In this document: piece by piece, positions 1-64,000 of the stretch
How positions within the stretch are numbered: position 1 is the stretch's first letter
How the letters are laid out: every line of letters begins with the position of its first letter
Assembly: GCF_030403505.1 (NCBI RefSeq)
Contig: NZ_JAUEMJ010000005.1
Location: 199,494-263,493, forward strand
Length of the DNA stretch: 64,000 bases
DNA from: Glycomyces tritici
GTDB lineage: Bacteria; Actinomycetota; Actinomycetes; Mycobacteriales; Micromonosporaceae
Reading direction: 5' to 3'
Made by a program: the position numbers and the translations under genes
Notes under the pieces: generated by a model
Database searches by the model: none
Told to the model about the DNA's origin: nothing
The model's input: the letters and a program-made list of their open reading frames with translations, nothing else

Positions 1-161
1 TCGACGAGATCATCAACCCCAAGCTCAAGAACACCCGCCTGCACCGCAAACGCGCCCGCCGCGCGCTCCGCCTCGAACGCGAACTCGCCCGCACCGGGCG
101 CAAGGCGCCCCGCCAGGCACCCCGGAAGGCCGCGCCGCGCAACGAGGAGACCGTCCGATGA
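1..161 (+). CDS. ABC transporter permease, C-terminal fragment (DppC-like)
   Basis: Only the last 52 codons are visible, read in the frame that begins at base 3 and ends at TGA 159-161. The start of the fragment (DEIINPKLKNTRLH) matches the cytoplasmic end of Dpp/Opp-type inner-membrane permeases, where a short conserved NPRL-like stretch follows the last transmembrane helix. The remainder is a basic, Arg/Ala-rich tail of low complexity. The stop overlaps the start of the next gene in an ATGA arrangement, so the fragment is translationally coupled to the two ATPases that follow. The rest of the gene, and probably the second permease and the binding protein, lie before the window. Confidence 0.7.
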   Translation, partial: DEIINPKLKNTRLHRKRARRALRLERELARTGRKAPRQAPRKAAPRNEETVR

Positions 162-1042
162 AGACCGCCGAACCCGTGCTCACCGTCGAAGACCTCACCG
201 TCGTCTACGAGACCGAGGAGCCGATCACCGCCGTCAAGAACGCCGACCTCACCCTCCACCGCGGCGAGATCCTCGGCCTCGCCGGCGAATCCGGCTGCGG
301 CAAGACGACCCTCGCCTACGCCGTCAACCGCCTCCACCGCCCGCCGGCGCGCATCGCCTCCGGCCGCATCACCTTCCACGGCGATGAAGGCGACATCGAC
401 ATCCTCGCCCTCGAGGACGCCGGGCTCCGCGCCTTCCGCTGGGAGCGGCTCTCCATGGTCTTCCAAGGCGCCATGAACGCCCTCAACCCCGTCACCACCG
501 TCCGCGCGCAACTCAAGGACACCCTCCTCGCCCACCGGCCCCGCATGTCCCGCAAGGAGATCCGCGACCGCTCCGAGGACGTCCTCACCCGCGTCGGCGT
601 CGACCCCCGCCGCCTGGCCTCCTACCCGCACGAACTCTCCGGCGGCATGCGCCAGCGCGTCATGATCGCCATGGCCATGCTCCTGGAACCGCAGATCATG
701 ATCATGGACGAACCCACCACCGCACTCGACGTCGTCGTCCAGCGCGACATCCTCCGCGAGATCGTGCGCCTGCGCGACGAACTCGACTTCGCCGTCATCT
801 TCATCACCCACGACCTGCCGCTCCTGCTCGAGATCTCCGACCGCATCGCCGTGATGCTCGAAGGCGAGATCGTCGAACTCGAAGCGGCCGACCGCCTCTA
901 CCGCGACGCGCGCCACCCCTACACGCGGAAGCTCCTCGGCTCCTTCCCGAGCCTCTCGGGGGAGCGCGGCGCGTTCATCCGCACCGGCATCGACGAGACC
1001 AGCGCAGACGAGACCACCGAAACCGCGGAGGAGCGAGCATGA
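158..1042 (+). CDS. Dpp/Opp-type ABC transporter ATP-binding protein (DppD-like)
   Basis: One of two cytoplasmic ATPases that power an oligopeptide/oligosaccharide-family ABC importer. The 294 residues hold a Walker A motif (GESGCGKT, 43-50), a Q-loop glutamine near 103, the signature LSGGMRQR (160-167) and Walker B (IMIMDEP, about 179-185). The C-terminal HPYTRKLLGS stretch is typical of the oligopeptide ATPase C-terminal domain. The start at 158 is preceded by GAGGAG and overlaps the permease stop; the end overlaps the next ATPase by four bases. The downstream beta-mannosidase suggests that the cargo is a mannoside rather than a peptide. Dpp-family importers of manno-oligosaccharides are known in Thermotoga, so this is inferred from context and not read from the protein. 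Confidence 0.9.
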   Translation: MKTAEPVLTVEDLTVVYETEEPITAVKNADLTLHRGEILGLAGESGCGKTTLAYAVNRLHRPPARIASGRITFHGDEGDIDILALEDAGLRAFRWERLSMVFQGAMNALNPVTTVRAQLKDTLLAHRPRMSRKEIRDRSEDVLTRVGVDPRRLASYPHELSGGMRQRVMIAMAMLLEPQIMIMDEPTTALDVVVQRDILREIVRLRDELDFAVIFITHDLPLLLEISDRIAVMLEGEIVELEAADRLYRDARHPYTRKLLGSFPSLSGERGAFIRTGIDETSADETTETAEERA

Positions 1043-1944
1043 CCAGCGTCAAGATCACCGACCTCGTCAAGGACTACACGCTCCGGTCAGGACTCAAGCG
1101 CACCCGCCTGCGCGCCGTCGACCACGTGAGCCTCGAACTCGCCCCCGGCCGCACCGTCGCCCTCGTCGGCGAGTCCGGCTCCGGCAAGTCCACCATCGCG
1201 AAGATCCTCACCCGCATGGAACGCCCCACCTCCGGCACCGTGGAGGTCCTGCTCGACGACGGCACCCCCGTCTCGAACGGCCACTACCGCCGCGAAGTGC
1301 AGATGGTCTTCCAGGACCCCTTCGCCTCCCTCAACCCGTTCCACTCCATCGAGCACCACATCGCCCGGCCCCTGAAGATCCACGGCCGCACCAAGACCCA
1401 GGACGAGACCCGCAAGCGGGTCCTCGAGATGCTCGAACGCGTCAACCTCACCCCGGCCGAGGCCATCGCGCCCCGCCGCCCGCACGAGCTCTCCGGCGGC
1501 CAGCGCCAGCGCGTCGCCATCGCCCGGGCCCTCGCCCCGGGCGCGCAGGTCCTGATCGCCGACGAACCGGTGTCCATGCTGGACGTCTCGATCCGCCTCG
1601 GCGTGCTCAACCTCCTCGGCCGCCTCCAGCGCGAAGACCGGCTCGCGGTCCTCTACATCACCCACGACCTCGCCACCGCACGCCACTTCTCCGACGAGAT
1701 CGTCGTGCTCTACCGCGGCCGGGTCGTCGAACGCGGCCCCTCCGACGCCGTGATCCTCGACCCGCACCACGACTACACGAAGCTGCTCGCGCTGGCCGCC
1801 CCCGACCCGGAGCGGCCCGGCCGCGTGACCTCGGAGGCCGCCGTGGACCGCAAGGCGATCGACAACAGCACCTGCTACGACCACTTCGCCGGCGAATGGC
1901 GCGAGGCCGCCGCGGGCACGCGGACCGCCGTGCGCGCCGACTGA
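1039..1944 (+). CDS. Dpp/Opp-type ABC transporter ATP-binding protein (DppF-like)
   Basis: Second ATPase of the same importer, 301 residues. Walker A is GESGSGKS (44-51), the signature LSGGQRQR is at 151-158 and Walker B is VLIADEP at 171-177. The FQDPFASLNP stretch after the Q-loop is characteristic of the DppF/OppF branch. The C-terminal extension carries a Cys (STCYDH) before a variable tail. Start codon ATG overlaps the previous stop (ATGA), which argues for coupled translation and an equimolar heterodimer with the preceding ATPase. The gene ends 60 bases before the beta-mannosidase, with no obvious terminator between them, so co-transcription is likely. Confidence 0.9.
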   Translation: MTSVKITDLVKDYTLRSGLKRTRLRAVDHVSLELAPGRTVALVGESGSGKSTIAKILTRMERPTSGTVEVLLDDGTPVSNGHYRREVQMVFQDPFASLNPFHSIEHHIARPLKIHGRTKTQDETRKRVLEMLERVNLTPAEAIAPRRPHELSGGQRQRVAIARALAPGAQVLIADEPVSMLDVSIRLGVLNLLGRLQREDRLAVLYITHDLATARHFSDEIVVLYRGRVVERGPSDAVILDPHHDYTKLLALAAPDPERPGRVTSEAAVDRKAIDNSTCYDHFAGEWREAAAGTRTAVRAD

Positions 1945-2003
1945 ACCCCAATCGCACCGAACCGCCCCTCACGAAGCCCGCCCATCGACCATGAGGAGTC
2001 ACC

Positions 2004-4523
2004 GTGACCCACCCGCCGTATTTCCGCGCGCTCCACGAGGGGTGGACGCTGACCGCCGCCGACCTCGCCGCCGATGTCCCCGAGGCGGTGGCCGCGCCGC
2101 TCGCGGACGGCATCCCGGCCGCCGTTCCCGGTGAGGCCCATCTGGACCTGCTGCGGGCGGGGCTCATAGCTGATCCGTTCGACGGGGACAACGAGTCCGC
2201 GCAGCAGTGGATCGGCGACACCGCCTGGCGGTTCTCGACCGAGTTCGACTGGACCGACGACGGCTCGGCCCGCCACGACCTGGTCGCGCACGGCCTGGAC
2301 ACCGTGGCGACCTTGTCGCTCAACGGGATCGAGATCGGCAGCACCGAGAACCAGCACCGCGGCTACCGCTGGGACGTGCGGAAGGCGCTGCGCGAGGGCG
2401 CGAACACCCTCACCGTCACCTTCGCGGCCCCCGTCCCGGAGGCGGTAGCCCGCGCCGAGCGCGACGGCGCGCTGCCGCACACCAACCACCACGAGTACAA
2501 CCAGCTGCGGAAGATGGCCTGCTCGTTCGGGTGGGACTGGGGCGTCGACGTCGCCGGGGCCGGGATCTGGAAGCCGATCGGCCTCGAATCCTGGTCGGGC
2601 GCACGGGTCGCCGCCGTCCGGCCCCTGGTCGACGTGCTCGCGAACGCCGAGGGCGGCCACGACGGCGTCCTCACCGTCCACCTCGAGGTCGAGCGCGCGG
2701 CGGGCGACGAGGACGTGGAGGCCCTGGTCGTCGTCACCGGCCCCGACGGCCGTCCCCTCGAGACCGCCGCGACCGTCCCCGCCGGCCAGAACGCCGTCGC
2801 GGTCGTCTCTGACGTGCCCGACGTGCGCCGCTGGTGGCCCGTCGGCTACGGCGACCAGCCGCTGTACAAGGTGGACATCGAAGTGGGGTACGGGATCTGG
2901 CACGGCCGGGTCGGCTTCCGCACCGTCGAACTCGACACCGCGCCGGACGAAGCGGGCGCGCCGTTCCACCTGAAGGTCAACGGCGAGCGCGTCCTCGTGC
3001 GCGGCGCGAACTGGATCCCCGACCACGCCTTCCTCACCGAGATCGACCGCGACCGGTACGCGCTGCGCGTCGCGGACGCGCTCGAGGCGAACATCAACCT
3101 GCTGCGCGTGTGGGGCGGCGGGATCTACGAGTCCGACGACCTGTACGACCTCGCCGACGAGCACGGCCTGCTCATGTGGCAGGACTTCCTGTTCGCCTGC
3201 GCCGCGTACAGCGAGGACGACCCGCTGCGCACCGAGATCGAGGCCGAGGTCCGCGAGAACGTCACCAGGCTCAGCCCGCACCCCTCGCTCGTCCTGTGGA
3301 ACGGCAACAACGAGAACACCTGGGGCTCGGTCGACTGGAACTGGGCGCACCGCCTCGGCGGCCGCGGCTGGGGCGACGCCTACTACAGCGGGCTGCTCCC
3401 GGACATCGTCGCCGAGCTCGACCCGACCCGCCCGTACTCGCCCGCGAGCCCGCACTCCTTCGGCGACTACCGCCACCCGAACGACGAGCGGTACGGCACG
3501 ATGCACGTCTGGGACGTGTGGAACCGCGTGGACTACAAGGTGTACGCCGACTACCGGCCCCGCTTCGTCGCCGAGTTCGGCTTCCAGTCCCCGCCCGCGT
3601 GGTCGACCCTCACCGCCGTGGTGCACGACGAGCCGCTCGACCCGTTCGGCGCGGAGATGCTCGTGCACCAGAAGGCCAACCGCGGCAACGAGAAGCTCGA
3701 ACGCGGCTGGCAGGGTCACCTGCCCGACCCGCAGTCCATCGAGGACTGGCACTGGACGACGCAGCTCAACCAGGCGCACGCGATCCGCTTCGGCGTCGAG
3801 CACTACCGGTCGCTCACGCCGCACAACACGGGCACGATCATGTGGCAGCTCAACGACAACTGGCCGGTGGTCTCCTGGGCCGCGGTCGACTTCGCGGGCC
3901 ACCGCAAGCCGCTGTGGCACGCGCTGCGCGACTCCTACGCGCCGCGCCTGGCGACGCTCCAGCCGCGCCCGTCGGCGGAGGCCTTCGCGAACGCCTGGGA
4001 GGGCGTCGTGCCCGAGTTCGACCAGCTCGCGCTGGTCCTCGTGAACGACAAGGAAGAGGCGTACACCGGGTCGTTCACCCTGACCCGCGAGGCCTTCGAC
4101 GGCACTGTCCTCGCCAAGGCCGTGGTCGACGCCAGTGTCGACCCCCGCGACGGCGCCACGATCGTCGTGCCGGCCGAGGTCGCGGCGTACACCGATCCGC
4201 GGACGGAGTTCATCCGCGCCGAAGGGGACGGCTTCGCGCCCGCGTTCCACTACGGCGCCGAAGTGGTCGACCAGGACCTGGACCCGCGCCCGTTCATCGT
4301 GCAGGCCGAGGCGGCCGCGGGCGGCTGCGTGCTGCGCGTGGCCGCGACCTCGCTGGTGCGGGACCTGTACTGCCACGCGGACAAGGTCGACCCGGCCGCC
4401 CGCGCCGAGCAGGGGATGCTGACGCTCCGCGCCGGGGAGTCGGCCGAGATCCGCGTCCGCTCGGCCTCCGGTGATCCGGCCGCGTTCGCCGGGGTCCTGC
4501 GCTGCGCGAACGACCTGCGCTGA
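2004..4523 (+). CDS. Beta-mannosidase, glycoside hydrolase family 2
   Basis: An 839-residue cytoplasmic enzyme (no signal peptide) that should release mannose from the non-reducing end of beta-mannosides. The order is an N-terminal jelly-roll, an Ig-like domain, a TIM barrel from about residue 300, and C-terminal beta domains. The acid/base Glu is in NGNNENTW (E437) and the nucleophile Glu in FVAEFGFQS (E524), the normal GH2 arrangement. The length is usual for the bacterial mannosidase branch, and WGGGIYESDDLYDLADEHGLLMW is strongly conserved in it. The GTG start is preceded by AGGAG at 1993-1997. It follows the Dpp-type ATPases by 60 bases, so imported oligosaccharides could be cut directly inside the cell. 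The exact substrate is inferred from family resemblance; a perfect terminator hairpin follows. Confidence 0.9.
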   Translation: MTHPPYFRALHEGWTLTAADLAADVPEAVAAPLADGIPAAVPGEAHLDLLRAGLIADPFDGDNESAQQWIGDTAWRFSTEFDWTDDGSARHDLVAHGLDTVATLSLNGIEIGSTENQHRGYRWDVRKALREGANTLTVTFAAPVPEAVARAERDGALPHTNHHEYNQLRKMACSFGWDWGVDVAGAGIWKPIGLESWSGARVAAVRPLVDVLANAEGGHDGVLTVHLEVERAAGDEDVEALVVVTGPDGRPLETAATVPAGQNAVAVVSDVPDVRRWWPVGYGDQPLYKVDIEVGYGIWHGRVGFRTVELDTAPDEAGAPFHLKVNGERVLVRGANWIPDHAFLTEIDRDRYALRVADALEANINLLRVWGGGIYESDDLYDLADEHGLLMWQDFLFACAAYSEDDPLRTEIEAEVRENVTRLSPHPSLVLWNGNNENTWGSVDWNWAHRLGGRGWGDAYYSGLLPDIVAELDPTRPYSPASPHSFGDYRHPNDERYGTMHVWDVWNRVDYKVYADYRPRFVAEFGFQSPPAWSTLTAVVHDEPLDPFGAEMLVHQKANRGNEKLERGWQGHLPDPQSIEDWHWTTQLNQAHAIRFGVEHYRSLTPHNTGTIMWQLNDNWPVVSWAAVDFAGHRKPLWHALRDSYAPRLATLQPRPSAEAFANAWEGVVPEFDQLALVLVNDKEEAYTGSFTLTREAFDGTVLAKAVVDASVDPRDGATIVVPAEVAAYTDPRTEFIRAEGDGFAPAFHYGAEVVDQDLDPRPFIVQAEAAAGGCVLRVAATSLVRDLYCHADKVDPAARAEQGMLTLRAGESAEIRVRSASGDPAAFAGVLRCANDLR

Positions 4524-4525
4524 GG

Positions 4526-4564
4526 GCGGCCGGCATGCGAAGCGCCGCTTCGCATGCCGGCCGC
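4526..4564. terminator. Perfect 19-bp inverted repeat between convergent genes
   Basis: Bases 4526-4544 and 4546-4564 are exact reverse complements around a single central base. It lies between the beta-mannosidase stop and the stop of the convergent SnoaL-like gene, so it can act as a bidirectional terminator. No U-tract follows on either side, which is usual for high-GC actinobacterial terminators. Confidence 0.75.
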
Positions 4565-4570
4565 CGGCGT

Positions 4571-4996
4571 TCACTCCTGGGGCTGCCAGGCGCGCATCGT
4601 GGCCGGGTCGACCGGGACCGAGATGTGCTCGTGCGTGATCAGCCACTCGCCTTCGATGCGGCGCAGGCAGACCGTGGACCGCACCAGTATCGAGCGCAGG
4701 GTGCCGTCCTTCACGGTCCCGGTGTCGCGGTGGATCATGTGCGCGTAGGCGAGGTCCTCACCGGCCTCGACGGTGAGCTCGTGCGTCTCGAGGTCGATCG
4801 GGCCCTCGTACTCGCCGAACCACCGCTCGAAGTTGGCGCGCACGGCCTCCCGGCCGGTGATCCGCAGCGGCGGGACGACGTCGACGTACACGATGTCGGG
4901 GGAGTAGAGCGACATGAGCCGCTCCGCGTCCTTGTCGCGGCTGCATGCGGCGCGGACCTCCAAGAGCGCCCTCACTTCGGCTTCGCTGGTGTGCAT
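4571..4996 (-). CDS. SnoaL/NTF2-like protein
   Basis: A 141-residue single-domain protein of the SnoaL_3/NTF2-like (cone-shaped alpha+beta barrel) superfamily, recognised from an N-terminal helix pair, the DAERLMSLYSPDIVYVDV stretch, and the final GEWLITHEHISVP strand. Family members are often small isomerases, hydratases or ligand-binding proteins; no substrate can be read here. It is transcribed divergently from an ECF41 sigma factor whose own C-terminus carries the same fold, and both promoters have the same motif and geometry. It is therefore probably a target of that sigma factor, and possibly its regulatory partner. GGAG precedes the ATG. The gene is convergent with the beta-mannosidase and shares its terminator hairpin. 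Confidence 0.8.
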   Translation of the reverse strand: MHTSEAEVRALLEVRAACSRDKDAERLMSLYSPDIVYVDVVPPLRITGREAVRANFERWFGEYEGPIDLETHELTVEAGEDLAYAHMIHRDTGTVKDGTLRSILVRSTVCLRRIEGEWLITHEHISVPVDPATMRAWQPQE

Positions 4997-5036
4997 CGCG
5001 GCTCCATTCCTGTGGCGGTTTCACTGGTACCGGTCT

Positions 5037-5063
5037 GACCGTGCGCTCCTCGCGAATGTGAGG
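5037..5063 (-). promoter_or_regulatory. Predicted ECF41-type promoter for the SnoaL-like gene
   Basis: Read on the minus strand: CCTCACA (5063-5057), a 15-base spacer, then CGGTC (5041-5037), 41 bases before the ATG. The pattern resembles the ECF41 consensus that I recall as TGTCACA plus CGTC. It is the mirror image of the promoter-like element facing the sigma gene. Confidence 0.65.
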
Positions 5064-5075
5064 CGCCGCGGCGGA

Positions 5076-5102
5076 CCTCACATTCGCGCGGGCTGCACGG
5101 TC
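5076..5102 (+). promoter_or_regulatory. Predicted ECF41-type promoter for the sigma gene
   Basis: CCTCACA (5076-5082), a 15-base spacer, CGGTC (5098-5102), 41 bases before the sigma ATG. The -35-like elements lie in a perfect 13-bp inverted repeat (5051-5063 and 5076-5088, 12-base spacer), and the symmetry continues through the -10-like elements. This indicates autoregulation with coordinate divergent expression. Confidence 0.65.
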
Positions 5103-5142
5103 GAACCAGTACGGACGAACCACGGGCAGCGAAAGGGGCACC

Positions 5143-6057
5143 ATGACGGACCGAAACGACCCGGGACTGGAAGCGGTCATGGGGGAGCGGCAGCGGCTCC
5201 TCGGCCTGGCGTACCGGCTCCTCGGCTCGCTCTCCGAGGCCGAGGACGCCGTGCAGGAGACTTACGTCCGCTGGTACTCGATGCCGCCCGAAGGGCGGGC
5301 GGCGGTCGAGTCGGTGGGCGCCTGGCTGACCACCGTGGCCGGCCGCATCTGCCTCAACCAGCTGGGTTCCGCCCGCGCCAGGCGCGAACGCTATGTGGGC
5401 GAGTGGATCCCGGAGCCGCTCCCGGGCGGCGAATGGCTCGGCGGGCGATCGGGCGCGGCCCCGGCCGACCCCGCCGACCGCGTCACGCTCGACGAATCGG
5501 TGAGCATGGCCTTCCTCGTCGTGCTCGAGGCGATGACCCCGGCCGAGCGGGTCGCGTTCGTCCTCCACGACGTCTTCCGCTACCCCTTCAGCGAGGTCGC
5601 GGCCATCGTCGGCCGGTCCCCGGCCGCGTGCCGCCAGCTCGCCTCCTCGGCCCGCCGCCGGATCGGCGACGCCGGGCCGCCGGTCGAACCGGACGCCCGG
5701 CAGGCCGACACCGTCCGGGACTTCAAGCGCGCGTGGGAGTCCCGGGACATGACCGCGCTCGTGGACCTGCTCGACCCGAACGCCCTCGCCGCCGGGGACG
5801 GCGGCGGGCTCGTCAAAGCGACCCTCCACCCGCTCGAAGGCGCCGAGCCGATAGCCGCCTACCTGGTGTCCCTCGCGGACAAGCTGACCGGTCAGGACCT
5901 GGTGGAGGCCACGGTCAACGGCCGGCCCGGCCTCGTGATGCGGGAGGGCGGCGCGGTCGCGGCCGTGTTCGCGTTCGCGACCGCGAACGGCAGGATCACG
6001 CGGCTGTGGGGCGTGCGGAATCCAGAGAAGCTGCGGTCGTGGCGAGCGGCGGCGTGA
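5143..6057 (+). CDS. ECF41-family RNA polymerase sigma factor with C-terminal SnoaL-like domain
   Basis: A 304-residue extracytoplasmic-function sigma factor. Region 2 spans about 15-80 (LLGLAYRLLGSLSEAEDAVQETYVRW), region 4 about 120-175 (MTPAERVAFVLHDVFRYPFSEVAAIVGRS), and an NTF2/SnoaL-like extension covers about 185-297. It carries the ECF41 hallmarks: WIPEPL in the linker (88-93), DGGG (219-222) and NPEKL near the end (293-297). In this family the extension controls activity in place of an anti-sigma factor, and the sigma activates its own promoter and a neighbouring enzyme gene. Here the neighbour is a free-standing SnoaL-like protein. Its 3' end overlaps the convergent PLP-enzyme gene by about 60 bases. 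The inducing signal is unknown. Confidence 0.9.
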   Translation: MTDRNDPGLEAVMGERQRLLGLAYRLLGSLSEAEDAVQETYVRWYSMPPEGRAAVESVGAWLTTVAGRICLNQLGSARARRERYVGEWIPEPLPGGEWLGGRSGAAPADPADRVTLDESVSMAFLVVLEAMTPAERVAFVLHDVFRYPFSEVAAIVGRSPAACRQLASSARRRIGDAGPPVEPDARQADTVRDFKRAWESRDMTALVDLLDPNALAAGDGGGLVKATLHPLEGAEPIAAYLVSLADKLTGQDLVEATVNGRPGLVMREGGAVAAVFAFATANGRITRLWGVRNPEKLRSWRAAA

Positions 6058-7210
6058 GCGCCTGATCCAGGTCCGCGATGAGGTCTTCGGGCGCTTCGAG
6101 GCCGATCGAGAGCCTGACCAGACTCGCGGCCGGGCGCGCGTGGGCCGCGACCGGCCGGTGCGTCAGCGCGGCCGGGTGCTGGATCAGCGAGTCGACGCCG
6201 CCGAGCGACACCGCGTGCGTGAACAGCCGCACCGCGGCGGTGACGTGCGCGGCCTGCTCGTAGCCGCCGCGCAGGTCGACCGCGATCATCGCGCCGGTGC
6301 CGCGCATCTGCCGCCCCAGCAGCCCCTTCGGGTCGCCGTCGCTCCCCGGGTAGTGGACGCGGGCGACGCCCGGATGGCGCTCGAGCCAGGCGGCGACGCG
6401 CTGCGCGCCCTCCTGCTGGGCCCGCACCCGGATCGGCAGCGTCGTCAGTCCCCTGTGGAGCAGATACGCCCCGAGGGGGTGGAGCAGCCCGCCCGTGACC
6501 GCCCGCACCCGCCGCAGCGCCGCCGCGGTCGCCTCGCCGCAGGCGATCACCCCGGCGACCACGTCGCCGTGCCCGCCGAGGTACTTCGTGGCGCTGTGCA
6601 GGACCATCGCGGCCCCGAAATCCACCGGGTTCTGCAGCACCGGCGTCGCGAACGTGTTGTCCACCAGCACCGGGACGCCCTGGGCCGCTTCGACCACCGC
6701 GCCGATGTCCACCAGCTCGAGCGTCGGGTTCGCCGGCGTCTCGAGCACGACCATCGCCGTGTCGGACCGGATCGCGCCCGCGACCTCCTCGGCCGCACAG
6801 AACGTCGTCTCGGTCCCGAGCAGCCCCGAGGACAGGAGATGGTCGGTCCCGCCGTACAGCGGGCGGACCGCCACGATGTGCCGTCCCTGGCCGCCCGCGA
6901 GGATCGCGGCGGTCATCGCGGCCATTCCCGAGGAGAACGCCACTGCGGCCTCCGCGTGCTCCAACCGGGCCAGCGCCGTCTCGAACCGCGCCACGGTCGG
7001 ATTCCACAGGCGCTGGTAGACCGATCCGCCTTCGGCGGTCGGCGTCCCGCCGTTCGCCATGGCCTCGTAGGAGAGGCCGCCCGCCTCGATGCCGGGCAGG
7101 GGGTTCGTCGAGGACAGGTCGATGGGGAGCGCGTGCACGCCGAGTGCCGCCAGGTCCTCGCGGCCGGCGTGGACCGCGACGGTGTCGAATTGCAGTCGAG
7201 GCGAGTTCAT
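5996..7210 (-). CDS. PLP-dependent trans-sulfuration enzyme (cystathionine gamma-lyase / methionine gamma-lyase family)
   Basis: A 404-residue fold-type I PLP enzyme of the Cys/Met metabolism family. The PLP lysine is K209 in HSATKYLGGHGD. The ring-stacking Tyr is in LYGGTDH (Y119), and the aspartate that contacts the pyridine N is in VDNTFATP (D184). The conserved SLGGVDSLIQHPA segment appears near the C-terminus. The family includes cystathionine gamma-synthase, gamma-lyase and methionine gamma-lyase, and the sequence alone does not separate these. Start at 7210 was chosen because MNSPRLQFDTVAVHAG matches the usual N-terminus; the longer reading runs back through the divergent promoter region. 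It faces an Lrp/AsnC regulator, an arrangement common for amino-acid-inducible catabolic lyases. Confidence 0.85.
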   Translation of the reverse strand: MNSPRLQFDTVAVHAGREDLAALGVHALPIDLSSTNPLPGIEAGGLSYEAMANGGTPTAEGGSVYQRLWNPTVARFETALARLEHAEAAVAFSSGMAAMTAAILAGGQGRHIVAVRPLYGGTDHLLSSGLLGTETTFCAAEEVAGAIRSDTAMVVLETPANPTLELVDIGAVVEAAQGVPVLVDNTFATPVLQNPVDFGAAMVLHSATKYLGGHGDVVAGVIACGEATAAALRRVRAVTGGLLHPLGAYLLHRGLTTLPIRVRAQQEGAQRVAAWLERHPGVARVHYPGSDGDPKGLLGRQMRGTGAMIAVDLRGGYEQAAHVTAAVRLFTHAVSLGGVDSLIQHPAALTHRPVAAHARPAASLVRLSIGLEAPEDLIADLDQALTPPLATTAASLDSARPTAA

Positions 7211-7308
7211 GCCCAGAATGTAGGCTGAACCACAACAACCCGCAATACTTGCTGCAGGAACCAGCAGTGAGTGCGGAAATCCATGAAGAAACAGCGATCG
7301 AGGCGGGC

Positions 7309-7881
7309 ATGGCGGACGAGCGGCCGAAGAAAACACAACCCCAGTCCGGGACGCTGGACGGCACCGACCTGGCGATCCTCGCCGCGCTCGTCGAGGACGG
7401 CCGCATGACGAACGCCGCGCTCGCGGCCCGCGCGGGCGTCGCCGAGTCGACCTGCGCCTACCGCCTGCGGGCGCTGCGCGAATCCGGCGTCCTCACCCGC
7501 ATCGCCGCGCAGCTCGACCCCGAGGCCTTCGGCCGCCCGCTCCACGCGATCATCAAGGTGCGCTTGGGAAGCCACAGCCGCGAGCATGTCCACAGCCTCT
7601 ACGACCGGCTGGTCGAACTGCCCGGGGTGATGACGGTCTTCCATGTCGGCGGCGACGACGACTTCCTCCTGCACGTGGCCGTAGCCGGGCCCGAGGCGCT
7701 GCGCGACCTCATCCTCGAGCACGTCACCGCCCACGCCGTGGTGCGCCAGACCGAGACGCAGCTGGTCTTCGAGGTGCGCGAAGGCCGCGGCGTCCTGCCC
7801 CGCTTACCGGCCGGGATGTCGGTCCGGGATGCGATCCTGAATTCCCAGCCATCAAGGAGGACGCGCACATGGGCAAGGTGA
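7309..7881 (+). CDS. Lrp/AsnC family transcriptional regulator
   Basis: A 190-residue regulator with an N-terminal helix-turn-helix (LDGTDLAILAALVEDGRMTNAALAARAGVAESTCAYRLRALRESG) and a C-terminal RAM/ligand-binding domain (LYDRLVELPGVMTVFHVGGDDDFLLHVAV). Such proteins sense an amino acid and control the adjacent enzyme gene. Divergence from the trans-sulfuration enzyme therefore suggests it responds to methionine, cysteine or a related amino acid. ATG 7309 is preceded by GAGG. An in-frame GTG at 7267 (204 residues) is possible, but would leave only 56 bases for both promoters. The stop overlaps the next gene by 13 bases, so the reductase that follows is coupled. Confidence 0.85.
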   Translation: MADERPKKTQPQSGTLDGTDLAILAALVEDGRMTNAALAARAGVAESTCAYRLRALRESGVLTRIAAQLDPEAFGRPLHAIIKVRLGSHSREHVHSLYDRLVELPGVMTVFHVGGDDDFLLHVAVAGPEALRDLILEHVTAHAVVRQTETQLVFEVREGRGVLPRLPAGMSVRDAILNSQPSRRTRTWAR

Positions 7882-8477
7882 TCTGCGGGATCTCGATCTC
7901 GGCCGACGGCTACGCGGCCGGGCTCAACCAGACCGAGGAGCGCCCGTTCGGCGACGACGGCGGCGAGGGCACCGGCGAGCGGCTGCACGCCTGGATGTTC
8001 AACACCCCCGAGGAGAACCCCGAGGAGATCGCCCAGATGACCTCCTCGAAGGCGTTCATCATGGGCCGCAACATGTTCGGACCCATCCGAGGCGAATGGG
8101 ACCGCGAGTGGAACGGCTGGTGGGGCCCCAACCCGCCCTTCCACGCCCCGGTCTTCGTGCTCACCCACCACGCGCGCGAGCCGCAGCCGATGGACGGCGG
8201 CACCACCTACACCTTCGTCACCGACGGCATCGAATCCGCACTGGCGCAGGCGCGCGAGGCCGCCGGCGACGGCGAGATCCACGTCATGGGCGGAGCGACC
8301 ACCGTCAACCAGTATCTTGCCGCCGGGCTGATCGACGAGCTGCGGCTCCACATCGTCCCGATCACGATCGGCGCGGGTCCGCGCCTCTTCGACGGCGTCC
8401 CGCCGCTGCGCCTGGAGCAGGTGAGCGTCCGCGCCGCGACCGCGGTGACCCACGTGACCTACCGCGTCCGCAACTGA
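7869..8477 (+). CDS. Dihydrofolate reductase-like (RibD C-terminal domain) protein
   Basis: A 202-residue single-domain protein of the DHFR/RibD-C superfamily. It begins with the characteristic ISISADGYAAG strand-loop, has a central KAFIMGRNMFG segment, and ends with GEIHVMGGATTVNQYLAAGLIDELRLHIVPI, the usual NADPH-site region. These stand-alone proteins are presumed NADPH-dependent reductases; no substrate can be assigned. Start ATG 7869 has an excellent AAGGAGG about eight bases upstream and overlaps the Lrp gene by 13 bases. It is a different branch from the second DHFR-like gene at 29102, sharing only the overall architecture. Confidence 0.85.
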   Translation: MGKVICGISISADGYAAGLNQTEERPFGDDGGEGTGERLHAWMFNTPEENPEEIAQMTSSKAFIMGRNMFGPIRGEWDREWNGWWGPNPPFHAPVFVLTHHAREPQPMDGGTTYTFVTDGIESALAQAREAAGDGEIHVMGGATTVNQYLAAGLIDELRLHIVPITIGAGPRLFDGVPPLRLEQVSVRAATAVTHVTYRVRN

Positions 8478-8483
8478 CGCCGC

Positions 8484-8939
8484 CTACTCGCCGACCTTCC
8501 GCACGCGCGTCGTCTCGGCCGAGACCGGTTCCCCGTCCCGGCCGAGCGCCCGCAGCTCGGCGACCTCGCGGCCCCGCCCGTCGACGAGGACCGAGTGCGC
8601 CTCGCCCGCCGCGAACGCGTGGCGCTGGCCCCATTGCCGCAGGGCCACAACGGCGGTGAAGAGGTCCTGTCCGGCCGGAGTGAGCCGGTAGGTGTGGCTG
8701 CGGGCGTCGGTGCCGGGGCTCTTGGCGAGGATGCCGTGCTCCACGAGGCGGCGGAGCCGGTCGGTGAGGATGTTGCGGGCGATGCCGAGCCCTTGGCGGA
8801 ACTCGGTGAACGTGGTCGCCCCGTCCATCGCGTCGCGCACGATGAGCAGACTCCACCGGTCGCCGACCAGGTCGACGGCGCGGGCGACCGGGCAGGCCGG
8901 ATCGCTCCAGTCCCCGCCCGCGGTGAGTGTGACGTCCAC
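8484..8939 (-). CDS. HxlR-family winged-helix transcriptional regulator
   Basis: A 151-residue regulator with the HxlR signature: CPVARAVDLVGDRWSLLIVRDAMDGATTFTEFRQGLGIARNILTDRLRRLVEHGIL. The conserved Cys in DPACPV is the residue that senses oxidants or electrophiles in some family members. GTG 8939 was chosen because GGGAGGGG lies at normal spacing upstream. A further upstream TTG has no Shine-Dalgarno. The gene faces an MFS transporter across an 87-base gap that contains two similar dyads, so it most likely represses both itself and the transporter. Confidence 0.85.
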   Translation of the reverse strand: MDVTLTAGGDWSDPACPVARAVDLVGDRWSLLIVRDAMDGATTFTEFRQGLGIARNILTDRLRRLVEHGILAKSPGTDARSHTYRLTPAGQDLFTAVVALRQWGQRHAFAAGEAHSVLVDGRGREVAELRALGRDGEPVSAETTRVRKVGE

Positions 8940-8957
8940 CGAGACCCCTCCCAGATG

Positions 8958-9012
8958 AGTTGCATTCTGCAACCATTATGCCCTACGCTCCAATCGGTTG
9001 CAAAATGAAACC
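8958..9012. promoter_or_regulatory. Tandem operator-like dyads, probable HxlR sites
   Basis: Two 17-base elements with 7-3-7 geometry: AGTTGCA-TTC-TGCAACC (8958-8974, inner six bases of each arm perfect) and GGTTGCA-AAA-TGAAACC (8996-9012). Three of four half-sites fit GGTTGCA or differ from it by one base. The centres are 38 bases apart. They fill the gap between the divergent HxlR and MFS genes. Confidence 0.6.
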
Positions 9013-9026
9013 TATTGGAGGCAGTC

Positions 9027-10205
9027 GTGACCCCAGGCCTGACCGGCGGGCAGCGCACCGTGCTCGCACTCGTATGCGCGGCAGCGGTGTCCACCGTCTA
9101 CGGCATCCAGCCCGTGCTCGAGACCGCGGGCGACGACCTCGGCCTGAGCCCCGGGACGCTCGGCTGGCTCGTCGCCGCCGGGCAGATCGGCTACCTCGCC
9201 GGGCTCGTGCTCCTCGTACCGCTCGGCGACCGATACGACCGCCGCCGCCTCATCACCGTCCACCTGCTCCTCACCGCCGCCGGCGCGGGCCTCGCCGCCG
9301 CCGCACCCGGCGCCTGGGCCGCGATCGCAGGCCTCGCCCTGGCCGGACTGTTCGCCGTGGTCGTCCAGACGGCCGTCGCCTACGCCGCCGCGGCCTCGCC
9401 GCCGGGCGAACGCGGCCGCAACATCGGCGCGGTCACCTCTGGCGTGGTCATCGGCATCCTCGGCGTGCGGGTCATCGCGGGCGCGCTGGGCGACCTGACC
9501 GACTGGCGCACGGTCTATCTCGTGCTCGCCGCACTCTGCGCGGCCCTCGCGCTCACCGCCCGGCTCACCCTGAAGCCCGACCCGGCCCGCCCCGGCGTCC
9601 GGTACGCCGATCTGCTCGCCTCCTTGGGCCGCTTGGTCATCGGCGACCGGCTCCTCCGCAGCCGCGGCCTGGTCGCGTTCTTCCTCTTCGCCTCGTTCGG
9701 CACCCTGTGGAGCGGTCTCGCGCTCCCGCTCGGCGACGAGCCCTGGAACCTGGGCACCACCGCGATCGGCCTGTTCGGCCTCGCCGGACTCACCGGAGCT
9801 CTCGGCGCGGCCCGCGCCGGACGCTGGGCCGACCGCGGACTCGCCCACCCGGTCACCGTCCGGTCCCTCGCCCTGCTCGCCGCCTCGTGGCTCCTCATCG
9901 CCCAAGCTGGAACATCACTGTGGACACTGATCGCGGGCATCGTCGTCCTCGACTTCGCGGTGCAGTCCGCCCACGTGAGCAGCCAGCACCTGCTCACCAC
10001 CGCCCGCCCGGACCAGAGCAGCGCCGTCATCGGCGCCTACATGGCCTGCTACTCGCTCGGCTCCGCACTCGGCGCGGTCACCACCGCCTGGGCCTACAGC
10101 GCCGCGGGTTGGACCGCCGCCGGCATCCTCGGCGCGACGTACGCACTGCTCGGCCTCCTCGTCGCGGCCGCGACCCGAAAGGCCGCCCTCGCGGTGCCCG
10201 TCGCG
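9027..10205 (+). CDS. MFS transporter, drug-efflux type; no in-frame stop where the protein should end
   Basis: A 12-helix major facilitator of about 393 residues, beginning VTPGLTGGQRTVLALVCAAAVSTVYGIQPVL with the motif-A-like GDRYDRRRLI loop after helix 2. It resembles the small-molecule/drug proton antiporter branch. GTG 9027 follows TTGGAGG. The recognisable protein finishes near base 10205, exactly where the convergent ROK gene ends. The frame has no stop there and stays open, antisense through the ROK gene, to base 11414. A TAG exists at 10207-10209 in the next frame, so a one-base indel close to the end, real or from sequencing, is the simplest explanation. The end given is where homology plausibly stops. 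Expression is probably controlled by the divergent HxlR regulator. Confidence 0.75.
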
Positions 10206-11435
10206 TTAGAGCGCCGGGATCACCCTGGTGGTGACCAGGCCGATGTCGCGCATGAACCGTTCGAGTGCGATCGCGGCGATGCCCTCCATCCCGCACGACG
10301 GCGAGAGCTCGATCTCGAGATCGGCCGCCGCGTCGCCGGGGGAGTCCTCACGGACGCGGCGCCGGACGATCGGCGCGACGCGCTCGCGCCACGTCGGCCA
10401 TGCGGCCCAGCCGGTCAGGGCGATGACCTCCGGGTTGAGGATGGCGACGAGATCGGCGAGCGCGGCACCGAGGTAGTGGGCGCTGCGATCGATCACGGCG
10501 ACGGCGGCAGGGTCGCCTGCCTCGGCGGCGTCGGCGAGGGCCGCGATGAGGTCGAACCCTTCGGGGCCTTCGGCGTCCTCGGGCTCGGCGGCGAGCGGGT
10601 GGTCCGGCGCGGTTTCGGCGAGGGTCCGCCGGATGCCCGGGACGCCCACGTAGGCCTCGACGCAGCCCATGCGGCCGCACTGGCACTGGCGCCCTTCGAA
10701 TGCGAGCAGGCTGTGGCCCCATTCGCCCGCCGCGTTCGTGGCGCCGCGAACGATCGCGCCGTCCTGGATGATGCCCGCGCCCACCCCGAACCCGAGGCTG
10801 ACGGTGACCGCGTTCGCGACCCGTCGCCCGGCGCCGAGCCACAGCTCCGCGGTCGCGATGGCCTTCAGCGGATTGTCGACCACGACCGGGAGGCCGAGCG
10901 TGTCGCGCACGCGGTCGAGGTGGAGCCAGATCGCGTCCGGCGCCGTCGCGGCCTTCACCGGGCGCTGCATGCCGCCGGGCAGCAGGATGCCGACGCCGAT
11001 GACGTCCTCGCGTTTCGCCTGCGCGCGTTCGAGAGCGGTGTCGAGCGTGCGGTCGATCCAGGCGATGATCCCGTCGGCCTCCGCAACGGATTCGTCGGAG
11101 ACCGCCTCGACCGTCGTGAGTTCTCCGAGCGCCGCGTCGAACACGGTCGCCTCCAAGTACCGGTCCTCCAGGTAGAAGCCGACCACCCGGCCCCGGTCGG
11201 CGTTGAGCCGCAGACCGGTCGTGGGTCGGCCGATGCCGCCGCCCAGCAGCCTGGACTCGGTGACGATCCCGTACTTGAGCAGGTCCTGGACGATCGTGGA
11301 GACCGTCCCGAGGCTCAGCCCCGTGGCCTCGGCGAGCCCGTTCCGGGACGCCTCGCCCGCCGCGAGCAGGGCGCGCACGACTACGAGCCGCGATTCGCTG
11401 CGGATATCGCGTGAAGTGAGCCGGACGCCGGCCAT
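10206..11435 (-). CDS. ROK-family transcriptional repressor (NagC/XylR type)
   Basis: A 409-residue protein with an N-terminal winged helix (about 1-75, NGLAEATGLSLGTVSTIVQDLLKYGIV) followed by a ROK sugar-kinase-like domain that includes the zinc-binding cluster CQCGRMGCVEAYVG. The presence of the HTH marks it as a regulator rather than a kinase. Such proteins release DNA on binding a sugar or sugar phosphate. ATG 11435 has GGGAG at good spacing; a GTG two codons earlier lacks one. No sugar gene is adjacent: the neighbours are a convergent MFS gene and a divergent membrane protein. Its target may therefore be its own promoter or a distant locus. Confidence 0.85.
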   Translation of the reverse strand: MAGVRLTSRDIRSESRLVVVRALLAAGEASRNGLAEATGLSLGTVSTIVQDLLKYGIVTESRLLGGGIGRPTTGLRLNADRGRVVGFYLEDRYLEATVFDAALGELTTVEAVSDESVAEADGIIAWIDRTLDTALERAQAKREDVIGVGILLPGGMQRPVKAATAPDAIWLHLDRVRDTLGLPVVVDNPLKAIATAELWLGAGRRVANAVTVSLGFGVGAGIIQDGAIVRGATNAAGEWGHSLLAFEGRQCQCGRMGCVEAYVGVPGIRRTLAETAPDHPLAAEPEDAEGPEGFDLIAALADAAEAGDPAAVAVIDRSAHYLGAALADLVAILNPEVIALTGWAAWPTWRERVAPIVRRRVREDSPGDAAADLEIELSPSCGMEGIAAIALERFMRDIGLVTTRVIPAL

Positions 11436-11713
11436 GAGCACTCCCAGATCTCGCCGAAGATTCGGCCTCGAAGACCGACAAGGGCATCCACCCCGATTCG
11501 GGCCCGCGAAAGCGCGCGAAGCCGCGTCGAACCTATCGCAGGCGCCCGCCCGCGAACCCGCGAACGGAGCGAACGTGACCTACGGGCCCCCGGCCCAGGT
11601 GCGCCGACGACTGGATGCCGCGCGAACCGGCCGTGCCCTTCGCTGAACCCCGATGTCGCTGGGGCGCAGTACAGTGCGAAGAGAGCGCCTACACCCTACC
11701 GAAAGGCCCTCCC

Positions 11714-12316
11714 ATGGCGACTGACTCCTCCGGCGGGACGGACGCGCTTCTCGCCCTCTACACGACCGACCGCGAGAAGCTCTCCACGCTCGCGGGCGAG
11801 CGCCTCGCGCTCGTCGCCGTCCAGGTCACGTACCTCGGACTCGCCATCATCGCCCTCGGCGGCCAGCGGCCCATCGGCGGCGAGTGGGTCGCGGCCTTCA
11901 GCGCGGCGCCGCTGTGGTTCATGCACGCGCAGCACCAGATCCTCGTCGCGGCGGCCCTCAGCCGGTCCCGCTCGGTGCTGCTGCTGGAGCGGCACGTCGT
12001 GAACCGCGCGGGTCTGCCTGCGAGCGAGCGCGAGGACATCGGGCACCGCGCGGCCGTCACGATCCGCGAACTGACGGGCCGGTACCGCATCTTCAAGCTG
12101 CAGATCTTCATCGCCTTCGGCGGCATCGCCGCGGCCCTGCTCTCGTTCACCGTGTACGCGCTGGTGGTGGCCGCCGCGAGCTCGTCCTGGACATCACTGC
12201 CGGTCCTGCTCGCGATCCTGTTCTACGGCGGGTTCGCCGCCGTGGCGACGATCGGCTGGACCCGCACCGTCCAATTGCAGCTCGACAACGGGCGGCTGGA
12301 CGAGCGGTCGGACTGA
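11714..12316 (+). CDS. Uncharacterised integral membrane protein
   Basis: A 200-residue protein that I do not recognise. It has a hydrophilic N-terminus (TDREKLSTLAGERLALV) and four likely transmembrane segments: about 36-55 (VQVTYLGLAIIALG), 60-88, 135-162 (IFIAFGGIAAALLSFTVYALVVAA) and 168-188 (LPVLLAILFYGGFAAVATI). A charged loop of about 45 residues lies between the second and third segments, containing the HHxx-poor helix ERHVVNRAGLPASEREDIGHRAAV. GAAAGG precedes the ATG. The 278-base gap between the divergent ROK gene and this one holds no other gene; a weak TACAGT -10-like box near 11670 may serve it. Function is unknown. Confidence 0.7.
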   Translation: MATDSSGGTDALLALYTTDREKLSTLAGERLALVAVQVTYLGLAIIALGGQRPIGGEWVAAFSAAPLWFMHAQHQILVAAALSRSRSVLLLERHVVNRAGLPASEREDIGHRAAVTIRELTGRYRIFKLQIFIAFGGIAAALLSFTVYALVVAAASSSWTSLPVLLAILFYGGFAAVATIGWTRTVQLQLDNGRLDERSD

Positions 12317-12320
12317 ACCG

Positions 12321-13271
12321 CTAGCGGCGGCCCCCGGCCAGGTCGCCCGGGTCGGTGTTCGCGCCGCAGAGGACGACCGCGACCCGGTCTTCGGGTCCGA
12401 TTCCGGACTGTCCGCCGAGGACGCCCGCGAGCGCGGTCGCCGCGCCGTGCTCGACGACGATGCGCCTGTCGTCCCACAGTGCTCGGCGCGCGGCGCTGAT
12501 CGCCTCGTCGCTCACCAGCACCGAATCCACCCGTGCGGCCTGTGCCGCGGCGAAGGCGATCTCGCCGATCCGCTTGGCTCCCAAGGAGTCGGCGGCGACA
12601 CCGGAGACGTCGACATCCACCGGTTCCCCGGCTCGCAGCGCCTCGTGGAGCGTGGGCGCCCGCTCGGGCTCGACGGCGACGACGCGGACGCCGTGCTCGG
12701 CCGCGACCGTGGCGATGCCGGCGAGCAGGCCGCCGCCGCCGACGGCCACGACGACGCGGGTGACCTCCGGCAGGTCGCGCAGGATCTCGAGCGCGATGGT
12801 CCCCGCTCCGGCGGCGACGGCGGGCTGGTCGTACGCGTGGACGAACGCGGCCCCGGTCTTGGCCACATGCCGCCCGGCCGCTTCGAAAGCCTCTGCGTAC
12901 TGCTCACCGACCTGGTGGACGTCCGCGCCGAGGGTGCGGAGTCTCGCCACCTTCATCGCCGGAGCGGTGGCGGGGACGAAGACCTGGGCGGGGACGCCGA
13001 GCGCCGCCGCGGCGTAGGAGGCGGCCAGTCCGGCGTTGCCGCCGCTCGCGCAGACCACGCCCACCTGGGGATCGAGTTCGCCCGAGTCCCGCGCGGTGAG
13101 GAGCCGGTTGAACGAGCCGCGCGGTTTGAAACTCCCGGTGTGCTGCAGGAACTCCGCCTTGAAGTGCAGTTCGCAGCCGCCTTCGCCGGGATCGGCCGCG
13201 AAGAGCGGCGTGTCGCGGACGAACGGGGCGATGCGGTCGGCGGCCTCCAGCACGTCCTTGAGGCTGATCAT
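12321..13271 (-). CDS. PLP-dependent threonine/serine dehydratase-like enzyme
   Basis: A 316-residue fold-type II PLP enzyme of the threonine/serine dehydratase group. The PLP lysine is in HTGSFKPRGSFN, the phosphate-binding loop is the glycine-rich GGGGLLAG, and the substrate-carboxylate loop is CASGGNAG. It lacks the C-terminal ACT-like regulatory domain of biosynthetic IlvA. It is therefore a short catabolic-type or racemase-type member; dehydratase and serine/aspartate racemase cannot be separated by eye. ATG 13271 is preceded by AAGGAG. It sits tail-to-tail with the membrane protein, five bases apart, and upstream of the secreted protease on the same strand, with a hairpin between them. 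Confidence 0.85.
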   Translation of the reverse strand: MISLKDVLEAADRIAPFVRDTPLFAADPGEGGCELHFKAEFLQHTGSFKPRGSFNRLLTARDSGELDPQVGVVCASGGNAGLAASYAAAALGVPAQVFVPATAPAMKVARLRTLGADVHQVGEQYAEAFEAAGRHVAKTGAAFVHAYDQPAVAAGAGTIALEILRDLPEVTRVVVAVGGGGLLAGIATVAAEHGVRVVAVEPERAPTLHEALRAGEPVDVDVSGVAADSLGAKRIGEIAFAAAQAARVDSVLVSDEAISAARRALWDDRRIVVEHGAATALAGVLGGQSGIGPEDRVAVVLCGANTDPGDLAGGRR

Positions 13272-13349
13272 CGTCGGGTCGCTCCTTCCCTCGTGCGGAC
13301 CGGTCTGCACGACCGTAACGCGCCGCGTTCCGGTCCGGGCGCGGAAGGA

Positions 13350-13375
13350 GGCCGGGAGGGTCGCCCCTCCCGGCC
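13350..13375. terminator. GC-rich hairpin upstream of the secreted protease
   Basis: An 11-bp perfect stem (13350-13360 with 13365-13375) and a four-base loop. It sits about 17 bases past the protease stop read on the plus strand, between the protease stop and the dehydratase start. Read on the minus strand it precedes the protease stop codon region of the downstream gene, so its direction of action is uncertain. Confidence 0.4.
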
Positions 13376-13392
13376 CCGCCGCGGTCCGGGGG

Positions 13393-14220
13393 CTAGTCCC
13401 AGTCCTCCAGGACGTCGTCGATCGCGCCGTTGAAGTCGGCGAGCTCGGCGTAGACGCCGGGGTTGCCCGGCTGCGCGCAGCCGTAGCCCCAGCTGACGAT
13501 GCCGACCAGGATCAGGCCGTCATCGCCGGGGGCCATGATCGGCCCGCCGGAGTCGCCTCCGCAGGAGTCGACCCCGCCGTTCTCGAGGTCGCCCGCGCAG
13601 AGCATCGTCTGCGGGTCGACCTCGCCGGGGTAGGCCGCTTCGCAGTCGTCGTCGCTGACGAACGGCACTTCGACCCAGCGTGCGACCGTGGGGAACCCGG
13701 TGCCGGTCTCGCCCCAGCCGGCGGTCTCGAGGACGTCGAACTCCTCGGGGTCGGTGCCCATCTCGACCGGTTCGACGTCGAGCGCGTCGTCCAGGCGCAG
13801 CAGCGCCCAGTCGTTGGCCAGTTCGACCGGCTCGTCGTAGTCGTGCGCGATGTGGAGGTCCGTCACGGCGGTCTCCACGATGTCGTCCGATTCGAGGTCG
13901 ACCGAACCGGAGAACACCACGAGGTCGTCGGGGTCGGCCTCGTCGACGCAGTGCGCGGCGGTGAGGACCACGTCTTCGGCGATGACCGAGCCGCCGCAGA
14001 ACCGCCGCTCGTACGGGTCGCCCGAGCCGGCGTCGCCGACGGCGACGAGCCAGGGGTACTGGCCCTCCGCGGCCGGCTGGCCGCCGACGACCTTGGCCTC
14101 GAAGTCGTCCGCCGCCGGCTCCTCCGCGTTCGCGGCGACGCCGGTCCAGGCGATCGCCGCGGCGCCGAGGCCCGCGACGACGCCCGCGCCGAGGCGGACC
14201 AGGTGCTGCTTCCTGTCCAC
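13393..14220 (-). CDS. Secreted trypsin-like serine protease (S1A)
   Basis: A 275-residue exported protease. A Sec signal peptide (about 1-32: KQHLVRLGAGVVAGLGAAAIAWTGVAANA) and a short acidic propeptide precede the mature N-terminus VVGGQ at residue 44. The catalytic triad is H90 (LTAAHC), D137 (NDWALL) and S224 (GDSGGP). The residue six before the serine is D218, so the pocket should prefer Arg or Lys, as in trypsin. Six cysteines allow the usual disulfides. GTG 14220 is chosen because AAAGG precedes it and the protein starts directly with a signal peptide; a longer reading adds a non-conserved extension. Very acidic surface composition. The physiological target is unknown. Confidence 0.9.
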   Translation of the reverse strand: MDRKQHLVRLGAGVVAGLGAAAIAWTGVAANAEEPAADDFEAKVVGGQPAAEGQYPWLVAVGDAGSGDPYERRFCGGSVIAEDVVLTAAHCVDEADPDDLVVFSGSVDLESDDIVETAVTDLHIAHDYDEPVELANDWALLRLDDALDVEPVEMGTDPEEFDVLETAGWGETGTGFPTVARWVEVPFVSDDDCEAAYPGEVDPQTMLCAGDLENGGVDSCGGDSGGPIMAPGDDGLILVGIVSWGYGCAQPGNPGVYAELADFNGAIDDVLEDWD

Positions 14221-14330
14221 TGTGCATCCTTTCGGGGGTGAGATGAGGGTCGACCCGAACGGCCCACCCGTGCCCGAAAATATCCGCTCATTTCGGGACC
14301 CCTCCCGAAGTGGTTGTGCCGCAGGCGGGA

Positions 14331-14954
14331 TCAGTCGAGGTGGCGCGTGTCGCCGAGGCGCAGCACCAGCCGCCCCCGGTACAGGTCGTCCTCGTGGAGC
14401 GTGGTGATGCTGCCCGAGCGGGCCTTGAAGAGCGCGTACCCGAGCGCTTCGATCGGCATCCGGATCCAGGCGGCGACCGCGAACGTGAACGCGTAGCCGT
14501 GGGTGACGACGATCTGGTGCTCGCACGGGCTCTCGGTGATCTCGTCGACGGCCGCGTAGATCCGCTGCGCCACTTCGGCTCGCGATTCGGAGCCGGGGAT
14601 GTGGCGGTGCCCCATCCGGTCGCCTTCCGCCGGAGGCGGGCTGAAGAGCTCGTCCCAACGGGCCTGCGGGTGCCCTTCGGCCTCGCCGAAGGACGCCTCC
14701 CGCAGCCGCGCGTCGAGCACCGGCTCCAGCCCGAACCGCTTCCCGATGACCTCGGCGGTCTGCTTGGTGCGCTTGAGGTCAGACGAGTACAGCTCCACTG
14801 TGGCCTCGTTTGGGATCGCGGAGCGCAGTGCCTCGCTGACGCGCCCGGCCGCCTCGGCTCCGGCGGGGGTCAGGTCCGAGTCGTACCGGCCGCCGACGCG
14901 GCCTTCGACATGATGGGTCGCCTGCGGGTGGGTGACGACGTAGAGCGTGCGCAC
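14331..14954 (-). CDS. Histidine phosphatase superfamily protein with altered RHG motif
   Basis: A 207-residue phosphoglycerate-mutase-like protein. The fold is clear from LTPAGAEAAGRVSEAL, the SSDLKRTKQTAEVI helix (the usual S-P/D-L-x-R-a-x-x-T-A), the acidic LREASFGEAEGHP loop and the second catalytic histidine in IVVTHGYAF. The first motif, normally RHGxT, reads THPQATHH. The active-site His is kept, but the phosphate-binding Arg is replaced by Thr. Actinobacterial paralogs with this substitution exist, so activity may be retained with another substrate. GTG 14954 is chosen to start at VRTLYVVTHP. It diverges from the LacI gene across about 100 bases. Confidence 0.8.
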   Translation of the reverse strand: MRTLYVVTHPQATHHVEGRVGGRYDSDLTPAGAEAAGRVSEALRSAIPNEATVELYSSDLKRTKQTAEVIGKRFGLEPVLDARLREASFGEAEGHPQARWDELFSPPPAEGDRMGHRHIPGSESRAEVAQRIYAAVDEITESPCEHQIVVTHGYAFTFAVAAWIRMPIEALGYALFKARSGSITTLHEDDLYRGRLVLRLGDTRHLD

Positions 14955-15052
14955 GGGGTACCGGCCTCTCGGGGTGGGGGACCGCCCGACTCTAGACCGG
15001 CGCCCGGCCCGGCGTTCGCATAGGATTGGCGCCGACGCAGAGGAGGGCGGGC

Positions 15053-16069
15053 ATGTCGACATCGCGAGGCGCGCGCCAGCCGACGATCAAAGAGGTCGCC
15101 ACGCTCGCCGGGGTGAGCCCGATGACCGTGTCCCGCACGCTCGCGGGCGGCGTGAACGTGCGGCCCGACCTCCAGGCGCGGGTGATGGCGGCCGTGCGCG
15201 AGCTCGGCTACTACCGCAACGAGAACGCGCGGAGTCTGCGCCCCGGCCAGCCCAGCGGTCTCATCGGCGTCGCGATCACCAACCTCGCCAACCCGTACTA
15301 CGGGAACTTCGCGCTCGGCGTCGAGGAGGTCGCCGCCGCGCACGGCCGGCGCATCATCCTCGGCAACACCGGCGAGGACGCCGGGCGCGAGCGCCAGCTC
15401 GTGAGCGACTTCATCGGCCGCCAGGTCGACGGCCTCATCCTGGTGCCGACCAGCGGCGACGCCGAGCACCTGCAACCGGAGCGGCTCGGGGACGTGCCGC
15501 TGGTGCTCGCCTCGCGCCGCGTGCCCGGCCTCGACGTCGACACGGTGCTCCTCGACGACGTGGGCGGCGCCTACCGCGGCACCGTCTCCCTGCTCGACGC
15601 CGGGCACACCCGCATCGGGTTCCTCGGCAACCGCAGCTCCGTGTTCACCGGCGAGCGCCGGTACCGCGGCTACGAGCAGGCGATGACCGAGCGCGGCGCG
15701 CCGATCGACCCGTCGATCATCGCCCGGGACCAGCAGGACGTGGAGGCCGCGAGCCGGGCCGCGCGGGCGATGCTCGACCACCCCGAGCCGCCGACGGCGA
15801 TCTTCAGCGCCAACAACCGCAACACGATCGGCGCACTGCGCGAGATCGGGCGGCGCATCCGCGACGGCCTCCCCGGGCCCCGCCCGGCCGTCGTGAGCTT
15901 CGACGACTTCGAGCTCTCCGAGCTCATGCCGGTCCCGGTCACGGTGATCGACCACGACGCGCGACTCCTCGGCCGCGAGGCCGCGACCCTCCTGTTCGCC
16001 AGGCTCGAGGGCACCGCCGAAGGCGAGCCGAACACGGTCGAACTGCCTGTCACGATCGAGCACCCCTGA
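15053..16069 (+). CDS. LacI-family transcriptional regulator of the mannoside-like operon
   Basis: A 338-residue repressor. The N-terminal helix-turn-helix and hinge helix are textbook (TIKEVATLAGVSPMTVSRTLAGGVNV, then AVRELGYYRNENARSLRPG), followed by a periplasmic-binding-protein-like sugar domain (LIGVAITNLANPYYGNFALGVEEVA). ATG 15053 follows GAGGAGGG at ideal spacing. A TAGGAT -10-like box lies about 27 bases before the start. It directly precedes a sugar kinase, ManA and ABC importer operon, and a perfect palindrome of LacI type lies between them at 16115. It therefore most likely represses that operon and responds to an imported sugar or its phosphate. Confidence 0.9.
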   Translation: MSTSRGARQPTIKEVATLAGVSPMTVSRTLAGGVNVRPDLQARVMAAVRELGYYRNENARSLRPGQPSGLIGVAITNLANPYYGNFALGVEEVAAAHGRRIILGNTGEDAGRERQLVSDFIGRQVDGLILVPTSGDAEHLQPERLGDVPLVLASRRVPGLDVDTVLLDDVGGAYRGTVSLLDAGHTRIGFLGNRSSVFTGERRYRGYEQAMTERGAPIDPSIIARDQQDVEAASRAARAMLDHPEPPTAIFSANNRNTIGALREIGRRIRDGLPGPRPAVVSFDDFELSELMPVPVTVIDHDARLLGREAATLLFARLEGTAEGEPNTVELPVTIEHP

Positions 16070-16114
16070 GGGTGGAACCCGCTCTGAACTGCCTGTTTGC
16101 CAAAACCCGTCCTT

Positions 16115-16134
16115 GGTTGGTAACGTTACCAACC
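16115..16134. promoter_or_regulatory. Perfect 20-bp LacI-type operator
   Basis: GGTTGGTAACGTTACCAACC is an exact palindrome with the central CG typical of LacI-family operators. It overlaps a plausible -10 (TAACGT, 16121-16126) placed 18 bases after TTGCCA (16097-16102), and ends 31 bases before the sugar kinase start. Binding here would block initiation of the 16166-26401 operon. Confidence 0.8.
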
Positions 16135-16165
16135 GTCAGGCAGTGCGGCAGGAGGGAGACGGGCG

Positions 16166-17050
16166 ATGGAGCTCTGCATCGACTTCGGCGGTTCCGAGAT
16201 CAAGCTCGGCATCCTCGACCGGGGCGAACCCGTGCGCACCGCGACCGTCCCCACGGGCGCGAGGGACCTCGAACAGGTCCGCGACGCCGCGGCGGCGCTG
16301 CTCGCCGAGACCACGCCCATGCAGGCCCCGGCAACCGTGGGCATCGCCGTCCCCGGCGTCGTCGACCGTGCCGCCGGCCGCCTCGTCAAAGCGCATGACA
16401 AGCACCCGCGTCTCGACGGCCTCGACCTGATCGCCTGGGCCCGCGAATCCTTCGGGCTGCGCGCCGTGATCGAGAACGACGCCCGCGCCGCGCTCATCGG
16501 CGAGACCGCCACCGGCTCCGCCGCCGGAGCGCGCGATGCGGTCCTCATGAGCCTCGGCACCGGCATCGGGACCGCCGCGCTCATCGACGGGACCCTCCTC
16601 AGAGGAGCGCACGACCACGCGGGCATCCTCGGCGGGCACTTCACCGTCGACTTCGCCGGCGCCCGGTGCAACTGCGGCAACATCGGCTGCGCCGAGTCCA
16701 TCGCCGGAGCCTGGGCCCTGCGCCGCGACCTCGCGGTGCGCGGCGACGCCGTCACCGACGTCAAGGCGCTGTTCGAGACCGACGACGACGCGGCACTCGC
16801 CTTGCGCGACAGGGCGGTCTGCGCCTGGGGCGCCACCGCCGTGTCGCTCTGCCACGCCTACGACCCCGAGGTCGTGATCCTCACCGGCGGCATCCTGCGC
16901 GCCGGGACCGCCGTCGCCGCACCGATCGAGGCGTACGTCCGCGAGCACCTCTGGACCAGCTCGCACCGGCCCGCCTTCGTCGTCCCCGACCGCCCCGACC
17001 TCTCGGTGCTGCGCGGCCTCGCCGCCCTCGCCGCCGATCCCCGAAACTGA
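16166..17050 (+). CDS. ROK-family sugar kinase
   Basis: A 294-residue cytoplasmic kinase with no DNA-binding domain. The N-terminal ATP phosphate loop is DFGGSEIKLGIL, the sugar/catalytic segment is VIENDARAALIGE with the catalytic Asp, the second ATP motif is SLGTGIGTA, and the ROK zinc cluster is CNCGNIGCAESIAG. The family phosphorylates glucose, mannose, fructose or amino sugars at the 6-OH. Directly following ManA makes mannose or fructose the best guess, giving fructose 6-phosphate for glycolysis. First gene after the 20-bp operator and 10 bases before manA. Confidence 0.9.
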   Translation: MELCIDFGGSEIKLGILDRGEPVRTATVPTGARDLEQVRDAAAALLAETTPMQAPATVGIAVPGVVDRAAGRLVKAHDKHPRLDGLDLIAWARESFGLRAVIENDARAALIGETATGSAAGARDAVLMSLGTGIGTAALIDGTLLRGAHDHAGILGGHFTVDFAGARCNCGNIGCAESIAGAWALRRDLAVRGDAVTDVKALFETDDDAALALRDRAVCAWGATAVSLCHAYDPEVVILTGGILRAGTAVAAPIEAYVREHLWTSSHRPAFVVPDRPDLSVLRGLAALAADPRN

Positions 17051-17060
17051 AGGAGCGCCA

Positions 17061-18890
17061 GTGTCCACCGTCCCTCTCGGACAGTACGAGAAGCAGCCGA
17101 CCGTCCCGCTGCCGGCCGGCGCCCGGGTCCTCACCGGCGCGAGCGCATGGACCGCCGCCGCCGAGACGGCCGCCGCGAAAGCGGGCGGGCGAGCACCGCT
17201 CCTCGTGGTCGACGCCTACCCCGGAGCGGACCTCCCCCTGCTCGCCGAACTGATCGCGGGCGCACTGCCGCAGTGGCGGGTCGTCGACGTCGAGGACGCC
17301 GCCGCGCTCCCCATTGCGCACATCGACGCCCGCTTCGCGGACAACCTCACCGAGGACCGGGTGTTCGGCGTCCTCTCGCACGCCACAGTGGACGCCTTCT
17401 ACGACGCCGAGCGCCTCGACAAGCTCGCCGTCGAGGTCGACGGCGCCGTCGAACCCACGGTCCTGCTCGGCTGGGGCGCCGACCTCGTCGCCCGGCGCCT
17501 CGCGCACCCGTACGCGCTGGTGCTCGCGGACATGGCCCGCTGGGAGCTCCAGCTGCGCCAGCGGGCCGGGGCCACCAACTGGCGCGCCGAGAACCCGGAC
17601 GAGGACCAGCTGCGCAAGTACAAGCGCGGGTTCTTCGTCGAGTGGCGCGTGGCCGACCGCCACAAGACCGCCATGTTCGACCGGCTCGACTTCGTCTTGG
17701 ACGCCAACGCGATCGGCGCCGCCGAGCCGACCGATCGCGCCGCCGGCATGATCACCGGCGAGGCCTTCCGCGCCGGCCTGCGCGACGCCGCGCACGCGCC
17801 GCTCCGGGTCGTCCCGTTCTTCGACCCCGGCGTGTGGGGCGGCCAGTGGATGAAGCAGAGGCTCGACCTCGACCCCGCCAAGCCCAACTACGCGTGGTGC
17901 TTCGACTGCGTCCCGGAGGAGAACTCGCTGCTCCTGGAGGACGCCGAAGGCGCCGTCGTCGAGATCCCCTCCCTCGACCTGGTGCTCGCGCAACCCGAAG
18001 CGCTGCTGGGGGAGCGGACCTACGCGCGGTTCGGCGCCGAGTTCCCGATCCGCTTCGACTTCCTCGACACCATGGAGGGCGGCAACCTCTCCCTCCAGGT
18101 GCACCCGCTCACCGACTACATCCAGCGCCACTTCGGTATGCACTACACGCAGGACGAGTCGTACTACATGCTCGACGCCGGGGACGACGCGGTCGTCTAC
18201 CTCGGCACCAAGGACGGCGTCGACCGGGACGCGATGCTCGCCGACCTCCGCGCCGCCGAGTCCGGCGAGCGGCCCTTCCCCGCCGAGCAGTACGTGAACG
18301 CGTTCCCCGCCAAGAAGCACGACCACTTCCTCATCCCGGCCGGCACCATCCACAGCTCGGGCGCGAACTCGATGGTCCTGGAGATCTCGGCGACCCCGTT
18401 CATCTTCACCTTCAAGCTCTGGGACTGGGGCCGCCTCGGCCTCGACGGCGTCCCGCGCCCGGTCCACATCGACCACGGCGAGCGCAACCTCGTCTGGAAG
18501 CGCGACACGGCCTGGACCGAGGCGAACCTCGTCAACCGGGTCGAGGAGATCAAGCGCGACGGCGACGGCGATCTCGAGAAAGGCAACGTCGAGGAGCGCA
18601 CCGGCCTCCACGAGCTCGAGTTCATCGAAGTGCGCCGCCACTGGTTCGCAGAACAAGCCGCCCACGACACGGAGGGCACCGTCAACGTGCTCAACCTCGT
18701 CGAGGGCGACGAAGTCGAGATCACCAGCCCCACCGGAGCGTTCGCGCCCTACACGATCCACTACGCCGAGACGTTCATCGTCCCGGCCGCCGTCGGCCCC
18801 TACGTCGTCCGCCGCACGGCCCGCTCCCGCAGCGAGCGCTTCGGGACCGTCAAAGCCTCGGTCCGCGGCACCCGGACCGGCGAAGCCTGA
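17061..18890 (+). CDS. manA: Class I mannose-6-phosphate isomerase, long form
   Basis: A 609-residue protein whose C-terminal part (about 240-600) is a type I phosphomannose isomerase cupin, interconverting mannose 6-phosphate and fructose 6-phosphate. Zinc-site residues are in NLSLQVHPLTDYIQRHFG (Gln and His, about 340) and in HFLIPAGTIHSSGAN (His, about 430). The N-terminal 240 residues (VDAYPGADLPLLAELIAGAL, then DNLTEDRVFGVLSHATVDAFYD) look like a degenerate P-loop kinase-like domain. The same long form occurs in other Gram-positives next to sugar operons. Starts GTG with GGAGCG upstream, 10 bases after the kinase gene. Confidence 0.85.
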   Translation: MSTVPLGQYEKQPTVPLPAGARVLTGASAWTAAAETAAAKAGGRAPLLVVDAYPGADLPLLAELIAGALPQWRVVDVEDAAALPIAHIDARFADNLTEDRVFGVLSHATVDAFYDAERLDKLAVEVDGAVEPTVLLGWGADLVARRLAHPYALVLADMARWELQLRQRAGATNWRAENPDEDQLRKYKRGFFVEWRVADRHKTAMFDRLDFVLDANAIGAAEPTDRAAGMITGEAFRAGLRDAAHAPLRVVPFFDPGVWGGQWMKQRLDLDPAKPNYAWCFDCVPEENSLLLEDAEGAVVEIPSLDLVLAQPEALLGERTYARFGAEFPIRFDFLDTMEGGNLSLQVHPLTDYIQRHFGMHYTQDESYYMLDAGDDAVVYLGTKDGVDRDAMLADLRAAESGERPFPAEQYVNAFPAKKHDHFLIPAGTIHSSGANSMVLEISATPFIFTFKLWDWGRLGLDGVPRPVHIDHGERNLVWKRDTAWTEANLVNRVEEIKRDGDGDLEKGNVEERTGLHELEFIEVRRHWFAEQAAHDTEGTVNVLNLVEGDEVEITSPTGAFAPYTIHYAETFIVPAAVGPYVVRRTARSRSERFGTVKASVRGTRTGEA

Positions 18891-18929
18891 ACTGCAACCC
18901 CACCCCCTTACCGAACAAAGGAGTTCGCA

Positions 18930-20189
18930 ATGCGATCCAGGAAGATCCCCGCCATCGCGGCCGCCGCTGCCGCCTCGATGCTGCTCGCCTCGTGCGGCGG
19001 CGGCAGCGCCGACGACGGCGCCACCACCGGCACGCTCGACTTCTACACGAACAAGGCCGCCTGGGAGCCCGACTTCGACGAGCTGAACGCGCAGAGCGAG
19101 TCCGACGTCGACATCAGCCTCGACACCACCGGCTACTCCGACGCCGCCCAGTACGACGCGTTCATCAAGCAGTCCTTCCGCACCGACAAGAGCCCCGGCC
19201 TCTTCACCTGGCAGACCGGCCCCTCCCTCGGCGAACTCGTCGACGAGGGCCTGGTCGCCGAGACCACGGACATCTGGGCCAAGGCCGTGGACGAAGGCTG
19301 GATCGGCGAGGACCTCAAGGACGCCTACACCTACGACGGCAAGCAGTACTGCGTGCCGATGAACATCGCCTACTGGGTCATGTACTACAACAAGCCCCTC
19401 TTCGAGGAGCACGGCATCGCCGAGCCCGCCACCTGGGCCGAGCTCGACGCCGCCGCCGAGAAGCTCAAAGGCGCCGGCGTCACCCCGTACTACCAGACCA
19501 GCACGCTGTTCACCTTCCCCTGGTTCCAGCAGCTCGTCGCCGGCACCGACCCCGAGCTCTACAACGGGCTCGCCACAGGCGAAGTGAAGTACACCGACCC
19601 GCGCATCGTCGAGATCATGGAGACCTGGCGCGCACAGCAGGAAGCGGGCTGGTTCAGCGACGCCGGCGCCACGGTCGACCCCGCCGTGGGCCTCAAGCAG
19701 GGCGACTTCGCGATGATCAACTTCGGGTCGTTCTTCAACGGCTCCCTCGACGGCGCCGGCATGGTCTCAGGCCAGGACTACGACATGTTCGTCATCCCCG
19801 CCGTGAACCCCGACCTCGGCACGACCCCCGTCGCGGTCGAATCGGGGCCGCTCTGCGTCGCCGAGAACTCCTCCCAGAAGACCCTCGGCCTCGCGTACGC
19901 CGAATGGTGGATGTCCCCGGACGCGCAGACCGCCTGGAGCGCCGCCCGCGGCGACGTCGCCTTCAACCCGCAGGCCGTCGTCGCCGACCCGATGCTCGAA
20001 GAGCTCGGCACCACCGTCGCCGGCGACGGGTACGAGCGGTTCGACCGCTACTACGAGGCCACGCCCACGCCGATCCTCACCGTCGCCCTCGAGCAGTTCG
20101 GCGCGTTCATCGCCAACCCCGGCGACCCGCTCCCGTTCCTGGAGGCCATCCAGGCCGAGGCCGACGCCTACTGGGCAGACCAGGGGTAA
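18930..20189 (+). CDS. Sugar ABC transporter substrate-binding lipoprotein
   Basis: A 419-residue extracellular solute-binding protein of the carbohydrate CUT1 type. A lipoprotein signal peptide ends in the lipobox LLASC, so the protein is anchored by its acylated Cys outside the membrane. The following low-complexity GGGSADDGATTG linker precedes the two-lobed binding domain (FYTNKAAWEPDFDELNAQS; WAELDAAAEKLKGAGVTP). AAAGGAG precedes ATG. It is followed at once by two permeases but by no ATPase, as in actinobacteria where one shared MsiK-type ATPase powers several sugar importers. The cargo is probably a manno-oligosaccharide, inferred from context. Confidence 0.9.
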   Translation: MRSRKIPAIAAAAAASMLLASCGGGSADDGATTGTLDFYTNKAAWEPDFDELNAQSESDVDISLDTTGYSDAAQYDAFIKQSFRTDKSPGLFTWQTGPSLGELVDEGLVAETTDIWAKAVDEGWIGEDLKDAYTYDGKQYCVPMNIAYWVMYYNKPLFEEHGIAEPATWAELDAAAEKLKGAGVTPYYQTSTLFTFPWFQQLVAGTDPELYNGLATGEVKYTDPRIVEIMETWRAQQEAGWFSDAGATVDPAVGLKQGDFAMINFGSFFNGSLDGAGMVSGQDYDMFVIPAVNPDLGTTPVAVESGPLCVAENSSQKTLGLAYAEWWMSPDAQTAWSAARGDVAFNPQAVVADPMLEELGTTVAGDGYERFDRYYEATPTPILTVALEQFGAFIANPGDPLPFLEAIQAEADAYWADQG

Positions 20190-20196
20190 GCGCCGC

Positions 20197-21147
20197 ATGA
20201 CGTCCGACCAGACCACCCTGAAGCGTCCCGAGGAGCGGCTCCGCCGGTCCTCGGGACGCGACCGGGCCGCACCGAAGCGCCCCAAGGACCCGTTCGACCG
20301 GTCCGCCCTGGGGTTCATCGCGCCCGGCGTGATCCTCGTGGCCGTGCTGCTCTACCTGCCGCTGCTGTGGACCACCTTCCTCAGCCTCACCGAGTACAAC
20401 GGCCTCGGCGACCCCGAGTGGGTCGGCTTCGCGAACTACGTGGAGATGCTCGACGACCCCGGGTTCATCGGCTCCGTGCTCAACACGCTGCTGTGGGTCG
20501 CCGGCACTCTCCTCGTCCCCGTCGGGATCGGGCTCGGCGTCGCCCTGCTCACCTGGAACCTCAAGGGCGGCACCTGGCTGCGCCTGCCGTTCCTCATCCC
20601 GTACGCCCTCTCCGGCATCGGGGTCGGCGTGATCTGGTCGTTCATCCTCTCCGGGGACGGCGCGCTCGACCAGGCGCTCGCCGCCTTCGGCATCGACGAC
20701 ACGCCGCGCTGGCTCGTCGACGCCCCGCTCAACACGGTCGTGATGATCCTCGCGACCGCATGGCAGGGCGTCGGCGTGAACGCCCTGCTCTTCACGATCG
20801 GCCTCCAGTCGATCCCGAAGGAGCCGCTGGAGGCGGCGCGGGTCGACGGCGCGAACGGGCTGCGCCTGTTCCGGAGCATCCTGTGGCCCATGCTCCGCCC
20901 GCTCACCGCGGTCGTCGTCGGCCTCTCGATCGTCGCGAGCCTCAAGACCTTCGACATCGTGCAGGGCATGACGAAAGGCGGGCCCGGCCGGGCCTCCGAG
21001 ACGCTCGCGCTCACGATGTACAAGGAGACCTTCGTGAACAGCGAGTACGGCCTCGGCTCGGCGATCGCCGTGTTCCTCACGATCGTCACGCTCGCGGCCT
21101 CGATCCTCTACCTGCGCCAGCAGCTCTCCAGCAAGCACGGGGTCTGA
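20197..21147 (+). CDS. Sugar ABC transporter permease (MalF type)
   Basis: A 316-residue inner-membrane component. A basic N-terminal cytoplasmic tail of about 35 residues, rich in Arg and Lys, is followed by six predicted helices (starting ALGFIAPGVILVAVLLYLPLLW). The cytoplasmic EAA loop that docks the ATPase is EAARVDGANGLRLFRSILWPML. It starts eight bases after the lipoprotein gene stop and ends one base before the next permease start, a tight operon. Forms the transmembrane channel as a heterodimer with the following permease. Confidence 0.9.
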   Translation: MTSDQTTLKRPEERLRRSSGRDRAAPKRPKDPFDRSALGFIAPGVILVAVLLYLPLLWTTFLSLTEYNGLGDPEWVGFANYVEMLDDPGFIGSVLNTLLWVAGTLLVPVGIGLGVALLTWNLKGGTWLRLPFLIPYALSGIGVGVIWSFILSGDGALDQALAAFGIDDTPRWLVDAPLNTVVMILATAWQGVGVNALLFTIGLQSIPKEPLEAARVDGANGLRLFRSILWPMLRPLTAVVVGLSIVASLKTFDIVQGMTKGGPGRASETLALTMYKETFVNSEYGLGSAIAVFLTIVTLAASILYLRQQLSSKHGV

Positions 21148-21148
21148 C

Positions 21149-21976
21149 ATGCCGTTCAAGCACACCACCCGCATCATCCGCACCGCCGTCCTGGCCGTCC
21201 TCGGCCTGTTCTGGCTCCTGCCGGTGTACCTGCTCCTGGTCAACGCCGCGAAATCGCCGGAGTCGTTCACCACCAAGGAGTCCTGGCTCCCCACCGACTT
21301 CTCGCTGTTCGCGAACATCGCCGAGGCGGTGCGCCTCTCCGGGCTCGCCGAGAGCGCGGCGAGCACCCTGCTCTACGCGGTCGTCTCGCCCGCGATCGCC
21401 GTCGTGGTCGGCGCCGCCGCCGGATTCGCGATCGTCGCGCTCCGGCTGCGCCACGGCTTCGCCTGGTTCGTCGTGGTCTTCGGCGGCACCGTGTTCCCGC
21501 TCCAGATGATCCTGCTGCCGCTGTTCGACGCCTACTCCCGGGCGGGCCTGTTCGACACCCGCACGGGCATGATCGTCGTCTACACGGCCATCTCGATCCC
21601 GTTCTCGGCGTTCGTGATGCGCAACTTCTTCACCGGCATCGCGCACAGCGTCTTCGAGGCCGCCGTGCTCGACGGGGCGACGACCTGGCGCATCTTCGCC
21701 CGCGTCTACCTCCCGATGGCCTCCAGCGCGCTCGTCGCGGTCTTCATCCTGCAGGCCACCTTCATCTGGAACGACTTCCTCCTCGGCCTGGTGCTCAGCC
21801 AGTCCGACACCGTGCGGCCCATCGTGACCAGCCTCGCCGGGATGCAGAGCACCTACGGCGGCGCGCAGATGCCCACGGTGCTCGCGGGCGGCCTGCTCGT
21901 CTCACTGCCCACAGTGGTCCTGTTCCTGTTCACGCAGAAGTTCTTCGCCCGCGGCCTCGCCCTCGGGCAGTACTAG
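21149..21976 (+). CDS. Sugar ABC transporter permease (MalG type)
   Basis: A 275-residue partner permease with six predicted helices (first: IRTAVLAVLGLFWLLPVYLLLVNA). The EAA loop is EAAVLDGATTWRIFARVYLPM, and the C-terminal helix is followed by the typical QKFFARGLALGQY end of MalG-type permeases. It contains one of the CCACAGTGG sites discussed in the findings (21909-21917), using a rare ACA threonine codon. The ATG follows the upstream stop by one base, so translation is coupled. Confidence 0.9.
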   Translation: MPFKHTTRIIRTAVLAVLGLFWLLPVYLLLVNAAKSPESFTTKESWLPTDFSLFANIAEAVRLSGLAESAASTLLYAVVSPAIAVVVGAAAGFAIVALRLRHGFAWFVVVFGGTVFPLQMILLPLFDAYSRAGLFDTRTGMIVVYTAISIPFSAFVMRNFFTGIAHSVFEAAVLDGATTWRIFARVYLPMASSALVAVFILQATFIWNDFLLGLVLSQSDTVRPIVTSLAGMQSTYGGAQMPTVLAGGLLVSLPTVVLFLFTQKFFARGLALGQY

Positions 21977-21984
21977 GAGCCCCC

Positions 21985-24105
21985 ATGCGCCTCATCCCCG
22001 ACGTCGACGACCTCGCGGCCGACCCGGTCGCGCACCACTACGACGACATGATCGCGCCGAGCGGCCTCACCAACTTCCTCGGCACCGCCCGCGTCGACCA
22101 CGACCTCACCGCGGTCAGCGCCGTCACCTTCCCGCCGGTGTCGCAAGGCCTCACCCGCACCGCCGCGTGCTTCGTGGACGGGCGCCTGCTCGAGTCCTAC
22201 GGCGCCCCGATCACCCACGAGTGGCGCCCCGACCGCGTGCGCCGCAGCGCCACCCTCCCCGGCCTCGAACTGGCCACAGTGACCGTGTGCGCCCCAGGCG
22301 AGACCGCGGTCGCGATCGACATCAGCGTCACCAACACCGGCGACCGGGCCCGGACCGTGCCGGTCACGCTCACCCTCGCCGCCGGAGCCGCGCACGCCGA
22401 AGCGGCCTGGCTCGACGCGGTGGCCCCGGAGGCGCGCAACCGCGCCGCCCTCGGCGCGTCCCGTCTGGCCTTCGCCAACCGGGAGGGCACCGCCTGGAGC
22501 GTCCAAGGCGTCGACACCGCAGCCGAAGTCCGGCTCTCCGGCATCGCCCCGATGGCCGGGGAGCACGAGGTCGGCATCGGCGGCATCGAACGCGGCGGCG
22601 ACGTCACCGTGCACCTCGACCTCGCCCCCGGGGCGACCGCCCGCTTCGGGTACGTCCACGCCGTCGGCACCACCGAGGACGCCGCCACCGCGGCCTTCGA
22701 ACGCGTCGCCGCCGACGTCCCGGGCGCAGTCCAAGGCGCCGAAGCCTTCTGGAACCGCCAGCTCGAGGCCGCCTTCACCCCCGGCAACACCGAGTTCTCC
22801 GGCCACCTGCCCACATTGGAGACCGACTCCGACGCGCTGCGCCGCCTCTACTGGTGGGGCGCGCTCGGCACCGTCTGGTTCCGCCGCGACTTCGCGGGCA
22901 ACGTGCTCGGCCGCAGCTACGACACCCTCATGCCCAACTACTGGGCCACCACCACGTTCATCTGGGACTTCAGCCTCAGCTCCATCACGCACGCCCTCCT
23001 CGACCCCGAGCCGATGAAGGCCCAGCTGCGGCACTGGATCGCCTCGGACATCCACACCCACTTCGGCACCTCCTCGCTCACCGGCGGGCCCGTGGGCCGC
23101 TGGTACTCGGTCAACGACTACGCGATGACCCGGCTCGTGCACGACTACCTGCGGTTCACCCGCGACACGGCCCTCCTCGACGAGACCCCGGGGGACCGCC
23201 CCGTCCGCGAGCACCTGCGCGACTGGGCGCTGGCCTGGCAGTCGCTGCGCGGCACGGGACCGCTCGCCGACTACGGCGAGATCGACAACCTCCTCGAATG
23301 CGTCAGCTCCTACACCCACGAGGTCGCGAGCCTGAACGCGGCGAACGTGTGGAACCTGCGCACCGTGGCGGGCATCCTTGCCGCCGAAGGCGACACGGAC
23401 GGCGCGGCCGCCCTCGCCGCGGAAGCCGACGCGCTCGTGAAAGCCGTCGCCGACCTCTACCTGCCGGGCACGGGCCACTTCGCCGCGCGCCAGCCGGACG
23501 GCACCCGCGTGCCGGTGCGGCACGTCTACGACTTCAGCGTCGTGGGCACGACCATCGCCGCCGACCTTGAGGAGGGGACGCGCCGCGAGATGGTCGAGTT
23601 CTACCAGCGCGAGCTGCGCACCGAGGCCTGGCTCCGCTCACTGTCCCCATGGGACCCGGATGCGAGCTTCAGCCCCCGACCCGACCACCAGTGGAACGGC
23701 GCGTACCCGGCGTGGCCGGCCGACGCGGCGCGCTCGCTCGTCGCGCTCGGCGCGCCCGAGGTCGCCATCGACTGGCTGCCGGGCCTGGCGCGCTCGGCGA
23801 ACCAGGGCCCGCCCGGGCAGGCGCACTTCACCGAGGAGGCCGTGCCGCCCGTCAACGGCGGTGCTCGCAAGGCCCCGCCGCAGCTGCCGTACATCATCGA
23901 CTGGGCCTGCTCCTCGGCCGGAGCGTATGTGGCCCTGGTGATCGAGTCGTTCTTCGGCGTCGACCCGCGGCTCGGCTCCGCCGACCTGGACACGTCGCAC
24001 GGATGCATCGCCGACCTCGATCCGGGCGCGGTCCTGCGCGGCCTGCGCGTCGGGGACCGCTTGGTGGACGTGCACGCCGACGGCACCGTCACCGATGCCG
24101 TATGA
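21985..24105 (+). CDS. (Alpha/alpha)6-barrel glycoside hydrolase, MGH1/GH63-like
   Basis: A 706-residue cytoplasmic protein. The N-terminal 270 residues form beta-sandwich-like sequence (VTLTLAAGAAHAEA, VTVHLDLAPGATARF). From about 275 there is an all-helical barrel (LRRLYWWGALGTVWFRR, YWATTTFIWDFSLSSITHALLDP, GRWYSVNDYAMTRLVHDYLRFTRD, YTHEVASLNAANVWNLR, HQWNGAYPAWPADAARSLVALG). The layout resembles mannosylglycerate-hydrolase-like and GH63-type enzymes acting on alpha-linked sugars. I cannot assign the family or catalytic acids with certainty. Lack of a signal peptide fits hydrolysis of imported oligosaccharides. Its stop overlaps the esterase start (ATGA). Stand-alone function remains an inference from the operon. 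Confidence 0.65.
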   Translation: MRLIPDVDDLAADPVAHHYDDMIAPSGLTNFLGTARVDHDLTAVSAVTFPPVSQGLTRTAACFVDGRLLESYGAPITHEWRPDRVRRSATLPGLELATVTVCAPGETAVAIDISVTNTGDRARTVPVTLTLAAGAAHAEAAWLDAVAPEARNRAALGASRLAFANREGTAWSVQGVDTAAEVRLSGIAPMAGEHEVGIGGIERGGDVTVHLDLAPGATARFGYVHAVGTTEDAATAAFERVAADVPGAVQGAEAFWNRQLEAAFTPGNTEFSGHLPTLETDSDALRRLYWWGALGTVWFRRDFAGNVLGRSYDTLMPNYWATTTFIWDFSLSSITHALLDPEPMKAQLRHWIASDIHTHFGTSSLTGGPVGRWYSVNDYAMTRLVHDYLRFTRDTALLDETPGDRPVREHLRDWALAWQSLRGTGPLADYGEIDNLLECVSSYTHEVASLNAANVWNLRTVAGILAAEGDTDGAAALAAEADALVKAVADLYLPGTGHFAARQPDGTRVPVRHVYDFSVVGTTIAADLEEGTRREMVEFYQRELRTEAWLRSLSPWDPDASFSPRPDHQWNGAYPAWPADAARSLVALGAPEVAIDWLPGLARSANQGPPGQAHFTEEAVPPVNGGARKAPPQLPYIIDWACSSAGAYVALVIESFFGVDPRLGSADLDTSHGCIADLDPGAVLRGLRVGDRLVDVHADGTVTDAV

Positions 24106-25298
24106 CCCTGCAGCCCTTCGACATCCACCCCTCGATGGTCCGCGGTGCGGTCGACGTCGAGGCCACTGAGCGCGGCCTGGTCCCGCACCGCCTGCCGCAG
24201 TGGGCGCGGCGGCAGATCCCGGACCGGTTCATGGTGCAGACGAGCGCGGAGAGCGCCGGGGTGCGGCTCGCGATCCGCACGGCCGCCGACGTGATCGAGC
24301 TTGACCTGCAGGCGAGGCGGATCGCCGCCGACGCCGAGGCGCCCATGCCGCCGAGCGTCTACGAACTCACCGAGGGCGGCGCGGTCGTCGCGACCGCAGC
24401 GGCCCCGGTCGGCTCCCGCTTCGTGTTCACCTTCGAGCGCCCGGACGGCGAGATCGTCCCGGGTCCTGATGCGACGGTGCGATTCGCCGGGATCGGCACG
24501 GGCGCCGAGCGCGACCTGGAACTGTGGCTCCCGTACTACGACCACGTCGAACTGCTCGCGCTGCGCGCCGACGCCCCGGTCACCGCCGTGCCGGACGGCG
24601 CCGCGCTCCGCTGGGTGCACCACGGCAGCTCGATCAGCCACGGCTACCGGGCGGCGACCACCACCGGCACGTGGCCGGCGGTCGCGGCGCTCAGGGCCGG
24701 TGCGGCCCTGACGAACCTGGCGTTCAGCGGCAACGCGATGCTCGACCCGTTCACCGCCAGGACGATGCGGGACACGGCCGCCGACCTCATCAGTCTGAAG
24801 ATCGGCATCAACCTCGTCTGCGGCGACGTGATGCGGGTGCGCGGGTTCCGGCCCGCGGTCGACGGCTTCCTCGACACGATCCGCGACGGCCACCCGGACA
24901 CGCCGATCGTGCTCGTCTCGCCGATCTGGTGCGAGCCGGTCGAGACCGCGGCCGGACCGACCATGCAGGACCCGGCCCGGGCCGAGGAGTGGTCGATCGC
25001 GGCGGGCAGCGAGGCCGACACCGAGGCCGGCAAGCTCTCGCTGCGCGTCATCCGCGCCGAACTCGCCGCCATCGTGGACCGACGCCGCGCCGACGGCGAC
25101 CACCGGCTCCACTACCTCGACGGCCTGGCCCTCTACGGCGAGGCCGACGCCGCCACGATGCCCCTGCCGGACAACCTGCACCCCGGTCCGGACGTGCAGC
25201 GGCTCATCGGCGAACGGTTCGCCGCCCGCGTCCTCGCCGACCACGTCCCCCAGCGATCCCCCTCCACGTCGATGAACCTGCAAAGGAGCAGACCATGA
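24102..25298 (+). CDS. SGNH/GDSL hydrolase, probable carbohydrate esterase
   Basis: A 398-residue protein with an N-terminal beta-sandwich-like region (about 1-170) and a C-terminal SGNH hydrolase domain. The nucleophile Ser is in HHGSSISHG (block I), the oxyanion Gly/Asn in LAFSGNAM, and the catalytic Asp/His pair in PDNLHPG (block V). This layout is that of two-domain acetyl-esterases in carbohydrate operons, which deacetylate acetylated oligosaccharides. No signal peptide, so it would act inside the cell together with the preceding hydrolase. ATG 24102 overlaps the previous stop by four bases and its own stop overlaps the next start. Confidence 0.8.
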   Translation: MTLQPFDIHPSMVRGAVDVEATERGLVPHRLPQWARRQIPDRFMVQTSAESAGVRLAIRTAADVIELDLQARRIAADAEAPMPPSVYELTEGGAVVATAAAPVGSRFVFTFERPDGEIVPGPDATVRFAGIGTGAERDLELWLPYYDHVELLALRADAPVTAVPDGAALRWVHHGSSISHGYRAATTTGTWPAVAALRAGAALTNLAFSGNAMLDPFTARTMRDTAADLISLKIGINLVCGDVMRVRGFRPAVDGFLDTIRDGHPDTPIVLVSPIWCEPVETAAGPTMQDPARAEEWSIAAGSEADTEAGKLSLRVIRAELAAIVDRRRADGDHRLHYLDGLALYGEADAATMPLPDNLHPGPDVQRLIGERFAARVLADHVPQRSPSTSMNLQRSRP

Positions 25299-26401
25299 CA
25301 CGCCGATCAATCACCCTCGCGGTGGCCGCCGGACTGGCGACCGCCCTCGTCCCCCTCTCCGTTGCTGCACCCCTATCTGCCGCCGCGGCCGCCCCGATCG
25401 CCTGCCCGCCGAGCGGCACCGCGATCAACACCGAGCTCACCGAGCGCTTCGGCACCTACGGCGACACCGCCGGGCGCTGGACCGGCGCCGACTCCGCGTA
25501 CAGCGTGGACCTGCCGGACGGCTCGACCGCGTGGATCTACTCCGACACGTTCATGGGCGAGGTCGACGCGGACGGCGGCCGGCCCGCCGACTCGCCGTTC
25601 CTCCACAACTCGATCATCGTGGACGACGGCGGCGTCCTCACCACCCACACCGGCGGCACGGAGGCCGCCCCCGAATCGCTCGTGAAGGTCGCGGGCGCGG
25701 ACGAGACGCAGCGCTGGTACTGGTTCGGGGACGCCACGGTCGAGGACGGCCTGCTCCGCGTCATGCTGCTCGAGTTCATCAAGACCGGCACCGGCGTCTT
25801 CGACTTCAAGTTCACCGGCAACGCCGTGGCGACCCTCGACCCGGCCGACATGAGCCTCGTGTCGGTCACCGAACTGCCGGACGCCGCCGTCAACTGGGGC
25901 TCGGCGATCTACGAGGACCCCTCGGACGGCTACACCTACGTCTTCGGCGTCGAGGACAACCAGGCCCAGAAGTACGCCCACCTGGCCCGCGTCCCCACCG
26001 GTTCGTTGACCACCGCGGGCTGGGAGTACTTCAACGCGGGGGAGTGGACCGATGACCCCGCCGCGTCCAGCCGCATCCTCGAAGGCGTCTCCAACGAGTT
26101 CAGCGTCTCCCGCTTCCAGGGGAAGTTCACGCTCGTCACCGGCGACGCGACGGAACCGCTCAGCGCCAAGATCGTGATGTACCGCAGCGCCGCCATCACC
26201 GGCCCCTACACCGGCAAGACCGAGCTGTACACGACCCCGGAGACCGGCGGGAACGTCTTCACCTACAACGCGAAGGCCCACCCGAACCTCGGCGACCGCG
26301 ACACCCTCGTCGTCACCTACAACGTGAACAGCTTCCAGGGATCCGACCACTACACGGACGCCCGCCTGTACCGCCCCCGCTACGTCGACGTGCACTTCTA
26401 G
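25295..26401 (+). CDS. Secreted beta-propeller-like protein (DUF5005/DUF4185-like)
   Basis: A 368-residue exported protein with a clear Sec signal peptide (about 1-33: ITLAVAAGLATALVPLSVAAPLSAAAA). The mature part starts ERFGTYGDTAGRWTGADSAYSVDLPDGSTAWIYSDTFMGE and repeats short WYWFGDATV/WGSAIYEDPSDGYTYVFGVED-like blades ending with YNVNS. This is the pattern of DUF5005/DUF4185 five-bladed propellers that resemble GH43/GH68-type folds. Catalytic function is not established. It overlaps the esterase stop by four bases, GGAG precedes ATG, and a 13-bp hairpin follows. It is the only exported enzyme-like product of this operon and may act on, or bind, the polymer outside the cell. Confidence 0.7.
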   Translation: MTRRSITLAVAAGLATALVPLSVAAPLSAAAAAPIACPPSGTAINTELTERFGTYGDTAGRWTGADSAYSVDLPDGSTAWIYSDTFMGEVDADGGRPADSPFLHNSIIVDDGGVLTTHTGGTEAAPESLVKVAGADETQRWYWFGDATVEDGLLRVMLLEFIKTGTGVFDFKFTGNAVATLDPADMSLVSVTELPDAAVNWGSAIYEDPSDGYTYVFGVEDNQAQKYAHLARVPTGSLTTAGWEYFNAGEWTDDPAASSRILEGVSNEFSVSRFQGKFTLVTGDATEPLSAKIVMYRSAAITGPYTGKTELYTTPETGGNVFTYNAKAHPNLGDRDTLVVTYNVNSFQGSDHYTDARLYRPRYVDVHF

Positions 26402-26422
26402 AGACCCGACACCGCAACACCC

Positions 26423-26453
26423 CCGGGCCGGAGACCACGAGTCTCCGGCCCGG
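26423..26453. terminator. 13-bp perfect hairpin at the end of the sugar operon
   Basis: Bases 26423-26435 pair exactly with 26441-26453 around the loop CACGA. It follows the stop of the secreted propeller gene by 21 bases and precedes the convergent ferredoxin gene, so it can serve both. Confidence 0.8.
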
Positions 26454-26470
26454 ACCTCTTGCGGCGCAGG

Positions 26471-26656
26471 TCAATCGATGAGGATGGCCTGCAGCGGGCA
26501 GGCGCGGGCGGCCTGCTCGACCTCGTCGGCCAGCGCGTCGTCGGGGTCGGCGTCGTAGACGAGGTCCCCGTCGTCGTCGATGCCGAAGACTTCGGGCGCA
26601 GTGAAGACGCATTGGGCCAGGACCTGGCAGCGGGATCGGTCGACGCGGACCTTCAT
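26471..26656 (-). CDS. Small ferredoxin, [3Fe-4S] type
   Basis: A 61-residue ferredoxin with three cysteines (C10, C16, C53) in the order C-x5-C-x36-C-P. The missing fourth cysteine indicates a [3Fe-4S] cluster, as in the small actinobacterial ferredoxins that usually deliver electrons to cytochromes P450. The rest is acidic (IDDDGDLVYDADPDDALADEVEQAARACPLQAI), typical of the family. No P450 gene is nearby; instead the gene overlaps the end of a flavin-binding PNPOx-family gene by four bases, so that protein is the likeliest partner. The start was set at MKVRVDRSRC; a longer reading is antisense-like and not conserved. Confidence 0.85.
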   Translation of the reverse strand: MKVRVDRSRCQVLAQCVFTAPEVFGIDDDGDLVYDADPDDALADEVEQAARACPLQAILID

Positions 26657-27552
26657 GGGGTCTCCTTCCGAGGGTTGAACTTCGAGTAGCCGCCGAACGC
26701 CCACCGCAGCGGCAGGGCGCCGTCGATCTGGACGGCGCGGTCGAGCGTGAACCGGACGAGCCGCTGCGCGCCGGGGACCGCCGCGGCGCGGCCCGGGTCC
26801 CAGTCGACGCGGGCGGTCCCGGTCAGGTGCAGGGCCCGGCCCCGCTCCCAGTCCGGGAAGAGCAGGCCGCAGCGCGGGTCGAGTTCGAGGTTGCCGAGGG
26901 TCATGTACATCGAGTTGCCGAGGTAGTCGGGCCAGACCAGGCCGCGGTCGCCGGTGAGGGCGACGAAGCCGGGGTTCCCGCCCCGGTGGGAGGCGTCCGC
27001 GCCGAGACCGCCGGCGCGCGTGGCGACGAAGAACGTGTCCGACGCGGCGATCCAGTCCTGCTGCTCGGGCGTGAGTCGTGCCGAAGTGCGCGCCGTCGCC
27101 GTCCCCGGTGGAGCGTCGGCGGCCTCGGGGGTGCGGGCCTGGATGTACTTGGGGCAGTTGGCGTAGACCTGCTCGGTGCGGATCTCGAGCCGGTCGCCGA
27201 CGCGCCGGGCGCCGCCGTTGACGCGCATCCGGCGGCGGGTGGCCGGTTCGATCGCGAGCATGCCCAGGTCCCGTTCGGTGTCGAACAGTCCGGCGAGCGG
27301 ATCAGGGCCGACCGGTGCGCGGTCGACGGTGATCGTCCGTTCGCCAATGGCCTCCACGAAGCCTTCGGGGCCGGCGAGGGCGCTGGCCCAGACCGCGCCG
27401 TCGTCGTCGGCGGCGCCGATCACGACCATGCGCTGGCGGGCGAGGAACTCGGCGGCGATCGCCGGGATCGCCGCGTCCACTCCGGCCGAACCCCAGGCGG
27501 GGAGGTCGAGGCCGACCCGGCGCTGGACGGCGCGTTCTCCCTTGTGGATCAT
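26653..27552 (-). CDS. Pyridoxamine 5'-phosphate oxidase-family (FMN-binding) protein
   Basis: A 299-residue member of the split-barrel flavin-reductase/PNPOx superfamily. It has two flavin-barrel-like halves: an N-terminal region (FLARQRMVVIGAADDDGAVWASALAGPEGF) and a C-terminal one (SDTFFVATRAGG..GGNPGFVALTG..GLVWPDYLGNSMYMTLGNLELDPRCGLLFPDWERG). Several such proteins in actinobacteria are flavin- or F420-dependent oxidoreductases of unknown substrate. Overlap with a [3Fe-4S] ferredoxin gene suggests electron transfer to or from the flavin. It lies in one strand with the VOC gene upstream, but a G/C homopolymer tract of doubtful quality separates them. Confidence 0.8.
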   Translation of the reverse strand: MIHKGERAVQRRVGLDLPAWGSAGVDAAIPAIAAEFLARQRMVVIGAADDDGAVWASALAGPEGFVEAIGERTITVDRAPVGPDPLAGLFDTERDLGMLAIEPATRRRMRVNGGARRVGDRLEIRTEQVYANCPKYIQARTPEAADAPPGTATARTSARLTPEQQDWIAASDTFFVATRAGGLGADASHRGGNPGFVALTGDRGLVWPDYLGNSMYMTLGNLELDPRCGLLFPDWERGRALHLTGTARVDWDPGRAAAVPGAQRLVRFTLDRAVQIDGALPLRWAFGGYSKFNPRKETP

Positions 27553-27564
27553 CGTGCTCCTTTC

Positions 27565-27655
27565 GGGGCGTGGGGGGGGCCCCCGGCCCCCCCCCCCCGC
27601 GGGGGGGGGGGGGGGGGGGCACCCCCCCCCGGGGGGGGCCCCGGTCCCCCGCGGG
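27565..27655. repeat. Low-complexity poly-G/poly-C tract, probable sequence artefact
   Basis: Alternating long runs of G and C (for example, a run of about 21 G near 27600-27619) with almost no other base. It lies between the PNPOx start and the VOC stop. A real strong hairpin could sit here, but the homopolymer pattern looks like sequencing or assembly failure, and the final 40 bases of the window show the same look. Treat coordinates across it as uncertain. Confidence 0.7.
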
Positions 27656-27690
27656 CCGCCGGCCCGCGAACGCCGTCGTGCCTCGGGTGT

Positions 27691-28140
27691 CTAGAAGAAG
27701 CCGCAGGTGGGCGCGCCCTTGACCGGCGCGGGGGCGGTGTCGGCACCGGTGGGGGCGTAGATCTCGAGGCGGGTGCCGTCGGGGTCGGTGAAGAACACGC
27801 CGCCGGAGGCGGCGCCTTCGCCGTGGGGGACGACGCCGTCGTAGAACAGCTCGACGCCGGCGTCCTTGAGCGCGGCCTCGGCCCGGCGCACGGCCGCGAT
27901 GTCGGGCGCCTCGAACGAGAGGTGGTGCAGCCCGGGGCGGCGCGTGTCGAAGGTCCCCTCGCTCTGCTCCCACAGCGCCAGGACGATGTCGTCCTCGCCG
28001 AGGAAGGCGAACCGGTCCTCGCCGTCGGTCTTCTCGCCGATGAGGCCGAGGCCGAAGATCTCGCGGTAGAAGGCGACCGAGCGGGGGAGGTCGGTGACGT
28101 TGATGCCGACGTGGCCGGTCTTGAGGGTCGTTGCGGTCAT
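27691..28140 (-). CDS. VOC/glyoxalase-family protein
   Basis: A 149-residue vicinal-oxygen-chelate protein. Two beta-alpha-beta-beta-beta units are visible: GHVGINVTDLPRSVAFYREIFGLGLI and HHLSFEAPDIAAVRRAEAALKDAGV, ending in FFTDPDGTRLEIYAPTG. Metal-ligand candidates are His in GHVGINV, His in LHHLSFE and Glu in RLEIYAP. These proteins include dioxygenases, lyases and resistance proteins; no function is assignable. Start 28140 was chosen as MTATTLKTGHVGIN; a longer start is not conserved. The 231-base gap upstream holds two inverted repeats that probably form its operator. It would be the first gene of a VOC-PNPOx-ferredoxin operon if the G/C tract is an artefact. Confidence 0.85.
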   Translation of the reverse strand: MTATTLKTGHVGINVTDLPRSVAFYREIFGLGLIGEKTDGEDRFAFLGEDDIVLALWEQSEGTFDTRRPGLHHLSFEAPDIAAVRRAEAALKDAGVELFYDGVVPHGEGAASGGVFFTDPDGTRLEIYAPTGADTAPAPVKGAPTCGFF

Positions 28141-28206
28141 GGGTGCTCCACGGGTGAGAAGGACTGTCGCGAAGGGACTGCACGGGGTCAGACGCACTTC
28201 GATTGC

Positions 28207-28275
28207 CTAACGGTTAATCCGTTAGAAGAAAGCTTCCCATGCGTCCCTAATGATTGCAACGCGTACAACCATTAG
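28207..28275. promoter_or_regulatory. Two inverted repeats upstream of the VOC gene
   Basis: CTAACGG-TTAAT-CCGTTAG (28207-28225, perfect 7-bp arms) and CTAATG (28247-28252) paired with CATTAG (28270-28275). The arms share a CTAAyg start. A single CTAACGG-like half-site (TCTAACGGTAAC) also lies just upstream of the CGNR gene near 28955-28966, so the CGNR protein may recognise all three. Confidence 0.55.
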
Positions 28276-28371
28276 AAATTTGTGACGGTCGTCGCTGTCC
28301 GCCGTGATCCGTTGGCGGGCATGACGAAACGCCGCACGACCAGCGGTCGTGCGGCGTTGGGCCCGGAAGTG

Positions 28372-28953
28372 TCAGCCCTCGGCGGCGGTGCGGTGCCTGG
28401 CGTAGTGCCGGGCCGCGCGGGCGCGGTTGCCGCACCCGGCCGAGCACCACTCGCGGCGCGGGTGGTCCTTGGCGAAGTAGAGCACGCAGCCGGGCCCGTA
28501 GCAGGCGCGCAGGTCCTCCCGGCCCGGGCCGGTAAGCAGCTCGATGCCCTGCACGGCAAGGGAGGCAAGGCATTGCGACACCGGGTCCCCCTCGCTGCCG
28601 AAGCGGCGGGCGAGCGCGTCCCCGTCCAGTTCGAGCACCGGCCAGCCCGGCGCCAGCGCCGCCGCCCGGTTGACCTCGGCCACGGCCTCGGTGAGATCCC
28701 GCAGCGGCGAGGCGGCGGCGGGCCGGGTGTCCTCGGTGGCGAACGCGGCAAGGCGGCGCAGCGCGTCCCGCAAAGAACGGAAGCGGGCCAGGTCGCCGTC
28801 GCCGACCTCGGCGGCGGCGGGGCCGACCGCGTCGATCCAGGTGCGGAGGTCGGCGGCGGTCTCGAGGTCGTCGTGGAGGCCGGAGCGGTCGGCCCAGACC
28901 GTGTTCATCAACCGGACCGGCGTCGGCTCGCCGGGAAGGAGCAGCGCAGGCAT
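28372..28953 (-). CDS. CGNR zinc-finger (ABATE) regulator
   Basis: A 193-residue protein with an N-terminal ABATE domain (LMNTVWADRSGLHDDLETAADLRTWIDAVG) and a C-terminal CGNR zinc finger (RACYGPGCVLYFAKDHPRREWCSAGCGNRARAARHYARH). The four zinc-ligand cysteines are in C-x4-C and W-C-x3-C-G-N-R. This family is considered a stress-responsive transcription regulator group; direct targets are mostly unknown. A copy of the CTAACGG half-site lies right before its start and two dyads with the same half-site lie before the downstream VOC gene. This suggests autoregulation plus control of the VOC-PNPOx-ferredoxin genes. No Shine-Dalgarno is evident. Confidence 0.85.
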   Translation of the reverse strand: MPALLLPGEPTPVRLMNTVWADRSGLHDDLETAADLRTWIDAVGPAAAEVGDGDLARFRSLRDALRRLAAFATEDTRPAAASPLRDLTEAVAEVNRAAALAPGWPVLELDGDALARRFGSEGDPVSQCLASLAVQGIELLTGPGREDLRACYGPGCVLYFAKDHPRREWCSAGCGNRARAARHYARHRTAAEG

Positions 28954-29101
28954 GTTCTAACGGTAACAGGACCCTCCAAGCATTGCGTGCGGCGCGGCGC
29001 GGGCGGGCGGAGCCCGTGTCGCCCCGATGCCGCCTTCCCGATGAGTTTCGGCCCGTAGCGTCGTCGGTATACCTGAGGACCAGCGAGCAGAGGAGCAGCA
29101 G

Positions 29102-29731
29102 ATGGGCAAGCTCATCGTCACCGAGTTCATGTCGATCGACGGCGTGGCCCAGGCGCCCGGCGCGCCGGAGGAGGACCCCGAGGGCGGTTTCGCATACGGC
29201 GGCTGGCAGGCGCCGCTCATCGACCGCGACGAGGAGCACTTCATCTTCGAGCAGGCCAAGGGCATGGACGCGCTCCTCCTCGGCCGCCGCACGTACGACA
29301 TCTTCGCGGGTTACTGGCCCACCGCCCCCGCGGAGTTCGACTTCACCGCGCTCATCAACCGCGTCCCCAAGTTCGTCGCCTCGCGCACGCTCCAACCGCC
29401 GCTGGGCTGGGACGCCGCGAGCCTGCTGCAGGGCGACCTGGCCGAGGCCGTGGGGGAGCTCAAGGACCGCTTCGGGCACGTCCACGTCATCGGCAGCCTC
29501 GACCTGGTGCAGTCGCTCCTGCGGCTCGGCCTCGTCGACCGCCTCAACCTGTGGGTCTACCCGGTCGTCCTCGCCCAGGGCAAGCGCGTCTTCGCCGACG
29601 GCGCGGTGCCCACCGCGCTGCGCCTGACCGAGTCGCGGGTGTTCGCGAACGGCACTGTCAAGCTCGAGTACGAGACGGCGGGCGAGCCCGCGGTGGGCGA
29701 CATCGACGCGGACGTCGACCGCCTGACCTAG
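29102..29731 (+). CDS. Dihydrofolate reductase-like (RibD C-terminal domain) protein
   Basis: A 209-residue DHFR/RibD-C superfamily member. It begins GKLIVTEFMSIDGVAQAPGAPEEDPEGGF, the usual first strand and loop, has ALLLGRRTYDIFAGYWP as the cofactor-loop segment and ends VHVIGSLDLVQSLLRLGLVDRLNLWVYPVVLAQGKRVF. The predicted reaction is an NADPH-dependent reduction of unknown substrate. AGGAG-like bases (GAGGAGCAGCAG) precede ATG. It diverges from the CGNR gene with about 150 bases between, so a shared promoter region is possible. A terminator was not found downstream. Confidence 0.85.
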   Translation: MGKLIVTEFMSIDGVAQAPGAPEEDPEGGFAYGGWQAPLIDRDEEHFIFEQAKGMDALLLGRRTYDIFAGYWPTAPAEFDFTALINRVPKFVASRTLQPPLGWDAASLLQGDLAEAVGELKDRFGHVHVIGSLDLVQSLLRLGLVDRLNLWVYPVVLAQGKRVFADGAVPTALRLTESRVFANGTVKLEYETAGEPAVGDIDADVDRLT

Positions 29732-29902
29732 TCGGCGGCCGGGCGCTCCTTCGGCCGCTGCGGGCCGCGATGACGCTGTTGCGGCACTGGGAGACCCGTT
29801 CGTTCGGATCGAAAGCGGCGAGCCGTGCCGCGCTCGCTCCTCGGTCGAGTCCGAGGCTGTCGCGGACGGTCGTTCTCGTCGTCCTGTTGTAATGTGAGTC
29901 AC

Positions 29903-32900
29903 GTGTCGGAGCCATTGGGAGCGCGCGGTCGCGGCTCACCCGCAAGCGCAGGCGGTGCCGAGTCGCGGTTCGGTGCGCTCCTCAAGGCGCATCGTGAACG
30001 CCTCGGCCTGACCCAACGGGACCTCGCCGGGAGCTCCAGCCTCAGCTTGGCCGCCATCCGCGACCTGGAGCAGGGACGCAGCCGCCAGCCGCGGCGGGAT
30101 TCGGTGCACCGCCTCGCCGATGCCCTGCAGCTGTCGAATCAGGACCGTGCTCGATTCGTCGCGTCCGCTCTCGGTGGCGACGTGTACACCGCCCCGACCC
30201 CGATCGCACCCGAGGACGCCGATCGCACCGAGTGCGAAGCCGGGACGACGCTGAGCATCTTGGGCCCGGTCGCTCTGTGGCACAACGGGATGCCGGTGCC
30301 GCTGACCTCACCCAAGCTGCAGTGCCTCCTGTTGCGGCTCGCGCTGAGCGCCGGCGACGTCGTGGGACGCGAAGCCCTGATGGAGCTGCTCTGGGGTGAG
30401 CGACGCCCGGCCTCGGCCGCGAATCTCCTGCATGCCCATATCGGCAGGCTCCGGCGACTGCTCCAGCCGGATTCGGGACTGGTGCTCCAGACCGCCCCGG
30501 GCGGGTACCGCCTCGAAGTGGACCCGGGCCGGCTGGACCTGGCACGGTTCCGGGAACTGGCCTCCCTGGGCACCGCGGAGCCCGACCCGGAACGGGCCCT
30601 GGACCACCTCACCGAGGCGGTTCGACTGTGGCGGGGAGAGACCGATGTGGACGCACTTCGGAACGGACCGCTCATGGCGGCCGTGACCGAGGAGTACGTC
30701 ACCGTCCTGTGCGCCTATGCCTCGGCCGCAAGAAGCCTGGGCGAATCCGACCAGGCGCTGCCGCGCCTGCGCGAACTGGCCGACCGGTTCGAACTGCACG
30801 AACCGCTGCACACGGAACTCGTCACGAGTCTGTCGGCGAGCGGTCGGCAGGCCGAGGCGCTCGCCGCCTTCGACCGAGTGCGCACCGCACTCGCCGACCA
30901 GCTCGGCGTCGACCCGGGGGAGCGGCTCCGCGACGCCCACCAGGGGGCGCTCCGGCAGCGCTGGAGCGCGGAGGCGCACGAGTCGCGGCGGCGGGCCGCG
31001 ATTCGGCAGGTACCGGCACCACCCCCGGACTTCGTAGGGCGCACCGCGGAATTGGACCGAATCGTCGCGACGCTCGGCGGCCACCGGTCGGGAGTCGGGG
31101 CGCGAATCATCGCCGTGAACGGTCCTGCGGGGATCGGCAAGACCGCGCTGGCGCTGGAAGCATCTGGGCGTCTGCGGGAGGCGTTTCCGGACGGACAGCT
31201 GTACGCCGACCTCCGCGGCGCCTCCGGCACCCCGCTGTCCCCTTTGGAGGCGATGGGACGATTCCTGCGGGCGCTGGGCGTCTCCGGTGAGCGGATCGGC
31301 GCCGACGAGGCCGAAGCCGCCGCGCTGCTGCGCAGCGAACTCGCCGAACGCCGGATGCTGCTGGTCCTGGACAACGCGAAGGACGGACGGCAGGTGTCGC
31401 CGCTGTTGCCCGGCACCGGCGGGTGCGGCGTGCTGGTGACCAGCCGCAGGCGACTCACCGATCTGGTGGGCGCCACGGTCGTCGACCTGCCCGCCCTTCC
31501 TGTGGCCGACGCCCTCGCCCTGCTGGCCGCCACCGCAGGTGCGCAGCGGATCGCCGCCGATCCGCAGTCGGCCCGGCAACTGAGCGCCGCCTGCGGGCAG
31601 CTGCCGCTGGCGCTGCGCATCGCGGGAGCGCGGTTGGCGAGCCGCTCCGCGTGGTCCGCCGCCGACCTGGCGAAGCGCCTGCTCGACGAGAGCCGGCGGC
31701 TGGCCGAGCTGAGCACCGGCGAGCTCAGTGTGCTGGTCAGCTTCCAGCTCAGCTATCAGGATCTCAGCGAGGCCGCGCGGCGCGCGTTCCGGTTGTGCGC
31801 GCTGCACCCCGGTGACGACTTCACTCTGGACGCCACCGCGGTCCTGCTCGATGCGGATGCGCCTGAGACGGACCGGATCCTCGGCGAGCTGCTCGACGCC
31901 AACATGCTCCTGCAGTACTCACCGGACCGGTTCCGCTGCCACGATCTGCTCGGCCTGTACGCGGCCAGGCTGCTCGCCGAGCGCGACCCCGCGGAGTACG
32001 CCGCGGACCGCGACCGGTACTACGCCTGGCACCTGCGAGTCGCGACGGCGGCGATGGAGTGGGTGTACCCGCAGCTCGTCAGATGGTCCACATGCGACGA
32101 CCGAGAGGCTGTGCTCGCGACGCACGAAGCCGCTTCGGCATGGCTCGACACTGAGGCACCGGCGCTGGTCGCGCTCATCGAGCGCATCGCGGACACCGAG
32201 GAGCACCGCCACCTCGCCTGGCAGATCGCCGATCAGCTCCGCGGCTACTTCCTCATCAACCGGCAGGCCGACCGATGGCTGCGGTCCGCCGAGGCGGGCC
32301 TGCGCGCCGCGCACGATGATCCTTCCGCCCAAGCGGCGATGCACATGACTCGCGGACAAGCGATGTGGGCGCTCGGGCGCCACGAAGCGGCGATCGCCGT
32401 CTACACCGAGGGCGCGCGATCCGCCGACACCGGCGGGTGGCGACAGGCCGCTGCCTACCTGCGGCACAACATCGGCTGGGTACTGGCCGAGCAGGGCCGA
32501 CTGGCCGAGGCGGAGCGGTCCTTCCACCGAGCGGTCGAACTCAGCGACGACGAACTGGGGCATGTTCGCGCGGTGACGCTCAACGGCTTGGGCTACGTCT
32601 GCTTCGATCAGGGCCGACTCACGGAGGCGGCGGAGTACTTCGGCGCCGCCCTCCGCATCAACCAGAAGACGGGGCGCGAGAAATCCCTCCTGGCCAACCG
32701 CTCGAACCTCGGTATGGTGCTCCGCCGACTCGGGCACGAGTCGGCGGCCGAGGAGCACCTGCGCGCCGCGTTGGACGGGCACCGTCGCACCGCCAATCTG
32801 AACGGTGAACTGGCCGCGCTGGAGGAATTGAGCCTGCTGCATACGCAACGCGGCCGCAGTGCGGCAGCGGTGAGCGCCGCGGAGCAGGGGTACGACCTCG

Positions 32901-33322
32901 CGGTGATCGCCCGGGACCGGCGCGCGCAGGCGGCCCTGCTGATCGCACTCGGCGAAGCGCATTTGGGCGCCGATGCCGGTGCGGCTGCTCATGAATCGTT
33001 CGGGCGGGCGCTCGAGATAGCGGGCGAATACCCGTTCCTCGAAACACGCGCGACCATAGGCACCGCCAATGTGCTGCTGGCCCGGGGTGACGTCGCCGCC
33101 GCGCGCAGGCATGCGGAGCGCGCCCTCGAGGCCGCGCGCGGGCGCGGATACGGCGTCCTGGAGGCCGACGCGCTGACGGCGCAGGCCCAGTGCCTCGCAA
33201 GCGAAGACCGGGCGGCGGCCGCACGGCTCGCGGCCGCGGCCGTCACGTTGTACCGGGCTGCAGGTGCGGCACCCATGGCCGCCAGGGTCGAGGCGGAGTA
33301 TGCGCGACCAGGAAGTGTGTGA
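29903..33322 (+). CDS. Large XRE-SARP (BTAD)-NB-ARC-TPR transcriptional regulator (AfsR-like)
   Basis: A 1,139-residue multidomain regulator. In order: an XRE helix-turn-helix (about 20-80: FGALLKAHRERLGLTQRDLAGSSSLSLAAIRDLEQG), an OmpR-type winged helix (about 115-190: LQCLLLRLALSAGDVVGREALMELLWGE), a BTAD domain (about 200-345), an NB-ARC ATPase (P-loop GPAGIGKT at 407-414; Walker B LLVLDNAK) and C-terminal tetratricopeptide-like helices (about 780-1120). Having both XRE and OmpR-type DNA-binding domains in one chain is an unusual elaboration of AfsR. ATP or partner binding to the TPR probably releases DNA binding. GTG 29903 lies only about 10 bases after a -10-like TGTAAT (29888-29893), with no Shine-Dalgarno, so translation may be leaderless. 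No biosynthetic gene cluster adjoins it in this window. Confidence 0.85.
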   Translation: MSEPLGARGRGSPASAGGAESRFGALLKAHRERLGLTQRDLAGSSSLSLAAIRDLEQGRSRQPRRDSVHRLADALQLSNQDRARFVASALGGDVYTAPTPIAPEDADRTECEAGTTLSILGPVALWHNGMPVPLTSPKLQCLLLRLALSAGDVVGREALMELLWGERRPASAANLLHAHIGRLRRLLQPDSGLVLQTAPGGYRLEVDPGRLDLARFRELASLGTAEPDPERALDHLTEAVRLWRGETDVDALRNGPLMAAVTEEYVTVLCAYASAARSLGESDQALPRLRELADRFELHEPLHTELVTSLSASGRQAEALAAFDRVRTALADQLGVDPGERLRDAHQGALRQRWSAEAHESRRRAAIRQVPAPPPDFVGRTAELDRIVATLGGHRSGVGARIIAVNGPAGIGKTALALEASGRLREAFPDGQLYADLRGASGTPLSPLEAMGRFLRALGVSGERIGADEAEAAALLRSELAERRMLLVLDNAKDGRQVSPLLPGTGGCGVLVTSRRRLTDLVGATVVDLPALPVADALALLAATAGAQRIAADPQSARQLSAACGQLPLALRIAGARLASRSAWSAADLAKRLLDESRRLAELSTGELSVLVSFQLSYQDLSEAARRAFRLCALHPGDDFTLDATAVLLDADAPETDRILGELLDANMLLQYSPDRFRCHDLLGLYAARLLAERDPAEYAADRDRYYAWHLRVATAAMEWVYPQLVRWSTCDDREAVLATHEAASAWLDTEAPALVALIERIADTEEHRHLAWQIADQLRGYFLINRQADRWLRSAEAGLRAAHDDPSAQAAMHMTRGQAMWALGRHEAAIAVYTEGARSADTGGWRQAAAYLRHNIGWVLAEQGRLAEAERSFHRAVELSDDELGHVRAVTLNGLGYVCFDQGRLTEAAEYFGAALRINQKTGREKSLLANRSNLGMVLRRLGHESAAEEHLRAALDGHRRTANLNGELAALEELSLLHTQRGRSAAAVSAAEQGYDLAVIARDRRAQAALLIALGEAHLGADAGAAAHESFGRALEIAGEYPFLETRATIGTANVLLARGDVAAARRHAERALEAARGRGYGVLEADALTAQAQCLASEDRAAAARLAAAAVTLYRAAGAAPMAARVEAEYARPGSV

Positions 33323-33356
33323 GCGATGGGGATACCGCCGCGCCCGCGGCGCGTGG

Positions 33357-33386
33357 CCGGCGGCGGAGCCGGAGCCCCGCCGCCGG
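33357..33386. terminator. 10-bp hairpin between convergent genes
   Basis: Bases 33357-33366 pair with 33377-33386 around a 10-base loop. It lies between the stops of the large regulator and the convergent NlpC/P60-like gene, so it can end both transcripts. Confidence 0.65.
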
Positions 33387-33393
33387 TGACCGG

Positions 33394-33927
33394 TCAGTTG
33401 TCGCGGATGTTCCGGTACCGCCGCGGGATGTAGTTCTGGTCCCGCAGGTCGTCGGTGAACACCTTGATGTGCCGCATGTCGCTTGCGGGCGACGCCAGAT
33501 CGTAGATCCAGATCCACCCGGGGGACTCCCACATGTGGTACAGCATGCAGTGGTTGTCGTAGGAGTTGAGCACGTCGCCGGGCTTGAGCTGGTCCCACTG
33601 GATCCGTTCCGCGATCTCGGGGATGTGCCTTGTGCTGTGGCCCGGAGTGGAGGTGTGCCAGGCCATCGAGACGAAGCCCGAGCAGTCCGTCCGGTATCTG
33701 TGGGTGCCCTCGATGTCGGGGTACGTGCTGCCCTGGTCGTACTGGACGCCCTCAGTGAACCAGTTGCGGGCCCGTGTCATCACTTCGTCGCGGGCGATGG
33801 TGCCTTGGTACGCCGCGTTCGCCGGACTGGCGACGGCGAGCGTGGGGATCGCCACCGCGGGGACGATGGCAGCCGCCTGCAGCAGGCGGCGTCGGGAGAG
33901 GTTCGGTGTTTCGGATCGAGAGGCCAT
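33394..33927 (-). CDS. Tat-exported NlpC/P60-like amidase or peptidase
   Basis: A 177-residue secreted protein. The N-terminus carries a twin-arginine signal (SRRRLLQAAAIVPAVAIPTLAVASPANA), cleaved after ANA. The mature part has the NlpC/P60-like core: the nucleophile Cys in YRTDCSGFVSMAWH, and LKPGDVLNSYDNHCMLYHMW, which supplies the catalytic His. Members hydrolyse cell-wall peptides or act on related amides. Only about 145 mature residues and no cell-wall-binding repeat, so it is a compact form. Start ATG 33927 is preceded by GTGGAGAA; a GTG four codons earlier would shift nothing important. Confidence 0.75.
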   Translation of the reverse strand: MASRSETPNLSRRRLLQAAAIVPAVAIPTLAVASPANAAYQGTIARDEVMTRARNWFTEGVQYDQGSTYPDIEGTHRYRTDCSGFVSMAWHTSTPGHSTRHIPEIAERIQWDQLKPGDVLNSYDNHCMLYHMWESPGWIWIYDLASPASDMRHIKVFTDDLRDQNYIPRRYRNIRDN

Positions 33928-34125
33928 GGGGTTCTCCACTTCTCAGGTCTGGTTCGGGAGGTGCGGCCGGTCGTCTCAGGGGAGGTGTCCCGACCTGCAG
34001 ATGACATTAGGACCGGCCGGTTGCATGAGACTTGCACCGAAACCCGTACCCGGCCCGTACCCCGATCCCATCGGTTTCGGACCGCGCCCCTTGCGTCACT
34101 CCGCGGCCTGGCCTAAGCTCGTCAC

Positions 34126-34162
34126 GTCCCATTCATCGATATGAATTCCCAATGAATGGGAC
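34126..34162. promoter_or_regulatory. IclR-type operator upstream of the dehydratase
   Basis: GTCCCATTCAT (34126-34136) and ATGAATGGGAC (34152-34162) are exact reverse complements with a 15-base spacer. A second inner pair, ATTCAT and ATGAAT with a 4-base spacer (34131-34146), is nested in it. The element lies 27 bases before the dehydratase ATG and overlaps the presumed start of transcription. The linked IclR regulator is the likely binder. Confidence 0.75.
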
Positions 34163-34188
34163 TGTCCCTCACCGGAAAGCGAGCCGAC

Positions 34189-35427
34189 ATGTCCAGTGAA
34201 GCCACCTTCATCGAGCAGACCAGCGCCACCGAGACCAGCGCCGTCAACGAACGCCATTTCAGCGCCCTCCAGCGGGGCGAGGCGAGCGTCGACCGCATCG
34301 CCTCCGTGCGGATCTCGCACGCGATCCTCCCGCTCACGACCGCCATCAGCGACGCGAAGGTCCTGACCGGCCGCCAGAAGCCGATGACCGAGATCGCGTT
34401 CCTGTTCGCGGAGATCCGCACCGAGTCCGGCCTCGAAGGCGTCGGCTACGGCTACTCCAAGCGCGCCGGCGGCAAGGGCCAGTACGCGCACGCCCGGGAG
34501 ATCGCCCCCGACCTCATCGGCGAGGACCCCAACGACATCCAGCGCATCTGGACCAAGCTCGTGTGGTCGGGCGCCTCGGTCGGCCGCAGCGGACTGTCCA
34601 CTCAGGCCATCGCCGCGTTCGACATCGCCCTGTGGGACCTCAAGGCCAAGCGCGCCGGCCTGCCCCTGGCGAAACTCCTCGGCGCCCATCGCGACTCCGT
34701 GGCCTGCTACAACACCTCAGGCGGCTTCCTCTCCTCGTCCATCGAGGAGATCATCGACAACGCCGACGAGGCCATCGCGAACGGCATCGGCGGCATCAAG
34801 ATCAAGGTCGGCCAGCCCGACACCCGCATCGACCTGCGCCGCGTCGCCGCCGTCCGCGAGCACCTCGGCGAGGACTTCCCGCTCATGGTCGACGCCAACC
34901 AGCAGTGGAACCGCAGCACCGCGATCCGCATGGGCCGAGGGCTCGAAGCGTTCGATCTCACCTGGATCGAAGAGCCGCTGGACGCCTACGACGCCGAAGG
35001 CCACGCCGACCTCGCCCGCGAACTCGCCACCCCCATCGCCACCGGCGAGATGCTCACCAGCGCCGCCGAGCACGCCGAACTCATCCGGCACCGCAGCGTC
35101 GACTTCATCCAGCCCGACGCGCCCCGCGTCGGCGGCATCACCCCGTTCCTCAAGATCATGGCCCTCGGCGAGCAGGCCCGTGTCCGCATGGCCCCGCACT
35201 TCGCCATGGAGATCCACCTCCACCTCGCCGCCGCCTACGAGCACGACCCGTGGGTCGAGCACTTCGAGTGGCTCGAGCCGCTGTTCAACGAGCGCCTCGA
35301 GACCGTCGACGGCCGCATGATCGTCCCCGCCCGGCCCGGCCTCGGCTTCAGCCTCAGCGAGCAGGCCCGCGCCTGGACCGAGGCCACCGAACGGTTCGGC
35401 TCTGCACAGTTCGAGGGCGCCGCGTGA
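34189..35427 (+). CDS. Enolase-superfamily dehydratase, L-talarate/galactarate dehydratase-like
   Basis: A 412-residue mandelate-racemase-group enzyme that should dehydrate an aldaric or aldonic acid by proton abstraction next to the carboxylate. Metal ligands are D235 (MVDANQQW), E261 (WIEEP) and E287 (TGEML). The catalytic bases are K206 in GGIKIKVGQPD and H337 in APHFAMEIH, with the KxK pattern and both bases as in the talarate/galactarate dehydratase branch. The neighbours give the pathway: IclR regulator, ketoglutarate semialdehyde dehydrogenase and a TauE-type carrier. This points to conversion of a sugar acid toward 2-oxoglutarate. ATG 34189 was chosen because the earlier in-frame start lies inside the operator. 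The specific epimer is a best guess. Confidence 0.85.
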   Translation: MSSEATFIEQTSATETSAVNERHFSALQRGEASVDRIASVRISHAILPLTTAISDAKVLTGRQKPMTEIAFLFAEIRTESGLEGVGYGYSKRAGGKGQYAHAREIAPDLIGEDPNDIQRIWTKLVWSGASVGRSGLSTQAIAAFDIALWDLKAKRAGLPLAKLLGAHRDSVACYNTSGGFLSSSIEEIIDNADEAIANGIGGIKIKVGQPDTRIDLRRVAAVREHLGEDFPLMVDANQQWNRSTAIRMGRGLEAFDLTWIEEPLDAYDAEGHADLARELATPIATGEMLTSAAEHAELIRHRSVDFIQPDAPRVGGITPFLKIMALGEQARVRMAPHFAMEIHLHLAAAYEHDPWVEHFEWLEPLFNERLETVDGRMIVPARPGLGFSLSEQARAWTEATERFGSAQFEGAA

Positions 35428-36224
35428 CACCCCGCGCCGAGGGGCCGAAGGGCGCGCTCGACCGGGCCCTGGAGATCCTCGAGGTCCTCACCATGCGCGG
35501 CAAGGCGACCACCACCGAACTCGTCGAAGCCGTCGGCGTCAGCCGCAGCGCCGTCTACCGCCTCGTCGAACGCCTCGAAGCCGCCGAGTACCTCCAGCTC
35601 GTCGACGGCCAGTGGCGACTCGGCCCGGCCGCCGCCCGGATGGCGATGGCCGCCGTGCACAACATGGACGTCCACGCCATCGCCCCGCCGATCCTGCGCG
35701 ACCTCGCGCACCGCACCGGCGAGACCGTCAGCCTCGGCGTGCACAGCGGCGACGAGATCGTGTTCGTCTTCCGCGAGATCGGCCACCAGGCCGTGCACGT
35801 CCGCTCCGAACTCGGCGCGCGCCGGCCCCTCCACGCCACCTCCGTCGGCAAGGCCTACCTCGCCGGCCTCGCACCCGAGCACTGCGAGCAGACCATCGCG
35901 CGCCTCCCCATGCAGGCCTTCACCGACGCCACCGTCCGCGACCGCGACCGCCTCCGCGAGGCCGTCGCCGAAGCGCGCACGCGCGGCTGGGCCGAGGAGC
36001 ACGGCGAGTTCGACGCCGGCAGCACCTGCTTCGGCGCACCCGTATTCGACCAGAGCGGCGCGGTCACCGCCGCCATCAGCATTGCCGGGCCGACCGACCG
36101 CATGGACGCCGCCCGCGACCCCTTCGGCCCCCTCGTCGCCGAGACCGCCGCCGCCCTCTCCCGCCGACTCGGCTACAGCGACCGGACGCAACCGCAAGCG
36201 GCCCAAGAACAACAAGGAGCCTGA
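35424..36224 (+). CDS. IclR-family transcriptional regulator
   Basis: A 266-residue regulator with an N-terminal winged helix (ALDRALEILEVLTMRGKATTTELVEAVGVSRSAVYRLVERLEAAEYL) and a C-terminal effector-binding IclR domain (HRTGETVSLGVHSGDEIVFVFREIG; LHATSVGKAYLAG; PVFDQSGAVTAAISIAGP). The GTG start overlaps the dehydratase stop by four bases, so it is co-expressed with the pathway it should control. The perfect dyad upstream of the dehydratase is its probable site, with the sugar acid or a pathway intermediate as effector. The C-terminal tail is Gln-rich and not conserved. Confidence 0.9.
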   Translation: MTPRAEGPKGALDRALEILEVLTMRGKATTTELVEAVGVSRSAVYRLVERLEAAEYLQLVDGQWRLGPAAARMAMAAVHNMDVHAIAPPILRDLAHRTGETVSLGVHSGDEIVFVFREIGHQAVHVRSELGARRPLHATSVGKAYLAGLAPEHCEQTIARLPMQAFTDATVRDRDRLREAVAEARTRGWAEEHGEFDAGSTCFGAPVFDQSGAVTAAISIAGPTDRMDAARDPFGPLVAETAAALSRRLGYSDRTQPQAAQEQQGA

Positions 36225-36225
36225 C

Positions 36226-37728
36226 ATGACCGACCGCATCCACAGCACCGACCCGCGCACCGGCGCCCACGTCGCCGAAGCCGCACCCACCTCCGTCGAC
36301 GAGGTCCGCCGCATCGCCGCCGCCGCAGCGGCCGCCGCCCCCGAACTCGACCGCCGCGGCCGCGCCTTCCGCGCCCGCCTCCTCCGTGCCGCCGCGGCCC
36401 GCCTCGAAGAGCGCCGCGACGCCATCGTCGCCCTGGGGCAGCAGGAGACCGGGCTCCCCGAAGCCCGCCTCAACGGCGAACTCACCCGCACCGCCTACCA
36501 GGCCGAGTTCTTCGCGAGCGTCATCGAAGACGGCGGCTACCTCGAAGCCACGATCGACCACGCCGCCGACACCCCGATGGGCCCCGGCCCCGACCTGCGC
36601 CGCCTCCTCATCCCGCTCGGCCCGGTCGCCGTCTTCGGCGCCTCCAACTTCCCGCTCGCGTTCTCCGTCCCCGGCGGCGACACCGTCTCGGCGCTGGCCG
36701 CCGGGAACCCGGTGATCGTGAAGGCGCACGACTCGCACCTCGGGCTCTCGCAACTGTCCTATGAGGCGCTGGTGCAGGCCTGCGCCGACGTGGACGCGCC
36801 GGAGGGCACCGTGGGCATCGTCTTCGGCACCGAGGCCGGCGCGGCCCTCGTCGCCGATCCCGCGGTGAAGGCGGTCGGCTTCACCGGCTCGCTCACCGGC
36901 GGCAAGGCCCTGCTGGACATCATCAACAAGCGCCCCGAGCCGATCCCGTTCTACGGCGAGCTCGCGAGCGTCAACCCGCTCGTGGTCTCCGCCGCCGCGG
37001 CGGCCGAGCGGCCCGAGGCCATTGCGAGCGGCCTCGTCGCCTCCGTCACGGGTTCGGGCGGGCAGCTCTGCACCAAGCCCGGCATCGTGTTCGTGCCCAA
37101 GGGGACCGAGGGCGACACGCTTCTCGGCGCCGCCGCGGCCCTCGTCGCCGAGACCGCGGCGCATCCGCTGCTGAACGCCCGCATCGCCGAGTCCTACCGT
37201 GCGATCGCCGCCTCCTACTCCGCCGCACCGGGCGTGAAGGAGCTCGCGGTCGGCACCGCCGCGCCGCAGGAGGGCTCCTTCGGCAGCCCGCGGCTGATCG
37301 AAGTGGACGCCGCGGACTTCACGCCCGCCGTGGCCGAGGAGTGCTTCGGCCCGAGCGCGATCGCGGTCCGCTACGGCGACGCCGCGGAGCTCGGCCGCGC
37401 CTTCGCCGCGCTTCCCGCCTCGCTCACGGCGACCCTTCACACCGCCGAGGCGGACCCGGACCTCGAAGCGCTCGTCGCGCTCGTCACGCCGCTGGCCGGG
37501 CGGCTCGTCTTCGACCAGTTCCCCACGGGTGTCCTCGTCTCCTGGGCGCAGCACCACGGCGGCCCGTGGCCTTCGACGAACACGCTCCACACCTCGGTGG
37601 GCGCGACCGCGATCCGCCGCTTCCTGCGCCCGATGACCTGGCAGAACGCGCCGGAGTCGGTGCTGCCGCCGGAGCTTCGCGACGACGCGGCCGTCCCGCA
37701 GCGCGTGGACGGCCGGCTCCGGCCGTGA
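36226..37728 (+). CDS. Aldehyde dehydrogenase, 2-ketoglutarate semialdehyde dehydrogenase-like
   Basis: A 500-residue NAD(P)-dependent aldehyde dehydrogenase. The family marks are PLGPVAVFGASNFPLAFSVPGGDTVSALAAGNPVIVKAH (cofactor fold) and the catalytic Cys C282 in GSGGQLCTKPG. The VFGASNFPLAFSVPGGD stretch is typical of the branch that oxidises alpha-ketoglutarate semialdehyde or related C5/C6 semialdehydes. It would carry the last step, from the semialdehyde to 2-oxoglutarate, after the dehydratase. The intermediate keto-deoxy-acid dehydratase is not in this window. AAGGAGC precedes ATG. The stop overlaps the next gene (GTGA). Confidence 0.85.
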   Translation: MTDRIHSTDPRTGAHVAEAAPTSVDEVRRIAAAAAAAAPELDRRGRAFRARLLRAAAARLEERRDAIVALGQQETGLPEARLNGELTRTAYQAEFFASVIEDGGYLEATIDHAADTPMGPGPDLRRLLIPLGPVAVFGASNFPLAFSVPGGDTVSALAAGNPVIVKAHDSHLGLSQLSYEALVQACADVDAPEGTVGIVFGTEAGAALVADPAVKAVGFTGSLTGGKALLDIINKRPEPIPFYGELASVNPLVVSAAAAAERPEAIASGLVASVTGSGGQLCTKPGIVFVPKGTEGDTLLGAAAALVAETAAHPLLNARIAESYRAIAASYSAAPGVKELAVGTAAPQEGSFGSPRLIEVDAADFTPAVAEECFGPSAIAVRYGDAAELGRAFAALPASLTATLHTAEADPDLEALVALVTPLAGRLVFDQFPTGVLVSWAQHHGGPWPSTNTLHTSVGATAIRRFLRPMTWQNAPESVLPPELRDDAAVPQRVDGRLRP

Positions 37729-38492
37729 CCGCACTCCCGGAAGGCGCCGCCGCCTGGGCCATGCTGGCCCTCGCGGCGGTGCTCGTCGGCATCGCCAAGA
37801 CCGGCTTCAGCGGCATGGGGTCGCTGCCGATCCTGCTGTTCGCCACGGTCCTCCCCGCCAAGGAGTCCACGGGCGCGCTGCTGCCGGTGCTGATCCTCGC
37901 GGACCTCTTCGCGATCCGCTTCTACTCGCGGCACGTGGAGTGGCGGGTGCTCGCCCGCCTGGCCCCGTGGGTGGTGGTCGGCACCGTGGTCGGCGCCGTC
38001 GTGCTGTGGTTCGTGGACGACACGCTGATGCGGCTGCTCATCGGCGCGATCCTGCTGGTGATGCTCGCGATCCAGGTGTGGAACCGGGTGCGGCCCAAGG
38101 CGGTGGACCCGGAGCCGCCGAGCGGCCTCGCCCGCCGCAGCGCTGCCGCGGGCGCGGGGGTCGCGGCGGGGGCGACCACGATGATGGCGAACGCGGCGGG
38201 CCCGGTCATGGTCCTGTACCTGATGCTCTCGGGCTTCCCGAAGCTGCGGTTCCTGGGGACGATGGCGTGGTTCTTCTTCGCGGTCAACCTGTTCAAGGTC
38301 CCGTTCAGCGTCGGCCTCGGCCTCATCTCCTGGCACACGCTCCTCATGGCCGCGCTGCTCATCCCGGCCGTCGCGGTCGGCGCGCTCCTGGGCCGCGCGG
38401 TGGTCGACCGTGTGAACCAGCGGCAGTTCGAGATCGCGACCCTCGTGCTCTCTGGTGTGGGCGCGGGCCTGCTCGTGCTCTCGGCCCTCTAG
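37725..38492 (+). CDS. TauE/SafE-type membrane carrier
   Basis: A 255-residue integral membrane protein of the sulfite-exporter TauE/SafE group with about eight transmembrane helices. Characteristic elements are AKTGFSGMGSLPILLFATVLPAKESTGALLPVL near the start, and TTMMANAAGPVMVLYLMLSGFPKLRFLGTMAWFFF in the middle. Family members move organic and inorganic anions. Its overlap with the dehydrogenase stop places it in the sugar-acid operon, where it may import or export the acid; the direction cannot be read. A hairpin follows its stop. Confidence 0.8.
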   Translation: MTALPEGAAAWAMLALAAVLVGIAKTGFSGMGSLPILLFATVLPAKESTGALLPVLILADLFAIRFYSRHVEWRVLARLAPWVVVGTVVGAVVLWFVDDTLMRLLIGAILLVMLAIQVWNRVRPKAVDPEPPSGLARRSAAAGAGVAAGATTMMANAAGPVMVLYLMLSGFPKLRFLGTMAWFFFAVNLFKVPFSVGLGLISWHTLLMAALLIPAVAVGALLGRAVVDRVNQRQFEIATLVLSGVGAGLLVLSAL

Positions 38493-38497
38493 CGGCG

Positions 38498-38523
38498 GTG
38501 CGGGCCGGGGAACCGGCCCGCAC
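38498..38523. terminator. 11-bp hairpin after the sugar-acid operon
   Basis: Bases 38498-38508 pair exactly with 38513-38523 around GGAA. It lies just after the TauE-type gene stop and separates that operon from the L-2-hydroxyglutarate oxidase gene. Confidence 0.75.
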
Positions 38524-38690
38524 CCGCGTGCGCCGAGGCGGCCTCCGGCACGGCCCCGACCGACTCGCCCTCGCCGAGGACCGTGAACCGGCCCGTCCTG
38601 CCCGCGTCCTCGTGCGAACACACCGATTTCGAAGGCGGCGTTTACATATGGGACAACTGGGAATGCAATACGCAATCGTGGAGGTCCGAT

Positions 38691-39899
38691 ATGGCTGACG
38701 AGGTACTTGGAGTCGTAGGCGCGGGGATCGTCGGTCTGGCGGTCGCGCGCGAACTGGCGCGGCGCCGCCCCGGGGCGCAGGTGGTGGTCTTCGAGAAGGA
38801 GGACCGCGTCGCGGCCCACCAGACGAGCCACAACTCCGGCGTCGTCCACGCCGGGATCTATTACACCCCGGGCAGTCTCAAGGCGCGGTTGTGCACCCGC
38901 GGCGTCGCCCTCCTCAAGGAGTACTGCGCCGAGCATCAACTGCCCTATGTGGAATGCGGGAAGCTTGTGGTCGCCGTGCGCGAGGAGGAGGTGCCGCGCA
39001 TGGACGCCCTGTTCGGCCGCGCCGTCGCCAACGGCGTCCTGGGCCTGCGCCGGGTCGGCCCCGAGGAGCTCCGCGAGATCGAGCCGCACGCGACCGGCCT
39101 CGGCGCGATCCACTCCCCGGGGAGCGCCGTCACGGACTACGCCGCCGTAGCGCGCGCGTTCGCCGCCGAAGTGACCGCCGCCGGAGGCGAAGTGCGCCTG
39201 GGCTACCCCGTCACCGGGATCGAGCCGGCCGGCTCGCGCGTGCGCGTCGCGTCCGGCGAGGAGCGGGTCACCGTGGACCACCTGGTCCTGTGCGCCGGCC
39301 TCCAGGCCGACCGCGTCGCGGCGCTCGCCGGCGACGAGCCCGGCCCCCGCATCGTGCCCTTCCGCGGGGAGTACCTGCGCGTCACGAACGCGAAAGCCGA
39401 TCTCCTGCGAGGGCTCGTCTACCCGATCCCCGTGCCCGGCTACCCGTTCCTCGGCGTCCACTTCACCCGCCGCGTCGACACCGGCGCCGTCGAGATCGGG
39501 CCGAACGCCGTCCTCGCCCTCGCCGCCGAGGGCTACCGCTGGCGCGACCTCAGCCCCGCGCACCTCGCCCGGCTCGCGGCCTGGCCCGGAGCCTGGCGGA
39601 TGGCCGCCCGGCACTGGCGCATGGGCGTCCTCGAGGTCCACGGGTCGGTCTCCAAGCGCGCCTACATGGAAGCCGCGCAGCAGTACTTCCCGGACATCGG
39701 CCTCGCGGACGTCGAACGCGACGGCGCCGGGGTCCGGGCCCAGGCCCTCGACCGGGACGGCGGCCTGGTCGACGACTTCCGCATCCACCACCTCGGACCC
39801 GTCACCGCCGTCCGCAACGCGCCCTCGCCCGCGGCCACCTCGTCGATGGCGATCGCCGAGCACGTGGTCGAACAGCTCCTGGAGCAGCTCGTCGACTAG
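38691..39899 (+). CDS. lhgO: L-2-hydroxyglutarate oxidase
   Basis: A 402-residue FAD-dependent oxidoreductase of the DAO fold. The N-terminal Rossmann motif is VGAGIVGLAVARELARRRPGAQVVVFEKE, followed by the substrate region AAHQTSHNSGVVHAGIYYTPGSLKARLC, which marks the LhgO group. It converts L-2-hydroxyglutarate to 2-oxoglutarate, so it may link to the sugar-acid pathway upstream, although a terminator separates them. ATG 38691 is preceded by GGAGG. Its TAG stop at 39897-39899 is made from the left terminal repeat of a MITE-like element. The 198-base leader holds a -10-like TACATAT near 38644 and nothing else seen. Confidence 0.85.
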   Translation: MADEVLGVVGAGIVGLAVARELARRRPGAQVVVFEKEDRVAAHQTSHNSGVVHAGIYYTPGSLKARLCTRGVALLKEYCAEHQLPYVECGKLVVAVREEEVPRMDALFGRAVANGVLGLRRVGPEELREIEPHATGLGAIHSPGSAVTDYAAVARAFAAEVTAAGGEVRLGYPVTGIEPAGSRVRVASGEERVTVDHLVLCAGLQADRVAALAGDEPGPRIVPFRGEYLRVTNAKADLLRGLVYPIPVPGYPFLGVHFTRRVDTGAVEIGPNAVLALAAEGYRWRDLSPAHLARLAAWPGAWRMAARHWRMGVLEVHGSVSKRAYMEAAQQYFPDIGLADVERDGAGVRAQALDRDGGLVDDFRIHHLGPVTAVRNAPSPAATSSMAIAEHVVEQLLEQLVD

Positions 39900-40027
39900 G
39901 GCGTGTCCTGTGAATCAGGGCGGCGGTATCCGAGTCCATCGCCCGCTGCATACCGGTGTCGCGTCCAGCCGCCCGACAACGCAGCGAGCGGGGGAACGGG
40001 CCGGTCTGATTCGCAGGACAGGCCCTA
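39897..40027. mobile_element. 131-bp MITE-like element with 22-bp terminal inverted repeats
   Basis: The left end (39897-39918) and the right end (40006-40027) are 22-bp inverted repeats with two mismatches. Both begin TAGGGC on the outside; the flanking TA suits the TA target preference of IS630/Tc1-type transposases. No coding sequence lies inside, so it is non-autonomous. It lies exactly between two convergent genes and encodes the stop codon of each. Removing it with one TA joins GTCGAC-TA-ACCC and gives lhgO a TAA stop, consistent with insertion at the original stop. Confidence 0.75.
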
Positions 40028-41000
40028 ACCCGGCGTCGACCCGGACCACGAGCTTGCCGAAGGTGTGCCGCCGCGCGAAGTCCGCGACCGCCTGCGGCCC
40101 TTGGTCGAGCGAGTACCGCCGACCGATCGTCGCGGCCAGCTCACCGCGCGCGGCCGCCTCGCCGACCTCGGCCATCCCGCCGAGCCGCCCGTCCATGTCG
40201 AGCACGAACCGGAGGTCGACGTCGTCGCGCCCGAGCCATTCCGGCTGCGTGACGGGAAAGGTGATGGTCACCAGCCGACCGCCCGGCCGCAGCGCCGCGG
40301 CCACCTCGGTGAGCCGGTCGCCGGGCAGCGCCAGGTTGAACGCCACATCCACATCAGACGGATACTCGGCCGCGCCGTACCCGATCACCGCCGCCGCCCC
40401 GAGGCCGCGCACCAGGTCCGCGTCCTCCGGCTTCGCGGTCGCGGTCACCGTCGCGAGGGCCGCCAGCGCGGGCAGCAGCGCGGTGCCCACGCCGCCGGTG
40501 GCCCCGACGACGAGCGCCGACGAACCGGGTGCGATGCCGACGCTCGCGAGCATGGCGCGGACCGTGAGGCCCACGGTAGGGAGCGCCGCGGCGTCCTCGA
40601 CGCTGATGCCTTGCGGCCGTGGGGCGATGAACGGGGTGTCCGCTTCGAAGACCGCGTATTCGGCGAGCGTCCCGGTGGTGAGCGAGGGCCGTTCGGTGCC
40701 GGCTATGGTCCGCAGGGCCCGCGGCACGGCCTGGCCGAAGACCTCGTCGCCCACCTCGAATCCGGCGACTCCCGGCCCGACTTCGCTGACGGTGCCGGCG
40801 AAGTCGTTGCCGGGGACGTGCGGGAACTCGAGCGGGAACTGCTCGCGGAACTCGCCGCTGGGCACCTGCACGTCGGCGGGGTTGACGGAGGCGGCGGCGA
40901 TGCGGACCTGGATCTGGCCCGGGCCGGGCCGGGGCGTCGGGATGTCGGCGACGGTGTAGTCCTCGGGCGGGCCGTAGTCGTTGGCGACGACTGCCTTCAT
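39915..41000 (-). CDS. NADPH:quinone oxidoreductase-like MDR protein with MITE-encoded tail
   Basis: A 361-residue medium-chain reductase without zinc ligands. The N-terminal domain starts MKAVVANDYGPPEDYTVADIPTPRPGPGQIQVRI, the catalytic domain contains FPHVPGNDFAGTVSEVGPGVAGFEVGDEVFG, and the cofactor motif is VVGATGGVGTALLPALAAL. Family members reduce quinones or alpha,beta-unsaturated carbonyls with NADPH. The last conserved stretch is HTFGKLVVRVDAG. The final roughly 37 residues are encoded by the MITE-like element and its right end, with the stop inside the left terminal repeat, so the natural C-terminus was probably lost. AAGGAG precedes ATG. It is divergent from a TetR gene with two operators between. 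Confidence 0.85.
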   Translation of the reverse strand: MKAVVANDYGPPEDYTVADIPTPRPGPGQIQVRIAAASVNPADVQVPSGEFREQFPLEFPHVPGNDFAGTVSEVGPGVAGFEVGDEVFGQAVPRALRTIAGTERPSLTTGTLAEYAVFEADTPFIAPRPQGISVEDAAALPTVGLTVRAMLASVGIAPGSSALVVGATGGVGTALLPALAALATVTATAKPEDADLVRGLGAAAVIGYGAAEYPSDVDVAFNLALPGDRLTEVAAALRPGGRLVTITFPVTQPEWLGRDDVDLRFVLDMDGRLGGMAEVGEAAARGELAATIGRRYSLDQGPQAVADFARRHTFGKLVVRVDAGLGPVLRIRPARSPARCVVGRLDATPVCSGRWTRIPPP

Positions 41001-41024
41001 ATGCGCTCCTTGGGATGCAATAAA

Positions 41025-41085
41025 CGGACCGTGCGGTCAGCTTGGAGTCGGAACGCTAGCACTAACCGGACCGCGCGGTCAACTT
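41025..41085. promoter_or_regulatory. Two tandem TetR operators
   Basis: Two 19-base copies, 41025-41043 and 41067-41085, differing at two positions, each with the palindrome GACCGyGCGGTC (perfect in the second copy). Their starts are 42 bases apart, about four helical turns. They occupy the gap between the divergent MDR oxidoreductase and TetR genes. Confidence 0.8.
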
Positions 41086-41099
41086 GATAGGGTGGGGTC

Positions 41100-41699
41100 A
41101 TGCCCGACACCCGCCCGCTTCGCGCCGACGCCGCCCGCAACCGCGGGCTCCTGCTGGCCGCCGCCGCCGACGAGTTCGCCGAGCGCGGCCTCGACGCCTC
41201 GGTCGCGGACATCGCCCGCCGGGCCGGGGTCGGCAAGGGCACGGTGTTCCGGCATTTCGCGACCAAGGACGACCTGATCGCCGCGATCCTCATCGACCGC
41301 ATGGAGGCGCTGAGCGACCTGGGCGAGCGCCTGCACGAGGCCGACGATGCGGGGGAGGCCCTGCGCGAGTTCCTGACCGCCGCGGCGATGCAGCGGCAGG
41401 AGCGCGACCTGTCCTTCCTGGCCGAGGCGAGCGCATCGATGGCCGAGGTCGCCCGCGCTCGCGACCGGATGCTCGAAGCAGTGGATCGACTGGTCGACCG
41501 CGCCCGCGAGCACGGCTCGGTACGCGGCGACGTCACGGGAACCGATGTGTTCCTGCTGATGTGCGCCCCGAACTACGTCGCCGGCTACGTGCCGGACGCG
41601 TCCCCCGGCCTGTGGCGCCGCTACCTGCAGCTCATCCTCGACGGCCTGCGCCCCGAAGGCGCGCGCCCGCTTCCCGAGGCGGCTCCGGAACTCAGCTGA
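41100..41699 (+). CDS. TetR-family transcriptional regulator
   Basis: A 199-residue repressor with a classic N-terminal TetR helix-turn-helix (RNRGLLLAAAADEFAERGLDASVADIARRAGVGKGTVFRHFATKDDLIAAIL) and an all-helical ligand-binding core. The C-terminal part (VFLLMCAPNYVAGYVPDASPGLWRRYLQLILDGLRPEG) is typical of the branch found next to NADP oxidoreductases. Two matching operators lie between it and the divergent MDR gene, so it should repress both. The ligand is likely the oxidoreductase substrate. Its 3' end overlaps the convergent HIT-like gene by eight bases. Confidence 0.9.
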   Translation: MPDTRPLRADAARNRGLLLAAAADEFAERGLDASVADIARRAGVGKGTVFRHFATKDDLIAAILIDRMEALSDLGERLHEADDAGEALREFLTAAAMQRQERDLSFLAEASASMAEVARARDRMLEAVDRLVDRAREHGSVRGDVTGTDVFLLMCAPNYVAGYVPDASPGLWRRYLQLILDGLRPEGARPLPEAAPELS

Positions 41700-42168
41700 C
41701 CGCGAGTCGGTCCAGTTCCTCGCCGATCGCTGCGCGCAGGTCCCCGTGCTGCGGGCCGAGCGCGTACCGCTCGTCGCTCCAGTGCTCCCGCGGGTAGAGC
41801 CACACCGGTCGGCCCACGAGATCGTCCGGCTCCCAGTCGAACCGGGGCCAGACGTGCGCATGGAGATAGGGATCGGTGTTCCCCAGGATCTCCAGGTTGA
41901 CCCGGCGGAAGGCCGGGTCGAGTCTCCTGCAGGCGCGTTCGACCGCCTCGCCCAGTCTGTCCATATCGGAGAGGAACGCGATCCGCCTGGCCCGGGGGAG
42001 TTCCGAGAGTCGCTGGACCGCAGGGTCGTCCACGAGCAGTACCGAGTAGCCCGGCAGGAACTGGACGTCCCCGATCACCGCGAACCCCGCCTCCAGCCGC
42101 CGGAGCACCATGGGGTTCTCGCCTCGAAGGGCGCTGCCGATCCGGTCCCGCCGCCAGTCCTCGCTCAT
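41692..42168 (-). CDS. HIT-like (histidine-triad) family protein
   Basis: A 158-residue protein with a HIT-like core: LPGYSVLLVDDPAVQRLSELPRARRIAFLSDMDRLGEAVER followed by RVNLEILGNTDPYLHAHVWPRF. The usual triad HxHxHxxxR reads Y-L-H-A-H-V-W-P-R, so two histidines, including the nucleophile position, are kept, and the first is replaced by Tyr. Members are nucleotide hydrolases or transferases. Activity is plausible but not certain. AGCGAG-type sequence precedes ATG. Confidence 0.75.
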   Translation of the reverse strand: MSEDWRRDRIGSALRGENPMVLRRLEAGFAVIGDVQFLPGYSVLLVDDPAVQRLSELPRARRIAFLSDMDRLGEAVERACRRLDPAFRRVNLEILGNTDPYLHAHVWPRFDWEPDDLVGRPVWLYPREHWSDERYALGPQHGDLRAAIGEELDRLAVS

Positions 42169-42246
42169 GTTCTGAGACTTTACGCATCAGGGACCAGGCA
42201 GGGAAGCGCGGTCGCCGCCCGCGGGGGACCGGAGGCGCGGCGGCGG

Positions 42247-43308
42247 TCAGTCGCGCAGGAGCGGCAGGAGCTGATCCCCTTGGCGCTTGATCTCCTGCAG
42301 GTACGGCGTGTCGGAGAGGACGAAGTGGCTGATGCCCAGCGCCTCGTACTTGCGCAGCGACTCGGCCACGTCCTCGGCCGACCCGACCAGCCACGTGGTG
42401 CCAGCGCCGCCGCCGCCCACCTTGCCAGGGGCGGTGTAGAGGTTGTCGTCGAGCACATCGCCGCGCGCGGCCAGGTCGAGGAGGCGGCGCTGGCCGGTGG
42501 CCTGGCGCCAGTCGTGGTCGGGGGCGGCCTTGGCGGCGTCGGCCATCTGCCGCACGCGCGCTTCGGCGTCGGCCCAGGCCTCTTCGGCGGTGTCGCGGAC
42601 GAGGGTGGTGACGCGCAGGCCGAACTCGAGCGGCGCGTGCTCGCGGCCGAGCGAGGCGCTGAGCTGCTTGAGCCGGTCGATGCGTTCGGCGACGCCGTCG
42701 AGCGGCTCGCCCCAGAACAGCTGCACGTCGGCCTCGGCGGCCGCGACCTGTTCGGCCGCTTCGGAGGCGCCGCCGAAATAGAGCGTCGGGTGGCGGCGCG
42801 CGCCGTCGGCGACCGGCTTCAGTTCGAGGCTGGAGTCGGTGACGCTGAAGTACTCGCCTTTGTAGGTGACGCGCTCCTCGGTCCACAGTCGGCGGGCGAT
42901 CTGGATGAACTCCTTGGTGCGGGCGTAGCGGTCCGCCTGCGCGCCTTCGGTGTCGCCGTAGGCTTCGACGCCGTCCTTGCCGGAGACGATGTTGACGAGG
43001 ACCCGGCCCCCGGTGAGGTGGTCGAGGGTGGCGGCTGCCGAGGCGAAGTTGGCGGGGCGCCAGTAGCCGGGGCGGATCGCGATGAGGGGTTTGAAACCGG
43101 TGGTCCGCGCGGCGAGCGCGGCGGCGACGGTGAAGGTGTCCGGCCGTCCCCAGCTGGTGCCCAGGAGCGCGCCGCCCCAGCCGTGCGCTTCGAGCGCTTC
43201 GGCGTGGGCGGTGAGGTGGTCGAGGCTGTTGTGGCCTTCGACGACGTCGTCGCCGCGGTGCCCGGGGTGGGCCTGATTGGGGATGTACCAGAGGTATCGG
43301 CTGCTCAT
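42247..43308 (-). CDS. LLM-class flavin-dependent monooxygenase (alkanesulfonate monooxygenase SsuD-like)
   Basis: A 353-residue FMNH2-dependent TIM-barrel enzyme. The SsuD-type features are GWGGALLGTSWGRPDTFTVAAALAARTTGFKPLIAIRPGYWRPANFASAAATLDHLTGGRVLVNIVSG and the TYKGEYFSVTDSSLELKPV loop, with GGASEAAEQVAAAEADVQLFWGEP. This group oxidises alkanesulfonates or related organosulfur to release sulfite. No flavin reductase or SsuABC transporter lies next to it. It is divergent from an aldo/keto reductase across about 140 bases that contain an AT-richer stretch. Confidence 0.85.
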   Translation of the reverse strand: MSSRYLWYIPNQAHPGHRGDDVVEGHNSLDHLTAHAEALEAHGWGGALLGTSWGRPDTFTVAAALAARTTGFKPLIAIRPGYWRPANFASAAATLDHLTGGRVLVNIVSGKDGVEAYGDTEGAQADRYARTKEFIQIARRLWTEERVTYKGEYFSVTDSSLELKPVADGARRHPTLYFGGASEAAEQVAAAEADVQLFWGEPLDGVAERIDRLKQLSASLGREHAPLEFGLRVTTLVRDTAEEAWADAEARVRQMADAAKAAPDHDWRQATGQRRLLDLAARGDVLDDNLYTAPGKVGGGGAGTTWLVGSAEDVAESLRKYEALGISHFVLSDTPYLQEIKRQGDQLLPLLRD

Positions 43309-43450
43309 GAGCGGGTCTCCAAGTCGGGGGCGGCAGTTCTTCGAGTTATCCTATCGATGTAGTATAGATTGCGTGAGGGCGGTGCCGCCGCCCCAGGCGC
43401 GGCCCACCCTCCGCCGTAGCCGCGCGAACCACACCTGAAAGGCTTCCCCC

Positions 43451-44479
43451 ATGGCACACGGAGCTTTCGAGACGACCTACGCCGCCGCCGGGGACCGGTA
43501 CGAGCGGCTGCCCTACCGGCGGGCCGGGCACTCCGGCCTCGACCTCCCCGCGCTCTCCCTCGGCCTGTGGCAGCGGTTCGGCACCGACCACCCCTACGAG
43601 ACGCAGCGCGCGATCATCTTGCGCGCCTTCGACCTCGGCATCGCCCACTTCGACAACGCCGACCGGTACGGGCCGCCCCACCGCGCCGCCCAGCAGGTCT
43701 TCGGGGAGGTCCTCGCCAAGGACCTCGCCCCGTACCGCGACGAGCTCGTCCTCACCACCAAGGCCGGCAACCCGATCGGCCCGAGCCCTTACCTCAAGGG
43801 CGGCTCCCGCAAGGCGCTCCTCGCCTCGCTCGACCACAGTCTGCGCGACCTCCGCACCGACTACGTGGACGTCTTCTACCACCACCGCCAGGACCCGACC
43901 ACGCCTCTGGAGGAGACCGTCGGCGCCCTCGCCGACGCCGTGCGGCAGGGCAAGGCGCTGTACGTGGGCCTCTCCAACTACGACCCCGAGCGGGCGCACA
44001 AGGCCGCCGTACTGCTGCGGCAGGCCGGCGTGCCGCTCCTGGTCCACCAGCCGCGCTACTCGATCTTCGACCGCAGCCCCGAACGGAACGGCCTGCTCGA
44101 CCTCGCCGCCGCGGACGGCTTCGGCCTGGTCGTCTACTCGCCGCTCGCGCAGGGCCTGCTCACCGACAAGTACCTCCACGGCATTCCGGCCGACGCCCGC
44201 GCCGCGAACAGCGCGTTCCTCTCTCCCGACGTCATCGACGACACCTACCGTAAGCGCGCCGCCGCGCTCGACGACCTTGCCCGCACGCGCGGCCAGTCGC
44301 TCGCGCAGCTCGCCCTCCAATGGGTGCTGCGCCGCCCCGAGGTCACCTCGGCGCTCATCGGCGCCAGCTCGGTCGCGCAACTGGAGCAGAACGCCGAGGC
44401 GCTGGACGCCGCGCCGCTGACCGAGGAGGAACTGGCGCTGATCGACGAGCACGGCGTGCACGGCACCGGGCTGCGCTGA
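43451..44479 (+). CDS. Aldo/keto reductase (YghZ-like, glyceraldehyde 3-phosphate reductase group)
   Basis: A 342-residue TIM-barrel NADPH-dependent reductase. The catalytic Tyr is in DNADRYGPP, the Lys in VLTTKAG and the His in YVDVFYHHRQD. The C-terminal cofactor segment is SALIGASSVAQLEQNAEAL. The YRRAGHSGLDLPALSLGLW start and the Gln-containing HHRQDPTTPLEET loop match the YghZ/Mgr branch, which reduces L-glyceraldehyde 3-phosphate and related aldehydes. GAAAGG precedes ATG. The gene ends 72 bases before the DUF1684 gene and probably shares its transcript. Confidence 0.85.
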   Translation: MAHGAFETTYAAAGDRYERLPYRRAGHSGLDLPALSLGLWQRFGTDHPYETQRAIILRAFDLGIAHFDNADRYGPPHRAAQQVFGEVLAKDLAPYRDELVLTTKAGNPIGPSPYLKGGSRKALLASLDHSLRDLRTDYVDVFYHHRQDPTTPLEETVGALADAVRQGKALYVGLSNYDPERAHKAAVLLRQAGVPLLVHQPRYSIFDRSPERNGLLDLAAADGFGLVVYSPLAQGLLTDKYLHGIPADARAANSAFLSPDVIDDTYRKRAAALDDLARTRGQSLAQLALQWVLRRPEVTSALIGASSVAQLEQNAEALDAAPLTEEELALIDEHGVHGTGLR

Positions 44480-44551
44480 TGACCGGCGCCCATGGTCGAG
44501 GCGGCGCTCCGGCACCGTCCACCTCGGACCCGATCGACGGGAGGACCGGCG

Positions 44552-45348
44552 ATGACCGCTACCCGCGTTGACGACTTCACGCGCGGCTGGACCGCATGGC
44601 GCCGCCTCCGGGAGGCCGAGCTGACCGAGCCGCACGGGTGGCTCAGCCTGACCGCGTTCCATTGGCTGCGTGAGACCCCCGCGCAGCTGCCCGGTCTGCC
44701 CGGGCTCTGGAGCGGCGGCGACGAGGCCCGGCTGACCGCGATCGCCGCGGACGGGCTGCGCTTCGAGGGCCGCGCGGTCGACGGCGTGCTCACCTTCGAC
44801 CTGGAGAAGGCCGGCGCTCCGGCCTGGGTCGAGCGGGGCCGCCGCCGGATCGAGGTGGCCCTGCGCGGCGGGCGCTTCGCCGCGCGGGTGCGCGATCCCG
44901 GGGCCCCACCAGGACCGGGTTCAACGGCGTCCCGTGCTACCGGCCCGATCCCGACTGGATGGTGCCGGGCCGGTACCTCGCCTTCGACGAACCGCTCGAC
45001 GCCGTGGTCGGATCGGCCCGCGGCGACCTCGCCCACGCGCTCCGCCTCACCGGCGAGATCGACTTCACCGTGGCCGGGCGGCGCCAGTCGCTGCTGGCCT
45101 CCGCCGCCGAGGACGGCCGCCTGAGCGTGCTCTTCTCCGACCGGACCAACGGGGACACGACCGCGGCCTGGCGGTCCCTGTCCGTCGCGCCGCCGTCCGG
45201 GGACGGTGCGGTCGTCCTCGATTTCAACCGCGCCCAGAACCTGCCCTGCGCCTTCACCGAGTTCGGGACCTGCCCGAAGCCGGTGGACGCGAACGCCTTG
45301 AGCGTCGCGGTGACGGCGGGGGAGCAGCGGCCGCAACGGCCGCACTGA
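44552..45348 (+). pseudogene. DUF1684-family protein with a one-base frameshift
   Basis: The 5' part reads TRGWTAWRRLREAELTEPHGWLSLTAFHWL in one frame up to about 44905. The 3' part continues in another frame as RTGFNGVPCYRPDPDWMVPGRYLAFDEP and ends AFTEFGTCPKP near 45348. Together they give a full DUF1684-type protein of about 265 residues if one base is restored in the run GGGGCCCCACC (about 44899-44910). DUF1684 proteins are cytoplasmic and uncharacterised; the ADPxWxV-like FNGVPCYRPDPDW and the late LDFNRAQNLPCAFTEF are conserved. It may be an intact gene damaged by a sequencing error in the C run, or a recent natural frameshift. ATG 44552 follows GGGAGGA. Confidence 0.8.
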
Positions 45349-45350
45349 CG

Positions 45351-45384
45351 CCCCGGGCCGGGAACTCGCAGCCCCGGCCCGGGG
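45351..45384. terminator. 12-bp perfect hairpin after the DUF1684 gene
   Basis: Bases 45351-45362 pair with 45373-45384 around a 10-base loop, three bases after the DUF1684 stop. It marks the end of that transcript before the second sugar operon. Confidence 0.8.
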
Positions 45385-45421
45385 TCCCACCATCCCCCGG
45401 GGCGGCCTGCTCGCCACATCT

Positions 45422-45433
45422 GTGAGCGCTAAC
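45422..45433. promoter_or_regulatory. Upstream LacI-type operator
   Basis: GTGAGCGCTAAC, a near-palindrome with central CGCG-type symmetry (one mismatched pair). It is identical to a second copy 159 bases downstream, so the two can be bound by one LacI tetramer or two dimers with DNA looping. Confidence 0.7.
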
Positions 45434-45564
45434 GGAATTTCTGCAATGCATCCGCTACCGAGCCTCCTCACGAATTGCGGTCGTGAACTCGTGGTCCAGC
45501 AAGCGATGCGTGCCTGCGGGAACGCTTCCATGACATCGATACTTGGAAATATGGAACATCGACC

Positions 45565-45594
45565 TTGACGTGTCGCGACCGTGAGCGCTAACAT
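45565..45594 (+). promoter_or_regulatory. Promoter with overlapping LacI-type operator for the second sugar operon
   Basis: TTGACG (45565-45570), an 18-base spacer and TAACAT (45589-45594) form a plausible promoter. The operator GTGAGCGCTAAC (45581-45592) covers its -10 region. The first gene starts at 45634. The 285-base gap before that gene holds nothing else recognised. Confidence 0.7.
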
Positions 45595-45633
45595 TTCCTC
45601 GCATCCCGACCCCTACGTCCCGAGCCAGGTGTT

Positions 45634-46569
45634 ATGCAGACCCTTCTCGACACCGAGCCGCGCTCCGAGCCCGCGAGCGCGCCCCGAAAGACCCGGAGGT
45701 CACGCGCGGCCTTCGAGGCCTACGCGATGCTCGCGCCGAGCATCCTCGGCTTCGCCGTGTTCCTCATCGCGCCGATCGTGGTCGTCGTCGTCCTGAGCTT
45801 CTTCGAGTGGAACCTCCTGTCCGACCCCGAGTTCATCGGCCTCGAGAACTACCGCGAGCTGGCGGGGGACGAGCGGGCGCTCAAGTCGATCGGCAACACC
45901 TTCTACTACGTGCTCCTCAACATCCCCGCCCAGACCGTGCTGGCCCTGCTCCTCGCGCTGGCGCTCAACGCGAAGATCAAGGCCCGCAACACCTTCCGCG
46001 TGCTCTACGTGCTGCCGTGGATGGCGATGCCGGTGGCGCTCGGCGTGATCTGGCGGTGGGTCTTCGACCCGCAGTACGGGGCCCTGAACCGCTTCCTCGG
46101 CCTGTTCGGCGTCGACGGCGCGGCCTGGCTCACCGACTCCACCTGGGCCATGCCCGTCATCGCATCGGTGAACGTCTGGCAGTTCACCGGCTACACGATG
46201 CTGTTCTTCCTGGCAGGGCTGCAGGCGATCCCCGCGCAGCTCTACGAAGCGGCCGATGTGGACGGCGCCTCGCCGCTGTACCGGTTCTTCAAGATCACGC
46301 TGCCGCTGCTGCGCCCGGCGATGCTGTTCGTGCTCATCACCAGCGTGATCGGCTCGTTCCAGGTCTTCGACACCATCCACGTGATGACCGCCGGCGGCCC
46401 GGCCGGGTCCACCGCGACGCTGAACTACCAGATCTACCTGGAGTCGTTCACCCAGCGCAACGCCGGGTACGCGTCCATGCTCGCGGTGGTCCTGTTCGCG
46501 ATCATCGCCCTCATCACCCTCGCGCAGGCCGCGCTCTTCCGCAAGCGCACCACCTACGACTTCAGTTAG
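45634..46569 (+). CDS. Sugar ABC transporter permease (MalF type)
   Basis: A 311-residue membrane protein with six predicted helices (first: AYAMLAPSILGFAVFLIAPIVVVVVLSFF). The cytoplasmic ATPase-docking loop is EAADVDGASPLYRFFKITLPLL. It opens the second sugar operon behind the LacI-controlled promoter. As with the first sugar importer, no ATPase gene is present, so a shared ATPase elsewhere is expected. The ATG is preceded by a weak AGGTG. Its 3' end is 10 bases before the second permease. Confidence 0.9.
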   Translation: MQTLLDTEPRSEPASAPRKTRRSRAAFEAYAMLAPSILGFAVFLIAPIVVVVVLSFFEWNLLSDPEFIGLENYRELAGDERALKSIGNTFYYVLLNIPAQTVLALLLALALNAKIKARNTFRVLYVLPWMAMPVALGVIWRWVFDPQYGALNRFLGLFGVDGAAWLTDSTWAMPVIASVNVWQFTGYTMLFFLAGLQAIPAQLYEAADVDGASPLYRFFKITLPLLRPAMLFVLITSVIGSFQVFDTIHVMTAGGPAGSTATLNYQIYLESFTQRNAGYASMLAVVLFAIIALITLAQAALFRKRTTYDFS

Positions 46570-46579
46570 GGGCCCACCG

Positions 46580-47395
46580 ATGAAGAAGCTCCCGCTCTAC
46601 CTGGTGCTCATCGCCGGCGCGCTGGTCTCGGTCGGCCCGTACCTGCTGACGCTGAACGCCGCGTTCAAGTCCAAACAGGAGATCCTCACCTCCGAGCCGT
46701 GGGCCCTTCCGGCCGACCCGATCCTCTCCAACTTCGGAGAGGTCTGGAGCCGGTACGACTTCGCGACGTTCGTCGTCAACTCCGTGATCGTGGCCGTGGC
46801 GGTCACCGTCGGCCAGCTCGTGTTCTCCACCCTCGCCGCGTACGCCTTCGCCCGGCTCGACTTCCCCGGCCGCGACCAGCTGTTCTGGGCCTACATCGCG
46901 ACCCTGATGGTGCCCCAGATCGTGACCCTGGTGCCCACCTTCATCATCGTGCGCGAGCTCGGCCTGGTCGACACCCACGTGGGCCTGATCCTCCCGTTCG
47001 TGTTCGGGTTCCTCATGCCCTACGGGGTGTTCCTGGTGCGCCAGTACTTCAAGACCATCCCCGCCTCCATCGAGGACGCGGCCCGCATCGACGGGGCCGG
47101 GACCTTCACGATCCTGTGGCGCGTCATGGTCCCCATGGCCAAGCCCATCCTCGGCACGCTCGCGATCATCAGCTTCGTCAACACCTGGAACAACCTGCTG
47201 TGGCCGCTCATCATCACGCACTCGGAGTCCACCAGGGTCATCACGCGCGGCATCGCGCAGATGCAGTCCCAGTTCAACCAGGAGTACCACCTCATCCTGG
47301 CCGCCTCCACCATGGCGCTCCTCCCGCTGGTCGCCGTCTTCCTGGTCTTCCAGCGCCACATCGTCCGCTCCATCGCCCTCAGCGGCATGAAGTGA
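46580..47395 (+). CDS. Sugar ABC transporter permease (MalG type)
   Basis: A 271-residue partner permease with six predicted helices, beginning LYLVLIAGALVSVGPYLLTLNAAFKSKQEIL. The docking loop is EDAARIDGAGTFTILWRVMVPMAKP. Ends with the FQRHIVRSIALSGMK C-terminus seen in MalG-type permeases of this branch. Gene order here is permease-permease-lipoprotein, unlike the first sugar operon where the lipoprotein comes first. Confidence 0.9.
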   Translation: MKKLPLYLVLIAGALVSVGPYLLTLNAAFKSKQEILTSEPWALPADPILSNFGEVWSRYDFATFVVNSVIVAVAVTVGQLVFSTLAAYAFARLDFPGRDQLFWAYIATLMVPQIVTLVPTFIIVRELGLVDTHVGLILPFVFGFLMPYGVFLVRQYFKTIPASIEDAARIDGAGTFTILWRVMVPMAKPILGTLAIISFVNTWNNLLWPLIITHSESTRVITRGIAQMQSQFNQEYHLILAASTMALLPLVAVFLVFQRHIVRSIALSGMK

Positions 47396-47436
47396 AGTGA
47401 CGCCTCCACCTCTCAACCACATGAAAGGCAAACGGC

Positions 47437-48759
47437 ATGAACAAGACGCGCACGGCGGCCCTCGCCGCCCTCGCGCTCGCCCTCCCCGCCGCACTCGCCG
47501 CCTGCAGCGGCGACGACGACGGACCGGTGACGCTGCGATACGCCTTCTGGGACGACAACCAGCGGCCCGCGCTCGAAGCGATGATCAAGGCCTTCAACGA
47601 GGACCACCCCGAGATCGAAGTCGAACTCGAGCAGAACCCCTGGGAGGACTACTGGGCCGGGCTCGACAGCCGGTTCGCGGCCGAAGAGGCCCCGGACGTG
47701 TTCTGGAACCACGTCTCCCGCTTCCCCACTTACGCCGCCAACGGCGTCCTCCTGCCCATCACCGACGACATCGAAGACGACGGCGTCGACCCCTCGATCT
47801 ACCCCGAGGACCTCTACGACTCCTGGCAGTACGAAGGCGACCAGTACGGCCTCCCGAAGGACTGGGACTCCATCGCCCTCGTCTACCGGCTCGACGCCCT
47901 CGAAGCCGCCGGCATCGACCCCGCCACCGTGAACGACCTCGAATGGAACCCCGTCGACGGCGGCACCTACGTCGAGTTCCTGCAGAAGCTCACCGTCGAC
48001 GCCGACGGCAACAACGCGCTGAGCCCCGACTTCGACCCCGAGAACGTCGTCCAGTACGGCACCGCGATGTCCTCCAACACCGGCCAGACCGACTGGTGGA
48101 ACTACGCGGTCCAGAACGGCTGCTCCCTCCAGACCGAGCCCTGGGGCGCGTACGCCATCGACGCCCCCGAATGCGTCGAGGCCATCCAGTTCACCGCCGA
48201 CCTCTACAACAAGTGGCACGTCGCCGTGCCCGCCGAATCCACCAACCAGCCCAACGGCGGCGTCCCCGGCGACTACGTCGTCCCCGGCCAGGCCGCCACC
48301 ACCCTCGACGGCTCCTGGATGCTCAGCTTCTACCGCGACGGCCTCGAGCCCGGCTCATGGGCCGTCGCCGACAACCCGTCCGGCCCCGTCGGCTCCGGCA
48401 CCGTCATCAACGGCCTCTCCAACGCCATCTACGCCGGCACCGACCACCCCGACGAGGCCTGGGAACTCGTCAAGTTCCTCGGCTCCGAAGAGGCCCAGTC
48501 CATCGCCACCGGCATGGGCTCGGTCTGGCCGGGCGTCAGCTCCCTCAACCAGGGCTTCGCCGACTACTGGGCCGGCGAGGGCATCGACGTCACCGGCTTC
48601 CAGACCGCCGCCGAAGGCACCACCACCGGCTACCCCCTCTCCATGAACGACGCCGCCTTCGGCACCGCCGCGATGGACGAGTTCAATCAGGTCTGGCTGG
48701 GGCAGAAAGACGCCCAGGAAGCGGCCGAGGCGGTCGTCGCGATCGCCAACGCCGAGTAG
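47437..48759 (+). CDS. Sugar ABC transporter substrate-binding lipoprotein
   Basis: A 440-residue solute-binding lipoprotein. The signal peptide (TRTAALAALALALPAALAA) ends in the lipobox LAAC, giving a lipid-modified Cys. The two-lobed binding domain starts LRYAFWDDNQRPALEAMIKAFNEDHPEIEVELEQNPWEDYW, typical of CUT1 sugar receptors. GAAAGG precedes ATG. It lies between the permeases and the LacI gene in the same operon. Downstream alpha-galactosidase makes a galactosyl-oligosaccharide (melibiose/raffinose-like or galactomannan-derived) the likely cargo. Confidence 0.9.
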   Translation: MNKTRTAALAALALALPAALAACSGDDDGPVTLRYAFWDDNQRPALEAMIKAFNEDHPEIEVELEQNPWEDYWAGLDSRFAAEEAPDVFWNHVSRFPTYAANGVLLPITDDIEDDGVDPSIYPEDLYDSWQYEGDQYGLPKDWDSIALVYRLDALEAAGIDPATVNDLEWNPVDGGTYVEFLQKLTVDADGNNALSPDFDPENVVQYGTAMSSNTGQTDWWNYAVQNGCSLQTEPWGAYAIDAPECVEAIQFTADLYNKWHVAVPAESTNQPNGGVPGDYVVPGQAATTLDGSWMLSFYRDGLEPGSWAVADNPSGPVGSGTVINGLSNAIYAGTDHPDEAWELVKFLGSEEAQSIATGMGSVWPGVSSLNQGFADYWAGEGIDVTGFQTAAEGTTTGYPLSMNDAAFGTAAMDEFNQVWLGQKDAQEAAEAVVAIANAE

Positions 48760-48789
48760 CCGCACCCGAGCAGAGAGGCCACCGACAGC

Positions 48790-49809
48790 ATGAGCGCCGC
48801 CGGACCCAGACCCGCGAGCATCTTCGACGTCGCGAAGCGGGCGGGGGTGTCGCACCAGACCGTCTCGCGCGTCATCAACGACGCCCCGATGGTCGCCGAC
48901 ACCACCAGGGCCAGGGTCAAAGCCGCGATCGCCGACCTGGGCTACCGGCCCAACCGGTCGGCCCGCACCCTCGCCGGCGGCGCCGTGCGGTCGGTCACCG
49001 TCCTCACCACCGACACCTCCCTGTACGGCACCGCCGAGACCCTCCGCGGCATCGAGGACGCCGCCCGGGACGCCGGCTTCTCCGTGCTCATCTCCGTCAT
49101 GGACCCCGACCGGGCCTACAGCGAGGCGGACGTCCTCGAACGCCTCCCGCACGACGGCGCACCCGCCATCGTCATCGCCCACGACGAGGTCACCGCCGGC
49201 GCCATGCAGGCACTCCGCGAACGCCAGCCGGGCGCGCTCGTCGCCACCGGCGGCGAGCACCTCGTCGCCGAGCACGACTCGGCCGACTGGCGCGTGTTCC
49301 TCGACGACCGCACCGTCGCCGCGCGCGCCACTCGCTACCTCCTCTCCATGGGCCACAAGCAGGTCCACTACCTCGCGATCCCATCGAAGGCCAGCCGCCA
49401 GACCGGCTGGTCCGACGCGCTGGCCGACGCCGGGATCACCCCGCCCGAGGTCGTGCACTCGGGCTGGTCCGTCGGGGCCGCCGCCGAAGCCGCGGCCGCC
49501 CTCGTCGCCGACCCGTCCGTGACCGCGATCCTCTGCGGCAACGACGACCTCGCCTTCGGGGTCCTCCACGCCGCGCACCGCGCGGGCCGCAGCGTCCCCG
49601 GCGACCTCAGCGTCATCGGCTTCGACGACTCGCCGCTCGCCGCCTACCACGTCCCTCCTCTAACCACAGTGGACCTCGACTTCCGCGGCGTCGGCCGCGG
49701 CGCCTTCGAACTCCTGCGACACAAGCTCGAAGGCGGCTCCGATCCCCGACCCTCCTGGCGGTCCCCGGAACTCGTAGTGCGAGAGACCTCGGGCCCACCG
49801 CGTCAATGA
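48790..49809 (+). CDS. LacI-family transcriptional regulator of the second sugar operon
   Basis: A 339-residue repressor. The DNA-binding part is SIFDVAKRAGVSHQTVSRVINDAPMVADTTRARVKAAIADLGYRPNRSARTLAGG; the rest is a sugar-binding periplasmic-like domain ending DLSVIGFDDSPLAAYHVPPLTTVDLDFRGVGRGAFELL. It sits inside the operon after the binding lipoprotein and before two glycosidases. The paired GTGAGCGCTAAC sites upstream of the first permease are the presumed targets. Its start follows GAGAGGCC. One CCACAGTGG site lies near its end (49664-49672). Confidence 0.9.
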   Translation: MSAAGPRPASIFDVAKRAGVSHQTVSRVINDAPMVADTTRARVKAAIADLGYRPNRSARTLAGGAVRSVTVLTTDTSLYGTAETLRGIEDAARDAGFSVLISVMDPDRAYSEADVLERLPHDGAPAIVIAHDEVTAGAMQALRERQPGALVATGGEHLVAEHDSADWRVFLDDRTVAARATRYLLSMGHKQVHYLAIPSKASRQTGWSDALADAGITPPEVVHSGWSVGAAAEAAAALVADPSVTAILCGNDDLAFGVLHAAHRAGRSVPGDLSVIGFDDSPLAAYHVPPLTTVDLDFRGVGRGAFELLRHKLEGGSDPRPSWRSPELVVRETSGPPRQ

Positions 49810-49829
49810 CGACAACTGAAAGGGCAGCA

Positions 49830-52382
49830 ATGCACCCACTCCTGCGCAGAGGCCTCGCGGCCACCGCCGTGACCGGCCTCCTCACCGGCCTCGCGGCCGT
49901 GCCCGCCCAGGGCCAGGACGCCCCCCTCCTCGCCGTCGACTTCGGGCAGCTCGACGGCGCGCCCACGTACGGCGCCATCGGCTCCCTCTACGGCATCTCC
50001 GAGGACGGCGTCCCCGGCGACAACCTCCTCGACCCCCTCCGCATGTCCTCCATGGCCCCCAAGCCGACCGGCGGCACCCAGCACCCCAACGGCGACGCCA
50101 ACGACGTGCTCGCCGTCCTCGCCGAGCACGACGGCGGCGACGCCTTCGTGAACCTCCAGGACTGGTATCCCGACTGGCCCTACAAGAACCCCGGCATCGA
50201 CGCCTACCTCGACGAACTGGAGGCGGAGGTCGTACCGCTCATGGAGGCCTCCGAGCACGCCGACCGGCTCGTCTACGTGCCGTTCAACGAGCCCAACTGG
50301 ATCTGGTACGGCCGCGGCGGCGACTACGACGGCGCCCTCGCCCGCTACCTCCACGACTGGGACCTCGCCTACGAGCGCCTCCGCGAGATCGCCCCCGACA
50401 CCCCCATCGCCGGGCCCAACGAGTCCCACTACGACGCCCGCTTCATGCGCGACTTCATGGAGCACGTCGTCGAGGCCGGCACCGTCCCCGACGTCGTCAC
50501 CTGGCACGAGCTCTCCCCGGACTCCCTGCGCTACTACGCGAACAACGAGGCGGACTACCGCGCGCTCGAAGCCGAACTGGGCGTCGAACCGCGCCAGATC
50601 AACATCAACGAGTACGGCAACAACCGCGACTTCGGCATGCCCGGCCAGATGGTGCAGTGGGCCGCGATGTTCGAGGACACCGACGCGCTCGCCGACATGG
50701 CCTACTGGACCGCCGCGGGCGGCCTCTCCGGCAACGCCCCGCAGACCAACGTCCCCAACGGCGGCTGGTGGTTCCTCAAGACCTACTCGCAGATGACCGG
50801 CCAGACCGCGCTCGTCACCCCGCCGCAGGACAACGCCATCGACACCCTCCAAGGCATCGCCACCTACGACGAGGCCAAGAACCAGGCGCAGCTCCTCCTC
50901 GGCGGCGGCGCCGGCGACACCACCGTCGACCTCCGCAACCTCGACCTCGGCAAGAAGGTCACCGCCCGCGTCCACGAGATCGCCTGGACCGGCAACGAGG
51001 GCTCCTCGCCCGCCCCGCAGGCCGTCGACCAGATCGCCCTGCGCCCCGACCGCAACGGCGACGCGAGCATCGAACTCCAGGACCTCGACCCCATGTCCGC
51101 CTACTGGATCACCCTCACCCCGGGCACCGGCAGGGCCGACACCGTCGACGTTCCCTGGAGCGGCACCTGGGAAGCCGAGAACGCCGCCGTCACCGCAGGC
51201 ACCGTCTACAACGAGGGCAGCGCCGCCAACCCGTTCGGCTTCCCCGCCTCCGGCGGCAAGAGCGTCGGCTCCCTCAACCGCGCCGACAGCCGCATCGACT
51301 TCACCGTGGACGTCCCCGAGGCCGGCACCTACGACCTCACCGTCACCTACGGCAACACCTACGGACGCGACCTCGCCGCCGGCGCCTCGCCGACCGAGCA
51401 GTTCCTCACCGTCAACGGCGGCGATCCCGCCACCGTCACCTACCCCTCCACGATGCAGTGGGGCTCCCGCGGCCAGGTCACCGTCCAAGTCGAACTCGAA
51501 GCGGGCGCCAACACGCTCGCACTCGCCAAGAGCCACACCGAGGCCGGCACCGCCTACGGCGAAGCCGGCATCGACAAGATCGACCTCACCCCCTCCGTAG
51601 TGGACACCCACACGTACCCCGCCGTCCTCGCCCGCACCGAAGGCGACGCCGAGTACCGGTACGGCCACCACGAAGGCGTCAAGGTCAACGGCGACGAGCA
51701 GGTCGTCTTCGACGTCTACGCCCCCGCCGACGGCTACTACGACATCGCCGCCGACGCCGACGGCAAGGGCGAACTCACCGTCCTCGGCCCGCACGGCGAA
51801 GCCGCCGCGTTCAAGCTCGAAGACGAGCAGACCCTGGCCCTCCACGAAGGCGTCAACCGCATCGCCCTGAGCGCCCGGCGAGGCACCCTCCACGTCCACG
51901 ACCTCACCGTCACCGGCGACGGCGGCGACGAGGGCTTCACCCGCATCGCGGCCGCCGACGCCGAACTCGAAGGCACCGCCGAACTCACCGAGAACACCTG
52001 GGCCAGCGACGAAGCGGCCATCACCGGCGTGGGCGGCGGCGAAGGCAACACCGCCACCCTCACCGTAGAAGCCGACGAGGCCGGACCGCACCTGCTCCTC
52101 GTCCACTACGCCAACGACGAGCGCACCGGCGGCCACGCCTACAACACCAACATCATCTCCCGCTACGCCCAGTTCACCGTGAACGGCGAAGCCGCCGCCA
52201 CGGTGCCCATGCGCGGCACCTGGAGCTGGAACGACTTCTGGTCCTACCCGCTCATCGTCGACCTCGAAGCCGGCACCAACACCATCGAGATCGGCAACCC
52301 CGGCCTGCGCACCGACATCGGCGACCGCGAAGGCCGCACCGCCGACTTCGACCACTTCGAGCTCGCGCCGCTCCTGAACTAG
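49830..52382 (+). CDS. Secreted clan GH-A glycoside hydrolase with carbohydrate-binding modules
   Basis: An 850-residue exported enzyme. A Sec signal peptide (about 1-28: LLRRGLAATAVTGLLTGLAAVPAQG) precedes a TIM barrel (about 30-330), with the acid/base Glu E154 in VPFNEPNW and the nucleophile Glu E261 in NINEYGNN, the clan GH-A pattern. A beta domain follows (about 330-445), then CBM6/CBM35-like modules (about 448-590: WEAENAAVTAGTVYNEGSAANPFGFPASGGKSVGSL; and about 700-850: ASDEAAITGVGGGEGNTATLTVEADEAGPHLLLVHYANDER). GH39/GH30-like families are candidates, but I cannot fix the family. ATG 49830 has GAAAGGG upstream; a start at 49806 is also possible. It probably releases the sugars that the importer takes up. 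Confidence 0.75.
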   Translation: MHPLLRRGLAATAVTGLLTGLAAVPAQGQDAPLLAVDFGQLDGAPTYGAIGSLYGISEDGVPGDNLLDPLRMSSMAPKPTGGTQHPNGDANDVLAVLAEHDGGDAFVNLQDWYPDWPYKNPGIDAYLDELEAEVVPLMEASEHADRLVYVPFNEPNWIWYGRGGDYDGALARYLHDWDLAYERLREIAPDTPIAGPNESHYDARFMRDFMEHVVEAGTVPDVVTWHELSPDSLRYYANNEADYRALEAELGVEPRQININEYGNNRDFGMPGQMVQWAAMFEDTDALADMAYWTAAGGLSGNAPQTNVPNGGWWFLKTYSQMTGQTALVTPPQDNAIDTLQGIATYDEAKNQAQLLLGGGAGDTTVDLRNLDLGKKVTARVHEIAWTGNEGSSPAPQAVDQIALRPDRNGDASIELQDLDPMSAYWITLTPGTGRADTVDVPWSGTWEAENAAVTAGTVYNEGSAANPFGFPASGGKSVGSLNRADSRIDFTVDVPEAGTYDLTVTYGNTYGRDLAAGASPTEQFLTVNGGDPATVTYPSTMQWGSRGQVTVQVELEAGANTLALAKSHTEAGTAYGEAGIDKIDLTPSVVDTHTYPAVLARTEGDAEYRYGHHEGVKVNGDEQVVFDVYAPADGYYDIAADADGKGELTVLGPHGEAAAFKLEDEQTLALHEGVNRIALSARRGTLHVHDLTVTGDGGDEGFTRIAAADAELEGTAELTENTWASDEAAITGVGGGEGNTATLTVEADEAGPHLLLVHYANDERTGGHAYNTNIISRYAQFTVNGEAAATVPMRGTWSWNDFWSYPLIVDLEAGTNTIEIGNPGLRTDIGDREGRTADFDHFELAPLLN

Positions 52383-52429
52383 ACCCGGACCCGGCACACC
52401 GACGACTCGCAAGCGTCGTCGAGGAGCCC

Positions 52430-52462
52430 GAGAGCCCGCCCCATCAACTGGGGCGGGCTCTC
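52430..52462. terminator. 14-bp perfect hairpin between the two glycosidase genes
   Basis: Bases 52430-52443 pair exactly with 52449-52462 around the loop TCAAC. It follows the secreted hydrolase stop by 48 bases and precedes the alpha-galactosidase start by 50. It may attenuate expression of the last gene or end the main transcript. Confidence 0.8.
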
Positions 52463-52512
52463 ACCACGACCGGCACCACCACCGAAGAACCCGAACCTCT
52501 GAAAGGACGTCC

Positions 52513-54588
52513 ATGCCAGCGCACGACTCCCGCCTCTGGACCATCGACACGCCGAACACGAGCTACGTCGTGGCCGTGGACGAACACGACCGGCTCCGCG
52601 GCCTCCACTGGGGACCCAGGCTGAGCCCCGAGCAGGCGCTGGCCCTCCTCGACCTGCCCGATTCCCCGTTCCGGCCCGTCGTGGGCCGCGAACCGCGCTT
52701 CGACCTCGGGGCGGGGTCGGCGTTCCAGTACGGCCACAACGGCCTCCAGGTCCGCTTCAGCGACGGCACGCGCGACCTCGAACTCGTCTTCGCCGAGGCG
52801 GTCGAGGAGGACGGCGACCTGACCTTCGTCTTCACCGACCGGCACTACCCGCTCGAAGTGCGCACCCGCTACCGCAGCCACCCCGGTTCCGACGTCATCG
52901 AACGCACCCTCGCCCTGCGCAACACCGGCACCGAGCCGATCGAGGTCGTCCGCGCCGACTCGGCGACCTGGGTCGTGCCCGGACTCGACGCCCCGCGCCT
53001 GAGCCAGCTCCACGGCGAGTGGGGTGCCGAAACACAGCTCACCCGCACCACGATCCCGTACGGCGAGACCGTGATCGGCTCGCGGCGCGGCATCACGAGC
53101 CACCAGGCGAACCCGTGGGTCGCCATCGACGACGGCGAGGCCACCGAGACCTCCGGACCGGTCTGGTCCACCGCGCTCGCCTGGAGCGGCACCTGGCGCA
53201 TCACCGTCGAGAAGGGGCCGACGGGCAGCGTCGTCGTCTCCGCCGGCTTCGGCCACGACCCGATCGCGATCCGCCTGGGCGGCGGCGAGACGCTCGAGAC
53301 CCCGATCGCGGCCGGCCTCCACACCGCGGGCGGCTTCGCCGCGGCCGCGAGCGCCTGGCACGACTACGCGCTCGCGCACGTCCTGCCGCACCCCGACGAG
53401 GTCCGCCCCGTCCTCTACAACTCCTGGGAGGCGACGGAGTTCGACTTCACCGCCGAGGATCAGATGCGCCTGGCCGACCGGGCGGCGGCCATGGGCTGCG
53501 AGCTGTTCGTCATGGACGACGGCTGGTTCGGCGCCCGCGTCAACGACCGGGCTGGTCTGGGCGACTGGACCCCGAACCCCGACCGTTTCCCGGACGGCCT
53601 GGGGCCCTTGATCAAGCACGTCCACGGATGCGGGATGCGGTTCGGGATCTGGGTCGAGCCGGAGATGGTCAACCCCGATTCGGACCTGTACCGGGCCCAC
53701 CCGGACTGGGTCTACCACCAGCCGAACCGCCGCCGCAGCGAAGTGCGGCAGCAGCTCGTGCTGAACCTGGCCCGCCCGGACGTGGCCGAGTTCATTCACG
53801 CCCGCCTCGACGAACTCTTGAGCCAGAACGAGATCGACTTCGTCAAGTGGGACATGAACCGGCCCTTCACGGAGGCCGGCTGGCCGGGCGATGAGGACCC
53901 CGACCGCCTCTGGTTCGACCACACCCGCAACCTCTACGCGATCCTCGACCGGCTCCGCGCCGACCACCCGACCTTGCGGATCGAGTCGTGCTCCTCAGGC
54001 GGCGGCCGGGTCGACTTCGGCATCCTGCGCCGCACCGACCAGGTGTGGACCTCGGACAACACCGATGCGGTGGACCGGATCGCGATACAGGACGGCTTCG
54101 CGCAGGCGTACCCGGCGCGGGTCATGGGCGCCTGGGTCACCGACTCGCCGAACCCGTTGACGCGCAGGGAGGTCCCGCTGGACTTCCGGTTCCATGTCGC
54201 GATGGCCGGGGTGCTCGCCGTCGGCGGGGACCTGCGGATCTGGAGCGATGAGGACCAGGCCCGCGGCGCCGAGCTGGTGGCCGACTACAAGCGGGTCCGC
54301 CCCGCCGTCCAGCTGGGGCGCCGCCGCCCGCTGCGGGCCGGCGAGGTCACGGGCGTCCAGTACGACCGGGGCGACCAGACGGTGGTCCTGGTCTGGCGCA
54401 AGGCCCGGTCCTTCGCGTACCCGGACCCGCTGCTCAAGCTCCACGGACTCGACCCCGACGCGCGCTACCGCGACGAGCGCACCGGCCGCGTCCACCACGG
54501 CGCGATCCTGGCCTTGCACGGACTCGACCTGGGCCTCGACCCGGCCGACTACGCGTCGGCGATGATCGAGCTGACGAGGCTCCCGTAG
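52513..54588 (+). CDS. Alpha-galactosidase, glycoside hydrolase family 36
   Basis: A 691-residue cytoplasmic enzyme that removes terminal alpha-galactosyl residues. It has the N-terminal beta-supersandwich and the TIM barrel of GH36: LYNSWEATEFDFTAEDQMRLADRAAAMGCELFVMDDGWFGAR, then the nucleophile D447 in KWDMNRPFTEAGW and the acid/base D515 in WTSDNTDAVDR. The 68-residue distance between them matches known bacterial GH36 enzymes. The substrate-loop motif SSGGGRVDFGIL is also present. ATG 52513 follows GAAAGGAC. It is separated from the secreted hydrolase by a hairpin, yet no other promoter is obvious. Confidence 0.9.
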   Translation: MPAHDSRLWTIDTPNTSYVVAVDEHDRLRGLHWGPRLSPEQALALLDLPDSPFRPVVGREPRFDLGAGSAFQYGHNGLQVRFSDGTRDLELVFAEAVEEDGDLTFVFTDRHYPLEVRTRYRSHPGSDVIERTLALRNTGTEPIEVVRADSATWVVPGLDAPRLSQLHGEWGAETQLTRTTIPYGETVIGSRRGITSHQANPWVAIDDGEATETSGPVWSTALAWSGTWRITVEKGPTGSVVVSAGFGHDPIAIRLGGGETLETPIAAGLHTAGGFAAAASAWHDYALAHVLPHPDEVRPVLYNSWEATEFDFTAEDQMRLADRAAAMGCELFVMDDGWFGARVNDRAGLGDWTPNPDRFPDGLGPLIKHVHGCGMRFGIWVEPEMVNPDSDLYRAHPDWVYHQPNRRRSEVRQQLVLNLARPDVAEFIHARLDELLSQNEIDFVKWDMNRPFTEAGWPGDEDPDRLWFDHTRNLYAILDRLRADHPTLRIESCSSGGGRVDFGILRRTDQVWTSDNTDAVDRIAIQDGFAQAYPARVMGAWVTDSPNPLTRREVPLDFRFHVAMAGVLAVGGDLRIWSDEDQARGAELVADYKRVRPAVQLGRRRPLRAGEVTGVQYDRGDQTVVLVWRKARSFAYPDPLLKLHGLDPDARYRDERTGRVHHGAILALHGLDLGLDPADYASAMIELTRLP

Positions 54589-54603
54589 CAATTCCTTTGC
54601 AGA

Positions 54604-54636
54604 CCGCGGCGGCGGGCGGTGCGCCCGCCGCCGCGG
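54604..54636. terminator. 15-bp perfect hairpin after the alpha-galactosidase
   Basis: Bases 54604-54618 pair exactly with 54622-54636 around the loop GTG, 15 bases past the gene stop, so it is the end of the second sugar locus. Confidence 0.8.
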
Positions 54637-54707
54637 GCTCCTTACGTACTGCGCCCCAGGAGAAGCAGCCGCCGATGACCCGCCACCGCCCGGACTAGGG
54701 TCAGTTC

Positions 54708-55208
54708 ATGATCGCGGCTCTCATCGCCGAGCATCCGTGGCTGAGTCCGGCCCTGCTCCTGGTCTTGATCGTTCTCGGGTTCCTCGTCGGCCCCCGGCTC
54801 TCGGCGCGCCCGACGGTCGCGTGGGCGCTGGCGGGCGCCTCGGTCGTCGCGGTGATGGCGGCGGCCGTGGTTCCCGAGGACCGCGTGCTCCAAGCACGAT
54901 GCGAAATCGCATGGTCGCTACCGACCCCGGAGCGGGTCGAGCCGTTCGCCAACCTGGTCCTGTTCATCCCGATCGCATTTCTCATCGCAGTCGCGGGGAA
55001 GCGCCCGCTGCTCGGTCTCCTTGCGGGCGTGACGTTCTCAGCGCTGATCGAGGCGGTCCAGGCGCTGCTCCCCGCCATCGGACGGTCATGCGACACCGGC
55101 GACTGGGTCGCCAACTCGATCGGGGCGATCGGGGGAGCGGCGCTGGCCTGGGCGGTGATCCGCCTGCGGCCTCGCGGCGCGGACGACGCCGACCGGCCGA
55201 GTGCCTAG
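54708..55208 (+). CDS. VanZ-like membrane protein
   Basis: A 166-residue membrane protein with about five helices. The VanZ-type core is PFANLVLFIPIAFLIAVAGKRPLLGLLAGVTFSALIEAVQALLPAIGRSCDTGDWVANSIGAIGGAALAWAV, including the conserved N-x3-F(I)-P, S-x-x-I-E-x-x-Q and D-x-x-x-N-x-x-G positions. VanZ-like proteins affect teicoplanin resistance in some bacteria, but most have unknown roles in envelope homeostasis. It stands alone on its strand with no clear operon partner. Confidence 0.8.
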   Translation: MIAALIAEHPWLSPALLLVLIVLGFLVGPRLSARPTVAWALAGASVVAVMAAAVVPEDRVLQARCEIAWSLPTPERVEPFANLVLFIPIAFLIAVAGKRPLLGLLAGVTFSALIEAVQALLPAIGRSCDTGDWVANSIGAIGGAALAWAVIRLRPRGADDADRPSA

Positions 55209-55376
55209 CCCACCGGTCCCCTGGCCGGGCGCTCAGCGCCCGGATTCGGCGCGGCTCGGCCATGAGCTCTCGACGGGTGATCGGGGGACTCAACGGCCTG
55301 CGCCTGCTGCGCCGCCGCCACTGGAGGGCATGAGTGCTCCGGCCTCGCGCCGACCGCGCCCGGTTACCCTCTGCGG

Positions 55377-56411
55377 GTGAGCAGCCTCGCCTCCAACGGC
55401 ACCGGCCGGGTGCCGGTCATCGTCCTGTCCGGTCACCTCGGCGCGGGGAAGACGACGTTGCTCAACCATCTGCTGAGCCGCCCGGGCGCGCGGGTCGGCG
55501 TGGTCGTCAACGACTTCGGCGCGGTGAACGTCGACGCCGCCCTGGTGACCGGGCAGATCGACGAGCCGGTGTCGATCTCCGGCGGCTGCCTCTGCTGCCT
55601 GGACGACGCCGGCGGCCTCGACCTCGCACTGGAGCGGCTGACCGATCCGCGCCGCCGACTCGACGCCGTCATCGTCGAGGCCAGCGGCATCGCGGAACCG
55701 GGCGCCCTGGCCTGGATGATCCGGGCCAGCAAGGTGGCGCGGGTGCGGCCGGGCGGCGTGATCGACGTCGTCGACGCGGTCGAGCACTTCACCACCGTGG
55801 ACCTCGACGGCCCGCCGCCCGCGCGGTTCGCCGTCGCGACGCTGGCGGTGATCAACAAGATCGACCGGCTCCCCGCCGACCGGGCCGAGTCCGCGCTCGC
55901 CGGGATCGAGGCGCGCATCCGCGAAGTCAACCCCGGCATCCACATCGTGCGCACCTCGCGCGGCCGGGTGGACCCTGAACTCGTGTACGACGTCGCCTCC
56001 GCCGACGACCCGCAGGACGAGCTTCCCCTTGCGGCGCTTGCCAGGCAGGCGCACCACCACGAAAGCCACCGGCACGCCGCGGCCGTGACCGTGCGAACCT
56101 CCGCCGCGGTGGACCCCGGCCGCCTGGTCGAACTGTGCGAGGACCCGCCGGAGGGCGCCTACCGGATCAAAGGCACGGTCACCGTCGAGACGGGCCGCCG
56201 CCTGCGGAGTTTCACGGTGAACGTGGTCGGCGACCAGGCCCACATCGCCGACCGCGCCGAGACCGCCCGCGGCAGCGAGCTGGTCGCGATCGGGACCGGC
56301 CTCGACCCGGAGCTCGTGCGACCGCTCCTTGACGCCGCCCTGGCGCCGACAGATCGCAGTGACCCCGATGGCCTGCGCCGGCTGCTGCGGCTGCGCGACC
56401 TGAGTCGCTGA
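55377..56411 (+). CDS. CobW/COG0523-family G3E GTPase (metal chaperone-like)
   Basis: A 344-residue GTPase. The P-loop is GHLGAGKT (19-26), the metal-binding CXCC is CLCC (71-74), and the G4-like NKID motif is in [13 protein letters not shown]-terminal CobW domain (about 230-335: [26 protein letters not shown]) follows a His-rich linker, HHHESHRH, which could bind metal. Members deliver or allocate Zn, Co or Ni and are often zinc-regulated. GTG 55377 is used. The predicted Fur/Zur-like box lies 4.8 kb away at the peptide locus, so any link is only suggestive. Confidence 0.85.
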
Positions 56412-56517
56412 CCCGGCGGCACCACCGGAGCAGGGTGCCCGGCGGTTCCGATTCCCGAGCCGGTCGCCGTGACATCCTGAACCCGCGCCGCCGCGGCGGC
56501 CTAACCGAGGAGTGCAT

Positions 56518-57297
56518 ATGGAACCGGGAACCTTGTGGAGCATGGGCGACTACGCCTCGAACGGCGACCGCTGGGCCGCCGCGAGCCGGGAGTTGGCCGC
56601 GGAGACGGTCCGGACCGGCATGACGGTGCTCGACATCGCTTGCGGCCCAGGACCGTTCGCGATCGCCGCCGCGCACGCGGGAGCGCGTGCGACCGGACTC
56701 GACGCCGCGCCGAGACTGCTGGAGGTCGCGAAGCAGCGGGCCGGGGACGCCGGCGTCGCGATCGAATGGATCGAGGCGGACATGACCGCCGTGCCGCTCG
56801 GCGACGGCGCCTTCGACCTCGTCGCCTCGGCCTTCGGCTGCATGTTCGCTCCCGACGCCGAGGCGATGGCCGCCGAGCTCGTGCGCCTGTGCCGCAGCGG
56901 CGGCCGGATCGCCGTCCTGGCCTGGACGCCCGAATCGGCGTTCGGCTCGATGGCGCCGCTGGTCGGGCCCTACCTGCCCGGCGGCGGCGGGGCTTCGCCG
57001 GTCGAGCGCTGGACCCGGCCCGAGAACGTCAAGGCGGTGTTCGCGGCGCAGCCCGTGCGCCTCCAGTTCACCGTCCGCACGGTCGACGTCGTCTGGGACG
57101 ACCTCGACCACGCCGTCCGCGACATCACCGAGAACAACCCGGCCTGGCTCGGCATCCGCGCCGCCGTGGCACCGACCGGACGCTGGAGCGACCTCGAGGC
57201 CGACCTCCGCGCGCTCCTCGCCGCCCGCGGACGCGCCGAGCCCGGCCGGTTCACGCTCCCGGTCGAGTACCTGGAGACCCTGGCCGCCAAGGACTGA
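56518..57297 (+). CDS. Class I SAM-dependent methyltransferase
   Basis: A 259-residue methyltransferase of the seven-strand fold. The SAM-binding motif I is VLDIACGPGPFAIAAAHAGARATGLDAA, motif II/III is WIEADMTAVPLGDGAFDLVASAFGCMFAPD, and the post-motif is RLCRSGGRIAVLAWTPESAF. The substrate cannot be read. ATG 56518 is used because GAGGAG lies at good spacing; GTG 56512 is the alternative. It is convergent with the ABC importer ATPase, nine bases apart, with no room for a terminator. Confidence 0.85.
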   Translation: MEPGTLWSMGDYASNGDRWAAASRELAAETVRTGMTVLDIACGPGPFAIAAAHAGARATGLDAAPRLLEVAKQRAGDAGVAIEWIEADMTAVPLGDGAFDLVASAFGCMFAPDAEAMAAELVRLCRSGGRIAVLAWTPESAFGSMAPLVGPYLPGGGGASPVERWTRPENVKAVFAAQPVRLQFTVRTVDVVWDDLDHAVRDITENNPAWLGIRAAVAPTGRWSDLEADLRALLAARGRAEPGRFTLPVEYLETLAAKD

Positions 57298-57305
57298 ACC
57301 CCGGC

Positions 57306-58064
57306 TTACCCGAGCGGCCGGAACAGCAGCTGCGGGACGCCCTCGATGTCGATGCGGCTCACCGCGATCCGGTAGACCGGTTCGATCGTCTCCGGACGCA
57401 GCACCTCGGCCGGCGGGCCCGCCGCGGCGACGCGGCCCTCGTCCAGCAGGACGAGGGTGTCGCAGTACCGGGCCGCGAGGTTGAGGTCGTGCAGCACCGT
57501 GACCGTGCACAGTGGCAGGCGCTTGACCAGCGACAGGATCTCGTGCTGGTAGCGCACGTCCAGGTGGTTCGTCGGCTCGTCGAGCAGCAGGTGCGTGGCC
57601 GCCTGGGCGAGCGCCCGGGCGATGAGGGCGCGCTGGCGCTCGCCGCCCGAGAGGCCGCCTAGGGGGCGGTCGGCGAGGCCGTCGATGCCGGTCTGGCGCA
57701 TGGCCTCGTGGGCCGCGTCCCGGTCCTCATCGGTGTAGGAGCTCCAGCCGCCGCGGTGCACCGAGCGGCCCAGGAGCACCGATTCCCATACGGTCAGCGG
57801 GAACTCGCTGTGCTCCTCCTGCGCGACGGCGGCGAGGCGCTCGGCCCGCTCGCGCGGCTTCAGCGAGGCGAGGTCGTCACCGTCCACTGTGGCGGTGCCG
57901 CCTGCGCGGCGGACCGCGCCGAGGAGGGCGCGGAGCATGGTGGACTTGCCGCTGCCGTTGGGGCCGACCAGGCCGGTGACGCGGCCGTCGGCGGCAGTGA
58001 GGTCGACCCCGTCGAGAGCGGCGGTCCGGCCGTACGTGACGGCCAGACCGCTCGTCTCGATCAT
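57306..58064 (-). CDS. FecE/BtuD-type ABC importer ATP-binding protein
   Basis: A 252-residue cytoplasmic ATPase of an iron-siderophore/vitamin-B12-family importer. Walker A is GPNGSGKS, the signature is LSGGERQR and Walker B is LLLDEPTNHLD. The LTVWESVLLGRSVHRGGW segment is typical of this class. ATG 58064 overlaps the end of the binding-protein gene by four bases. It is the last gene of a three-gene operon (permease, lipoprotein, ATPase). Confidence 0.9.
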   Translation of the reverse strand: MIETSGLAVTYGRTAALDGVDLTAADGRVTGLVGPNGSGKSTMLRALLGAVRRAGGTATVDGDDLASLKPRERAERLAAVAQEEHSEFPLTVWESVLLGRSVHRGGWSSYTDEDRDAAHEAMRQTGIDGLADRPLGGLSGGERQRALIARALAQAATHLLLDEPTNHLDVRYQHEILSLVKRLPLCTVTVLHDLNLAARYCDTLVLLDEGRVAAAGPPAEVLRPETIEPVYRIAVSRIDIEGVPQLLFRPLG

Positions 58065-59032
58065 GCGGTGGCGCCTTCGATGAGCGTTGCGAGGCCGCGG
58101 AGCGCGCCCTGGTCGGGGTTCACGTCGGTGGCGCTGACACCGATGATCCGGTCGTGCTGCACCGCTTGGAGGTCGGTGGCTCCGGGCTCGGAGAGGAGCT
58201 TCGCCTTCGCGTCCTCGAAGCTCTCGCCGTAGCCGCCGTAGCTGAGGACGATCACCTGCGGGTCGGCGTCGAGCAGGGTCTCGAAGTTGGCCTCGAAGTA
58301 GGCGGACTGCTCGGCGGCGTAGACGTTCTCCAGGCTCGCGCGTTCCAGGAGGTCGTTGGCCATGCTGAGGCCGCCGTGGGCGCTCATGCTCGAGGAGGAC
58401 GACCAGTAGTAGACCGAGGCGGCCGTCTGCGTCTGGGCCGGGGCCTGCGCCTCCAGTTCGGACAGTTCGGCCTGGAAGCCCTCGATGCTCGCCGCGGCGG
58501 CGTCCTGGGTGCCGAAGACCTCGCCGTAGCGTTCGATGTCGGCGAAGACCGATTCGAAGCCGATCGCCTCGACCACGGCCTCGTCGTGGTTGCACTCGCC
58601 CGCGACGATGAGGTTCGGGATGCCCGCGGCCTCGAGCGCTTCCGGTGCGGCCGTGAAGAGCCCGTACCCGACGACGATGTCGGCTCCGGTGCCGATGATC
58701 GCCTCGGCGGCCGGGTCGGCCTGGTCGATGACCTCGATGTCGTCCGGCGGGTTCTGGAGCCCTTCGGGCAGCGGCGCTTCGAACTCGCCGGAGCGGGCGA
58801 TGATGCGGTCGGACGCCCCGGCCGCGTCGAGCAGCGCGACCGCGCTGTGCCCGATGGTGAGCGCCGCCTCGGGCTCGGCCTCGATGGTGACGTCCTCGCC
58901 GCAGTTCTGGACGGTGAGCGGGTACCGCGAGCCGGCCTCGGCGGACTGCTCGGTCGCGGGACCGGAGCCGCACGCGGCCAGGGCGAAGGTCAGCGCGGCC
59001 GCGGTCGCGGCCGGGATCAGATTGGGGCGCAT
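58061..59032 (-). CDS. FepB/BtuF-like metal-chelate-binding lipoprotein
   Basis: A 323-residue periplasmic-binding lipoprotein with a signal peptide and lipobox ending LAAC. The cluster A-2 type fold is seen in YPLTVQNCGEDVTIEAEPEAALTIGHSAVALLDAAGASDRIIAR and in ADIVVGYGLFTAAPEALEAAGIPNLIVAGECNHDEAVVEAIGF. Cys and His in the GECNHDE stretch could contact metal. The substrate class is siderophore, heme, cobalamin or a metal-peptide complex. It lies between the permease and ATPase and shares the divergent promoter region with the peptide-exporter side. Confidence 0.85.
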   Translation of the reverse strand: MRPNLIPAATAAALTFALAACGSGPATEQSAEAGSRYPLTVQNCGEDVTIEAEPEAALTIGHSAVALLDAAGASDRIIARSGEFEAPLPEGLQNPPDDIEVIDQADPAAEAIIGTGADIVVGYGLFTAAPEALEAAGIPNLIVAGECNHDEAVVEAIGFESVFADIERYGEVFGTQDAAAASIEGFQAELSELEAQAPAQTQTAASVYYWSSSSSMSAHGGLSMANDLLERASLENVYAAEQSAYFEANFETLLDADPQVIVLSYGGYGESFEDAKAKLLSEPGATDLQAVQHDRIIGVSATDVNPDQGALRGLATLIEGATA

Positions 59033-59062
59033 CGGGATCGGGGTCTCCTCAGGGTTCGGTGT

Positions 59063-60142
59063 TCAGCGGGCGCCTTGGCGGCGCACCAGGACGATGAGCA
59101 GGGGCGTGCCCACCAGCGCGGTGAGGATGCCCAGGGGGATCTCGCCGGGGGCGAGCAGTGTGCGGGCCAGCGCGTCCGCCCACACCAGGAGGATCGCTCC
59201 GGCGAGTGCGGAGGCGGGGACGACGAGGCGGTGGGAGGCGCCGACCATGAGCCGCACGAGGTGGGGGACGACGAGGCCGACGAAGCCGATGGCGCCGGCG
59301 ACGGCCACTGCGGCGGCGACGGCGAAGCCGACGAGGAGAGCGGCCGCGGCCCGGAAGCGGGTGGGGTCGGTGCCGAGGCTGTGGGCGGCGTCGTCGCCGA
59401 TGGCGAGGGCGTCGAGCCTGCGTGCCCAGCCGGTCATGGCGAGGGTGACGGCGACGGCGGCGGTGGCGGCGATCGGCAGGGTGCCCCAGTGCGCTTGGGC
59501 GAGCGAGCCGAGTGACCAGAACATGACGGCGCGGGCGCCGTCGCGCGAGTCGGAGGCGAAGATCAGGAAGTTGGTGAGGGCGGAGAGCGCGAAGGCGACG
59601 CTGATGCCGGCGAAGACGAGTCGCGCGCCGATGAGGGTGCCGCCGGTGCGGGCGACGGCGAAGACGAGGGCGATCGCGGCGAGGGCGCCGACGAGGGCGG
59701 AGCCGGTGAGGCCGAGGACGCCTGCGCCGAAGCCGAAGAGGATGCTCGCGGCGGCGCCGGTGGAGGCGCCGGAGGCGACGCCGAGGAGGTAGGGGTCGGC
59801 GAGGGGGTTGCGCACGAGGGCTTGGACGGCGGTGCCTGCGACGGCGAGGGCGGCGCCGACGCAGGCGCCGAGGAGGGCCCGGGGGGCGCGCAGGCCCCAC
59901 ACGATGTTGTCGTCCGAGACCGCCCAATCGGCTGCGCCGTAACCGAAGAGGTGGTGGGCGAGGATGCGGGAGACGGTGCCCGCGTCGATGGGGACGGGGC
60001 CGACGCCGACGGCGATGGGGAGGGACGCGATGAGCACAGTGGCCAGCAGGGTGATCCACATCGCACCGAGGGTCGCGCGGCGTCGTCCCGGCGCGGTGGT
60101 GCGCGCCTCGACCTGCCTGTTCGGTTCGACCGCGGTCGCCAT
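59063..60142 (-). CDS. FecCD-type ABC importer permease
   Basis: A 359-residue membrane protein with about nine to ten helices and the FecCD/BtuC landmarks LRAPRALLGACVGAALAVAGTAVQALVRNPLADPYLLGVASGASTGAA and GFVGLVVPHLVRLMVG. A single permease gene implies a homodimer. Start codon ATG 60142 follows GAGAGGAG. It is the first gene of the importer operon, divergent from two ABC half-transporters, and the intergenic region holds a Fur/Zur-like box. Confidence 0.9.
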   Translation of the reverse strand: MATAVEPNRQVEARTTAPGRRRATLGAMWITLLATVLIASLPIAVGVGPVPIDAGTVSRILAHHLFGYGAADWAVSDDNIVWGLRAPRALLGACVGAALAVAGTAVQALVRNPLADPYLLGVASGASTGAAASILFGFGAGVLGLTGSALVGALAAIALVFAVARTGGTLIGARLVFAGISVAFALSALTNFLIFASDSRDGARAVMFWSLGSLAQAHWGTLPIAATAAVAVTLAMTGWARRLDALAIGDDAAHSLGTDPTRFRAAAALLVGFAVAAAVAVAGAIGFVGLVVPHLVRLMVGASHRLVVPASALAGAILLVWADALARTLLAPGEIPLGILTALVGTPLLIVLVRRQGAR

Positions 60143-60169
60143 GCGACTCCTCTCCGTGAAATTTCGGTA

Positions 60170-60197
60170 TTGACAATCGTTCTCAAAAAGCTAGCAT
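60170..60197 (+). promoter_or_regulatory. Sigma-70-type promoter overlapped by a Fur/Zur-like box
   Basis: TTGACA (60170-60175), a 16-base spacer and TAGCAT (60192-60197). The 15-mer TGACAATCGTTCTCA (60171-60185) fits the Fur/Zur pattern TGAxAAxxxTTxTCA and overlaps the -35 and spacer. This suggests metal-dependent repression of the half-transporters and peptide gene, and perhaps of the divergent importer. Confidence 0.6.
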
Positions 60198-60238
60198 GGG
60201 TGCCAGTCGTTCGCTCCAACCCCCCGAAGGGCGCTCCC

Positions 60239-61987
60239 TTGATCCACCTGCGGCTGATTCCCCTGGCCCGCAACGCCGCTCCGCTGATGGCGCTGCTCAT
60301 CCTGATCGGTGCCGCCGTCAGCGCGGCGGCGATCGGCCAGGCCCTGGTGACCGCCGAGATCTTCTCCGGCGTCACCACCGGGCAGCCCCTCACCGACCTC
60401 ACGGTCTGGCTCGGCCTGCTCGCCGCCGCCCTCTGCGCCCGCCCCGCCCTCGTCTTCGCCCGCGAACTGACCGTCCACGCCGTCGCCACCCGCTTCAAAT
60501 CCGACCTGCGCGCCCGCCTCCTCGACGCCCAGACCGAGGCCGGGCCGATCGCGCTGGGCCGCGAGCGCAGCGGCCACCGCCAGTCCCTCATGACCGACGC
60601 GGTCGAGAGCCTGGAGCCGTACTTCGGCCGCTACGTGCCGCACCTGGTCGTCACCGTCGTGACCTCGATCGGCGCGGTGGTCCTCCTCGCGTTCATCGAC
60701 CCGGTCGTGGCCGTCGTGACGGGCGCGGTCGCGCTCGCCGTGCCGCTCACGCCGCGGTTGTGGGACAAGCTCCTGGCCGACCGGGGCGAATCCCACTGGG
60801 AGGCCTACTCGGACCTCAACGCGGACGTGGTCGACTCCTTGCGCGGCATGACGACCCTGAAGGCGCTCAACGCGGCCGGACGCCGCCGCGGCGACCTCGA
60901 ACGCTCCTCCGGGAACCTCCTGGCCGCCACGCTGCGCCAGATGAAGATCTCCTTCATCGAGTCCGGGCTCACCGCCGTGTTCCTCCTTGCCGGGCCCGCG
61001 ATCGCCCTGGCCGTGGGCATCGCCCGCGTCGGCTCCGGCGCGCTCGAGGCGACCGCATTGTTCGCCGTCGCGCTCGTCGCCTTCGAGGCGTTCCGCCCCT
61101 TCAAAGAACTGGCCAACCACTGGCACGCCGGCTACTTCGGCGTCGCGGCCGGGCGCCGCATCCTGCCGATCCTCAACGCCCCCAAGCCTCCCGAACCGGC
61201 CCGCGCGGCCGACGGCCCCCGCTTCGCCCCCGAGGCGAACGCCGTCGAAGCGGTAGGGCTCGGCTTCACCTACCCCGGCGCCGCGACCCCGGCCCTCGCC
61301 GACGTGGACCTCGCCATCGCGACCGGCCGGACCCTCGCGGTCGTCGGCCCCTCCGGCTCCGGCAAGTCCACCCTCGCGAACCTCCTTCTGCGCCTGGCCC
61401 TGCCAACCGAAGGTGAGCTGCGCATCGGCGGCGCACCCACGGCCGACCTCACCCGCGAGCAGTGCACCGACGCCGTCGCCGTCGTCTCCCAATCGCCCCT
61501 GCTCTTCGCGGGCACGGTCGCCGAGAACCTGCGCCTGGTCGCCGCCGACGCCGACGACGCCGCCCTGCGCCGCGCCCTCGCCACCGCCGGAGCGACCGAA
61601 ATGGACGACGAGCGCCGCGGCGGCCTCGACACCCAGGTGGGCGACGGCGGCTCGCTCCTGTCCGGCGGGCAGCGCCAGCGCCTCGCCATCGCCCGCGCCC
61701 TCCTCAAGGACGCGCCGATCCTCGTCCTCGACGAGGCCTCCAGCGCCCTCGACGCCCGCCGCGAAGCCGAGGTCTACGCGGCGCTCGCGGGCAGGCGCAC
61801 CGGCTCCGGCGTCCCGGTGACCACAGTGGTCATCGCGCATCGGATCGCCTCGGTCCGCGAGGCCGACGTGATCTGCGTCCTCGACGCCGGACGGGTGGCC
61901 GAGACCGGCACCTGGGAGGAGCTCATCGCCCGCGACGGCCTCTTCGCCCGGCTTGAGCGCGCCCAGCGAACGGAGGTCGGCGTCTGA
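60239..61987 (+). CDS. ABC half-transporter 1 (membrane plus ATPase)
   Basis: A 582-residue half-transporter with six N-terminal helices (IHLRLIPLARNAAPLMALLILIGAAVSAAAIGQALV) and a C-terminal ATPase. Walker A is GPSGSGKS, the signature is LSGGQRQR and Walker B is ILVLDEASSALD. It lacks a C39 peptidase domain. It pairs with the next gene as a heterodimer (IrtAB/CydDC/RamAB-like), but cargo and direction are uncertain. TTG 60239 was chosen with GAAGGG at good spacing; an in-frame GTG at 60200 would lie at or before the expected transcription start. It overlaps the next gene by one base (TGATG). Confidence 0.8.
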   Translation: MIHLRLIPLARNAAPLMALLILIGAAVSAAAIGQALVTAEIFSGVTTGQPLTDLTVWLGLLAAALCARPALVFARELTVHAVATRFKSDLRARLLDAQTEAGPIALGRERSGHRQSLMTDAVESLEPYFGRYVPHLVVTVVTSIGAVVLLAFIDPVVAVVTGAVALAVPLTPRLWDKLLADRGESHWEAYSDLNADVVDSLRGMTTLKALNAAGRRRGDLERSSGNLLAATLRQMKISFIESGLTAVFLLAGPAIALAVGIARVGSGALEATALFAVALVAFEAFRPFKELANHWHAGYFGVAAGRRILPILNAPKPPEPARAADGPRFAPEANAVEAVGLGFTYPGAATPALADVDLAIATGRTLAVVGPSGSGKSTLANLLLRLALPTEGELRIGGAPTADLTREQCTDAVAVVSQSPLLFAGTVAENLRLVAADADDAALRRALATAGATEMDDERRGGLDTQVGDGGSLLSGGQRQRLAIARALLKDAPILVLDEASSALDARREAEVYAALAGRRTGSGVPVTTVVIAHRIASVREADVICVLDAGRVAETGTWEELIARDGLFARLERAQRTEVGV

Positions 61988-63780
61988 TGCGCCCCAACGG
62001 CAACGCGGCACTCCTGCGACCGGTCCTGCGCCTCGTCGACGTCGTCGGCGAGCACCGCGGCCTGTTCGTGCGCTCCACCCTCAGCATCGCCGCCTTCCAG
62101 GCGTTCGGCGCGCTCGCCTCGGGCCTGAGCGCCTACGCCGCGGCCGTCCTCGTCGCCGACCCCGCCGGCACCGGCCTCGCCCGGCTGCTCCTCATCGCCC
62201 TCGCCGGCGCGGTCATCGCCCACAGCGTCTTCGTGTGGGCCGAGTCGTGGATGAGCCACGTCCTGGCCTACAAGGTCCTCGACGCCCTCCGGCTGCGCCT
62301 GCACGACGCGATCGAGCGCATCACCCCCGGCGGCATGAAGCGCCGCCGCGCGGGCGAGGTCTCCGGCGCGGCCATGGCCGACATCGAGAGCCTCGAATGG
62401 TTCTACGCCCACACCGTCGGCGCCGCGATCTGCGCGATCGCCGGACCGCTCATCGTCATCGCGGCCCTCTTCGCGCTCGTCGGACCGGCCGCGCTCATCG
62501 CCCTCGCCGGTGTCGCCGCGCTCCTCGCGGTGCCCTGGCTCATGGGCCCCCTCCAAGCGCGCCAAGGCAAAGCGGTGCGAGACGAACTCGCCGAACTCAA
62601 GGCCATAGCCCTGGAAGGCGCCGAAGGCCTGCGCGAGATGCTCTCCCTCGGCCTCGCCGCCCACCAGCGGCGGCGCGTGCTGGACACGACCGCCCGCGTC
62701 CAGCGCCGCAAGCGGGCGTTCGCGCTCCGCGCCGGGGCCGAGAGCGCCCTCGCCGACCTCGTCGTCGCCGCCACCATGATCGCGTTCGTCGTGGCGCTGG
62801 CCTCGGCGGTGCGCGCCGGGAGCCTCGACCCGGCCCTGTTCCCGGCCGCCGTGGTCCTCCTGGCCGCCGCGTTCGCCCCCGCCGCGGGCGTCTTCCCGAT
62901 GTTCCAGCGGCTGGGGGAGATGTCCGCCGCCGCGACCCGCGTGCTCGACGTGCTCGACGCCCCCGCGCTGGTCGCGGACACCGACAAGGCCGCGACCGGG
63001 CCCCGGGCCGGCGCAGTCCGCTTCGAAGCGGTCGACTTCGCGTACGAACCCGGCACGCCGGTCCTCAAGGGACTCGACCTCGCCATCGCGCCCGGCGAGC
63101 ACGTGGCCCTCGTCGGCGCCTCCGGCGCGGGCAAGACCACCATCGCGCACCTGCTCATCCGCTTCTGGGACCCGGTCTCGGGCCGGATCGTCCTCGACGG
63201 CGAAGACCTCGCCTCGATGCGCCTGGCGGACGCCCGGGAGCGGATCGCGCTGATTCCCCAGCACCCCTACGTGTTCCGCGGGACCATCCGCTCCAACCTG
63301 CTCCTGGCCGACCCCGACGCCACCGAGCCCGCCATGTGGAAGGCCCTCGAGAGCGCGCAGCTCGCCGACACCGTGCGGGACTGGCCGGGCGGCCTCGACG
63401 AGCCGGTCGGCGAGAACGGCTCCACCGTCTCCGGCGGCCAGCGCCAGCGGCTCGCCATCGCGCAGGCGTTCCTGCGCGAACCGGACGTCCTGGTCATGGA
63501 CGAGGCCGCCGCGCACCTGGACGCCGTGGGGGAGCAGGCCCTCGCCCGCGCCGTCGCCGAGGTCCAGGCCGGGCGCACCACGATCGTGATCGCCCACCGC
63601 GTCTCGACCATCCGCCACGCCGACCGCGTGATCCTCCTCGTGGACGGCGCGGTCGCCGCCGAGGGCACGCACCCCGAACTGCTCGAGCGCAGCGGCGAGT
63701 ACCGCTCGCTGCTCGCCCGGGCCGCAGACCCCGGGGCGGCCGCCCCGGCCGTTCGTCGAACCACCGCTGAAAGGAGGTGA
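61987..63780 (+). CDS. ABC half-transporter 2 (membrane plus ATPase)
   Basis: A 597-residue half-transporter. Six N-terminal helices (LFVRSTLSIAAFQAFGALASGLSAYAAAVLVADP) precede an ATPase with Walker A GASGAGKT, signature VSGGQRQR and Walker B VLVMDEAAAHLD. The ATPase C-terminal switch His is in IVIAHRVSTIRHAD. The stop TGA (63778-63780) lies inside a perfect Shine-Dalgarno-like stretch, AAGGAGGTGA, that serves the next small gene, so the peptide is translated from the same transcript. The pair probably exports or imports the peptide or a metallophore. Confidence 0.85.
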   Translation: MRPNGNAALLRPVLRLVDVVGEHRGLFVRSTLSIAAFQAFGALASGLSAYAAAVLVADPAGTGLARLLLIALAGAVIAHSVFVWAESWMSHVLAYKVLDALRLRLHDAIERITPGGMKRRRAGEVSGAAMADIESLEWFYAHTVGAAICAIAGPLIVIAALFALVGPAALIALAGVAALLAVPWLMGPLQARQGKAVRDELAELKAIALEGAEGLREMLSLGLAAHQRRRVLDTTARVQRRKRAFALRAGAESALADLVVAATMIAFVVALASAVRAGSLDPALFPAAVVLLAAAFAPAAGVFPMFQRLGEMSAAATRVLDVLDAPALVADTDKAATGPRAGAVRFEAVDFAYEPGTPVLKGLDLAIAPGEHVALVGASGAGKTTIAHLLIRFWDPVSGRIVLDGEDLASMRLADARERIALIPQHPYVFRGTIRSNLLLADPDATEPAMWKALESAQLADTVRDWPGGLDEPVGENGSTVSGGQRQRLAIAQAFLREPDVLVMDEAAAHLDAVGEQALARAVAEVQAGRTTIVIAHRVSTIRHADRVILLVDGAVAAEGTHPELLERSGEYRSLLARAADPGAAAPAVRRTTAERR

Positions 63781-63787
63781 ATGAACC

Positions 63788-63910
63788 ATGAAGCAGCAGA
63801 AGAAGATCGCCGTCAAGCCGGTCGCGACCGAGCGCGCCGAGGAGAAGCTCCTCGCGCCGAACTCGAACAACCACGCGACGGTGTCCACCGCGTTCGCGTG
63901 GGCCCAGTAA
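63788..63910 (+). CDS. 40-residue peptide, candidate RiPP or metallophore precursor
   Basis: A short gene not matching a family that I can name. The peptide starts MKQQKKIAVKPVATERAEEK and ends LLAPNSNNHATVSTAFAWAQ. It has a basic N-terminus and a helix-prone middle, a possible leader, followed by a C-terminal stretch with Ser, Thr, Asn, His and aromatic residues, a possible core. It has no cysteine. It lies eight bases after two ABC half-transporter genes and has AAGGAGGTGA, fully complementary to the 16S tail, at ideal spacing (ends 63780). An ATG at 63781 in another frame is too close to this site. No modification enzyme is visible: the window ends after it. A weak GC-rich hairpin-like region follows, so a separate transcript unit may start off-window. 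Confidence 0.6.
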   Translation: MKQQKKIAVKPVATERAEEKLLAPNSNNHATVSTAFAWAQ

Positions 63911-63960
63911 GACACGGAGGCCGCCCCCGCGAGGCGGGCGGGCCCCCACCCAGGGGCGGC

Positions 63961-64000
63961 GCCGCCCCCCCCGGGGGGGGGGGGGGGCCCAAAACAAAAC
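63961..64000. repeat. Low-complexity C/G and A-rich end of window
   Basis: Runs of C and G (a run of about 15 G) followed by AAAACAAAAC, unlike the rest of the genome. This looks like an assembly or sequencing artefact at a sequence end and should not be read as biology. Confidence 0.75.

Follow-up and report, generated by a model that had tools for sequence, protein, structure and literature searches.

The left part of a predicted zinc-responsive RiPP metallophore cassette in Glycomyces tritici

What is the role of a 40-residue peptide encoded behind two ABC half-transporters and divergently from a FecBCD-type importer? The question is raised by the right-hand end of the 64,000-nt stretch of DNA analysed here (the window). 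On its plus strand, ABC1 (60239..61987, TTG start) and ABC2 (61987..63780) each encode a half-transporter with PF00664 and PF00005 domains, and the stop of ABC1 overlaps the start of ABC2. The nearest NCBIfam matches, CydD for ABC1 and CydC for ABC2, are below cut-off and these identities are not claimed. The peptide gene (ATG at 63788, stop at 63910, plus strand) begins 7 nt past the ABC2 stop and is preceded by the 10-base Shine-Dalgarno sequence AAGGAGGTGA (63771..63780, plus strand), which confirms the coordinates given in an earlier, sequence-only reading. A possible stem-loop follows the precursor stop (63921..63941, plus strand; weak, z -0.8 for the 85-nt stretch), and stems are also seen 3′ of the precursor stop in relatives. 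The importer that the same reading had placed divergent to the half-transporters is found on the minus strand as a FecCD permease (59063..60142; PF01032, 283.6 bits), a FecB-type substrate-binding lipoprotein (58061..59032; PF01497, nearest solved chain 5cr9, E 1.2e-26) and a FecE-type ATPase (57306..58064; PF00005, kept in 11 relatives). Its best match, an “F420-0 transporter”, is under the cut-off and is likewise not claimed. The final ∼40 bases of the window are a G/C run followed by CCCAAAACAAAAC and look like a contig end.

A promoter-like TTGACA-16-TAGCAT pair of the ABC1 transcript lies at 60170..60197 on the plus strand (one found against a mean of 0.0 in shuffles). It is overlapped by TGACAATCGTTCTCA, a 15-bp palindrome at 60171..60185 on the shared divergent promoter, whose position is kept in 11 relatives. 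Across the 64 kb, TGANAAYSRTTNTCA has a single match, against none in 100 shuffles; with two mismatches allowed, one site was seen against 0.41 expected. A Zur-like box matching at least 8 of 10 positions is present upstream of ABC1 in all 12 zinc-type loci, i.e., the window and 11 relatives (shuffle p ≤ 0.007), and the previously noted Fur/Zur-like 15-mer over the promoter is real and kept in position. In the zinc-type loci L040, L041, L042, L109, and L110 no box is seen upstream of the peptide gene; it sits upstream of ABC1. As the operator is Zur-like and conserved at that position, Zur is favoured over Fur, and the palindrome resembles a Zur site.

The protein database contains three homologues of the peptide (40–41 aa, 90–95% identity), one of them labelled Glycomyces salinus, and the peptide occurs beside the same neighbours in 11 other genomes. 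It is therefore not a chance ORF, and a test set beforehand, that related genomes should hold homologous peptides next to the same genes, came out positive. The peptide genes of the window and G. salinus differ by four nonsynonymous codons and three silent differences in 41 codons, which alone are too few for selection to be measurable from that pair. No Pfam or NCBIfam family matched the peptide, and PADLOC returned no match for the peptide or for either modification enzyme of the relative L001 (see below). LAPN, one His, one Thr, and one Phe are invariant in 14/14 zinc-type precursors. We place the leader end at the invariant LAP, which would give the core NSNNHATVSTAFAWAQ (63860–63907, plus strand). 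The invariant His leaves some room for the N-terminal Cu/Ni (ATCUN-like) motif proposed in the earlier reading, but cutting after the invariant Pro would put this His fifth (NSNNH), not third. None of the 14 zinc-type cores contains Cys.

The sequence-only reading expected modification genes off the right edge. None is found inside the 64-kb window, and past its edge the 11 relatives with the same gene order encode two YcaO proteins, YcaO1 and YcaO2, with a YcaO directly downstream of the peptide gene. The window strain probably encodes both just past the edge. A modification enzyme and a peptidase had been suggested as things to look for there: the former is present in the 11 relatives as YcaO, one of the enzymes named in that reading, and a protease gene was seen beside the system only in the iron-type relatives described below. 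Lanthipeptide, radical-SAM, MNIO, and P450 readings were rejected, as no such gene is among the conserved genes.

In the relatives, YcaO1 resembles the LynD/TruD cyclodehydratases, retains the ATP motifs, and ends in a PxP-type tail; YcaO2 is a degenerate YcaO that has lost the ATP motifs. TIGR03604 (SagD family) scores above cut-off for YcaO1 of L001, L002, L035, L110, and L038, whereas YcaO2 of L001 and L002 reach 121 and 78 bits against a cut-off of 219. TIGR03882, the model for the leader-binding RRE domain, gives 18.6–27.6 bits on YcaO1, below its cut-off of 36.9. The fold was assessed on a model of L001 YcaO1 built from an 86-sequence alignment; a four-sequence model was poor (pLDDT 46) and was dropped. 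LynD is the top fold match. In the VIA alignment residues 107–743 match LynD and residues 102–288 match E1-like proteins; residues 13–74, barely covered by it, are modelled as three strands plus helices. We quote the VIA alignment instead of the full-length Foldseek matches to LynD, which have an rmsd of 17 Å despite E ∼1e-35.

In a sister clade, 15 loci combine this machinery with a different core (VPHCHH…). All 15 have a DtxR/IdeR-like box, none has YcaO2, and 14 encode an S9-family peptidase that is absent from the 12 zinc-type loci. As this peptidase is also absent in L035, and its motif reads GMPHG in 2 of the 13 copies read and GMSHG in the rest, it is a leader protease candidate only. 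The iron-type cores follow HCHH…[ST]-[FI]-A-W, with one Cys plus Thr or Ser before [FI]AW, and the zinc-type cores NxxxHxH…T-x-F-x-W; the Cys/Ser/Thr-rich core that is a TOMM/LAP trait is seen in neither type. Each type forms one clade, so core and regulator appear to have switched together once, not repeatedly. The best reading of the sister clade is an iron-controlled sibling of the zinc RiPP cassette. Distant YcaO1 relatives (L032, L033, L038, L039, and L043) were left out of both types; they have neither box and no FecB or FecCD match. The candidate precursor of L033 has no heterocyclisable residue near F-x-W.

More likely than not, the locus forms the left part of a cassette for a RiPP metallophore (zincophore) that is induced by zinc starvation and served by a dedicated exporter and importer. 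The reading starts from the observed gene order and its conservation, the synteny, the boxes and, in relatives, the family and fold of the enzymes. As the box suggests, zinc scarcity would release Zur from its site at 60171 and switch on transcription in both directions. For everything after transcription, we infer the following course. YcaO1, in which a putative RRE-like, an E1-like, and a YcaO part are fused in the manner of LynD/TruD, would bind the 40-aa precursor and cyclodehydrate its backbone, most likely at Thr34. No other Ser/Thr/Cys position is shared by every zinc-type core seen, and the reaction there would place a methyloxazoline close to His and Asn ligands. Lacking ATP motifs, YcaO2 may help as a pseudo-enzyme. 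A cut near the invariant Pro24 would release the His/Asn-rich core, which ABC1/ABC2 would export; zinc would be bound outside and the complex brought back by FecB-FecCD-FecE. Counting against this are the few heterocyclisable core residues, the lack of a protease gene in the zinc-type cassettes seen, the single joint change of core and regulator, and the export direction of ABC1/ABC2, which is predicted for a fold that also serves importers such as IrtAB.

The peptide could instead be a YcaO-modified antimicrobial or signalling RiPP induced by metal starvation, with a co-regulated FecBCD importing some other chelate and the half-transporters serving peptide export and immunity. Most of the TOMMs with a characterised product act as antibiotics or toxins, as is partly documented in PMC4603692, and metal binding by the present peptide is itself a prediction. 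However, the core is strongly conserved and not hypervariable, as the invariant LAPN, His, Thr, and Phe illustrate, FecBCD stays with the peptide in 26/26 relatives of both types, and the ligand residues of the core differ between regulator types (HCHH with iron, NxxxH with zinc), all of which makes this alternative rather unlikely. A modified peptide that stays inside, or acts as a cofactor or intracellular zinc buffer, with ABC1/ABC2 as IrtAB-like importers of one metal chelate and FecBCD importing another, appears more improbable still. Siderophore import by half-transporters of ABC type IV is known from IrtAB, and the zinc type encodes no leader protease. On the other hand, the peptide gene lies close behind ABC2 and in both types has an ABC or a YcaO gene as its neighbour, as expected of a precursor and its exporter, and the closest sequence families of ABC1/ABC2 are CydDC/MsbA-like exporters.

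The remaining alternative concerns the metal. The boxes of the Fur family look alike, and the operator might belong to another member (Fe, Mn or Ni), the product then serving another metal. Outside the cassette, exact box sites lie beside recognisable zinc genes in only part of the cases, 5/10 and 3/8 in two scans judged partly by eye; no exact site occurs in 5/9 genomes of one scan, four of which hold a zinc-type cassette whose box matches 8–9 of 10 positions. A further caution is that, in several iron-type loci of higher AT content, 9/10 matches to the Zur-like box turn up by chance within genes. Against this alternative, about half of the other sites of the motif adjoin S14/L28 paralogues, ZnuA-like genes, or COG0523 genes, and sites beside COG0523, the ZnuA family, and paralogues of ribosomal proteins that do without zinc are typical of Zur. 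The genomes with Zur-like sites also hold separate DtxR-type sites. We regard control by another Fur-family protein as just as improbable as the intracellular role.

To our knowledge, the RiPP metallophores described so far handle copper and are built by MNIO enzymes, and the zincophores described so far come from NRPS or opine pathways. Among the matches listed in the open-licence literature (titles and abstract openings), none connects a YcaO RiPP with either Zur or DtxR. If the zincophore reading is true, a YcaO-built, Zur-controlled peptide would be a ribosomal route to zinc uptake and a new mode of metal scavenging. It is an evenly balanced proposition that the loci represent the first ribosomal family of zincophores and that this family has a sibling for iron. 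In that view, a single peptide scaffold made by YcaO would have been adapted between zinc and iron through changes of core, regulator (Zur to DtxR/IdeR), and accessory protein (pseudo-YcaO to S9 peptidase), with cyclodehydratase, exporter, and FecBCD kept, and it would be the gene-encoded equivalent of thiazoline/oxazoline metallophores, of which yersiniabactin is an example. The pair would then be a natural experiment on how peptide ligands are adapted to different metals, and the cores are small enough for chemical synthesis.

Among known systems, the LynD/TruD-type TOMM enzymes share with YcaO1 the E1-like plus YcaO architecture, the ATP motifs, and the PxP-type tail. Here, in contrast, the core is poor in Cys/Ser/Thr, a second, degenerate YcaO is present, no dehydrogenase is among the conserved genes, and FecBCD adjoins under a Zur-like box. 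Coelibactin of Streptomyces, which is under Zur control, is likewise a predicted peptide zincophore of an actinobacterium but is a non-ribosomal NRPS product. The actinobacterial opine zincophore clusters of the staphylopine type (PMC7438024) resemble these loci in predicted zinc acquisition, in having an exporter of their own, and in import through systems of the FecCD or oligopeptide type; they differ in their NAS/CntM-type enzymes, MFS or EamA export, and non-ribosomal origin. The genes conserved here are YcaO, ABC, FecBCD, and peptide, with no NAS or CntM-type enzymes. Both importer types adjoin YcaO1 relatives, L038 having SBP_bac_5 beside its YcaO1 relative. Methanobactin and the captophorins/bufferins, RiPP copper metallophores, are gene-encoded, enzyme-modified, and metal-binding with heterocycle ligands, traits predicted here, but they are MNIO-made and copper-linked (PMC13097082, PMC12538549), whereas the present loci have YcaO and Zur- or DtxR-like boxes and no MNIO enzyme among their conserved genes. 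Going by its description, the class nearest to these loci is “mobilisin”, a TOMM group from Mobiluncus, Rhodococcus, and further Actinobacteria that is itself uncharacterised (Cox, 2015, PMC4603692). Its section in that paper gives only B, C, and D proteins, with no precursor identified automatically, and names no transporter, regulator or function. No mobilisin-type B (dehydrogenase) protein is among the genes conserved between our loci. The likeness lies in a fused cyclodehydratase from Actinobacteria that has close by a short peptide with few Cys, Ser, and Thr residues (PMC4603692), and such a peptide beside such an enzyme is what these loci hold. If true, the zincophore reading would suggest a function for orphan actinobacterial TOMM peptides poor in these residues.

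The open reading frames, coordinates and Shine-Dalgarno sequence of the sequence-only reading were all found in the window. Both genes it called ABC half-transporters (ABC1, ABC2) match ABC_membrane and ABC_tran in Pfam, and the divergent FecBCD-type importer genes match FecCD, Peripla_BP_2 and ABC_tran. The 40-aa peptide (63788-63910, plus strand) has no Pfam match. The 15-mer TGACAATCGTTCTCA, described as overlapping the promoter, indeed sits on a TTGACA-16-TAGCAT promoter and is the sole window match to the pattern TGANAAYSRTTNTCA, which gave 0 matches in 100 shuffles. About 4 kb from this Zur-like box lies a gene for a COG0523/CobW-type GTPase (PF02492, PF07683; 55377-56411, plus strand), a family frequently under Zur control; an exact-pattern scan of the window found no box of its own. 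At 63960-64000 a G/C run followed by CCCAAAACAAAAC resembles a ragged contig end.

The protein database held three close peptide homologues of 40-41 aa. Genome contigs were queried with an alignment of these and the window peptide, which yielded four loci from 37 pattern-matching stretches, in Glycomyces salinus, Isoptericola sp. AK164, Brachybacterium tyrofermentans and Salinibacterium amurskyense. All four have ABC1-ABC2 before the peptide and FecBCD divergent, and the modification enzymes expected past the right edge are present 3′ of the peptide in each: YcaO1, a LynD/TruD-like cyclodehydratase, then the degenerate YcaO2. Whole-genome YcaO1 searches were positive in 3/101 (E ≤ 1e-80), 5/396 (1e-150), 4/101 (1e-100), 4/200 and 2/398 genomes (both 1e-120), in 17/213 with the query from locus L035 (1e-100) and in 4/250 with that from L038 (1e-120), counts that overlap as some genomes recur between samples. 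The cassette is rare in most sampled groups and commoner in the family of genome G213. Stretches of up to 20 kb were taken around 12 and 15 of the matches.

Two cassette types were seen. The zinc type (n = 12; window, L001-L004, L034, L037, L040-L042, L109, L110) has FecE-FecB-FecCD on one side of the box and ABC1-ABC2-peptide-YcaO1-YcaO2 divergently on the other, with both YcaO genes in the 11 relatives; the window ends after the peptide. In the iron type (n = 15; L035, L036, L096-L108) FecBCD is followed by peptide-YcaO1-ABC1-ABC2, with the ABC and FecCD genes rearranged in L107, and YcaO2 had no match in the 15 loci. The S9-family peptidase of L096 and L097 (G1291, G1292) reads GMPHG vs GMSHG in the other copies examined, so the nucleophile is missing there. 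More distant YcaO1 relatives with other neighbours (L032, L033, L038, L039, L043) were assigned to neither type. At L038 (8742-17917, G518) a YcaO1 relative and a candidate precursor containing ALHNHHTALAPTFDWQKK precede an importer of the oligopeptide type, which has two SBP_bac_5 proteins and may represent a third kind of transporter. At L043 (G955) a precursor with LAPNGNHNKVLSASFRW (11311-11436, minus strand) adjoins two YcaO genes; this locus has no FecBCD match and neither a Zur-like nor a DtxR-like box.

The types differ in their boxes, which were scored with general consensus strings or with ones shaped on the first loci, so that p-values are descriptive. In ∼200 nt ending just inside ABC1, the start of which was extrapolated in several loci, a Zur-like site was found in 12/12 zinc-type loci, matching at least 8/10 informative positions (at least 9/10 in 11/12; p ≤ 0.007 for each locus by Markov shuffling); upstream of ABC1 in these loci no DtxR score exceeded 12/19 (p ≥ 0.07). 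In the 200 nt before the peptide, all 15 iron-type loci have a DtxR/IdeR-like site (15-18/19, p ≤ 0.001) 61-77 nt upstream of it and lack a Zur site (highest match 8/10, p ≥ 0.16). Zur matches of 9/10 also occur elsewhere in the AT-richer iron-type loci, some within genes.

Searching the four named genomes for the exact zinc pattern gave 2, 2, 6 and 1 sites (reversed control, 0). One of these 11 belongs to the present cassette (L007), five lie near recognisable zinc genes, mostly identified by eye, and five do not. The neighbours are S14 paralogues (L008, L009; at L009 also L31 and a COG0523-like gene), ZnuA-like genes (L006, L011) and COG0523 with FecCD (L015). Exact sites occur in 4/9 further genomes; three of the eight non-cassette sites lie by zinc-related genes (ZnuA at L071, a COG0523-like gene, by eye, at L076, L28/S14/COG0523 at L079) and five do not. 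The other 5/9 lack an exact site, and four of them carry zinc-type cassettes. Beside the Brachybacterium tyrofermentans cassette (L003), at 15820-19779, a further set of FecBCD-like genes and one COG0523-like gene lie on either side of an additional 10/10 Zur-like box (18651); that contig has four exact Zur-pattern sites. Calibration is weaker for the iron box than for the zinc box. Six of the other iron-box sites in G185 and G213 were examined; three adjoin the gene of a ZnuA-family binding protein (L058) or Trep_Strep transport genes (L054 and, by eye, L063) and three do not.

All 14 zinc-type precursors (window, 11 relatives, database homologues P0001 and P0003) share LAPN and a single invariant His, Thr and Phe each; the core has 1 to 4 His, and Trp lies two residues after Phe in 12 aligned loci. 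Iron-type cores read VPHCHH...[TS][FI]AW in 15/15. In the 15 folded loci the stop codon of the precursor is followed by a stem-loop (z from -0.8 in the window to -3.8; ≤ -2 in 8/15), and we infer a hairpin that permits read-through and so keeps the precursor in excess. The simplest reading is that zinc starvation would release Zur from its operator, YcaO1 together with YcaO2 would modify the precursor, ABC1/ABC2 would export it, and the peptide would capture zinc and return as a complex through FecBCD. Cyclodehydration at the invariant Thr would be the most economical chemistry for YcaO1, and in the iron type the same reading would place a thiazoline at the HCHH Cys; a different YcaO chemistry is conceivable. 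A candidate precursor in L033 (8760-8921, G015), containing VTIPGNNNMVAPVQFEWAPEED, has no Cys, Ser or Thr near F-x-W and, if real, strains the azoline reading. The PDB title of MusD mentions YcaO-mediated peptidase activity, so YcaO1 itself may remove the leader in cassettes without a protease gene.

The YcaO1 tree groups the 15 iron-type sequences in a single clade (100/100) and places 11 zinc-type sequences in another (95/96). With one clade per type, the core, its regulator and the accessory gene, along with the gene order, changed together once; as judged from this tree, the association has no independent second instance. Across the zinc clade the box, the order of the genes and the core are retained even where YcaO1 identity is down to 52% (L109 vs L002).

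Among the matches listed in the open-licence PMC literature, none joined YcaO RiPPs with Zur, DtxR or zincophores. Copper RiPP metallophores are described in PMC12538549 and PMC13097082. Mobilisins, named by Cox et al. (2015; PMC4603692), are TOMMs of Actinobacteria whose short peptide contains little Cys, Ser or Thr. Actinobacterial opine zincophore clusters, as reported by Morey and Kehl-Fie (2020; PMC7438024), have FecCD importers in 14/24, and 10 have FecCD and oligopeptide importer types.
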